Shown piece after piece: positions 1-40,121 of a DNA stretch of 40,121 nucleotides (its first letter is position 1; every line of letters starts with the position of its first letter). The position numbers were made by a program, and so were the translations under genes. The stretch is taken from IMG/VR virus record IMGVR_UViG_3300046002_006166, positions 1 to 40,121 of that record; one strand, 5' to 3'. This DNA is from a virus. A model generated the notes under the pieces. It was not told the origin of the DNA. It did not search any database and saw only the letters and a list, made by a program, of their open reading frames with translations.

Positions 1-2117
1 TCAAAAAATATTTAGAAACAATAATTACAGAAAAAAATATTACATATGATCTATCACCTCTTGGTGAAGTAGCATCAGTTACACCAAAATCAAGTAAACC
101 AACTACTACACAAAGTCAAGTAAATTGTACTAATTTTTCTGATGACCCTATAAAGAGTGTACCAGCTATGGCTTGTAGAAGAGTTGCTATAGCCAAGATA
201 GTGGCAGAAAAAAATACAACCCCACCAACGCCAAACCCAGCACCTATTACGCCAACAACTATAACAACAACAAGTGATGTTAAAATAAAAAAAATAACAA
301 CAGACATTAAGCAAGAGGAGACATCAAAAAAAATACAAGGTAAAGATGTTTCAAAAAAAATATTACAAAATTTATTAACAGAATGTGATTATTTTGATGT
401 TATAAAAGAAACTGATCCATTTATATATGATAATTTAAAAAGCAAATTTAAATATTTTAATCCAGCATTTCATTCAACAACACCAGAAGGTTTGAATAGT
501 CGTTTAACATTTTTGCAACAATGTGTTAGACCTGGGGATACAATACCAACAATTGATAAGAGTGGGGGTTTATCATTTAAGGATTCAAAAAATACAAGTT
601 TTGGTATTCCACCTGTTTTAATATTAAGAGTTGGTGATTTTTATCATACAAAAATAATACCAGATACATTAAGTTTATCTTATGAAAATTTGGATATTAA
701 TCCAGAGGGTATAGGGTTGCAACCTATGATTGCAAAGGTGCAATTATCATTTAAATTTGTTGGTGGGCATGGCTTGAGCAACGCTATTGACCAATTACAA
801 AATGCTCTATCATATAATTATTATGCTAATACAGAAGTTTATGAACCTAATGCTGAAACTACTGATTTTAGTTTAGTTGATATGGATAAAGAATTGTATG
901 ATTTTTATTTAGAGAAAGAAAAGGTTATAATTGACCCTACTAGTGATATTAAAAACACTCATTATTCATTAATAGGTGAGTTAAATACTAATGGTAATTG
1001 TTTAGATTATAAAAATTTCCTAACTAAATTTAAAGAAGAAACAAATAAATATATTGATAGTATTTCTTCTTTGATGTTAATTTTTGAAAAAGACAGTAAT
1101 TTTGATGTTTTACAATATATGACATCTGATATGTATTTTATACGTGGGGAGATAACACAAAATAATTTTATTAATTTGCTTGGAGTACCCAACCCATCTA
1201 TAATTAAAAAAATTGAGAATTATTATGATAATATAGTTGATAATATTAGGAAAAATGATGATGATTTTATTAATGCAATTAAGAATAATAATTTAGATAA
1301 AACAAATTTAACTTTATTAAAAAATCGTTATGAATCATATATATTTGATAAAAAAGAAACATTAATAACTAATATAGATAATTTTATAAATCAGGCAAGA
1401 ATAATTCAAGCAACTTATTTGACCTATTTGAATAATGCAGGTTTGATATTATCCACATTAAATGGTGCAACTGGGTATGACTTCCAAGTATTAGATGATA
1501 ATACGCTTGATGTTTATAAATTAACAGGAAATACAACTACTATATCAACTTTTATTAATAGTGTAGGTGATGTATTAAATGACTTTTATAGTGGATTAAT
1601 TGAAACTTTTGATTATTCATCCAATTCAATTGGATTAGACCAAATATTTTTTACTTCAAAATATTCAGAACAAAGAAGTTTGGTATATTCATTTTTATAT
1701 CATGGTTTTGAAAAAAATGAGGAATTAACTAATTTTAGGGAATTTATGTTTAAAACATTGTATAAGCCAGATGTTTATCAAGAACCACTTAGGAAAACCC
1801 AAAATGAATTTTATGAATATTGGGAAAAAGAACAGAAATTTTACAAAATATATAATGATGATATACAAAATAAAAATAAAATTAATAGTGGTTCAAATTT
1901 AAGAAAATATGTGGGTAGTGGATATAAGAGTAAAACTACTAAATTACCCCAAGTTAGTGGAGATTATTGTATAAATTACATTAAACTTGGTTTGATACCA
2001 GATGATTTAAAAACTGCATTATTATATATTAAAAGTGATTCTAACTATGATAGTAATGTCAATAAGTGGTCAACTATTAAAGATGGCATAATATATATTA
2101 AAAATAATTTATATTAA
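1..2117 (+). CDS. Structural (probable baseplate/tail) protein, C-terminal part, cut by left edge
   Basis: The reading frame is open from base 3, with 55 sense codons before the first in-frame ATG at 168, so the gene starts outside the window and 168 is not its true start. The visible 704 residues begin with a Thr/Pro/Lys-rich, probably disordered stretch. A beta-rich block follows at about 610-840, holding PPVLILRVGDFYHTKIIP and then a segment ending SFKFVGGHGL, which looks like a tail tube or baseplate beta domain. The rest is Asn/Lys-rich and helical. Its TAA overlaps the gp53-like ATG by one base (TAATG), which suggests translational coupling and a shared role in the baseplate. I do not recognise the family. 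The baseplate assignment comes from the neighbours and the fold impression only. Confidence 0.6.
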   Translation, partial: KKYLETIITEKNITYDLSPLGEVASVTPKSSKPTTTQSQVNCTNFSDDPIKSVPAMACRRVAIAKIVAEKNTTPPTPNPAPITPTTITTTSDVKIKKITTDIKQEETSKKIQGKDVSKKILQNLLTECDYFDVIKETDPFIYDNLKSKFKYFNPAFHSTTPEGLNSRLTFLQQCVRPGDTIPTIDKSGGLSFKDSKNTSFGIPPVLILRVGDFYHTKIIPDTLSLSYENLDINPEGIGLQPMIAKVQLSFKFVGGHGLSNAIDQLQNALSYNYYANTEVYEPNAETTDFSLVDMDKELYDFYLEKEKVIIDPTSDIKNTHYSLIGELNTNGNCLDYKNFLTKFKEETNKYIDSISSLMLIFEKDSNFDVLQYMTSDMYFIRGEITQNNFINLLGVPNPSIIKKIENYYDNIVDNIRKNDDDFINAIKNNNLDKTNLTLLKNRYESYIFDKKETLITNIDNFINQARIIQATYLTYLNNAGLILSTLNGATGYDFQVLDDNTLDVYKLTGNTTTISTFINSVGDVLNDFYSGLIETFDYSSNSIGLDQIFFTSKYSEQRSLVYSFLYHGFEKNEELTNFREFMFKTLYKPDVYQEPLRKTQNEFYEYWEKEQKFYKIYNDDIQNKNKINSGSNLRKYVGSGYKSKTTKLPQVSGDYCINYIKLGLIPDDLKTALLYIKSDSNYDSNVNKWSTIKDGIIYIKNNLY

Positions 2118-2440
2118 TGAATTTAAAATATTATAATCGTTATTCACCGTTTTTAGTGAATGGGGTTCAAAAAACTGTTCCGTTTGTTACTTTACCAAGT
2201 AAGAGTTCAGATATTGTTTTCTTTTATAAGAAAAATAGGACAAGACTTGATAAGATATCACAACAATATTATGGAACTCCTTTTTTTGGCTGGTTAATTC
2301 TTTTGGCTAATCCATCTTTTGGTGGATTGGAAAATGACATTTTTGATGGGGCAATGTTAAAAATACCATTTCCTTTGGAAAGTTCCTTGTTAGATTATAA
2401 AAATGCAGTAGAAAATTATTATTTTTATTATGGTAGGTAA
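2117..2440 (+). CDS. 53: Baseplate wedge protein, T4 gp53-like
   Basis: This 107-residue protein carries the gp53 signature in its middle: TRLDKISQQYYGTPFFGWLI, then LANPSF and a closing LKIPFP. That is a LysM-like pattern (a start-up helix, a Tyr-Tyr-Gly turn, a Trp helix and a final IPxP strand), as in T4 gp53, which ties wedges into the baseplate. T4 gp53 is longer (about 196 residues), so this is a short form containing mainly the LysM-like core. The start is an ATG inside the upstream stop (TAATG), and the 3' end overlaps the next gene by 11 bases. The neighbouring large structural genes support a baseplate role. Confidence 0.75.
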   Translation: MNLKYYNRYSPFLVNGVQKTVPFVTLPSKSSDIVFFYKKNRTRLDKISQQYYGTPFFGWLILLANPSFGGLENDIFDGAMLKIPFPLESSLLDYKNAVENYYFYYGR

Positions 2441-5400
2441 TCAAGGAGATATTCATGTGATATATGACTACCAAAATGTTATATATATTGATCCAAACAA
2501 GGTTGTTAATCTTAATCAAGAGGTTGTTGATAGGGGTGTTATCCCAGAAGACTTTGTTATGTATGCAAATCTTGAAACAAAGTTAATACCAAGAACAAAA
2601 TTACTTGTTAATGGGGCAGCAAATAATCGTATATCAACGGTTAGATTAGGAAGTATTAATTTTTTAAATCCAACCAATTCTGAATATTTAACTTCAAATT
2701 ATTATAATGAGTTTACTGGTAAGGACACTCTTGAAAAGAGGGGTGTAAACCAGAAACAAGTTTTTGAGGTAAACCAAGGGGGTGAAACATTCTTTAAAGA
2801 TACTGCAATTAATGTTGAAAATAACGCATTATTTGGAATTAAGAAAATAAGTATAAAAACAAATTCATCTTTTATTCCCACTGTTAGTATTGAGATGGAG
2901 GATGTTCAAGGTAGAGCATTATTTAGTTTGGGGGATCAATCACCATATGCTGCATTTTTCAATTTACCTTACCCCCCATTTTATTTGACAATTAAGGGAT
3001 ATTATGGAAAAGCAGTTAGATATGAATTATGTTTGGTTAAGTTTAATTCAAGATTTAATAATACAAGTGGGGATTATTCAATTAGTTTGGAATTTATTGG
3101 TTTTAAGTACAATGTATTAAGTGAAATTAATATGGGTCACTTATTGGCTGCACCCCATATGTATAGTAAAAAATATCAGGTTGAGGCTAAAGACTTAACA
3201 AGTTCTTATTTATCCAATCAAGCAAATACCCAAGTTGGGTCAATTTCGCAAGCAAGCAATTCAACAACTAACAAAGTTTTGGAGATTAATACAGAATTAG
3301 GTTATCAGAAAATACTTGAAGTATATAAAGATTATAAATCTAAAGGATTAATTGATGCTGATTTTCCAGAGTTAACGGTTGCTGAATTAATTAATAAATT
3401 GGAATTATTTCAACAAAATATATTAAATAATGCAAATAAAGTTTCTGTTGAGGTATTGACAGATGGTAAAAAGTATCAGAAAACATTAAATGATTATTAT
3501 AAGAAAGTTAGGGGGGATGTAAAATGCTGGTTTACCAAATATATAAATGTAAGACCTGTTGTTTTTAATAGTGGTAAATTAGGATACACATTAAAAAAAG
3601 AAATATTAGACAAAGCGGCTGAAGGTAAAATAAAAGAAGTTGATGATGAGTTAAAAGCTATTATTAAAAAATATACAGATTTATTAAAGGATAATAAATC
3701 ATTTGGGGATAATGGAGTTTTTAAAATAAAAAATAATATAACTTATGATTTTCTAATATCAAATGATACTGATATTGATTGGCAATCAACATATTCATCA
3801 AGAACTGGTAATATATTAACAGTCCCCCTAAATACCCAAGAATATATTGATAAGTTATTTGATGTGTATTTTGAATATAAAATAGCAGATATTAAATATA
3901 CTCCACCAATATATTATTTTAATATTTTCATAGATGAGATAAATAAAATGGAATCTATTTTCATCAAAGAAATAAATAGAATTGAAAGAGATTTATCAGA
4001 AAAATTGGCATTACAGATAGCAAATAATCAAACTGGTATTGGATTTGCCCCAACAATTAAGAATGTTGTGGCTGTTATTATGGCATCAACAGAGGGGTTT
4101 TTAAGACTGCTTGATGATGTTCATAACAATGCTTGGAATGTTCGCTTGGATGAAGATAGAATATCATCAGTATTTGGGGATGAAAGAATTGATGATAATA
4201 CAAATCAAGAAGAAATAGTATTTCCTTGGCCACAAGTTTATATAAAACCATCAGAGGAAAAGAAGAATAAATATGAATTAATTTATCCTGGGGATAATCA
4301 AATAATATCAAAAACTAAAGCATTCTTATTAAACAAATGGCCAGAAGTTGAATTTGTTGAAGAATATCTAAAAGGATATACAAAAAGATTGGACAAGCCA
4401 GCATTTGGAGATGTTTTTGGTGATAATTATGAGGGGGTATCAAGATTTGCACATAATTCTTTTGAATATCCATTTATTGATTTGCCTTATTTTAATTCAT
4501 CACAAGTTCAATTTTTTTATGAATTATGGGATAGGCATTATACTGCATCATTTAATACGGGGTATTCATTATTATATAAGAATGCTTTGGGGAAACAAAC
4601 CATAACAAATATAATTTCAAAAAATGAATCAAAAAATATTGAATTAGGTTTATCCACAAATTCAATAATGTTTTTTAACAAAATAAAAAATATTTTAAAT
4701 TCACAAAATAATTTAAATGGGTTTAACTATGAGCAAACATTATTTGATATATCAAATAATGGTGTCAGTGAAAGATATCAAAAATATAAAGATGGATTTA
4801 TAAATACAATATATTTGAATAGTGTATTTAATAATCCATCAAGGATATATAATATTGATACCTATAATGCATTATCTAGTAATTTCATTAACAACTTAAC
4901 ACCTACTGAAATTAAACAAATGTCATCAGCAGTTAAAACTATTCAACCATCTAATGACATTAAGTATATATATCCATTTAACAATTCAATTTGGGGATTA
5001 ATTAATTTAAATTCTAATGGAATATCAAATAAATATAATACAAGTAGGACATTATTTTTTAATTCAGATAGAAATTTAATAACAAATTTTCGTGATATTA
5101 ATGATATTATTAATAATAGACCTTTCAAGTATTTCCCAGAAATTGGGGATACAACATTAACATATGGTAATATATATCAAGACCAATATTCTTTTGAAAA
5201 ATCTAGTTCAATATTAAATTCCCCCATCTTCATCAATTCAGTTCAATTGGGGATAAGTAAATGGAGAGCAAACAATAAAACACCATATGCTGAGGCGGCA
5301 TATTTGTTTTTAATGTCATTACCATTATCAAATTTAACAGATTTTTTAATTAATAAAACAACGCAAGAAAAAAGTGGGTTTTTATTTTCTAGTTTTACAA

Positions 5401-8400
5401 AATACGCTGCAATACATAAATTACCATTTGCTTGGATATTAAAGTATGGTGCTATTTGGCATCGTTATAAAAAATATGTGAATGATGGGGTTGATATTTT
5501 GACAGATGTTTGGAAGGATTTTGATTATGTAAATAATTTTTATGGTAATACAACACCAAAATCATATACATTTAATTTAAATTCAACAAGTGAAACTATT
5601 GCAATAAATACAAGTACTAATGGGAATGAGAATACTGGATATTATCCCAAGACAATGAATGATTTTAATGTTTTTTTAAATGGGTATGATTTATTTACTG
5701 GATTTACAAATACAGAATTAGACACTACTATAAATAGGGGGTTCAAAGTTTTCAAAACAAATCAATATACTTTTAATGGATATAATGTAAATAACTGGAC
5801 AACATTGGTACCTATTAACATTTACGATAGTATTTTATATCCAAATTATTGTCCAGACCAAAAAGTTGATATTAAGGGTAGGTATTATGTTTTACCATCA
5901 TTTAATTCAGATTCAACAGATATTTCAAATACAACAGTAAATTATTTTACAGGAAAAAACACATTTAAGAATATCATACATAATGGTGCAATAAAAGTTT
6001 TATTGGCTGGGGATTTGGGAACATTTAATTTTGAAAATTTATTAATGCCAAAGCATGATGAATATTTTAATGTTAGGAAAGATGAAGATGCATTTAGTAT
6101 AACATCAAATAGTGAAACAAAATATGCAAAAGTTGAGGATATGCTTTCAGTTTTTGATGCTAAAACTTTGAATATGTTTGAGAATGAGTTCTTGAACTTT
6201 TCAAAATCAATATATGATATTGTTTATGAAAATGAAGATATTGATATTAGATTACTTGGTTTAGATTATTCAGATGAAAAGACAAAGTATTCAAATTTCC
6301 AATTATTGTTTAGAGAATTAATGGAAGTTCCAGCAAATACAGCAAATAAAAATAATGATTTGTACTTTAAAGAAATTAAAGAATTTCAAAAGAATAATTT
6401 TTCCAAAATAATTAAAGATTTTTTAAATTATGATGTTTTGTTTAAGTATGGAAATCCAAGTGGGTATAATAAATATTATTATAATTCATTTATTGACCAT
6501 ATTGGGGGAACATCAAATATAACAAATCCATTTAGGTTTAAAGGTTATGTTGTTGGTACATTACCCCCAGATTCCAGATTAATAACGTCAAGAAGTTTAA
6601 AAGAAAAAGAATGGAAAGCATTACAATTAAATGTTGGGTTTTCAACCATCGATGACTTGGCATATACTAATGATGGATCATATATCACAGATTTCTTTAT
6701 AGCAAATAACATTGAATTTAGTGAAGAGAATATTATTAATTTAGCTCCTATCATTAAAATATATGCTAGCCAAAAGATAATTAATCCAAATATGAATAGG
6801 AGTGATTTTTCAACCATTCTGGTTAATGAGCAAAATATTATGGATAATATGGTTAGTGACTCAATAACAAATACTTTACAAAATGTTAAAAGCATTGTTA
6901 ATAATAAAGATATTATTGAGATAAGCACACTTGATACAGTATTGAATAGTAAAATATCAAAATATGATTTGTATGAAACATTTAAGGCAATAAATGACAA
7001 ATGGATATCGGGTAATGATTATGTTACAAATACTCTTTTTGAGGATGTTCTTTTTTTAGATAGGGGTGCAAGGAACATTGGTGATTTATATTTTGTTGAT
7101 ATTTTTGATTTAAAAAAGATATTAAATGGTAAAAACATTAATTTAGAAACACCAGTTTTTAATTTTATTGGAGGATTAATGACTAAAAATAATTTTAACA
7201 TTTTTCCTATGCCATCATATGTTAATTTTTATGGAACATTATCACCTGGAGATAATGTTAATGATGTGATAGAAGGTTCAACAATTATTGCAAATGATAC
7301 TTGGGGGAATTTTACAAGTGTGGATTATAGAAAATCAGGACCAAAATTGGTTTGTGTTTATGCTGGTAGGGGGTCAACAACTTTAAATACAAAAGATAGT
7401 AAGAATATTAGATATGGTGATGATTCTTTTGATATGGAAAAAGAAACTGAATTGCCTTTCTTGGAGGATCAAAGAAATAAATCAGATTGGGCATTATCAA
7501 ATAAATGTGTTAGTTTTTTGGTTGATGCTGGTATTAGAAACCAAGCAATCTTTTATGGCATATCTGTTTCACAAGATGGTGGAACAGCCACAGCAGAATC
7601 ATTGCAAATGATTGAGACTGTGAGGAATAATGTGGGTAATAGTGGTGTTTCAACTCAAAATAATTCATTATTAAATTTGTATAAAAATTTAAGTTATAAG
7701 GCAACTGTTGTTTGTTTTGGGAATGCAATCATTCAACCAACAATGTATTTCAATTTGCAACATATACCATTATTTAATGGACCTTATTTTATTACAGAAG
7801 TTTCACATGAAATATCCCCTGGAACATTTGAAACAACATTTTCTGGAGTTAGACAAAGTATTTATGCTCCTCCTACAGTTGATACTTATTTGGCAAGTAT
7901 TAATGAAAACTTATTAACCAAATTAACTAGTAGATTTGCAAAGGCAATAGAGCAAGAAAAAGAGGCTTCAGATAATGCTATAAAGGAAGCGCAAAATAGT
8001 GTTCCAGTTCCAAATACATTATGTTCTACATCATTATCTACTGAATATTCAGAATATGAATATATAAATTCAGCAACAACAAATAATTATAGTGCACAAG
8101 TTTTCTATGATTCTTTATCAGGAATTACTGACACTAATATTAAGAATACAATTTATATATTTTCTTATTTGGCATCATTTAAAAATAATAATTTTGTTGG
8201 TTATAATTTTAATTTTGGTAATGTTTGGTTGACCTATAATAGGGGTGATTTAGAACTTGAAACATATTTTTGTGCAAAAGATATAACATCTGAAATTAAC
8301 AGACCTTTTGCAATGTTTGAAAATCTTCAAAAATACATTGATTTTATGTCAAATGCTGTTAAACCAGTTAATAGTGTAATTTCAGATATTGGTAATTATT

Positions 8401-9098
8401 TAATTCCATATACAGCATATTGGTTATATGGTGGTATAGTTGGAGGGGAACAAGAGGCTATATCATCTTTATATGTTCAAAATTTAAAAACAAATGGGGT
8501 TTTTGATAAATTAGAAAAAAAATTATTTGAAGCACTTAGAAGTTTACGTAGTGTATCACCAGCCCCCCCAACAGAGGTTGTTAAACTTAGCACCATTAAT
8601 GCTGATAATGGTAGAAAAAATAATGATAAATTAAAAATTGATTGTGAATTTACATATAGAAATCCAAGATTAACAATTAAACCAAAACTTAACTTTTTGA
8701 ATACATTTGAAATTTATTTTGAAAGTAAAAATGTTAATGACTTGTTATATATGGAAAATGTAAATAAATTAGTTGAAAATGAATTATTATTATTATATTC
8801 AGTAGGAACTATGTCAACAATTGAGGACACAAAAATTGATGTTATATCTGGTGCAACTTCATCATTTAAACTTACATTTGATTTAATGAATAGTACTAAT
8901 GCTTATACTGGATTTAAAATAGTTGCAACAAAAGATGCTACATTTACAGAAAATAATTTAGAAGATATGATAAAATCAAATCAAAATTATAATAATGCTG
9001 ATGTGATTCAAAATGGAAAAAAGTATGATAATGTGGCATTAGGATTTAAATATTATAATGCCCAATATACAAAATACAACTTATATCCAAATTATTAA
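2430..9098 (+). CDS. Giant baseplate hub-like protein (2222 aa)
   Basis: Residues about 110-240 form a beta-rich hub-type module (IKKISIKTNSSFIPTVSIEM, then PPFYLTIKGYYG). A second module at about 1755-1812 has ATVVCFGNAIIQPTMYFNL and GPYFITEVSHEISPGTFETT. The pattern of a value 'at index', a ligand-like loop and 'Y-I-T-E-V-S-H' is typical of gp27/gpD-type hub domains, which centre the baseplate around the tail tip. Between them lie more than 1400 Asn/Lys/Ile-rich residues with no recognised domain. Residues about 1906-1975 (NNNFVGYNFNFGNVWL, then RPFAMFENLQ) faintly recall a wall-hydrolase fold. T4 gene 53 is likewise followed by a hub gene (gene 5), which fits the order here. The ATG at 2430 overlaps the gp53-like gene. 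The length is several times that of T4 gp27, so fusion or expansion is likely. The hub assignment is an inference. Confidence 0.6.
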   Translation: MVGNQGDIHVIYDYQNVIYIDPNKVVNLNQEVVDRGVIPEDFVMYANLETKLIPRTKLLVNGAANNRISTVRLGSINFLNPTNSEYLTSNYYNEFTGKDTLEKRGVNQKQVFEVNQGGETFFKDTAINVENNALFGIKKISIKTNSSFIPTVSIEMEDVQGRALFSLGDQSPYAAFFNLPYPPFYLTIKGYYGKAVRYELCLVKFNSRFNNTSGDYSISLEFIGFKYNVLSEINMGHLLAAPHMYSKKYQVEAKDLTSSYLSNQANTQVGSISQASNSTTNKVLEINTELGYQKILEVYKDYKSKGLIDADFPELTVAELINKLELFQQNILNNANKVSVEVLTDGKKYQKTLNDYYKKVRGDVKCWFTKYINVRPVVFNSGKLGYTLKKEILDKAAEGKIKEVDDELKAIIKKYTDLLKDNKSFGDNGVFKIKNNITYDFLISNDTDIDWQSTYSSRTGNILTVPLNTQEYIDKLFDVYFEYKIADIKYTPPIYYFNIFIDEINKMESIFIKEINRIERDLSEKLALQIANNQTGIGFAPTIKNVVAVIMASTEGFLRLLDDVHNNAWNVRLDEDRISSVFGDERIDDNTNQEEIVFPWPQVYIKPSEEKKNKYELIYPGDNQIISKTKAFLLNKWPEVEFVEEYLKGYTKRLDKPAFGDVFGDNYEGVSRFAHNSFEYPFIDLPYFNSSQVQFFYELWDRHYTASFNTGYSLLYKNALGKQTITNIISKNESKNIELGLSTNSIMFFNKIKNILNSQNNLNGFNYEQTLFDISNNGVSERYQKYKDGFINTIYLNSVFNNPSRIYNIDTYNALSSNFINNLTPTEIKQMSSAVKTIQPSNDIKYIYPFNNSIWGLINLNSNGISNKYNTSRTLFFNSDRNLITNFRDINDIINNRPFKYFPEIGDTTLTYGNIYQDQYSFEKSSSILNSPIFINSVQLGISKWRANNKTPYAEAAYLFLMSLPLSNLTDFLINKTTQEKSGFLFSSFTKYAAIHKLPFAWILKYGAIWHRYKKYVNDGVDILTDVWKDFDYVNNFYGNTTPKSYTFNLNSTSETIAINTSTNGNENTGYYPKTMNDFNVFLNGYDLFTGFTNTELDTTINRGFKVFKTNQYTFNGYNVNNWTTLVPINIYDSILYPNYCPDQKVDIKGRYYVLPSFNSDSTDISNTTVNYFTGKNTFKNIIHNGAIKVLLAGDLGTFNFENLLMPKHDEYFNVRKDEDAFSITSNSETKYAKVEDMLSVFDAKTLNMFENEFLNFSKSIYDIVYENEDIDIRLLGLDYSDEKTKYSNFQLLFRELMEVPANTANKNNDLYFKEIKEFQKNNFSKIIKDFLNYDVLFKYGNPSGYNKYYYNSFIDHIGGTSNITNPFRFKGYVVGTLPPDSRLITSRSLKEKEWKALQLNVGFSTIDDLAYTNDGSYITDFFIANNIEFSEENIINLAPIIKIYASQKIINPNMNRSDFSTILVNEQNIMDNMVSDSITNTLQNVKSIVNNKDIIEISTLDTVLNSKISKYDLYETFKAINDKWISGNDYVTNTLFEDVLFLDRGARNIGDLYFVDIFDLKKILNGKNINLETPVFNFIGGLMTKNNFNIFPMPSYVNFYGTLSPGDNVNDVIEGSTIIANDTWGNFTSVDYRKSGPKLVCVYAGRGSTTLNTKDSKNIRYGDDSFDMEKETELPFLEDQRNKSDWALSNKCVSFLVDAGIRNQAIFYGISVSQDGGTATAESLQMIETVRNNVGNSGVSTQNNSLLNLYKNLSYKATVVCFGNAIIQPTMYFNLQHIPLFNGPYFITEVSHEISPGTFETTFSGVRQSIYAPPTVDTYLASINENLLTKLTSRFAKAIEQEKEASDNAIKEAQNSVPVPNTLCSTSLSTEYSEYEYINSATTNNYSAQVFYDSLSGITDTNIKNTIYIFSYLASFKNNNFVGYNFNFGNVWLTYNRGDLELETYFCAKDITSEINRPFAMFENLQKYIDFMSNAVKPVNSVISDIGNYLIPYTAYWLYGGIVGGEQEAISSLYVQNLKTNGVFDKLEKKLFEALRSLRSVSPAPPTEVVKLSTINADNGRKNNDKLKIDCEFTYRNPRLTIKPKLNFLNTFEIYFESKNVNDLLYMENVNKLVENELLLLYSVGTMSTIEDTKIDVISGATSSFKLTFDLMNSTNAYTGFKIVATKDATFTENNLEDMIKSNQNYNNADVIQNGKKYDNVALGFKYYNAQYTKYNLYPNY

Positions 9099-9118
9099 TT
9101 TTTTTTCAAAAATTTAGA

Positions 9119-9125
9119 TATTTAT
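9119..9125 (+). promoter_or_regulatory. TATTTAT box upstream of 9141 gene
   Basis: The box TATTTAT sits 22 bases before the ATG at 9141, in a 42-base gap after the giant hub-like gene. It is one of seven copies found at nearly the same distance from start codons in this window, so it is a candidate phage promoter element. The AT-rich background makes any single copy weak evidence. Confidence 0.35.
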
Positions 9126-9140
9126 TATTAAAATATTTTT

Positions 9141-9359
9141 ATGGAGAATTTAGACAGATATTTAAATAAACAAAATAGTAAAGTACTTGAGAAAATTCTT
9201 GATGATGGTAGTAAAGAGGTGTGTGATATTATTACAGGGGAATGCTCTATTTATCAAGAGAAAGATGGTTTAATTGAAAGAACTGACAATTATAAAATTG
9301 CAAACAAGCACATTAAAGTTAAAACTGTTGCTGGTATAAAAGAATTATTAAATGATTAA
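9141..9359 (+). CDS. Small protein of unknown function (72 aa)
   Basis: I do not recognise this protein. It is charged and soluble, with no membrane segment. It holds an acidic/basic helical N-terminus (MENLDRYLNKQNSKVLEKIL) and a short beta-type segment with two cysteines (EVCDIITGECSIYQ), a C-x6-C spacing. It begins a new unit after a 42-base gap that carries a TATTTAT box, and its stop overlaps the next ATG by 8 bases, so the two are likely co-expressed. The codon usage and A-rich leader match its neighbours, so it is probably a real gene. Confidence 0.7.
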   Translation: MENLDRYLNKQNSKVLEKILDDGSKEVCDIITGECSIYQEKDGLIERTDNYKIANKHIKVKTVAGIKELLND

Positions 9360-10080
9360 TAAAATGGAAATTGATAAAAAAATATTACAAGAGATACAAA
9401 GATATCATAAAATAAATAAATACATTTTGGAGCAAGATGCTACTTTACCCCCACCGCCACCACCTATGGATGACCCAAATGCTGCACCAATACCAAATGC
9501 CCCATTAACCCCACCAGGAGAAGTTTCACCAATTCCACCAGGGGGTGCAGAAGATGCTTTAAGCACAGCGAATCCACAACCAATTGATGTTGAGACTGAT
9601 GAAGATGTTACAGTTATTGATGATGAAGGGGATAGTGAAGAAAAGGGTGATGAGGTTGATTCAGAAGAATTAGATATTACTGATTTGGTTACCAGCCAAA
9701 AAAATATAGAATCAAAACAGACTGAATATTTTGATAATTTATTTTCACAAATTACCAAGTTGGAGGAGAAATTAGCCCAAATGGATAGTATCTTTGAGAA
9801 GTTGAATGCCATTGATTCAAAGGTTGAAAAATATCGTGAAAAAACTCCAGAGGAGAAACTAGAGTTAAGAACTTATGATTCTTATCCATTCAATCAAAAA
9901 TTATCTCAATTTTTTGACGACAAACAAGTTGAAATGGAAAAGAGTGGAAAAAATGATTATGTTTTAACATCAGATGATGTGGTAAATATTAATCCAAATG
10001 AGATAAAGAATTCATTTGGTTCTATGGATGATGAAGAGGATGATTTTATGAGTGATAATAATTATAATTTCAGAAGATAA
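9352..10080 (+). CDS. Pro-rich acidic coiled-coil protein, unknown function (242 aa)
   Basis: The N-terminus is a basic amphipathic helix (EIQRYHKINKYILEQ), followed by a proline-rich linker at residues about 33-70 (PPPPPPMDDPN and more). A strongly acidic stretch lies at about 80-112. A heptad-like coiled coil at about 115-165 includes LFSQITKLEEKLAQMD, and the C-terminus is acidic. The helix ends in I-L-E, which fits the (I/L)-x-E rule of T4-type prohead proteases, so a cleaved capsid-targeting leader is possible. A scaffold or internal virion role is a guess. A second ATG at 9364 would drop four residues; 9352 is preferred because it overlaps the upstream stop by 8 bases. It is followed by a clear terminator. 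Confidence 0.7.
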   Translation: MINKMEIDKKILQEIQRYHKINKYILEQDATLPPPPPPMDDPNAAPIPNAPLTPPGEVSPIPPGGAEDALSTANPQPIDVETDEDVTVIDDEGDSEEKGDEVDSEELDITDLVTSQKNIESKQTEYFDNLFSQITKLEEKLAQMDSIFEKLNAIDSKVEKYREKTPEEKLELRTYDSYPFNQKLSQFFDDKQVEMEKSGKNDYVLTSDDVVNINPNEIKNSFGSMDDEEDDFMSDNNYNFRR

Positions 10081-10098
10081 TTTATTTTAATATTTTAT

Positions 10099-10127
10099 AA
10101 AAAAGGGGGTAACACCCCTTTTTTTTT
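10099..10127 (+). terminator. Rho-independent terminator after late-type block
   Basis: The sequence shows A6-GGGG, a six-base loop, CCCC and then T9, giving a stem of about ten pairs ending in a T-run on the plus strand. It separates the 9141-10080 unit from gp32 and marks the left border of the replication island. The A-run allows weak action on the minus strand too. Confidence 0.85.
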
Positions 10128-10184
10128 CTGATAAAGTTACCTATCATTGTTATGTAATATTGTTGTAAACAAAAACTATATAAT

Positions 10185-11042
10185 ATGTCAAATTTAGATG
10201 CCATAATGGCGCAGTATGAAAAAAACCAAAAAGGGGACTCCCAAAAATTATCGCAAGAGGACAGAATGAAACGTTATTTTACGTTATTGCTTTCTGACAA
10301 AGAAAACACAGGACAAAGGAGAATTAGGATTTTGCCTACAACTGATGGATCATCTGTATTTAAGGAGACTTGGTTTCATGAATTACAAGTTGGGGGGTAT
10401 TATCAAAAGATTTATGACCCAGCAGGTAATGACAATGAGGCATCCCCATTGAATGATGTTTACCATGCGTTGAAAGCAACCAAACGCAAAGATGATGATG
10501 AATTAGCCAAAGATTATAAGGCTAAACTATTTTATGTTGTTAAGGTTATTGATAGAGACAAGGAAGAAGAAGGGCCAAAGTATTGGAGATTTAAGCACAA
10601 TTATAAGAAGGATGGTATTTTAGACAAGATGATACCAATCTTCAGAAACAAGGGGGATATTTCTGATATTGATAATGGGAGAGATTTGATTATTGAGTTA
10701 GTAAAGTCAAAAAGCCCAAAAGGAAAGGAATATACAAGTGTTTCCACAATTATGTATGATGACCCAACACCTATATCTACAGATGCTAATTTAGCAAAAA
10801 AATGGGTAGACGATGAATCTACTTGGAGAGATGTTTATAGTAGAAAACCAGTAGAATATCTTGAAGCAATTTCAAGAGGGGAATCCCCAAGATGGGATGA
10901 ATCCCAAGGTAAGTATGTTTATTTAAACACATCAAATTCTGAAGCATCCTTTGGTGGGGCAACTGTTGCAAAAAACGCAACAGTTAAAGAAACAAATGTG
11001 GTTGTTGAGGATGACTACAATGATGATGAATTACCATTCTAA
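10185..11042 (+). CDS. 32: Single-stranded DNA-binding protein, T4 gp32-like
   Basis: This 285-residue protein coats single-stranded DNA at the replication fork and during recombination. It has the gp32 layout. The N-terminus is basic. The core holds RRIRILP, KLFYVVKVIDR and YWRFKHNYKKDGILDKM, the OB-fold strands shared by gp32 proteins, plus RDLIIELVKSKSPKGKEYTS. The C-terminal tail is acidic. Two points are odd. I find no cysteine at all, so the His/Cys zinc site of T4 gp32 is absent. The last residues are DDDELPF, which resembles the DDDIPF tip of bacterial SSB rather than the T4 tail. The gene follows a terminator and lacks the TATTTAT box, so it probably uses a different, early promoter. 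The leader ends ATAATATG with no Shine-Dalgarno. Confidence 0.88.
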   Translation: MSNLDAIMAQYEKNQKGDSQKLSQEDRMKRYFTLLLSDKENTGQRRIRILPTTDGSSVFKETWFHELQVGGYYQKIYDPAGNDNEASPLNDVYHALKATKRKDDDELAKDYKAKLFYVVKVIDRDKEEEGPKYWRFKHNYKKDGILDKMIPIFRNKGDISDIDNGRDLIIELVKSKSPKGKEYTSVSTIMYDDPTPISTDANLAKKWVDDESTWRDVYSRKPVEYLEAISRGESPRWDESQGKYVYLNTSNSEASFGGATVAKNATVKETNVVVEDDYNDDELPF

Positions 11043-11057
11043 TTAAACTAAAATAGA

Positions 11058-11100
11058 TTTTTTGCGCAAAGTATTGTTTTATGGTACTTTGTGCAAAAAA
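11058..11100 (+). promoter_or_regulatory. Long hairpin between gp32 and uvsX
   Basis: Two 16-base arms (11058-11073 and 11085-11100) can pair with one G-T wobble around an 11-base loop. The core is GCGCAAAGTA against TACTTTGTGC. The outer pairs are T6 on the left and A6 on the right, the reverse of a normal terminator, and no T-run follows directly. A leader or 3' UTR regulatory structure, or an RNA processing site, fits better. gp32 in T4 is under RNA-structure control, so a similar role is conceivable. Confidence 0.6.
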
Positions 11101-11125
11101 TATCTTTTCTTAAAAAAAATATAAT

Positions 11126-12127
11126 ATGGCTATAAAGAAAAAAGTATCAGTAAGTAATATTGATGCTATTAAGGATAAGTTTTCTACAAAAACAAAGTAT
11201 AAGCCTGAAGATTATTATTCTTGTGGTGATGCTTTTTATAATGCTTGTGGTGTACCTGGTCCTGTTATGGGGGGTATAAGTATGTTTTTGGGACATTCCA
11301 ATACAAGTAAGACAACTGCTATGATATTGGCTGCTGCTGACGCCCAGAAGAAGGGTCATTTACCTATTTTTATTATCACAGAAAAGAAATGGAATTGGGC
11401 ACATGCTGTTGAATTGGGGTTGAATGCTGAAATTAATGAAGATGGTGAGTGGGATGGTGATTTCATTTTTAATGATTCATTTGATTACATTGAGCAGATG
11501 ACAGAATTTATAAATGAAATTTTGGATGCACAAGAGAAAGGAGATTTACCTTATTCTGTTTTATTTTTGATTGATAGTATTGGTTCAATACCTTGTAAGA
11601 TGACCTTTGATGGAAAGGGGGGTAAGATGCACAATGCTGCTGTTCTTGCTGACAAGGTTGGAATGGGTTTACATTCAAGGATTTCAAAATCAAAGAAAGA
11701 AGATTACCCCTACCATAATACCTTGGTTGTTATCAATCAACCTTGGGTTGAATTACCAGATTCTCCATTTGGTCAGCCAACAATTAAAGCAAAAGGTGGT
11801 GAGGCTCTTTGGTTGGCATCTTCTTTAATATTCTTATTTGGTAATCAGAAGAATTCAGGCATTAACCATATAACAGCAACAAAGAACGGCAGAACAGTTT
11901 CTTATGCTATTAGAACAAAGATTTCAATATTGAAAAACCACGTTACTGGTATTGCATATAAAGATGGTAAGATATTAGCCGTACCTCAAGGATATTTGCC
12001 AGATACAAAAGAGGCAATTGAAAAGTATAAAAAAGAATATTCCCAATATTGGAATGGTATTTTGTCTGGTGATGGTGATATTACCTTTTCAGAAAAAGAT
12101 GAAGAAGACGCTATAATTTTTGAATAA
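11126..12127 (+). CDS. uvsX: UvsX/RecA-type recombinase
   Basis: This 333-residue RecA-family ATPase would form filaments on single-stranded DNA and drive strand exchange for recombination-dependent replication. Walker A is GHSNTSKT at residues 56-63. The usual Gly before Lys is Ser61 here, a departure also seen in the T4 UvsX family, where that position is not Gly. Walker B is VLFLID at 145-150. The L2/signature region includes LVVINQPW and KGGEALWLASS, as in RecA. Residue 88 onward carries a family-type KKWNWAHA segment. It sits between gp32 and the flap nuclease, as expected for a recombination-replication cluster. The start ATG follows an A-rich leader, and the stop is followed one base later by the next ATG. 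Confidence 0.9.
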   Translation: MAIKKKVSVSNIDAIKDKFSTKTKYKPEDYYSCGDAFYNACGVPGPVMGGISMFLGHSNTSKTTAMILAAADAQKKGHLPIFIITEKKWNWAHAVELGLNAEINEDGEWDGDFIFNDSFDYIEQMTEFINEILDAQEKGDLPYSVLFLIDSIGSIPCKMTFDGKGGKMHNAAVLADKVGMGLHSRISKSKKEDYPYHNTLVVINQPWVELPDSPFGQPTIKAKGGEALWLASSLIFLFGNQKNSGINHITATKNGRTVSYAIRTKISILKNHVTGIAYKDGKILAVPQGYLPDTKEAIEKYKKEYSQYWNGILSGDGDITFSEKDEEDAIIFE

Positions 12128-12128
12128 G

Positions 12129-13118
12129 ATGAAGAAAACCCTACTAATTGATGGCAACAACCTATTTACAATAGGTTTCCACGGAGTAAGAGAATTCTAT
12201 GCCGATGGTAAGCACATTGGTGGGGTTTTCCATTTTTTAAACACAATTAGGTTATTTCTTGAAAAACATAATCATGATAAGGTTGTTGTATTTTGGGATG
12301 GGAATGAGAACTCATTAATAAGAAAACAAATATATCCAAAATATAAGGAGAATCGCAAGATTTCAATGGATGAACATAAGTATGAATCTTATTTATATCA
12401 GAGGGAACGAGTTAAGGATTATCTTGAAGAAGTTTTTGTTAGACAATGCCAGGTGAATCAGAATGAGGCTGATGATTTGATTGCTTATTATACACAAATA
12501 GCTAAAGGTGAAAAGATGATTATTTTTTCAGCAGATAAAGATTTAACTCAATTGATTGGGGAAAATGTTACAGTGTATTCACCAAGTTCAAAGACATATA
12601 GTAAGAATGGGGATTTGATTCATTTCAAGGATATTGACATACCCCATAATAATGTCTATATTTATAAAGTAATTGTGGGGGATACTTCTGATAATATTGA
12701 TGGGATATCTAATTTTGGGGAAAAGAAATTAAAAACATTCTTTCCTAATTTTGAGAAGAGAGATTACCAGTTGGATGAAATATTAAATGAAGCAAAAGTT
12801 TTGCTTGAAGAAAAAAAGAATAAATCTCTGGATAATTTGGTGTTAGGTATTAGCAAATCTGGTTTTGCTGGAGAAGAGTTTTTTGATAAAATTGGTAGAA
12901 TAATTGATTTAAAAAATCCATTAATAACTGATAACGGAAAGGAAATGGTTAATGAGATTTGCAACGATAAACTTGACCCAACAGATAGGAGTTATAAGAA
13001 TTTAATGAAATTAATGAATGAGGATGGGTTCTTTAAGTTCCTTCCAAAGAGGGATGATGCGTGGGTTGATTTTGTTAGACCATTTATGAAATTGAGTAGA
13101 AAAGAAAGAAAAAATTAA
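12129..13118 (+). CDS. rnh: 5'-3' exonuclease / flap nuclease, T4 RNase H-like
   Basis: This protein would remove RNA primers and 5' flaps during lagging-strand synthesis. The PIN/FEN motifs appear in order: LLIDGNN near the N-terminus, YPKYKENRK, then NEADDLIAYY and FSADKDLTQL with acidic metal ligands. GDTSDNIDGISNFGEKK, the helix-hairpin-helix region, comes last. Its length of 329 residues is close to T4 RNase H (305). The frame also has a TTG at 12120, inside uvsX. I chose the ATG at 12129 because it begins one base after the uvsX stop and directly precedes the conserved KKTLLIDG. Confidence 0.88.
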   Translation: MKKTLLIDGNNLFTIGFHGVREFYADGKHIGGVFHFLNTIRLFLEKHNHDKVVVFWDGNENSLIRKQIYPKYKENRKISMDEHKYESYLYQRERVKDYLEEVFVRQCQVNQNEADDLIAYYTQIAKGEKMIIFSADKDLTQLIGENVTVYSPSSKTYSKNGDLIHFKDIDIPHNNVYIYKVIVGDTSDNIDGISNFGEKKLKTFFPNFEKRDYQLDEILNEAKVLLEEKKNKSLDNLVLGISKSGFAGEEFFDKIGRIIDLKNPLITDNGKEMVNEICNDKLDPTDRSYKNLMKLMNEDGFFKFLPKRDDAWVDFVRPFMKLSRKERKN

Positions 13119-13135
13119 TAATTAAACAACATTTT

Positions 13136-13594
13136 ATGAAACAGAATGAAACAACAAAGGTGGAATTTTTATTGACATTGAACAACAACATTATTGTTCA
13201 GAGGTTTTTAAACATTAAAAATATTAATCCAGATGCAAAAGATTCGGTAGAATTGTATGATTTTGTTAAGTATTTTTCAGAAGATTTGGAGAAGTATTTA
13301 AAGATGAAATCAATTGGCTATTTGGTGGACAACAAAGATAATATTTTGTATGACCCCACAATAATGGAGACGTCATCAACAGATGAGGCTGAATTTTTTA
13401 ATATTTATGTTAAAATTTCTGACCAAGTTATTTCTCACAGGATAATTGATGGCAAGCTTTATCCACCAAAGGTAAGATACACAGTTGATATTCGTAATTT
13501 TATTAAGGAAACATTAAAAGAATTAACAAACATTTTAATTAGTGAAAATTTAACACACGAGTATTTAGAAAAGAATTTATTGTCTAACTATTAA
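13136..13594 (+). CDS. Unknown protein in replication cluster (152 aa)
   Basis: I do not recognise this protein. It is a mixed alpha/beta, soluble protein with no cysteine, no membrane segment and no nucleotide-binding motif. It opens with a beta segment (KVEFLLTLNNNIIVQRF), followed by an acidic helical middle (LYDFVKYFSEDLEKYLKM). A basic segment, LYPPKVRYTVDIRNFIKETL, comes near the C-terminus. It is set between the flap nuclease and the DnaB-like helicase with gaps of 17 and 10 bases, so it is probably co-expressed with them. A helicase loader or accessory factor would fit the place, but nothing in the sequence proves it. Confidence 0.7.
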   Translation: MKQNETTKVEFLLTLNNNIIVQRFLNIKNINPDAKDSVELYDFVKYFSEDLEKYLKMKSIGYLVDNKDNILYDPTIMETSSTDEAEFFNIYVKISDQVISHRIIDGKLYPPKVRYTVDIRNFIKETLKELTNILISENLTHEYLEKNLLSNY

Positions 13595-13604
13595 TAATTT
13601 TTTT

Positions 13605-14978
13605 ATGTCAAAGAATTTTGATTATTTGGGGCAGACGTTCCAACTACAATTAATCAATCAGATTATATTAGATAAGGAATTTGCTAGGGCAATATTGGAC
13701 TTTATTAAGATATCTTATTTTGAGAATAAGTATTTCAAATTAATCATTCAAATGATTAAGGAGTATCATAAGAAATATGATGCTGCCCCCAACTTTCAAA
13801 CATTGGAAGTTGTTGCAAAGTCTGAAATATCACAAGAATTGGCTTTAAAAATTGTTATTGATACCATAAGTAAGATTAGTTCAGCACCACTTGATGGTGT
13901 TGAACTTGTCCAAGAAAAGGCACTTAAATTCTGCAAACAAGAAGAGGTTAAGATTGTCTTGGAAAGAGCACAAAAAGTTATCAATGAGGGTGATTTTGAA
14001 TCTTATGACCAACTTGAAGAATTATTAAGATATGCACTTCAGGTTGGGGTTAAAGAAACAAATGGTTTTGAAGTTTTCAATGATTTGATTGGTGTATTAG
14101 ATGAGGATTATAGACACCCCATACCAATGGGCGTGAAGGGTATAGACGTTCTCTTAAAGGGGGGTTTAGCCAAGGGTGAGGTTGGTATTATATTTGCAGG
14201 TCCAGGTATTGGCAAATCAACTCTATTGACCTTGGTTGCAAACACAGCTTTCAATAATAACTATAATGTTTTGCATATATTCTTTGAGGATAATCCCAAG
14301 ATTATACAAAGAAAGCATTTGACTCTTTGGACTAAAATATCCCCAGATGAACTGCCTAATAACAAAGAAATAGTATTAGAAACTGTTAATAATATAAAAG
14401 AAACCCACACAAATAAATTAATATTAAAGAAATTGCCATCTGATACTTTAACAATGAATCAGATTAAGAATCAAATTAGAAAGGTTATTGCTGATGGTAT
14501 TAAACTTGATTTGGTTGTTTTGGATTATATTGATTGTGTTGTACCTGATAGACAAGGTAATGATGAGTGGAAAAATGAGGGATCTGTTATACGTCATTTT
14601 GAGGCAATGTGCCATGAGTTAAATATTGCTGGATGGCTTGGTACACAAGGAAATCGGTCTTCAATTTCTGCAAATGTGGTAACAAACGACCAGATGGGGG
14701 GTTCAATTAAGAAAGCCCAGGTTGGACACGTTATTATTAGTATTGCAAAAAGTCTTCAGCAAAAGGAGATGAATTTGGCCACAGTTGCCATTACCAAATC
14801 AAGGATTGGAAAAGATGGTATAGTATTTGAGAATTGCAAGTTTGATAATGAAATGCTTGAAATTGATACAGATACAACCGCAACATTCCTTGGATTTGAA
14901 GAACAACAAGTTGAACGTAAGAAAGAAAGGATTAAGGAGTTATTGGTTAAGAAAAATAGCAATGATAATTTTTTATAA
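13605..14978 (+). CDS. 41: Replicative DNA helicase, DnaB/T4 gp41 family
   Basis: This 457-residue hexameric helicase would unwind DNA ahead of the fork. The N-terminal helical domain (residues 1-160) is DnaB-like, with FNxxTLEVVAK-type helices. The RecA-like core follows. Walker A is GPGIGKST at 199-206 and Walker B is LVVLD at 303-307, in LDLVVLDYIDCV. NIAGWLGTQGNRSS then resembles the DnaB H3 glutamine motif, and DQMGGSIKKAQVGHVIISI resembles the H4 region. ITKSRIGKDG matches the typical arginine-finger loop (KxRxG). Its length is close to T4 gp41 (475). No primase gene is in view, so the partner gp61 must lie elsewhere. It is the last early-type gene before nrdB, and a 78-base gap follows. 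Confidence 0.9.
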   Translation: MSKNFDYLGQTFQLQLINQIILDKEFARAILDFIKISYFENKYFKLIIQMIKEYHKKYDAAPNFQTLEVVAKSEISQELALKIVIDTISKISSAPLDGVELVQEKALKFCKQEEVKIVLERAQKVINEGDFESYDQLEELLRYALQVGVKETNGFEVFNDLIGVLDEDYRHPIPMGVKGIDVLLKGGLAKGEVGIIFAGPGIGKSTLLTLVANTAFNNNYNVLHIFFEDNPKIIQRKHLTLWTKISPDELPNNKEIVLETVNNIKETHTNKLILKKLPSDTLTMNQIKNQIRKVIADGIKLDLVVLDYIDCVVPDRQGNDEWKNEGSVIRHFEAMCHELNIAGWLGTQGNRSSISANVVTNDQMGGSIKKAQVGHVIISIAKSLQQKEMNLATVAITKSRIGKDGIVFENCKFDNEMLEIDTDTTATFLGFEEQQVERKKERIKELLVKKNSNDNFL

Positions 14979-15026
14979 AAATTTGATTTTATAATTAAAA
15001 TTGAATACTTTTATTTTCTGGTTTTA

Positions 15027-15033
15027 TATTTAT
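15027..15033 (+). promoter_or_regulatory. TATTTAT box upstream of nrdB
   Basis: The box lies 30 bases before the nrdB ATG in the 78-base gap after the helicase. The extended form TATATTTA is one base from the Bacteroidota -7 box TAnnTTTG. It suggests that nrdBA is a separate unit from the helicase. Confidence 0.4.
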
Positions 15034-15056
15034 CTTAACCAAATAAAAAAAGGAAT

Positions 15057-16034
15057 ATGAAGAACATTTTTGAAAAGAGGGTAAATATTTTGCCTTATGA
15101 ATATCCATCTTTATTAGCATATAAGGATGCTATAAGACATGCTTACTGGTTGCACAGTGAATTTAATTTCACAACTGATATTGATGACTATAAAACAAAA
15201 ATATCAAATGAGGAGAGGGAAGTTATTAAAAGGTCAATGTTGGCTATTGCACAAATTGAGGTGAATGTCAAAACATTCTGGGCTGACTTATACAAGAGAA
15301 TGCCAATAACTGAAATTGGTGATGTTGGTATGACGTTCTCCGAAAGCGAAGTTCGACACAAGGATGCTTATGCACAATTATTACGAATTCTTGGATTAGA
15401 AGATGAGTTTAAATCAGTTATTGAAATCCCTGCCATAAAGAATAGAATTAGTTATCTATCAAAATATTTGGATGGTACAAGGAGTAAGGAGAATAAAATG
15501 TACACAAAGTCTATATTGTTGTTCTCATTATTTATTGAACATGTGAGTTTATTTAGCCAGTTTTTAATTATGATGTCCTTTAACAAGGAGAAAAATCTAT
15601 TCAAGGGTATTTCAAATGTGGTTGAGGCAACCTCAAAGGAGGAAGAAATTCATGGTAATTTTGGTTCAGAACTTATCAATATTATCAAGGAAGAAAACCC
15701 AGAATGGTTTGATGCTGAATTTGAGGAATTGATTGTTTCTGCTTGTCATAAAGCATATGCTGCTGAATGTGGAATACTAGATTGGATATTTGAAAATGGT
15801 GAATTAAGTTTCTTATCAAAAGATACAATTAAACATTTCATTCAGAATAGATTTAACAACTCATTAAGTAGAATTGGAATGAAGCCAGTATTTGAGGTTG
15901 ATTTTACAGAGATTGAGAAGACGTTATGGTTTGATGTGGAGATTTTATCAACAAAGGAGGGGGATTTCTTCTATAAGAAATCGGTGGATTATAATAAAAA
16001 AAGCAAGAGCATAACAGAAGATGATTTATTTTAA
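15057..16034 (+). CDS. nrdB: Class I ribonucleotide reductase small subunit
   Basis: This radical-carrying subunit is needed for making deoxyribonucleotides. The metal site can be read: Glu68 (IAQIEVNVKTFW), Glu98 and His101 with Tyr105 in SESEVRHKDAYAQLL (E-x2-H-x3-Y), Glu161 (FIEHVSLF), and Glu196 with His199 in TSKEEEIHG. The first ligand is Glu rather than the Asp of the E. coli enzyme, a feature I associate with Bacteroidota-type (manganese, subclass Id) proteins. The Id call is an inference. The protein is 325 residues long, has no N-terminal ATP-cone and ends in TEDDLF, where the tail would dock on NrdA. nrdA starts 12 bases downstream. Confidence 0.92.
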   Translation: MKNIFEKRVNILPYEYPSLLAYKDAIRHAYWLHSEFNFTTDIDDYKTKISNEEREVIKRSMLAIAQIEVNVKTFWADLYKRMPITEIGDVGMTFSESEVRHKDAYAQLLRILGLEDEFKSVIEIPAIKNRISYLSKYLDGTRSKENKMYTKSILLFSLFIEHVSLFSQFLIMMSFNKEKNLFKGISNVVEATSKEEEIHGNFGSELINIIKEENPEWFDAEFEELIVSACHKAYAAECGILDWIFENGELSFLSKDTIKHFIQNRFNNSLSRIGMKPVFEVDFTEIEKTLWFDVEILSTKEGDFFYKKSVDYNKKSKSITEDDLF

Positions 16035-16046
16035 AAAACAAATATA

Positions 16047-17672
16047 ATGAATAAAGAAAAATATTATTGGTTAAATGATGAGAGTAGGCTTTTCTTATCA
16101 AGGGGGTATATTAGTGAAACCCCCGAGCAAAGGATTAAAGATATTGCTAATAAAGCAGAGGGGTATTTAAAAATTGATGGGTTTGCTGTTAAATTTGAGG
16201 AATATATGGCAAGGGGTTTTTATAGCCTTTCTACACCAGTATGGATTAATTTTGGTAAAGAAAAGGGGTTGCCTATATCCTGTTATGGATCCAATATTGA
16301 TGACACATTAGATAGCATTTTAAATGCTGGAAGAGAGATTGGTATGATGTCAAAATATGGTGGTGGAACTAGTGCTTATTTAGGTAATATTAGAGCAAGG
16401 GGAACTAAAATATCAACAGGTGGTACAGCAGATGGACCAGTTCATTATGCAAGGGTGTATGACACAGTAGTTGATGTATGCAAACAATCAGAGGCAAGAA
16501 GGGGTGCATGTGCAGTTTGGTTGCCAGTTGAACATGAGGATATTATGGAGTTTCTTGATATTGGATCAGAGGGCAATCCAATCCAGAATTTACAATATGG
16601 TGTTACTGTTACAGATAATTGGATTAATGATATGAAGGGGGGAGACCCAAGCAAGAGAAAGATATGGGCAAAAATTATTCAAAGACGTAATGAGTTTGGT
16701 TTTCCATATATTATGTTTAAGGATAACTCAAACAATAATTCCCCCTACAAAGAGTTGGGTATGGAGATAACTGCAAGTAACTTGTGTTCCGAAATTCAAT
16801 TGCCGACAGATTCATTAAACTCATTTGTTTGTTGTTTAGGTTCATTGAATTTACTTCATTGGGATGAGATAGTTGAGACTGATGCAATTGAGGTTTACAC
16901 AATGTTCTTAAATGCAGTTATGGATGAATTTATATTGAAGTCAGGTAAAATGGCTGGTATGAAAAGGGCTAATAGATTTGCATCACAGCATAGAGCAATT
17001 GGTTTGGGTGTTTTAGGATATCATTCATTATTTCAATCCAAGTTAATACCATTTGAATCTTTGATGGCAAAACAATTAAATCATCAAATATTTAAAATAA
17101 TTAAAGAGAAATCAGAATTGGCTTCAAAATATTTATATGAAGAGAAGGGATATAAATGTTTAAGAGAGGGTTATGCCAACACAACATTAATTGCTATTGC
17201 CCCAACCAAGTCAAGTTCATTTATTTTAGGGCAAGTAAGTATGGGTATTGAGCCAATCAAATCAAATTATTTTATTAAAGATTTGGCTAAATCAAAAACA
17301 ATTTATAAGAATCCATTTTTGGATATTGAATTGGATAAGTATGGTTTAAATACGCCAGAAACCTGGGAGAGTATTTTGAAGAAAGATGGATCAGTTCAGC
17401 ATTTGGATTTTCCCACAAAAGAGGTGTTTAAATCATTTATTGAAATATCACCAAAAGAATTGATATTACAAGCAGCACAGAGGCAAAAATTTATTGACCA
17501 ATCACAGTCATTAAATTTGATGATACATCCATCAGTTCCAGCAAAGGATATAAATCAATTATATCTATATGCTCATGAAGAGGGGGTTAAGACGCTTTAC
17601 TATCAGTTTAGCCAAAGTTCAGCACAATCATTTGCAAGAAATATTAATGAGTGTGTGAGTTGTGAATCGTAG
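16047..17672 (+). CDS. nrdA: Class I ribonucleotide reductase large subunit, without ATP-cone
   Basis: This 541-residue catalytic subunit reduces ribonucleotides. Visible landmarks are Cys79 (ISCYG), the triad Asn245/Cys247/Glu249 (ASNLCSEI), the partner Cys262/263 (VCCLGSLNL) and the radical-relay tyrosines Tyr518-Tyr519 (TLYYQF). A C-terminal Cys536-x2-Cys539 pair (CVSC) accepts electrons from thioredoxin-type reductants. Many enzymes have a wider spacing there. The protein is about 220 residues shorter than E. coli NrdA and starts directly at the catalytic region, so the N-terminal ATP-cone, which lets dATP switch the enzyme off, is missing. That fits a phage enzyme that keeps working when dATP is high. 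It is coupled with nrdB (12-base gap) and ends before a terminator. Confidence 0.93.
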   Translation: MNKEKYYWLNDESRLFLSRGYISETPEQRIKDIANKAEGYLKIDGFAVKFEEYMARGFYSLSTPVWINFGKEKGLPISCYGSNIDDTLDSILNAGREIGMMSKYGGGTSAYLGNIRARGTKISTGGTADGPVHYARVYDTVVDVCKQSEARRGACAVWLPVEHEDIMEFLDIGSEGNPIQNLQYGVTVTDNWINDMKGGDPSKRKIWAKIIQRRNEFGFPYIMFKDNSNNNSPYKELGMEITASNLCSEIQLPTDSLNSFVCCLGSLNLLHWDEIVETDAIEVYTMFLNAVMDEFILKSGKMAGMKRANRFASQHRAIGLGVLGYHSLFQSKLIPFESLMAKQLNHQIFKIIKEKSELASKYLYEEKGYKCLREGYANTTLIAIAPTKSSSFILGQVSMGIEPIKSNYFIKDLAKSKTIYKNPFLDIELDKYGLNTPETWESILKKDGSVQHLDFPTKEVFKSFIEISPKELILQAAQRQKFIDQSQSLNLMIHPSVPAKDINQLYLYAHEEGVKTLYYQFSQSSAQSFARNINECVSCES

Positions 17673-17694
17673 ATTTGATACAATTTGTTAAATA

Positions 17695-17733
17695 AAAAAC
17701 CCCCAGCCTATTAGTTTAGATTTGGGGGTTTTT
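17695..17733. terminator. Bidirectional terminator between nrdA and minus-strand gene
   Basis: AAAAAC CCCC A pairs with T GGGGG TTTTT around a 17-base loop (17706-17722). A and T runs flank both sides, so it can stop nrdA transcription on plus and that of the converging minus-strand gene, whose stop codon begins 22 bases away. Confidence 0.85.
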
Positions 17734-17754
17734 AATATTAGTATTGATTTAAAC

Positions 17755-18015
17755 TTATTTGCCACTCAATGTATCATAAAAATCTTCAAGTTTTGATAAA
17801 TCAGATTTACTAAATGCAAAATTAGTATTCTCAAATTTATCTTTCATTGTTGAAAGTTTATCCATAATTTTGTTAATCATAGATATTGCTTTTTTACCAG
17901 TTGTTGCTTTACTTTCTTTATGGTAGTCCATAAAAAGGCCTTCACTTCCTTTATCTTCAACAATTCTTTTAACTAGTTTATTTAAACCAGCTTCTGTTAA
18001 TCTTATTGTTCTCAT
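17755..18015 (-). CDS. Small RLTE-type protein of unknown function (86 aa)
   Basis: This is the only minus-strand gene in the window, converging on nrdA and diverging from gp25. An upstream in-frame TTG at 18039 would add eight residues. I prefer the ATG at 18015 because it gives MRTIRLTEAGLNKLVKRIVE, a basic amphipathic helix ending in I-V-E. Such a short N-terminal RLTE helix looks like a leader or targeting peptide, and its L-T-E and I-V-E sites match the (I/L)-x-E rule of T4-type prohead proteases. The remainder is Lys-rich and helical (INKIMDKLSTMKDKF). A TATTTAT box lies 19 bases upstream on its own strand. A packaged internal protein is a guess. Confidence 0.7.
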   Translation of the reverse strand: MRTIRLTEAGLNKLVKRIVEDKGSEGLFMDYHKESKATTGKKAISMINKIMDKLSTMKDKFENTNFAFSKSDLSKLEDFYDTLSGK

Positions 18016-18027
18016 AATTTTTTTTAT

Positions 18028-18034
18028 ATAAATA
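18028..18034 (-). promoter_or_regulatory. TATTTAT box upstream of minus-strand gene
   Basis: Read on the minus strand, TATTTATA begins 19 bases before the ATG at 18015. The extended match is TATATTTA. The same motif occurs in the opposite direction 42 bases further on for gp25, so the 83-base divergent gap has one box facing each gene. Confidence 0.42.
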
Positions 18035-18075
18035 TACAATAAATTAAAATAGTTTACAAATTTGTGAAAAAGATA

Positions 18076-18082
18076 TATTTAT
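18076..18082 (+). promoter_or_regulatory. TATTTAT box upstream of gp25
   Basis: TATTTATA begins 23 bases before the gp25 ATG at 18099, with the extended form TATATTTA. It faces the mirror-image copy serving the minus-strand gene. Confidence 0.42.
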
Positions 18083-18098
18083 ATTTAAATGAGTTATA

Positions 18099-18575
18099 AT
18101 GGCTGAAGGTTTTACATATGGTGTTGATTTCCCCTTTGACACATCACTTAGGGGTGATGCATTAAAGATGACAGAATATATTGGTGATGAGATAAGAGCG
18201 TCATTATTACATTTGTTATTAACAAGAAAGGGTAGTAGATATTATTTACCAGATTTTGGAACAAGGCTATATGAATTTTTATTTGAACCTTTGGATATTG
18301 TTTCATTTGATGTTATTGAGGCAGATATTAGAGATTCTGTTGCCAAATACATACCAAATTTAACTATAATAAATATTGTTATTGAACCTTTGGATGTTAG
18401 TGAAGAGGTTAATACATCAAAATTAAATATTGATGATTTTGGTTTAAAACCATCTGACAAGATATATAGATCACCGGGTAATGGTACTTATCAAAATACA
18501 GCAAAAATAAAAATTGAATTCACATCAAACACAAATGCGTTTGCTGGGAGTGATTTTGTGGTTATAAATATATAA
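18099..18575 (+). CDS. 25: Baseplate wedge protein, gp25/gpW family
   Basis: This 158-residue protein would join the wedge and trigger sheath attachment, as T4 gp25 does. The family core is visible: IRASLLHLLLTRKGSRYYLP, then DFGTRLYEFLFEPLD, the normal gp25 'G-R-x-x-x-P-x-F-G' plus 'FEP' signature, followed by a helix (IEADIRDSVAKYIPNL) and a beta hairpin. It is slightly longer than T4 gp25 (132) because of an extra segment at about residues 105-140. It abuts the gp6-like gene (one base between), and the pair gp25-gp6 is the classical order. A TATTTAT box precedes it. Confidence 0.88.
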   Translation: MAEGFTYGVDFPFDTSLRGDALKMTEYIGDEIRASLLHLLLTRKGSRYYLPDFGTRLYEFLFEPLDIVSFDVIEADIRDSVAKYIPNLTIINIVIEPLDVSEEVNTSKLNIDDFGLKPSDKIYRSPGNGTYQNTAKIKIEFTSNTNAFAGSDFVVINI

Positions 18576-18576
18576 T

Positions 18577-20409
18577 ATGGCAGATAGACAAATTTCATAT
18601 GGCGTTAGAGATTTTCAAGGAATAAGAGCAGAATTATTAAATTATGTTAAAACTTATTATCCTGATTTAATAAATGATTTTAATGATGCATCAATATTTT
18701 CAGTATTTCTTGATTTAAATGCTGCGGTTGCTGATAATTTACATTATCATATTGATAGAAGTTTACAAGAAACTGTTTTACAATATGCACAACAGAAATC
18801 ATCAATATATAATATAGCAAGAACATATGGATTAAAATTGCCTGGGCAAAGGCCATCTTTAACTTTGTGTGATTTTTCCATAACTGTTCCGGTATCAAGT
18901 GATAAGCCAGATGGAAAGTTTGCTGGTCTTCTTCAAAGAGGGGCGCAAGTTTTGGGTAATGGAGTTATATTTGAAACAATTAATGATATTGATTTTTCAT
19001 CTGACTATGATGCACAAGGTAATAAGAATAGAACGGTTATACCAAATTCATTAAATAGTAATATAATTAACTATACGTTAACAAAAAGAGAACCTGTAAT
19101 TAATGGTGTGACAAAAGTATTTAAAAGGGTTATTACCTCATCTGATGTTAGACCATTTTTTGAATTGTTTTTACCAGAGAAGAATGTTTTGGGTATTACT
19201 AGTGTGATAACAAGAGATGGGCAAATTGGAACAGTCCCCCCAAATTCAGAATTTATTGGTGATACTAATAAATGGTATGAAGTAGATTCATTGGCAGAAG
19301 ATAGGGTATTTATTGTTGATACAACAAAAAACACGGGATCCTCCCCTATTAAAGTTGGTAAATATATTCAAACAGAAAATAGATTTGTATCAGAATTTAC
19401 TCCAGAAGGATATAAAAAAATTACATTTGGTAATGGGGTTAATACAGCATTGGAACAATTGAATCAATTTACAACAACAGGGCAATTTCCAACATTGCAG
19501 AATTATTTAAATAATTTTTCATTAGGAAGAACATTAAAGCCAAATACAACTTTATTTATTCAATATAGAGTTGGGGGTGGGTTAAATACAAATTTGGGGC
19601 CAAACACCATTAATCAAGTTGGTGTTAATACATTTTCTATTACTAATGGTAGTCCATCACAACAATCAGCAGTCATTAATTCATTGAGGGTTAACAATGC
19701 TTTCCCTGCAATTGGGGGTGCTGGTTTGCCAAGTGTTGAAGAGGTTAGAAATTTTGTTTCATTTAATTTTGCGGCACAAAAACGTGCGGTAACAATAAGA
19801 GACTATGAATCAATCATAAGAAATATGCCCCCACAATTTGGTGCACCAGCAAAGGTTTCAGTTCAAGAAGTTGATAATAAAATCCAAATTCTTGTTTTGT
19901 CATATGATAATAATGGGAAATTGATTAGTGATAATTCAAGATTTTTAACAGATAACATTGCCAATTATGTTTCAAATTATAGGATGATTAATGACTATGT
20001 TGTTGTTTCATCAGCAAAGATACTTGATGTTAGTATTGATGCCAATATCATAGTTGTTCAAGGGTTTGACACCAAAAGCATTGTTGAATCTGTCATATCT
20101 ACCATTAACACCTATTTCTCACCACAGAATATGCAATTGGGTAAAGATATTAATTTATCTGAATTAAAAGGTAATATTCAAAAATTGACAGGGGTTGTGA
20201 CAATTTCAAATCTTACAATTAAAAATGAGATTGGGGGTGATTATTCTGGGGATTTTGCAACAACAAGATTGGTTCCTGGGGCATCAAGAGTGATGGTTCC
20301 AACTGATGAGATAATTTTTGCTCAACCATCAGAAATATATCACATTAGATATCCAGAGAGAGATATAAGGATTAGTGTTAAAACAAACTCAGGAGTTACA
20401 ATAGGATAA
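18577..20409 (+). CDS. 6: Baseplate wedge protein, gp6/gpJ family
   Basis: This 610-residue protein is of similar length to T4 gp6 (660) and would form the ring of wedges. The N-terminal region holds DFQGIRAELLNYVKTYYPDL and DLNAAVADNLHYHIDRSLQE. It then has the helix set with ARTYGLKLPGQRPS that characterises the gpJ/gp6 family. A beta-rich middle follows (ITFGNGVNTALEQ, where the 'I-x-F-G-N-G' motif is typical of these proteins). The C-terminal part, with NYVSNYRMINDYVVVSSAKI and SVISTINTYFSP, matches the conserved J domain end. It follows gp25 with one base between and precedes the giant 1701-residue gene after a 67-base gap. Confidence 0.87.
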   Translation: MADRQISYGVRDFQGIRAELLNYVKTYYPDLINDFNDASIFSVFLDLNAAVADNLHYHIDRSLQETVLQYAQQKSSIYNIARTYGLKLPGQRPSLTLCDFSITVPVSSDKPDGKFAGLLQRGAQVLGNGVIFETINDIDFSSDYDAQGNKNRTVIPNSLNSNIINYTLTKREPVINGVTKVFKRVITSSDVRPFFELFLPEKNVLGITSVITRDGQIGTVPPNSEFIGDTNKWYEVDSLAEDRVFIVDTTKNTGSSPIKVGKYIQTENRFVSEFTPEGYKKITFGNGVNTALEQLNQFTTTGQFPTLQNYLNNFSLGRTLKPNTTLFIQYRVGGGLNTNLGPNTINQVGVNTFSITNGSPSQQSAVINSLRVNNAFPAIGGAGLPSVEEVRNFVSFNFAAQKRAVTIRDYESIIRNMPPQFGAPAKVSVQEVDNKIQILVLSYDNNGKLISDNSRFLTDNIANYVSNYRMINDYVVVSSAKILDVSIDANIIVVQGFDTKSIVESVISTINTYFSPQNMQLGKDINLSELKGNIQKLTGVVTISNLTIKNEIGGDYSGDFATTRLVPGASRVMVPTDEIIFAQPSEIYHIRYPERDIRISVKTNSGVTIG

Positions 20410-20454
20410 TTCATTTATTTTACGTGTTTAGTCTTTATATTATATACAATAAAA

Positions 20455-20461
20455 TATTTAC
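20455..20461 (+). promoter_or_regulatory. TATTTAC box (variant) upstream of giant gene
   Basis: TATTTAC differs from TATTTAT by one base and starts 22 bases before the ATG at 20477, in the 67-base gap after gp6. Its position matches the other copies. Confidence 0.3.
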
Positions 20462-20476
20462 TTAAAAAAAGGCTTG

Positions 20477-23400
20477 ATGCAAAATACATATAGAATAAAA
20501 ACCAATATTGGACAAGATAATTTTGTTAATTTTCAGTTAGACCAAAATATTGAATTTCTTGAAATTTTATCATTTAAAGTTAGACAATCTGATATCTATA
20601 CATTGGATTGTGCCAATTATGGGGTTGTTGCAGGTAGGATTACAGCAAATAATGGTTTTGGATTGGCAAATGCTAGGGTATCAGTATTTATTCCACTATC
20701 AACAGAGGATGAAGATAATGCATTAATCAACTCAATTTACCCATATAAATCTATTGGTGATAAAAATGAGGAGGGATATAGATATAATTTATTACCATAT
20801 GAACCATCTTATGAAGGTCATGTTGCCACAGGTAATTTTCCATCATTGAATGATGTTTTGGCAAAAAACCAATATATTGAAGTTTATGAGAAATATTATA
20901 AATTCACTGTAAAGACAAATGATAGTGGTGATTATATGATATTTGGAGTTCCAATTGGGGGACATACAGTTTTTATGGATTTGGATTTATCTGACATTGG
21001 GGCATTTTCATTAACTCCCCAAGATTTGATAAGGATGGGCAGAGCAGCAGAGGGTCAATTTAAGGGAAATTCATTTCAAGCATCAACAGATTTGGAATCA
21101 TTGCCACAAATTGTTTCATTATCTAAAGGGATAGAAGTTTCACCATTCTGGGGGGATCCAGAAACTTGTGATTCAACAATTAATAGAGTTGATTTTGATT
21201 TAAGAACAGATGCTAGTATTGATATTCAACCAACATCAATCTTTATTGGGTCAATATTTGGAACAAATAACATAGATAGCGTTAAACTTAATTGTGGGGT
21301 TAAAGAATCTTTGGGGAATTTATGTTTGCTTGAAACTGGTCCAGGACTAATTCAATCAATTAGACAAACAAAAAGTATTGATTCAGATGGTTTGCCCATT
21401 CTTGAATTTTATGAATTGGATAATGGGGGTAGAGTTATTGATGGGGATGGTACTTGGGTTGTTGAAATGCCAATGAATTTGGATTATATCATAACTGATG
21501 AGAATGGAAATTTGCAAATAACAGAAGATGAAACAATAGGTATTCCAACAAGGGGAAAATATAGATTTAACATAAAATGGGAAGATTCTATTAGTTTAAC
21601 AAACACAACAAGAAAAGCCAATTTTTTGGTGCCAAATATTAAAGAATATGGGTGGACAGAAGGGGGTGGTAATCCATCAAGTTCTGGGAGTAATGATGAA
21701 GCCAAAAAGGCACAAAGTGGTTCATATTATTTTGGACTTGATTGGAAAAAATATACAAACAAGATTGCTGCAATTAATTGTGAAGATACATTTTATGAAT
21801 TTGAATATAATAAAGTATATACTGTTTCTGGATTGGTTGATCAATATCAGGGTGGGACAAATAAAGGCAAATTTATTGGAATTAAAGAAATTGGGGATAG
21901 AAGTTGTGAGCAAGTAATAAATAAATACCCAGTTAATGATGGTGTGAAAAACTTTGATTTGTTTTATTACTTATTTTCAATAATATTGCAAATTATTCAG
22001 TTTATTAATATTCCATTAATATTTGGATATCATTTGATTTCTTTTTTGTGGAATTTTATGGCTGTAATATTATTACCAGCAATAATTGTACTTTTGGGTT
22101 TTTTCATTAAAAATTATATATCTAATGTAATTAAAAATTATGCAATATCTGTTGCTTTATTTTCAGCAGGGATTATACCAACATTACCAACATTTGCATC
22201 ATTTTTATTATTCCAAATTAGTAAAGATTTATTACTATTAGGCCCAATTTTATTTTTACTTGTTTATTTGACAATTAATTTTAAAAAAATAGTTAAGAAA
22301 AAATTAAAATTAATTCATTTGCCAAATATAACTTACCCAAATTGTGAGTTTTGCATTTGTGATATGGAAGAAGTTGATGTTGATTTAGGTAGTGGAATAC
22401 AAAACAATGGAGTATTATCTCAGGTATCCAATTATACATTATATTATGATAAGTTATCACAAAATTTTGATTGGAAATTAATGGGTAATATTATTGAGAA
22501 TAATACTAGTGATAATATAAATTATAAAGATAGTTTTAATTATGAAGATGATAAGCCATTATTATTATTTACTATTGCTCAATCAATTGGGGGTAGGACA
22601 GACAACTCATCTGGAATAAATCCTAAAAAAATTGGTGAGACAGATATTAAAATGCCTAGGTCAGATGAATTTCAATTAATACAAATTGATAAAAAAATTA
22701 GTATATATAGTGAAACATTGCCTATTGGTGAAAGAATTAATTATTTTAATTTAAGGGAGAATTATTTTTATGAAAAAAATAAGGTTAAAGTTACTTTTGC
22801 TAATGATATTATTGAAAATAGAAATAAATTTCATTATGACAATGTAATTGTTTTATTATCTGAAGCCTATTTTGATTCTGGGGATATATTAAGTTTTGTT
22901 AATAATTCATTATCAAAAGATCCTAATTTTTTGGTCACCGGAACAACAATTGAAGGTGAGATTATATATGGAGTTAATGGAACAACTAAAATAACAAATA
23001 CAAATAACATTATAAATGTTAAATATGCAAATACTCAAGATACAGAAGGTAGTCAAACATATAAATTACCATTTATAACAGGAGCAACAAGCACATCGTA
23101 TTATGCTTCGGATATTGAGTATTTCCAAGTTATTACTGGTATAACATATTCAGATTATATAAAATTATCAGATACAAATACTAAAGGTTATTTACCTAGT
23201 GTTTTAACTTCACCTGCTGTACTTAGAGTTAAAATTGGTGGTCAAGGTACACCCGGGGATGAGTTGGTGGTAGATAACCCAATCCAATATTTCAATGGTA
23301 TTGAAAATCAATATGTTTTAATATTACAAAGAGGAGTTGATCCATATTCTCCAGAATATGATAATAAGTATGATTTGAGTAAAATATTTGGATATGAATT

Positions 23401-25579
23401 TGGCAATATAATTATAAATAGTGCTACCAAATTAAATATACCAATTCAAAAGTTGAATGAATATGCTGGCAATATTAGGCTTTTAGGTAAAGGAGGTAAC
23501 TCATCAGACTTTATAACAACACAAACATTAACAAATCAAGAAGATATTTTCTTTGAATCTTACAGTTTTCAACCAGGAATTGAATTTAGACCATATGAAT
23601 CAGATTCTGTTTCATATTATTCTGGTATATTTGGTCGTAATTCACCAATAACTAAACCTTTTATTATTAAATTAGGCCTTATTCCTACATTAATTAAGTA
23701 TATAAAAAATTGGGTAAGTGCTGAACCTATTGATTCTGATAATAATTTTTTTATTGTCAATAGTGAACGTGCGGGGAGGGAAAAGGATTATCCAAAGAAG
23801 ACCCCTATCCAATGGATTGATTCAAAATATAGCAATTCAAAATTGGATTTTAATGGTGGTACATATATGGTTGGTAAAGGTGATGTTGTGGCAAATAATA
23901 AATATGATATTAATCCATTTGAATTTGATAATTTCATGTTATACTATTCATATAGTTCGCATTTAGAATTAAAGAATAGAAAGTTATCTCATTCTAATAG
24001 TAACAAAATTATTTTAAGAACAGATAGGCTACCAACATCAGATGGTTTAGATGGTAAAAATTGGTATAGTAATGGGGTTGGTATATTACAACAAAATAAC
24101 TCTTTTACAATATATAAATATCCTAAAAAATCAACAGGAGAAAATTCACCCTTATATATTAATGCTGGTTTTGATGCTGATATTTTGGCAAATGATTTAG
24201 AGGGGCTACCAGGGTATGCAAGTGTAAATACATCATTTAATTCTTGTAAAGATTTAGTTCCCCTATCTTGTTATGAAAATAAAAATGATTCAGAAACATT
24301 ATCTATAACTGAAAAATGTAAGTCAACTAAAAGACAATCTATATATATTAAGGATGGTTGTTACCAATTAGTTAGACGACCTATACTTGATTTATTGCCA
24401 GACATTGATGCATTCCGTGAATGGGCTTTTAGGTTTAAATTAAATTATGGTTTATGTAGAGGTATTGTATCAGAAACATTTGTTAATAACTGGGTTAATG
24501 GATCTTTGTTTATGCCATCATTTAAATCAAACACTATTGGTGCATATAGAAATAATCCACAATATTGCAAGGATATTGTTTATTATGATAATACAACTTC
24601 AAACTTTTATTATAGAAGTTCCCCTTATTATAGTGGAACAACTATGGGGCAATTTGTTGGCAACCAGAATAATTATATTGCAAACAAGTTAAATTATTAT
24701 AATTTAATGTATCCAACAACCATAATTAATTTGGGTATTAAAAATAAGTTATTAATTGGGTCAAGGGGATTTGATACTTATGGATATATGGTAAATCAAA
24801 TAAATTATACAAGTTATTCAGATAATTCTGATTTAATTAACATGTTTGTTATGAGTAGGGTTTTGGATTCTAGTATATTGAAAAATCTTAATAAGAATAC
24901 TAATATAACAATAAATTCATTTTTTAGTAGAAATGGTAAAAAGGTAGATGGTGATTTGGCACAATTAATGTCTATTAATTCAGAATTTGGCGTTGTGAAG
25001 TTTTCATCAGAATTTTATTCTTTCACCAATAATAATTCACCATCTTTAATTTTTAGAGAAAAGGGTAGAAATTATATGGGGGTATTTTATTCATCATTGC
25101 AAGATGATTTAACCTATAAAGATTATATATCACCTGGTAGGATTGGTTTTAGAGATAGTATTACAAATTCATTAATCCCAAGATATTTTGATATTAGATC
25201 ACAAGAGGTTCCATTTTATTCTTGGGAATTGGCAGAAAATTCTAATAGCATTTTTGGAACAGACAAGAATAATTGGGGAACACAAAAAGTTGATATTGTT
25301 GCAAAAAAGTATCAATCTCTTGAAAGAATTAAACCCAGAAATAATGATACAGCAAAGTTTAGTGAATATGATAGCACAGATTATTTTGTTTCAGACAATT
25401 CAGATATAGCATATAATTCACATAGGGGTTATATATATTCTGATATAAATGGTAAATATAATAAAACTAAACAAGAAAATACAAAATTTGTTGTTGGTGC
25501 ACCATTTCATTTTTATTTTGGAATAAAGAAAGGATTTTCATCTTTGGATAAATTTAAAACAAAATATTTGAATGAATAA
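20477..25579 (+). CDS. Giant virion-associated protein with internal membrane-like block (1700 aa)
   Basis: The start is placed at the ATG 20477; an overlapping TTG at 20474 would add one residue. Residues about 45-165 look like a carboxypeptidase-regulatory or CNA-B type beta domain (VVAGRITANNGFGLANARVS, later GDYMIFGVPIGGHTVFMDL). Residues about 494-602 are strongly hydrophobic in four or five stretches, for example NFMAVILLPAIIVLLGFFI and LLLLGPILFLLVYLTI. A basic segment (KKIVKKKLKL) and a Cys cluster (CEFCICD) follow. The rest is Asn/Ser-rich beta-type sequence with conserved-looking blocks near 1310-1390. It lies between gp6 and the fibre genes, so I infer a baseplate or tail part, perhaps one that enters the host membrane. 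The family is not recognised. It overlaps the next gene by 8 bases. Confidence 0.6.
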   Translation: MQNTYRIKTNIGQDNFVNFQLDQNIEFLEILSFKVRQSDIYTLDCANYGVVAGRITANNGFGLANARVSVFIPLSTEDEDNALINSIYPYKSIGDKNEEGYRYNLLPYEPSYEGHVATGNFPSLNDVLAKNQYIEVYEKYYKFTVKTNDSGDYMIFGVPIGGHTVFMDLDLSDIGAFSLTPQDLIRMGRAAEGQFKGNSFQASTDLESLPQIVSLSKGIEVSPFWGDPETCDSTINRVDFDLRTDASIDIQPTSIFIGSIFGTNNIDSVKLNCGVKESLGNLCLLETGPGLIQSIRQTKSIDSDGLPILEFYELDNGGRVIDGDGTWVVEMPMNLDYIITDENGNLQITEDETIGIPTRGKYRFNIKWEDSISLTNTTRKANFLVPNIKEYGWTEGGGNPSSSGSNDEAKKAQSGSYYFGLDWKKYTNKIAAINCEDTFYEFEYNKVYTVSGLVDQYQGGTNKGKFIGIKEIGDRSCEQVINKYPVNDGVKNFDLFYYLFSIILQIIQFINIPLIFGYHLISFLWNFMAVILLPAIIVLLGFFIKNYISNVIKNYAISVALFSAGIIPTLPTFASFLLFQISKDLLLLGPILFLLVYLTINFKKIVKKKLKLIHLPNITYPNCEFCICDMEEVDVDLGSGIQNNGVLSQVSNYTLYYDKLSQNFDWKLMGNIIENNTSDNINYKDSFNYEDDKPLLLFTIAQSIGGRTDNSSGINPKKIGETDIKMPRSDEFQLIQIDKKISIYSETLPIGERINYFNLRENYFYEKNKVKVTFANDIIENRNKFHYDNVIVLLSEAYFDSGDILSFVNNSLSKDPNFLVTGTTIEGEIIYGVNGTTKITNTNNIINVKYANTQDTEGSQTYKLPFITGATSTSYYASDIEYFQVITGITYSDYIKLSDTNTKGYLPSVLTSPAVLRVKIGGQGTPGDELVVDNPIQYFNGIENQYVLILQRGVDPYSPEYDNKYDLSKIFGYEFGNIIINSATKLNIPIQKLNEYAGNIRLLGKGGNSSDFITTQTLTNQEDIFFESYSFQPGIEFRPYESDSVSYYSGIFGRNSPITKPFIIKLGLIPTLIKYIKNWVSAEPIDSDNNFFIVNSERAGREKDYPKKTPIQWIDSKYSNSKLDFNGGTYMVGKGDVVANNKYDINPFEFDNFMLYYSYSSHLELKNRKLSHSNSNKIILRTDRLPTSDGLDGKNWYSNGVGILQQNNSFTIYKYPKKSTGENSPLYINAGFDADILANDLEGLPGYASVNTSFNSCKDLVPLSCYENKNDSETLSITEKCKSTKRQSIYIKDGCYQLVRRPILDLLPDIDAFREWAFRFKLNYGLCRGIVSETFVNNWVNGSLFMPSFKSNTIGAYRNNPQYCKDIVYYDNTTSNFYYRSSPYYSGTTMGQFVGNQNNYIANKLNYYNLMYPTTIINLGIKNKLLIGSRGFDTYGYMVNQINYTSYSDNSDLINMFVMSRVLDSSILKNLNKNTNITINSFFSRNGKKVDGDLAQLMSINSEFGVVKFSSEFYSFTNNNSPSLIFREKGRNYMGVFYSSLQDDLTYKDYISPGRIGFRDSITNSLIPRYFDIRSQEVPFYSWELAENSNSIFGTDKNNWGTQKVDIVAKKYQSLERIKPRNNDTAKFSEYDSTDYFVSDNSDIAYNSHRGYIYSDINGKYNKTKQENTKFVVGAPFHFYFGIKKGFSSLDKFKTKYLNE

Positions 25580-27233
25580 CTATATTATAGTACCAAGCAT
25601 TTATAGAAATAAGATTGGGGATGAAATTGATTCACAAATATCAGTTGACCTTGTTAATTCATCCAAAGAATTAATTGAATTTGATAGAAGTGTTAACATA
25701 GATTTAAAGGAATTGTATGAGAAGGAGAAGAGTGCATCATTTAAGATACGACCAGTTTATAACATAAGTTATTTATATAATAATATATATTCTGGAACAA
25801 CAACAACCAAATATGAAGATGAATTAATTTATCCATTAAAATCTTCATTAATCATTCAATCTAAAAATGTTAGAAAGGGGTTATTACAATCTTATGAGTT
25901 TGATTTTTTTAGACCAAAAACAACAACTGCTTTTGGTTTTGAAAGCATTAGTGCATTTACATATAATTGGAATTATTATTTAACTTATCCATCTTCTGAA
26001 GATAATAAAAAGATATTAAATATTGGTTTTAAGGGAAAAGATTTTGAATGGGTTGCTGGTGATGGCATTCCATTTGTTTCTGAAAATATAACAATTAATG
26101 GTTTTAATGTGACAAAAATTATTTGTGGATTAAATCATAATTTGAATTTAGGGGAGAGTGTGATGATTAAAATTGGTAATAATGAATCTTTGCATAATAT
26201 ATTATCATTTGGTGATGGTTCTTTTAATTCTGAAAAGACTATAATTAACATCATTAACATTAATGATAAAATAAAAGGAAATGTATATGGAACATTAAGG
26301 CGTGTTACAAATAGTGCCAATAGCGGTGAAACCATTTCAAAATATTATATTAGAAAACACAAAGTTATAAAAGGGGGTGATAGAGTTGTTGCCACAAAAG
26401 CAGGATTTCAATCTGGTATTTATGATGGGATAGAAACATTAAGTTATGATGATAATAATAATAAATTCCCAACAAAAAGAATAGGTTCAAATAAATCATA
26501 TAATTTTACCATACAGGATGAAATTGATATTGAAGGAATTGTTGATAATAGAAACAGACCTTTAACTGAATTATATTTAACAATTTTATTTAAAGGGTAT
26601 TCTGGGTTTTTTGCATCAAAAAATAAACCAATGAAACAAGGCTGGGATTTTAATAGAAGTGAGTCAGTTAGTGATTGGTGGGATGATAGCAACACATTAT
26701 CCAATAGCAATATTATGGCAATATCATATTCAGATGACGCAAAATCAAATTTTTATTATTACAATCCCCCCAATGAATTTGATGGTGATTTTTGTGAATA
26801 TAATGAATATAATCAAGAGGAGATTGTTATTTCAGATTTTTATTATAAAATAAAACATAATGAAAGTGTTTTTAGGGTTGCTGGTTATGATAATAATAAG
26901 TCAGGATATTATTATAAGCCACATAATAGAATGACATTAAAGGTATTTTCAAATTATGTTGAATCAGTTGGTTTAACATCAAAAGATAACATCCCAAGCT
27001 ATGCATTCTATTCAAAATTTGATGCCCAATTTAGGTGGAGAGATATTTATAGTGTTGGTTTTTTTGATGAGAATTCAAATGGGGTTAATTACCCATATGT
27101 TAATGATACATTTTATCCATTTTCAGATGTAATATTCAAATTAATACCAGATACTTCTGGGTATGATTTTAATTCATTATTAAATGATGGGAGCGGTGTT
27201 GTTGTAAAACCTATTATTGATGAGTGTGAATAA
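25572..27233 (+). CDS. Unknown structural-type protein (553 aa)
   Basis: I do not recognise this family. The protein is Asn/Ser/Tyr-rich and beta-type, without membrane segments, as usual for tail or fibre parts. It holds aromatic blocks such as [28 protein letters not shown] and [20 protein letters not shown], and an N-terminal acidic/basic segment ([15 protein letters not shown]). It overlaps the preceding giant gene by 8 bases and the following one by 14 bases, suggesting tightly coupled translation and a role in the same substructure. The ATG at 25572 is the first in frame. Function is unassigned beyond 'probable virion component'. Confidence 0.65.
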
Positions 27234-27780
27234 ATATAAATTAAGATTACCAAATGTTAATGATTTAACCATAAGCATTCCTGTTAGTATTAATGTGGAA
27301 AATTTAGGTCAAGATGATGTTATTGAACAATATGAAGATACAATAATTAGCAATGCAATAAATGATAAGATAGATTACGAGATAGTTAGATTTCAACATA
27401 AGGGATATTTTCCTCCAATTCCAGTGTCAGCATCGCCAACACCAACACCAACCCCAACACCAACCCCAACTATGACCTCTACTGTAACACCAACCAATAC
27501 GACAACACCAACATATACACCAACACCATCAGTTACACCAACTATACAACCATCAGCATCTGCTACACCAACATTTACACCAACCCCATCAATAACACCA
27601 ACTATAACACCAACAACTTCAATAACACCATCAATAACACCAACCATAACACCAACAACTTCAATAACACCAACAAATACAACAACTCCAACAATGACGC
27701 CAACACCATCAGCAACGGAATTAAGATATTATTCATCAAATAATCTAATAGTATTCAATCAAAATTGTAATTCAAATTAA
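27220..27780 (+). CDS. Thr-Pro stalk protein, fibre component (186 aa)
   Basis: The N-terminal 65 residues are ordinary and may anchor the protein ([20 protein letters not shown]). Residues about 72-166 are an almost unbroken Thr-Pro/Ser-Pro/Ile-Thr-Pro repeat. This is a likely stiff, extended stalk like those in phage fibres and bacterial surface proteins. A short Asn-rich tail ([16 protein letters not shown]) ends the protein, just before the FISUMP gene. The TTG at 27217 is in frame, but the ATG at 27220 is better and overlaps the upstream stop. A 42-bp tandem repeat occurs in the stalk. The tail ends with a Cys close to the end. Confidence 0.65.
27434..27717 (+). repeat. Thr-Pro coding repeat, tract 1
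   Basis: The tract consists of degenerate 6-base and 9-base units built on ACACCA/CCAACA. A 40-base unit at 27591-27630 recurs at 27633-27672 with one mismatch, a 42-base period. Codes for a Thr-Pro stalk. Confidence 0.9.
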
Positions 27781-27781
27781 T

Positions 27782-28687
27782 ATGAGTGAATTTAACGTAT
27801 ATGCGCCAACACCTGGTAGTGGATGTTCAAGTTGGTTTAATCATGCAACTAGTGGTGATGCTTGTAATTCAATATTTTGCACAACAATACCAACAACTTG
27901 TGTGGGGGATTGTGATAAGTTATATGTGACAAACCAAAGAACTCCACAGAGAATAGAGATTAATGATATTATTTACATTGGGACAGATACTGGTTATGAG
28001 ATATTACCTGAAGGTTGGTATGTTAGCAGTACAAAGGGTACGGTATTCAATATTAATTCAAGTGGTGTTTTGATAAGTGTCAATACTTGTTCTGGTACAA
28101 CTTATGTTACAGATTTGGATGGGAATTATTATGGTACAGCTACCATTGGAACACAAACTTGGTTTACAGAAAATTTAAGAACAACAAGGTATAATAATGG
28201 TGCTGATATTCCAAATGTAACTAATAGTACAACTTGGAGTAATTTAACAATTGGTGCTTATTGTGCATATAATAATAATAATATTGATAATTGTTTTGGG
28301 TATTTGTATAATTTTTATGCAACAACTAATCTATGTCCAACCGAGTATAGAGTTCCCACATTGGCTGACTATGCAACTTTATCCACATATCTGGGGGGTA
28401 ATAGTATTTCAGGTGGGAAGATGAAAACAGAAGGAGTTGTATGGTGGGATAGCCCAAATGATGGGGCAACAAATACTAGTGGATTTAGTGGTTATCCAGC
28501 AGGTAGAAGAGTGTATAATGGTAATTTTAATTTCTTTGGGGAAACGGGTACTTTTTGGACTAATACAACAACTGGATGTATTGTTAATTTTGCCAAAATA
28601 ATTCAATTAAAATATAATAATAATAATTTGGATTTCCAATGTGATGATAAAAACAATGGGTATTCGGTTAGATGTATAAAAAATTAA
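27782..28687 (+). CDS. FISUMP-domain protein, probable receptor-binding fibre tip (301 aa)
   Basis: Residues about 107-301 show the FISUMP (Fibrobacter succinogenes major paralogous) pattern: DLDGNYYGTATIGTQTWF, then TENLRTTRYNNGADIP, YCAYNNN and a YLYNFYA segment. It ends with GYSVRCIKN, the usual closing of this C-type-lectin-like fold. The domain is common on Bacteroidota surfaces and in their phages, where ligand binding is the likely role. Residues 1-106 hold a Cys-rich beta segment (GDACNSIFCTTIPTTCVGDC), possibly disulfide-bearing. It starts two bases after the stalk gene's stop, which suggests that the two assemble as stalk and head. The function is inferred; the domain is clear. Confidence 0.82.
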   Translation: MSEFNVYAPTPGSGCSSWFNHATSGDACNSIFCTTIPTTCVGDCDKLYVTNQRTPQRIEINDIIYIGTDTGYEILPEGWYVSSTKGTVFNINSSGVLISVNTCSGTTYVTDLDGNYYGTATIGTQTWFTENLRTTRYNNGADIPNVTNSTTWSNLTIGAYCAYNNNNIDNCFGYLYNFYATTNLCPTEYRVPTLADYATLSTYLGGNSISGGKMKTEGVVWWDSPNDGATNTSGFSGYPAGRRVYNGNFNFFGETGTFWTNTTTGCIVNFAKIIQLKYNNNNLDFQCDDKNNGYSVRCIKN

Positions 28688-28691
28688 TATA

Positions 28692-29282
28692 ATGGCAACA
28701 GATTATAGTTTAAATATAAAATTTAATTTTTTACAAGGAATTGATATTACCAATAATATAAATTGGAAGACAACGTATTTGACCCCAAATAATGGATATA
28801 TTGAAAATGATGTAAGATTTAATACAAATAGTTTTAATAATTCATTTTTCAAATTAGATTATTATGACACCCCTTTTAGTAAATCGCAAAAATTATATTT
28901 TACAACTATATTACAAGCCAGCAATGGAATTCAATCAAATAATTTAATAATTCCAGAGTATTATTTGGATCACGACATTAATACAGAGGGTTTTTATATT
29001 TATTGGTTAAGGGATAAGACAATATTTAATCTTGATACTTTTTATGTTAGTGCAACATTTTTCAATGGTAAAACTGGAATGGTTAAAAGAATGTCAAATA
29101 TTTGCCAAGGGGATTCAAATTTGAGTGATAGATATAATTTAAATGAAGTTTTTGATTTTCATTATAAATTAAAATTGGATTATGATAATAAGACATATGA
29201 ATATTTTGATATTAAAAAAGATAATAGGATTGGTATTTCTGGATCACCAATTTTATGGTATGAATATATAAGCAGAAAATGA
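28692..29282 (+). CDS. Unknown tail-fibre-region protein (196 aa)
   Basis: I do not recognise this protein. It is beta-type with no membrane segment. It is rich in Asn, Tyr and Phe, with motifs such as NNINWKTTYLTPNNGYI and PEYYLDHDINTEGFYIYWLR. It starts four bases after the FISUMP gene and overlaps the next gene by four bases (ATGA), so it is part of the fibre operon. The TGA here shows TGA acts as a normal stop. A structural or collar-like role is only inferred from position. Confidence 0.65.
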   Translation: MATDYSLNIKFNFLQGIDITNNINWKTTYLTPNNGYIENDVRFNTNSFNNSFFKLDYYDTPFSKSQKLYFTTILQASNGIQSNNLIIPEYYLDHDINTEGFYIYWLRDKTIFNLDTFYVSATFFNGKTGMVKRMSNICQGDSNLSDRYNLNEVFDFHYKLKLDYDNKTYEYFDIKKDNRIGISGSPILWYEYISRK

Positions 29283-30310
29283 TATATAAAATTAAAATAT
29301 CCCCTGAGTCGGTATCATCATTAATTAAATACTTTGATTATAGTGGTAAGACAATTGGCGTTTATACTGGTATGACAAATATTTTATCAGGTGGGACAAA
29401 TGGGGCATCAACATTAACAGGATTAACAATTCCTATTTTGTTAACGCAAGATATTGTTGATATGGGGTATTATTCAGAATTTGATGGTGCAATAACACAA
29501 AAAGATGTTGCAACAAACTTTGTATTTTCTGGGGAAAATGATAGTAGAATTTGTGTTTCAAATACCTCAATAGTTAAGACATCAACATTGGATTCTACTT
29601 ATTTGATAGATTGGGGTGATGGGCAAATTGAACAAATGATATCTCCTAAATTGTGCCATACTTATACCAAATCAGATGGGGAATTTACTTTAACATTAAC
29701 ACAAAGAAATAATTTTGGTTCAAACATTGTCAGTAAGACAATAAAAAAACCATTTAAATTAGCTACCATATCAAATCCATTTGGCACAACATCATATATA
29801 CCAAATGCTGGTCCTTGGAAGAATACTAATATAAATTATGATTATATCTTCACAGGGGATACTGGATTAAAAAAATATTCATACAATGATGTTAGTTCAG
29901 TTGATGTGTCTGGTTATACAAAATCAAGATTAAATGATTTGGCTATTTATGGTAAAGATGAATTTAAAGTTGGTAAGTTGGTAAATAAAAATGGTTTTGA
30001 GGGAAAATTAACAGAAATTAAAGAAACCATTTTCACAGCATATACCATTAGCAATATTGATTATATTGATTATCAAAATGGAATAACAATATTTAAAACA
30101 AATATTAAAAAAGAGCCAATATACCCAAGTCCAATTGTTAAAAATGATTTATTAATGAAGAGCGTTTCTGATGTTCAAATTTTTTCAAATGTTTTTATTG
30201 AGAGGGGGAAAAATTCTGGATATGAAAGAGTTCAAAGACTTGGTGAGGTGAGAACTTTGTTAGATATGGAAAAATATGGATATGGATATTTTAATTTAAC
30301 AAATAAATAA
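29279..30310 (+). CDS. PKD-domain-like fibre or adhesin protein (343 aa)
   Basis: Residues about 105-155 show a PKD-like beta sandwich: STYLIDWGDGQIEQM followed by HTYTKSDGEFTLTLTQRNNF. The 'W-G-D-G' and later 'H-T-Y' pair are the domain's marks. PKD domains are common in surface adhesins and in phage fibres, so host contact or spacing is likely. The N-terminal part is Ser/Gly/Thr-rich (VYTGMTNILSGGTNG). The C-terminal half, from about 160 on, is not recognised. It overlaps the preceding gene by four bases and is followed by a 35-base gap with a TATTTAT box. Confidence 0.65.
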   Translation: MIYKIKISPESVSSLIKYFDYSGKTIGVYTGMTNILSGGTNGASTLTGLTIPILLTQDIVDMGYYSEFDGAITQKDVATNFVFSGENDSRICVSNTSIVKTSTLDSTYLIDWGDGQIEQMISPKLCHTYTKSDGEFTLTLTQRNNFGSNIVSKTIKKPFKLATISNPFGTTSYIPNAGPWKNTNINYDYIFTGDTGLKKYSYNDVSSVDVSGYTKSRLNDLAIYGKDEFKVGKLVNKNGFEGKLTEIKETIFTAYTISNIDYIDYQNGITIFKTNIKKEPIYPSPIVKNDLLMKSVSDVQIFSNVFIERGKNSGYERVQRLGEVRTLLDMEKYGYGYFNLTNK

Positions 30311-30319
30311 AGAATAAAC

Positions 30320-30326
30320 TATTTAT
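30320..30326 (+). promoter_or_regulatory. TATTTAT box upstream of 30346 gene
   Basis: TATTTATA starts 26 bases before the ATG at 30346, in the only gap (35 bases) inside the 25.5-36.9 kb fibre block. Confidence 0.38.
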
Positions 30327-30345
30327 ATTAATATAAAAAAAAATT

Positions 30346-31239
30346 ATGGCAATTGGTACATATGGCACGGTTAGACCTAGTGATGTAAATCCTGAAGATG
30401 TTGAGATTATAATGGTTTACTCCCCAACCAGGGATCAGAGTGAAACAATTGTGCAAAAAAAATTATCAGCAACTGATATTTTGACCCCTTATTTTGAGGA
30501 TGCAAATAATGTTGAATTATTGGGGGGTTTATATAAGTTAACATTACCAGCAACAGAATTTAATGCATTGGGTTATTATACTGTTTATTTAAGACCAGCA
30601 CAAATTAGAACAAAAATTACTGATTGTGGGGTGTTAAGTGCTCTTCCTAATGTTAAGGGGATTGTTATCAATTTGGATAATGTTCCAGCAGACTTTAGAA
30701 ATAAATTTGCATCACCCCAAGAGTTGGTTGGGTATCGTGTTGAATATTTAAATAATAAACAAAAAGTTCCAAATTTCTTTAGAATAGTTACATCATCTTT
30801 TTTTTGTGAACCCATAGTGACAAATGAAGTAAATACTAGTGTAAAATCAATTAGATATAGATATGTTGATAATGACACTAATTTGGTGTTTTTAACATTA
30901 TCACCAAGTAGTTCACCTTCAAACAAAACCAATGCAGTTCCATTTATTGGGCAGCCAAATCAAGAAATTATTATAACAAATAGTTATTTCAACCCCACAA
31001 CGCTTGAAATTGAAATGGTTGAACATGATATATCCACATTGGCAATTGGTTTATTTGGCAACCAAACTAAATCAGTTGAAGATGGTATCTATACTTTATA
31101 TGATACAGCAAATAATATTTACAAACAATATAATTTATTTGAAGTTAGAAACCAATTTACTAATTTATTATATGAAGTTAGACAAGATAGGGGGGATGAT
31201 GTTGACATAAGTAAAAATTTAGATAATATACTAGAATAA
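30346..31239 (+). CDS. Unknown virion-type protein preceding gp7-like gene (297 aa)
   Basis: I cannot assign a family. It looks globular and beta-rich, with conserved-looking blocks TRDQSETIVQKKLSATDILT, LPATEFNALGYYTVYLRPAQ and VPNFFRIVTSSFFCEP. The middle (residues about 180-200) is Ser/Pro-rich. It begins a unit after a TATTTAT box and is fused in translation to the gp7-like gene (TAATG overlap). That suggests it forms part of the wedge or attaches there. It precedes the gp7-like gene, unlike T4, where gp8 follows gp7, and I see no clear similarity to gp8. Confidence 0.65.
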   Translation: MAIGTYGTVRPSDVNPEDVEIIMVYSPTRDQSETIVQKKLSATDILTPYFEDANNVELLGGLYKLTLPATEFNALGYYTVYLRPAQIRTKITDCGVLSALPNVKGIVINLDNVPADFRNKFASPQELVGYRVEYLNNKQKVPNFFRIVTSSFFCEPIVTNEVNTSVKSIRYRYVDNDTNLVFLTLSPSSSPSNKTNAVPFIGQPNQEIIITNSYFNPTTLEIEMVEHDISTLAIGLFGNQTKSVEDGIYTLYDTANNIYKQYNLFEVRNQFTNLLYEVRQDRGDDVDISKNLDNILE

Positions 31240-34205
31240 TGCCAAAAATAATTATAACAGATTCACCTGGTAGTGGGGTTGGAGTTTTTGATAATATTGT
31301 TGGACTTCAAGTTACTGAAGGAGGGGGGTTAACGCTTGGAACTTTTGAGTTTAGGTCATCCATAACAGATGATGCCCCTATTACTTTATATGTTAATTCA
31401 TTTAGTAATCCAATAACTCTTGAATCTTTAAGTATTGATAATAATAGTAGTTTTAGGGAATTAGTTTCAAAGGAATTAAATGTTTACCCCAACTATGATT
31501 TGACCCAAGTTATGGGGTTTACCTTATATGGATCATTGGCAAAAAGATTTTCAGTATCTATAACAAAAATAATAAATTATTATCCAGCATCAATTGATAT
31601 AAATTTATATGATATTAATTTTAGTACAGGATATACAGCAACAAATATTTTATATGACCAAGTTTTAAATGAAACTGAATTTGATATAAATATTGAAAAA
31701 ATATATAACCCATTTGGAATTGATTTTTCTAAAAATGCTGAAACTAATATAAAATCTAGGGAAATTGCTATTTCAGAATATAGAAATTTATCAAAATTTT
31801 ATTTGGATTATGATTTGCAATTAAATGGGGTAAATTATCCCTTGTTAAATTTGGATAAATCAAATAATCTTAATACTGGGGTGTTAAAGATTATTGTTGA
31901 AGGTAATCCATTTTCTGGGGGTTCTCAATCAGTTGATTCTTATATCATCAAGCCAAATGATTATTTGTATAATTTGGTATTAAAAACTGATTTTGATGAG
32001 ATTGAGCAATATATGCTAAATACCATATCCATACCAAAATATACTATGACTTTACAAGTCCCAGAAGAAAATATCAATGGGGAATTTTTGGTATATAATA
32101 GGGATATTACATTTCCATTAGATGGTATTTGGAATATTGACATTTCAAGTTCAAGTTTCACCAATTATATAAATGAATTACAAGAAATTGCAGAATACTT
32201 TGATAGTGTTAGGACAAATTTAATTTCAAGATTTTTGGTTTCAGACTCTTTGAAAGAATTTGATACATTTGACAGAAGGGTTGAAAGTGTTTTACAGATA
32301 TATGGTAGAAGTTTTGATGAAGTTAAGAAGTTTATTGATTCTCTTGCTTTTATGAATTCTGTTAATTATACCCCAAAAAATGATATACCATCACAATTAT
32401 TATCAAATTTGGCAAATACATTAGGTTGGGCAGAGAATTTCCAATTTATAACGGATCAGACTTTAGTTGAATCTTTATTTGGAAATAATAGTGATTTTAA
32501 ATTTCCAGCATATAATCGTTCACAAACTCCATTAGAATTAAACTATTCTTTTTATAGAAATTTGGTTATAAATTCATTTTACCTTTTCAAATCCAAGGGG
32601 ACAAGAAAATCCATTGAGTTTATTCTTAAATTATTTGGCATACCAGATGCATTAATAGAATTTAATGAACATATTTATTTGGCTGACCAAAAAATAAATT
32701 TAGATAAATTTAATTCTGAATTAGTTAAAATTAATACTGGGTCATATATTGATAATGATCCAATTGTATTAAGTACAACATATCCACTTTCAGGTAGAAC
32801 ATATAGTGCATTTACAGCAAATACCAGAATTGTAAATACCACTAAAGTTAATTACCCCCTTGATGTGACAACAGGTTATCCACAGATAAAAGAAACAGAT
32901 GATTTTTTCTTTCAGATGGGGGCAGGTTGGTATCAATTAACTCCTGAACATAGAAGTTTACAAGTTAATACCAGAAGGCAAGTTGGGACTGAAATAACTT
33001 ATGGGGTTGAATTTGAGAAATTAACGTATGGTGAAAAATATTTGGATAGGTTAAGGAAATTTCCATACATTGATGAGGGGTTTAGTTTGGAGAAAGTTAT
33101 TGATAATAAAAAATCTTGGAATAGTTCTAATTTATTATTAAGAAATTCATCTGATGGGGATTATAATGCTTATTATACTTTACCAGATGAGAGATTATTG
33201 TTAAATGTAAAAAATGTTAGTTTATTTTTAAATCCAGCACAAGGATTGCTTTATGATATATGGGTTCAATCAAGAGAAAAGGATTACCCAATTCCGCAAT
33301 CTGGATTAACATATCCTTATCCTACAACTGGGGGAACAGATTCAACCATAATTAATCCACAACCAAAATCAAAATCATTTTTTGAATTTGCTCAAACTTT
33401 TGCAAATGATATGATTAATGTTAGGAATAGGTTATACATCACAGATGGTAAAACCGGGGGATATCCAGTATTACAATCCATATTTTGGAAATATATTGAA
33501 GCAAAGATAACTAATAATATTGATACCAATCAATATACTTATGATAAATTAATTGAATATGTGAATGGGATTAACCCAAATTGGATTAATCTTGTTGAAC
33601 AAATGATTCCAGCAACAACATTATGGATGGGGGGTGTTAAATATGAGAATTCACCATTTCATAGACAAAAATATGCATATAAAAGATTTAGTATAACTGG
33701 AGGAACATCACCACAAGTGATAACAACAGGCAATGGTGTTGTGGTATTTGGTTTAACATCAATTGCAGATGGAGACGAGTATATCACTTCACCAATATTT
33801 AAAGATATATGCGATAAAAATAATATTAATCTTCTAGTTTATCCATCAAAATCATTTAATGATATTTTGGGTGATAGTATTTCAGAGGCAAAACTTGATT
33901 TTAGTGATACATGTTCTAGTGATAATGTATTGACAACTTGGTATGTTGAAATAATATTAAATAATACAATAGTATCCAAAGTTGAGTTTTATAATGGTTT
34001 GGGTAGTGATGATGTTCCTACTAGTTCTGCTTGGAATTCAGCAGTTTTAACAGGATTAGAAGGGGTGACCAAATATGATATAAATTATTCTTTACCAAAC
34101 AATAACAATGTTACTTTTGTTGATTTTGCTTGCAACAATGAAAATACATATGATAGTACATTGGTGATAAACGTTGGTATTGATATAACTTTAATTTGCG
34201 AATAA
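31239..34205 (+). CDS. 7: Baseplate wedge protein, gp7/gpI (P2 tail protein I) type
   Basis: The 988 residues are near T4 gp7's length (1032). The central part at about 310-470 has the gpI pattern: YINELQEIAEYFDSVRTNLI, then LLSNLANTLGWAENF, and YRNLVINSFYLFKSKGTRKS followed by IEFILKLFGIP. The 'kGT-r-x-i-e' turn is the mark of tail protein I. T4 gp7 is generally treated as the counterpart of P2 gpI, and gp6 as that of gpJ, so with gp25, gp6 and gp53 the wedge set appears complete. The C-terminal part, past about residue 830, turns into beta sequence with a Cys-containing adhesin-like end, possibly a fibre attachment. It couples to its neighbours by TAATG overlaps on both sides. Assignment is by pattern, not alignment. 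Confidence 0.65.
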   Translation: MPKIIITDSPGSGVGVFDNIVGLQVTEGGGLTLGTFEFRSSITDDAPITLYVNSFSNPITLESLSIDNNSSFRELVSKELNVYPNYDLTQVMGFTLYGSLAKRFSVSITKIINYYPASIDINLYDINFSTGYTATNILYDQVLNETEFDINIEKIYNPFGIDFSKNAETNIKSREIAISEYRNLSKFYLDYDLQLNGVNYPLLNLDKSNNLNTGVLKIIVEGNPFSGGSQSVDSYIIKPNDYLYNLVLKTDFDEIEQYMLNTISIPKYTMTLQVPEENINGEFLVYNRDITFPLDGIWNIDISSSSFTNYINELQEIAEYFDSVRTNLISRFLVSDSLKEFDTFDRRVESVLQIYGRSFDEVKKFIDSLAFMNSVNYTPKNDIPSQLLSNLANTLGWAENFQFITDQTLVESLFGNNSDFKFPAYNRSQTPLELNYSFYRNLVINSFYLFKSKGTRKSIEFILKLFGIPDALIEFNEHIYLADQKINLDKFNSELVKINTGSYIDNDPIVLSTTYPLSGRTYSAFTANTRIVNTTKVNYPLDVTTGYPQIKETDDFFFQMGAGWYQLTPEHRSLQVNTRRQVGTEITYGVEFEKLTYGEKYLDRLRKFPYIDEGFSLEKVIDNKKSWNSSNLLLRNSSDGDYNAYYTLPDERLLLNVKNVSLFLNPAQGLLYDIWVQSREKDYPIPQSGLTYPYPTTGGTDSTIINPQPKSKSFFEFAQTFANDMINVRNRLYITDGKTGGYPVLQSIFWKYIEAKITNNIDTNQYTYDKLIEYVNGINPNWINLVEQMIPATTLWMGGVKYENSPFHRQKYAYKRFSITGGTSPQVITTGNGVVVFGLTSIADGDEYITSPIFKDICDKNNINLLVYPSKSFNDILGDSISEAKLDFSDTCSSDNVLTTWYVEIILNNTIVSKVEFYNGLGSDDVPTSSAWNSAVLTGLEGVTKYDINYSLPNNNNVTFVDFACNNENTYDSTLVINVGIDITLICE

Positions 34206-36394
34206 TGGCAGCATTTGATTATTTTTTGAGTTTAACAGGCGACTGCACTAATACAAATTCTGGTGCAATACTTCTTGAATTAAGTGGAGGAACGCCACCT
34301 TATAGTATTGAATTTATTAATCCATATATTGATAGTACCCCTTATATAACAATAACTGAACCAGTATTAATTACAAGTTTATCAGCAACAACTTATGGGG
34401 TTAGAGTGAATGATTCAACTGCTCCAGATAATTTAGAATTTTATTTAAATATTCCAATATCTAGTGGAGTTTGTACCTCAATATTGTCAACAATCAATTC
34501 AACATGTGGGGATTCAAATGGTTCAGTAACTGGAACAACAACATCTCTATTTTCAACAACAGATTGTTATTTATATACTAGTGGAAATACCTTAATATCA
34601 AACAATATTTTTAATTCGGAGGAAATTATTTTTGAAAATTTAAGTGCAGACACTTATTATATTTATGTTGAAGATATTGGGGGTTGTACAGCAAAAACAG
34701 AAAATTTTATAATAAAAAATTCCACATCATTTGATTATGGTTATTTTATTGTTAAAAATTCACCTTGCTTTACTGGATCAACAGGTGCAATATACATAAC
34801 AGGTCAAACAAATCCTGGGCCTTATAGTTATTTTTGGAACAATGGAGCAACTGGGAATACAATCACAAATTTACCCACAGATTCTTATTCTGTTAGTGTT
34901 ACAGATGGTCAAGGCTGTGTTAACACCAAAATAATTATAGTTGAAGAGGCAGAATCTATGGGATTATTACAGATAATTCCCACACAACCATCATGCTTTA
35001 CTGCAACAGGTTCTTTAGACGTTACCATTAGTGGAGGTACTGCGCCATATTATTTTTCAGCAAGTACAGGATTTTATGATATAACATATAGTAATAACAT
35101 TGTGATTACTGGATTAACATCTGGTACTTATGACATAAGGGTTATAGATGGTGCATTATGTTCACTTGATATTACAACAAGTTTAGTTAGTGAAAATTCT
35201 GTTTCAAGCGTTGAATTTATTGGAACAAATTCATTATGTGGCTCATCTAATGGGATTATATCAATTAATATATTGGGGGGAACTGGACCATATACTTATG
35301 GGTTAATTCAACCAAGTGGGGATACAATAACAAATACCACAACTTCAACAAATTATTTATTTACCAATTTAGGAACTGGTACATATACAGTTTATATGCA
35401 AGATTCTTCAGGTTGTTACTATGATGAAGAAGTGACAATTATTGCTGAAGATAAATTTGAATTAAATTATTCATTAACTGGGACAACTTGTAATTCAAAC
35501 AATGGTACTCTTTTTGCATATATTACAACAGGGGGCACACCCCCATACGATTTTTATTTGGATGATGTAAATAGCATTTTAGATACAAATTTAACAGGAT
35601 ATACTTTTACAAATTTAAGAGATGGGAATAAGACTTTAAGAGTTATTGATTCAACTGGTTGTGAGCAGATAAAAGTATTAACAATACCCACAAGTAATTA
35701 TTTGGATTTTTCATTATATCCAACATCATGTGTGAATGGTAATGATGGTACAATAACAGCTTTGATAACTGATGGGTTGCCACCTTTTACATACACTTGG
35801 TCAAGTAATGTATCTGGTAATCCACAATCAATATCAGCAACTGGGTTAACTAGTGGTGATTATTCATTAACAATTGTGGATAATAATGGTTGTTCATTAA
35901 CCAGAGATGTAAGTATAAGTTGTTTTAGTACAGTAAAGTCGTATCAAACATACATTGTTGATTCAAAAGTATTTGGGATAAATTCAATAAATAAATTTGG
36001 ATTATTAGATTTCTTGAATGAGGGCTTTAGTGATTTGGTGAATATGGAGTTTAGTGGATCAACCACTATAATCGATCCAAAATGTAATTTAAACTCAGCA
36101 ATCTTCACAACAGAATATACGTTAGAACCAAGTGGTATCACAAGTGGAAATACATTCTACACAGGATATACAAGAACAGATGTTCCAACAGATTCGGTTT
36201 ATGCAGAATCCATAGTTGATTTGTTGGCTGGTAATACCCTAAAAGGATTACTTGGAATCCCAGGAATACAGAGTGTGTCTTATGACTTAATAACAAATAC
36301 AATAAACATCATAGCAGAACCAGGAGATAGTATAACCTCACAAGTATTAACCATAAAATTGAAAATAGATTATGATATATCTTGTAAATTATGA
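34205..36394 (+). CDS. Adhesin-like fibre protein with seven SprB-type repeats (729 aa)
   Basis: The ATG at 34205 overlaps the upstream stop (TAATG); an in-frame TTG at 34196 is less likely. Residues about 13-572 are seven repeats of 75-90 residues that begin near Cys13, Cys101, Cys189, Cys263, Cys345, Cys429 and Cys509. Each follows the SprB layout: Cys, then NGS/NGT, then SGGTPPY or a variant, then a Gly-Thr-Tyr turn, then V-x-D-x-x-GC. An example is GGTGPYTYGLIQPSGD with VYMQDSSGCYYDE. SprB repeats form the gliding adhesin of flavobacteria. Residues about 573-729 form a separate C-terminal domain (GLLDFLNEGFSDLV, then PGDSITSQVLTIKLKIDYD). No signal peptide, so it is a phage part rather than a secreted adhesin. 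Host binding is inferred. Confidence 0.78.
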   Translation: MAAFDYFLSLTGDCTNTNSGAILLELSGGTPPYSIEFINPYIDSTPYITITEPVLITSLSATTYGVRVNDSTAPDNLEFYLNIPISSGVCTSILSTINSTCGDSNGSVTGTTTSLFSTTDCYLYTSGNTLISNNIFNSEEIIFENLSADTYYIYVEDIGGCTAKTENFIIKNSTSFDYGYFIVKNSPCFTGSTGAIYITGQTNPGPYSYFWNNGATGNTITNLPTDSYSVSVTDGQGCVNTKIIIVEEAESMGLLQIIPTQPSCFTATGSLDVTISGGTAPYYFSASTGFYDITYSNNIVITGLTSGTYDIRVIDGALCSLDITTSLVSENSVSSVEFIGTNSLCGSSNGIISINILGGTGPYTYGLIQPSGDTITNTTTSTNYLFTNLGTGTYTVYMQDSSGCYYDEEVTIIAEDKFELNYSLTGTTCNSNNGTLFAYITTGGTPPYDFYLDDVNSILDTNLTGYTFTNLRDGNKTLRVIDSTGCEQIKVLTIPTSNYLDFSLYPTSCVNGNDGTITALITDGLPPFTYTWSSNVSGNPQSISATGLTSGDYSLTIVDNNGCSLTRDVSISCFSTVKSYQTYIVDSKVFGINSINKFGLLDFLNEGFSDLVNMEFSGSTTIIDPKCNLNSAIFTTEYTLEPSGITSGNTFYTGYTRTDVPTDSVYAESIVDLLAGNTLKGLLGIPGIQSVSYDLITNTINIIAEPGDSITSQVLTIKLKIDYDISCKL

Positions 36395-36942
36395 CAAACA
36401 TTATTATTTCAAGTATAAGTGGGGCAACTCCTTTAAATATATATGTATCTGATGCATTTGGGGGGAATGAAAACTATCTGGGTCAAGTAACAACATTACC
36501 TTTGGTGGTTGATATAACATATGAATTACCTATTATATTTAATTCAGCTCCCCAAGTTACCATTATTATTGAGGATAGTGAAGGATGCAGAACAACAAAG
36601 AAATTAAATTGTTATATTAATTGTGATATTGTTTATAGTATAACTGATATTACATCAATTACTCCAACTCCAACTCCAACCCCATCTTCAACTCCAGGGT
36701 ATATTCCAATTGCCTCATCAAATAATAAAATAACATTAACATCTATAATAGGAACTCCACCATTTGGTATTTATATATCAGACATAAATAGGAATTATGA
36801 AACTTATATTACAACAATAACAAATACTGGAATATTACCACTTACCATTGATGTCCCCAATAGATTTTCTGGGTCAAATCAAGTTATTGTTACCATAAAA
36901 GATATAAATTCTTGTAGTTATTTTAAAATAATAGATTGTTAA
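36391..36942 (+). CDS. Duplicated SprB-like fibre protein with Thr-Pro linker (183 aa)
   Basis: The protein consists of two copies of one small beta domain. Copy A is residues 1-74 (SSISGATPLNIYVSDAFGG to RTTKKLNC). Copy B is about 113-183 (LTSIIGTPPFGIYISDINRN to SYFKIIDC). A Thr-Pro linker ([12 protein letters not shown]) lies between. Both copies share I-x-I/V-S-D, a late V-T/V-I-x-x-D and a final aromatic/basic stretch closing in Cys, close to the SprB repeats of the preceding gene. The ATG overlaps the preceding stop (ATGA), and the stop is followed directly by the next ATG. A short two-headed adhesin that caps a fibre is plausible. Function is inferred. Confidence 0.68.
   Translation: MTNIIISSISGATPLNIYVSDAFGGNENYLGQVTTLPLVVDITYELPIIFNSAPQVTIIIEDSEGCRTTKKLNCYINCDIVYSITDITSITPTPTPTPSSTPGYIPIASSNNKITLTSIIGTPPFGIYISDINRNYETYITTITNTGILPLTIDVPNRFSGSNQVIVTIKDINSCSYFKIIDC
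36661..36698 (+). repeat. Thr-Pro coding repeat, tract 2
   Basis: A short tract built on ACTCCA units links two copies of one domain. It belongs to the same repeat class as the tracts at 27434, 37174 and 38206. Confidence 0.85.
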
Positions 36943-38388
36943 ATGGCAACATATAAATTAATTGTAGTAAATATTGATCCAATATGTGAGAATAGCATAG
37001 AGAATGAGATAACAGGGGTTACTGCTTGTTCAAGGTATTTCTTACAATTAAATCCCTCATCTCACTCAAAAGGTCCATTTAATTTTTATATTGATACAAT
37101 TGATAGTGAGCCAATATATAGCAATATAACAAGAGAGCAATTTTTGGCTGGAATAACTCTTGAGATTTTATGCACAACCCCAACTCCAACACCATCTATA
37201 ACACCAACCCCAAGTATAACACCATCTATAACACAGACGCCAACAAAGACGCCAACACAGACGCCAACACCATCTGTAACATCAACAAACACTCCAACAC
37301 CAACAAATACCCCAACAAAGACAAATACTCCAACACCAACCATAACTCCAACAGTTACCCCAACAACACCGGAAGAGTATGAGGCTTATTTATTTATTGA
37401 GCCAGTTAGTATGAATGTGGAGTTCAATTCTTGGATGTCATCTGGTGGTAGTTTATTTAGGGGATTTTCAAATGGTATTGCTCCATCAATAAGTGCAGCA
37501 ACATTTAATGACCAGATTAATAGGTATATATCCTTTTCAGGTTGGGGAGCAAATGCACCACAAGTAAGAACAACAAAGATACGCCAAAATAGTGGTGGAT
37601 TTGATGAATATGGTAATTTAATTCAAGCTTATTTATTCAAGACGCATGAAGTTCCAGCATATTTGACAACAGGTTATTCTTGGTATACTTGGGTTATACC
37701 AAATATGGACACAAATAGAAATCTTGTTAGCAACATTGGGGTTAATGAATATGGGGATTCAACATCATTAGTCCCGGTTAATACAAATTTATTATATGCA
37801 GAATTAACGGTAATATATAGTGGCTTCACAATTCCACAAAATTATTATCATATATATACAACATTTAGCAATACAAATTTCAGATTAAATAATGATAACA
37901 AAATATATTTTAAGGGAAATTCCTTAATACCAGATTTAAATGGTTGCAATTGTTTTGATGTTTATTTGGATCCGTCAACCCCATCAGTATTATCTTGTTA
38001 TGATGTTTGTAGGGAGGTTGCAAATACCAGAATATGTGGAAAAACAACAACATTTAATGGTGCAAATGGTCAGAAATATTATATTGATTTTCAATCATGT
38101 ATAAACAATGACGATAGCAGTTGGAATGGGGCAAAGAATTTTAGCATAAACGGATATTGCTATTCAACTGATTCAGTTGGGGTTATTACTGGTTCAACAA
38201 TATGCCCATCACCAACTCCAACACCAACAAATACATTAACACCAACACCAACTATAACTATGACTCAAACTAAAACCCCTACCCCAACAAGGACAATTAC
38301 TCCTACTAACACAAAGACGCCAACAAATACAGCAACTCCTACACCAACAAACACATTAACTCCAACACCAACTCCTACACCAATTTAA
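36943..38388 (+). CDS. Thr-Pro stalk fibre protein with central domain (481 aa)
   Basis: The N-terminal domain (residues 1-77) is beta-type and includes FNFYIDTIDSEPIYSNITRE. A Thr-Pro stalk follows at about 78-143. The central domain at about 144-421 carries NSWMSSGGSLFRGFSNGI, LTTGYSWYTWVIPNMDTN and Cys-rich ends such as NGCNCFDVYLDPS and SCYDVCREVANTRICGK. It is a good candidate for a receptor-binding part. A second Thr-Pro stalk at about 422-481 ends abruptly at the TAA with no domain after it. Thr-Pro coding sequence continues past the stop in another frame (38391-38429), so the end may have been shortened by a slip within the repeat. The start immediately follows the upstream stop. Confidence 0.72.
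   Translation: MATYKLIVVNIDPICENSIENEITGVTACSRYFLQLNPSSHSKGPFNFYIDTIDSEPIYSNITREQFLAGITLEILCTTPTPTPSITPTPSITPSITQTPTKTPTQTPTPSVTSTNTPTPTNTPTKTNTPTPTITPTVTPTTPEEYEAYLFIEPVSMNVEFNSWMSSGGSLFRGFSNGIAPSISAATFNDQINRYISFSGWGANAPQVRTTKIRQNSGGFDEYGNLIQAYLFKTHEVPAYLTTGYSWYTWVIPNMDTNRNLVSNIGVNEYGDSTSLVPVNTNLLYAELTVIYSGFTIPQNYYHIYTTFSNTNFRLNNDNKIYFKGNSLIPDLNGCNCFDVYLDPSTPSVLSCYDVCREVANTRICGKTTTFNGANGQKYYIDFQSCINNDDSSWNGAKNFSINGYCYSTDSVGVITGSTICPSPTPTPTNTLTPTPTITMTQTKTPTPTRTITPTNTKTPTNTATPTPTNTLTPTPTPTPI
37174..37370 (+). repeat. Thr-Pro coding repeat, tract 3
   Basis: A degenerate tract of ACACCA/ACGCCA units encodes a stalk between two domains of the 36943 protein. Confidence 0.85.
38206..38385 (+). 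repeat. Thr-Pro coding repeat, tract 4
   Basis: A degenerate ACACCA/ACTCCA tract forms the C-terminal end of the 36943 protein. Relatives of the unit continue out of frame after the stop. Confidence 0.85.
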
Positions 38389-38390
38389 TT

Positions 38391-38429
38391 TCAACACCAA
38401 CAAATAGAATAACATTTACAACCATTTAA
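38391..38429 (+). other. Out-of-frame remnant of a Thr-Pro/SprB-like module
   Basis: In a frame other than that of the upstream gene, bases 38391-38426 read STPTNRITFTTI before a TAA at 38427-38429. The phrase NRITFTTI resembles NNKITLTSI at the start of copy B in the 36391 gene, which also follows a Thr-Pro linker. It looks like a decayed module start; chance similarity in this repetitive context is possible. Confidence 0.4.
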
Positions 38430-38454
38430 GTTATGGTTAAAATGTAATTTTATA

Positions 38455-38461
38455 TATTTAT
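38455..38461 (+). promoter_or_regulatory. TATTTAT box upstream of GTS-repeat fibre gene
   Basis: TATTTATA starts 27 bases before the ATG at 38482 in the 93-base gap; the extended form is TATATTTA. It marks the last fibre gene in view as a separate unit. Confidence 0.4.
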
Positions 38462-38481
38462 AAAAAATAATAAATTAGTTA

Positions 38482-40121
38482 ATGAGTTTTAATTATAAAA
38501 ATCCTAAATCATCAGTTGTACTATCTGGGCCAAATTCAGTTAGGACAGATTCAAATACCGGAAGCAATTTTAGTTCATTCCAAGTTGGTGGTTTTTACGA
38601 GGTTTTTAAATTAAGTGATTTAAATTTTAACATACCAAGTGGTGCAACAGGGACAATATTATATTCAGGAAATACCATTCCCATTGATTTTAGTTATAAT
38701 GCACCAAACAATTTTCCAAATGTAGTCAATTTATATTCAGATGGGATTTCTTCTGGAAGGAGAAAACTTGGTATGATTGCTTATGTTTATGAGAATAATA
38801 AGACATATCAATACCAAATACCAAACTATGAAACATTATTTAATAATGCTATAAATGTTGGTTCTGTTGTAAATATTGATTTTGGTTATCAGATATATGA
38901 TAATACAGATGAAGGTAAATTATTGTTAAATGCTTGGACAGGGTCAACCATTGAAGGCATAAGTGGAGTAACAAGAGGGGATGCAAGATGGGTTGAGTTC
39001 AATCCAGAGATTTATATCACAGGTGGAACATATAGTTCAGGAGATACCACATTATATTTATATGATAGTTCAGGGAATACAATACCAATATCAGGGTTTA
39101 GCATTAGTATTAGTGGGGGAACAACGGGGACATCTGGAACAAGTGGTACATCTGGTGGTTTAGCAGGAACATCTGGAACAAGTGGCTCATCTGGTGATCC
39201 ATTAACTGAATTAGAAATAACAGGAGTTCAGAATAATTCTAATAGAACATTTACAATATCTGAATCTGTTGATATAAGTAATCATTTATTTTTTTATAAT
39301 GGGCAATTGCAACAATATGGTGTAGATTATACCATATTATCAGGCACAACTTTAGTAATTGATAATGCTAATCCGCCACCAACACCAAATTGTATATTAA
39401 AGATATATGGTAGTGTTGTTATTGGTTTTAATGGAACATCTGGAACATCTGGAACAAGTGGTTCAAGTGGTTCATCTGGAACAAGTGGTTCATCTGGTAA
39501 TCCATTAACTGAATTAGAAATAACAGGAGTTCAGAATAATTCTAATAGAACATTTACAATATCTGAATCTGTTGATATAGGTAATCATTTATTTTTTTAT
39601 AATGGGCAATTGCAACAATATGATGTAGATTATACCATATTGTCAGGTACAACTTTAGTAATCAATAATGCTAATCCACCACCAACACCAAATTGTATAT
39701 TAAAGATATATGGTGGTGTTGTTATTGGTGTTAATGGTACATCAGGTACAAGTGGGAGTAATGGAACATCTGGAACAAGTGGTTCATCTGGCAGTTCAGG
39801 AACATCAGGCACAGAGGGAACAAGTGGTTCATCTGGAAGCAGCGGAACATCAGGTATAGATGGGACAAGTGGTTCATCTGGAAGCAGCGGAACATCAGGT
39901 ATAGATGGAACATCAGGCACGTCAGGAACAAGTGGTACGTCAGGTAGTAGTGGGTTACAAGGTATAAGTGCAGGTCAAGTTTATTATTTCAATGAAAGCC
40001 AAAATTCAGATGTTAATGGGTATAAAGCCCTATCAATTACTCCACTTGACACACCACAACAAAGTGTTGTTATATTAGTTCCAGGTAATTCAACAGGGAC
40101 ATTAGTTTCAGATTATATCTT
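38482..40121 (+). CDS. Collagen-like GTS/GSS-repeat tail fibre, N-terminal part, cut by right edge
   Basis: This frame is open to the window end (546 full codons with no stop). Residues about 1-210 form a beta-type N-terminal domain (VGGFYEVFKLSDLNFNIPSG, later TGGTYSSGDTTLYLYDSSGN), probably the attachment end. Gly-X-Y tracts made of GTS, GSS and GID alternate with two copies of a 79-residue domain (PLTELEITGVQNNSNRTF to VVIG). The last visible part (SAGQVYYFNESQNSDVNGYK) begins another domain. Such tracts would form triple-stranded rods, here without proline. The C-terminal receptor-binding part lies beyond the window. The fibre role is inferred from repeat type, position and neighbouring fibre genes. 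A TATTTAT box lies upstream. Confidence 0.82.
   Translation, partial: MSFNYKNPKSSVVLSGPNSVRTDSNTGSNFSSFQVGGFYEVFKLSDLNFNIPSGATGTILYSGNTIPIDFSYNAPNNFPNVVNLYSDGISSGRRKLGMIAYVYENNKTYQYQIPNYETLFNNAINVGSVVNIDFGYQIYDNTDEGKLLLNAWTGSTIEGISGVTRGDARWVEFNPEIYITGGTYSSGDTTLYLYDSSGNTIPISGFSISISGGTTGTSGTSGTSGGLAGTSGTSGSSGDPLTELEITGVQNNSNRTFTISESVDISNHLFFYNGQLQQYGVDYTILSGTTLVIDNANPPPTPNCILKIYGSVVIGFNGTSGTSGTSGSSGSSGTSGSSGNPLTELEITGVQNNSNRTFTISESVDIGNHLFFYNGQLQQYDVDYTILSGTTLVINNANPPPTPNCILKIYGGVVIGVNGTSGTSGSNGTSGTSGSSGSSGTSGTEGTSGSSGSSGTSGIDGTSGSSGSSGTSGIDGTSGTSGTSGTSGSSGLQGISAGQVYYFNESQNSDVNGYKALSITPLDTPQQSVVILVPGNSTGTLVSDYI
39198..39434 (+). repeat. Duplicated 237-bp fibre module, copy 1
   Basis: This segment recurs at 39501-39737, displaced by 303 bases (101 codons, so in frame). 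By eye there are about nine differences in 237 bases, roughly 96% identity. It encodes a 79-residue domain in the GTS-repeat fibre. Confidence 0.95.
39501..39737 (+). repeat. Duplicated 237-bp fibre module, copy 2
   Basis: Second copy of the module at 39198-39434. Several differences change residues (Gly/Asp, Asp/Asn, Ser/Gly twice, Phe/Val), and others are silent. GTS/GSS tracts flank it on both sides. Confidence 0.95.
39738..39960 (+). repeat. GTS/GSS glycine-rich tract with 45-bp tandem unit
   Basis: The tract encodes Gly-X-Y triplets (GTS, GSS, GSN, GTE, GID). A 45-base unit at 39821-39865 is repeated almost exactly at 39866-39910. Shorter tracts of the same kind lie at about 39113-39195 and 39433-39497. 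Confidence 0.9.

Follow-up and report, generated by a model that had tools for sequence, protein, structure and literature searches.

A gp32-like single-stranded DNA-binding protein from a clade of uncultured phages ends in a conserved tip resembling that of bacterial SSB

The gp32-type single-stranded DNA-binding proteins of phages are classic examples of a self-contained phage replisome, and in T4 the protein works with the loader gp59. The SSB of E. coli ends in the tip DDDIPF, with Ile at position -3, while T7 gp2.5 has an essential terminal Phe and is not known to have an LPF tip. The C-domain of T4 gp32 interacts with other T4 replication proteins and also folds over the cleft that binds the DNA (PMC5892887, PMC11811875). 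Whereas E. coli SSB is tetrameric, the T4 protein is monomeric (PMC11811875). Typical docking sites for the SSB C-terminus (SSB-Ct) accommodate the terminal Phe in a hydrophobic pocket, with a basic lip facing the carboxylate and a basic ridge facing the Asp residues (PMC10164576). There, loss of the Phe or a Pro-to-Ser exchange abolishes or weakens binding, and the linker preceding the tip is poorly conserved. The tail of T7 gp2.5 has likewise been implicated in partner binding (PMC5686142). The literature searched, which excluded most subscription journals, yielded no description of a gp32 whose tip is of the SSB type.

The protein described here is encoded in the window, i.e., the whole stretch of 40,121 nucleotides that was analyzed (positions 1 to 40,121 of the IMG/VR record IMGVR_UViG_3300046002_006166). 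Its gene (10185..11042, plus strand, as are all features located below) starts with ATG and codes for a gp32-like protein of 285 residues. In Pfam it matches the gp32 family PF08804 with 28.8 bits against a cut-off of 26.8 (E 1.5e-6), the sole family matched at E <=0.1, and PHROG SSB families match it with E 8.4e-8 and 5.7e-6. An AlphaFold2 model built from 55 sequences has a mean pLDDT of 77.9 and a confident core. When this model was compared to the PDB with Foldseek, the top six hits were gp32 chains of RB69 or T4 (E 2.1e-9 to 4.6e-7, target TM-score 0.51-0.66). A PDB search with profile A1 returned nothing at E <=1, hhalign of alignment A2 against T4 gp32 gave 52% probability (E 1.5e-4) and the profile A3 of a longer form, introduced below, 1%. 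The fold thus matches gp32 but the sequence-only comparisons are much weaker, which makes the window protein a far relative of T4 gp32. It shares with the T4 and RB69 proteins (PF08804; 1GPC, 2A1K, 8GME) the fold, the Pfam family and a flexible acidic C-terminal end. Tblastn of two related loci against phages gave no match for L059 and Mel-JY01 alone for L063. A recruited bacterial SSB gene was considered and rejected, since the core is that of gp32 by Pfam and Foldseek and no PF00436 SSB OB-fold domain is found in the window; the carrier of the tip is therefore a gp32 core and not, as in bacterial SSB, a PF00436 OB fold. T7 gp2.5 and Enc34-type phage SSBs resemble the window protein in their acidic disordered tail and belong to an unrelated family.

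An N-terminal helix (residues 3-15, 10191..10229; modeled with low confidence at about 11-20) carries the motif LDAxxAQYE, conserved in alignment A2. It sits where T4 gp32 has its N-terminal cooperativity segment, and may have that role. The gp32 core spans residues ~24-245 (10254..10919), with pLDDT values of 74-94 over the ten-residue blocks from 21 to 240. Residues 249-285, the 37-residue tail, have a pLDDT below 50 and are predicted to be disordered; they comprise a hypervariable linker (residues ~249-279, 10929..11021) and the SSB-like tip DDELPF (residues 280-285, 11022..11039).

The gene lies between two terminator-like hairpins, one 5' of it (10099..10131, also delimited as 10099-10124; z -2.45) and one 3' of it (11057..11110, also delimited as 11057-11101; -22.2 kcal/mol, z -7.7), and is thus probably transcribed as a unit of its own. 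The latter, between the gp32 and recombinase genes, is highly stable with A-rich and T-rich arms, and is probably a terminator. Downstream follow genes for a UvsX/RecA-like protein, a 5'-3' exonuclease, a small ORF of unknown function, a DnaB-like helicase and NrdB/NrdA. Window gp32 and T4 gp32 both have a gene of the RNase H type in their vicinity. NrdB (15057-16034) ends in ITEDDLF, an acidic stretch with a terminal Phe; it occurs near the SSB-like tip, but is perhaps the normal R2 tail. NrdA (16047-17672, 541 residues) is most similar, among phage records, to those of Sinorhizobium phage Phosso (55%) and Agrobacterium phage Atu_ph07 (54%), with staphylococcal phages (~53% identity) also among the top-ranked records.

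The last eight residues of window gp32 are YNDDELPF. The initial annotation had given the end as DDDELPF, and its SSB-like character stands with one letter corrected, the real end being NDDELPF with N instead of D. It was right that T4 has a different tail: the sequence of the T4 record ends ...ADDTDLDDLLNDL, closing on DLDDLLNDL, whereas window gp32 closes on the SSB-type tip DELPF. As in the bacterial SSB-Ct (DDDIPF in E. coli, mostly DDLPF in Bacteroidia), a disordered variable linker leads via acidic residues to L-P-F-COOH. The tail thus has the sequence features of an SSB-Ct, i.e., a terminal Phe, a Pro before it, a hydrophobic residue at -3, acidic residues and a disordered tether. Among 25 large ORFs of the window, gp32 alone ends in PF.

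We then collected related loci. A search with the window protein, in which one of six patterns fell within the tail, yielded 62 viral loci that encode 36 distinct proteins, and 62/62 end in LPF. Core-pattern profile scans in which the tip was unused gave 68 viral loci and two from genomes, followed by 79 loci; the viral scans represent the best 80 of at least 592 and the best 80 of at least 571 confirmed matches, so that more distant relatives lie outside the count. A scan with L064 as query added 13 loci. Among the matches listed, 224/224 loci, with 168 distinct tails, end in [DEN][LM]PF. Pro and Phe are invariant in 168/168 of these listed tails; position -3 is Leu in 154 and Met in 14, and position -4 is Asp in 138, Glu in 28 and Asn in 2. 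The MPF tails (L293, L298, L301-L303 and others; 14 of the 168) belong to the short form, the window's kind, in every case. Ile at position -3 occurs in 0/168 distinct tails among the matches listed. In alignment A2 (55 sequences, down to 31% identity), which predates the discovery of the MPF forms, L283, P284 and F285 are three of 22 invariant columns.

Entropies along the tail are 0, 0, 0.41 and 0.74 bits at positions -1 to -4 and rise to 1.65-3.57 bits at -5 to -30. Beyond the last core motif, short-form proteins have 36-67 residues and long-form proteins 82-137, with the tip unchanged, and the last 15 residues hold a median of 5 acidic and 0 basic residues. The codons for the tip Leu, Pro and Phe vary synonymously across loci among the matches listed. 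A constant tip on a freely varying linker, together with synonymous codons, looks like purifying selection on the tail end. As a control, 601 other distinct ORFs of the same viral loci (at least 100 residues, both strands, hence partly not genes) contained one nominal match to the tip, itself a gp32 fragment, while 158/158 gp32-like ORFs of the same set end in PF. Judged from composition, any one protein end would match [DEN][ILVM]PF by chance with a probability of 4.9e-5. Unconserved ends among related gp32s, which the initial annotation had named as counting against its reading, were not found within the clade: Pro and Phe are constant, -3 is Leu or Met and -4 is Asp, Glu or Asn.

Outside the clade the picture is different. 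A PF end was found in 0/21 gp32s of other phage groups, a set hand-chosen for breadth that consists of 20 annotated gp32s including T4 and one unannotated record (LR756508), drawn from listings of which 3 of 3, 60 of 2410 and 60 of 63 records were available, plus T4. It comprises T4, RB49, CC2, Lazarus, F86, Syn1, S-CRM01, BUCT608, F371, CP220, 241, VAP7, RHph_I1_9, SPO1, LysYB2, EalM-132, nickie, ZHS, Mel-JY01, immuto and LR756508. The nearest end is that of the gp32 of Rhizobium phage RHph_I1_9 (L174), NDTPFD, an SSB-like tip with one extra residue that may be an independent approach to the motif. In a maximum-likelihood tree of 64 hand-picked rows, from which the last 30 residues had been cut so that the tip could not drive the topology, the 39 tip-bearing rows fall on one side of one branch with support 100/99, i.e., a single clade, and the tip amounts to one change in 100% of 200 bootstrap trees; the tree program flagged long branches.

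The gp32 of Flavobacterium phage immuto ends in FDDLFN, not PF, and thus a Bacteroidota host does not require the tip; immuto and its relatives led us to reject the idea that the tip is present in every Bacteroidota-phage gp32. The group of immuto and Mel-JY01 is gp32-like and, like window gp32, devoid of the H/C/CxxC motif, and immuto shares with the window the gene order gp32 - RecA-like - 5'-3' exonuclease. Their ends, FDDLFN and FDDLFNKD, are not PF, and they lie on a tree branch separate from the window clade. An FDDLFN end on a variable linker is common to immuto, its relatives (L161 and 14 loci from L319-L398) and Mel-JY01, and is possibly a second docking motif; the scan used that end as pattern, so that the ends are biased, and 14/80 loci were translated.

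The zinc site of T4 gp32 sets a further difference. No Cys is present in the 285 residues of window gp32, as the initial annotation had noticed, and judged from the Cys frequency of the 24 other window ORFs this has P = 0.07, so that it is weak evidence in one protein and becomes meaningful only across the clade. Among the matches listed, 153/167 short-form loci have 0 Cys, and 0/167 carry an H/C/CxxC zinc-type motif. In the long form (at least 340 residues), H-x(n)-C-x(n)-C-x2-C is present in 55/55 loci among the matches listed, with the same tip, and H59, C78, C111 and C114 are invariant in the 16 sequences of alignment A3; by analogy with T4, these residues are predicted to bind zinc. The corresponding region of the window gene is a remnant (10377..10418; alignments A1, A2 and A3), in which H65 is kept, D78 replaces the first Cys of the sister branch and the CxxC stretch is missing. 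L063, an early branch, has three Cys without the H/C/CxxC motif. Loss of the zinc motif thus occurred on the short branch, or repeatedly, and did not depend on the tip. As the sister branch combines motif and tip, loss of zinc as cause or partner of the tip was rejected. The T4-type His/Cys zinc site is therefore absent, as proposed, and its absence has nothing to do with the tip. Cys is likewise missing from the annotated gp32s of immuto, CP220 and BUCT608, so the zinc site is no strict criterion of the gp32 family.

SprB and Fib_succ_major domains are typical of Bacteroidota and relatives, and the window encodes both, a Fib_succ_major domain protein (27782..28687, PF09603, E 4.5e-36) and an SprB-repeat protein (34196..36394, PF13573, E 1.4e-28, five stretches). 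They lie downstream of baseplate genes, hinting at adhesin-like fibers shared with gliding Bacteroidota. SprB is found in 4/4 large short-form phage records (three over the cut-off) and Fib_succ_major in 2/4; neither is found in three long-form records, T4 or the genome behind L063. In 14 control genomes, Fib_succ_major was detected in Bacteroides ihuae only, and SprB in none, B. ihuae included, which leaves the host specificity of SprB presumptive. For the long form, the host group rests on one short contig, a 5.9-kb piece of a Bacteroidales metagenome-assembled genome (MAG) that holds the gp32 gene L064, its phage records being without SprB and Fib_succ_major. We conclude that the clade of uncultured phages probably infects Bacteroidota, and that the window is most likely a large phage with a Bacteroidota host. 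A separate case is L063 (L063 / L403-L404), a gp32 ending in DDLPF on the 84-kb contig QCKH01000004.1 from a single-cell assembly of Prochlorococcus, in which the cell's own SSB ends in NDIPF. The contig encodes relatives of 9/13 compared window proteins in the same order (31-50% identity) and is thus the same kind of phage; it may be a stowaway in the assembly, or it may truly infect the cyanobacterium, with a tip then not adapted to it. The phages matched in tblastn by DnaB and NrdA infect many different hosts and were uninformative in this respect, and no tRNAs were found in the window. The promoter motif TANNTTTG, tried as a host clue, occurs 97 times against 81 expected (sd 7.8; 1/100 shuffles reach 97) and was left unused.

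For the candidate host class, that of the Bacteroidales MAG, which we take to be Bacteroidia, 60 genomes were searched, and SSB ends were read from the best-scoring loci of 29 of them. LPF is found in 27/29, the others being STVF and KQGF; the class of Prochlorococcus has LPF in 0/29, DEF in 14 and IPF in two. The Bacteroidales MAG that holds L064 has two SSBs, ending in ADDELPF and DEIPF, and the former contains DDELPF, the tip of window gp32. The phage tip thus matches the SSB ends of the likely host class, Leu included. Streptococcus mutans SsbA ends in DDDLPF (PMC5143411); with LPF also present there, the match neither proves nor singles out the host.

Possible partners were sought among the phages' own genes. 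PF00436 SSB was found in none of six phage records of 102-326 kb. The gp59 C-domain, the PriA 3'-binding domain and UDG were found in none of seven phage records of 110-326 kb, and DNAG_N-type primase matches in 3/7; the search covered four families, genes may be missing from the records, and remote relatives may escape the models. The gp59 C-domain model detects T4, which served as control. Accordingly, a second bacterial-type SSB was not found and a T4-type loader is not detectable; gp59 lies near gene 32 in T4 and is not detectable in the seven records related to the window.

Taken at the level of sequence, the tip probably docks on SSB-tip pockets, most likely those of host SSB-interacting proteins, which is the direction in which the initial annotation had pointed when it proposed docking of host PriA, RecO and RecQ-type enzymes. 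Docking is favored because the tail follows the sequence rules of the SSB-Ct, and conservation in the clade and the LPF ends of the host class (27/29) speak for SSB-tip pockets as well. In window gp32, an SSB-style tail, a disordered linker followed by D-[DE]-L-P-F-COOH, takes the place of the acidic C-domain of the T4 type. The phage gp32 OB core would coat ssDNA and thereby present many copies of the tip, to be bound by pockets in which a hydrophobic hole takes up the terminal Phe and basic residues face the carboxylate and the acidic side chains. Candidate host partners are RecO, PriA, RecQ, RecG, primase and RNase HI, and such enzymes would thereby be brought to the phage DNA or diverted from host SSB. 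Binding of the tip, the identity of its partners and the gain for the phage are inferred.

The tip might instead dock the phage's own replication proteins (primase, helicase or loader, recombinase, polymerase), with the likeness to the host being convergent or derived from captured host-like enzymes. In T4 gp32 and T7 gp2.5, the acidic tail is implicated in contacts with the replication proteins of the respective phage (PMC5892887, PMC5686142), the gene lies beside UvsX-like, 5'-3' exonuclease and DnaB-like genes, and the DNAG_N matches in three of the seven records are of interest as E. coli DnaG interacts with SSB (PMC5872125). However, a PF end is missing from all 21 other gp32s, that of T4 among them, and the residue at -3 is mostly Leu as in SSBs of the likely host class; we regard this explanation as rather unlikely. 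A purely self-regulatory tip, folding back on the OB cleft in competition with ssDNA, would agree with the acidic tail end free of basic residues, with the fold-back model that is well supported for T4 gp32 (PMC5892887) and with the contact of the E. coli SSB tip to its own OB domain (PMC10164576). Yet electrostatic fold-back needs no invariant P-F end, which the 21 other gp32s do without, and the tip stays constant while the post-core length differs widely within and between the two forms, so that self-regulation alone seems improbable.

Still less credible is a role of LPF-COOH as a ClpXP proteolysis tag by which host or phage would control the gp32 level. The last three residues of SsbA, LPF, suffice for this in some S. 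mutans strains, but the same source reports that the signal goes unrecognized in E. coli, S. gordonii, S. sanguinis and three other S. mutans strains (PMC5143411), and in the phage tails the acidic -4 is conserved too, although LPF alone suffices in S. mutans; we consider it very improbable. Finally, the tip bearers in the tree form one clade, as would be expected if the tip reflected chance or shared ancestry without function. We give this next to no credence, as the tip is constant beside a free linker, with synonymous codons, and is missing from the 601 other ORFs save for the gp32 fragment; a chance origin in particular was rejected on the conservation over 224 loci and on this control.

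Docking on SSB-tip pockets of host proteins would have a wider consequence, which we put forward tentatively and at somewhat less than even chance: the gp32 clade may have been rewired from a phage-only network of the T4 type to the host SSB "hub code", the tip recruiting host repair, restart and priming enzymes and replacing a gp59-type loader as well as a phage-encoded bacterial-type SSB. If a conserved SSB docking peptide on gp32 is true, some large phages depend on host SSB-interacting proteins, and a nine-residue peptide with two point changes would be a simple handle on the host enzymes borrowed by such phages. It would also illustrate clearly how a short linear motif can converge on a bacterial hub. 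Should the hub-code reading hold, the tip would be a natural probe of the host SSB partners needed by the phage, and of how SSB-responsive defense systems see phage DNA.
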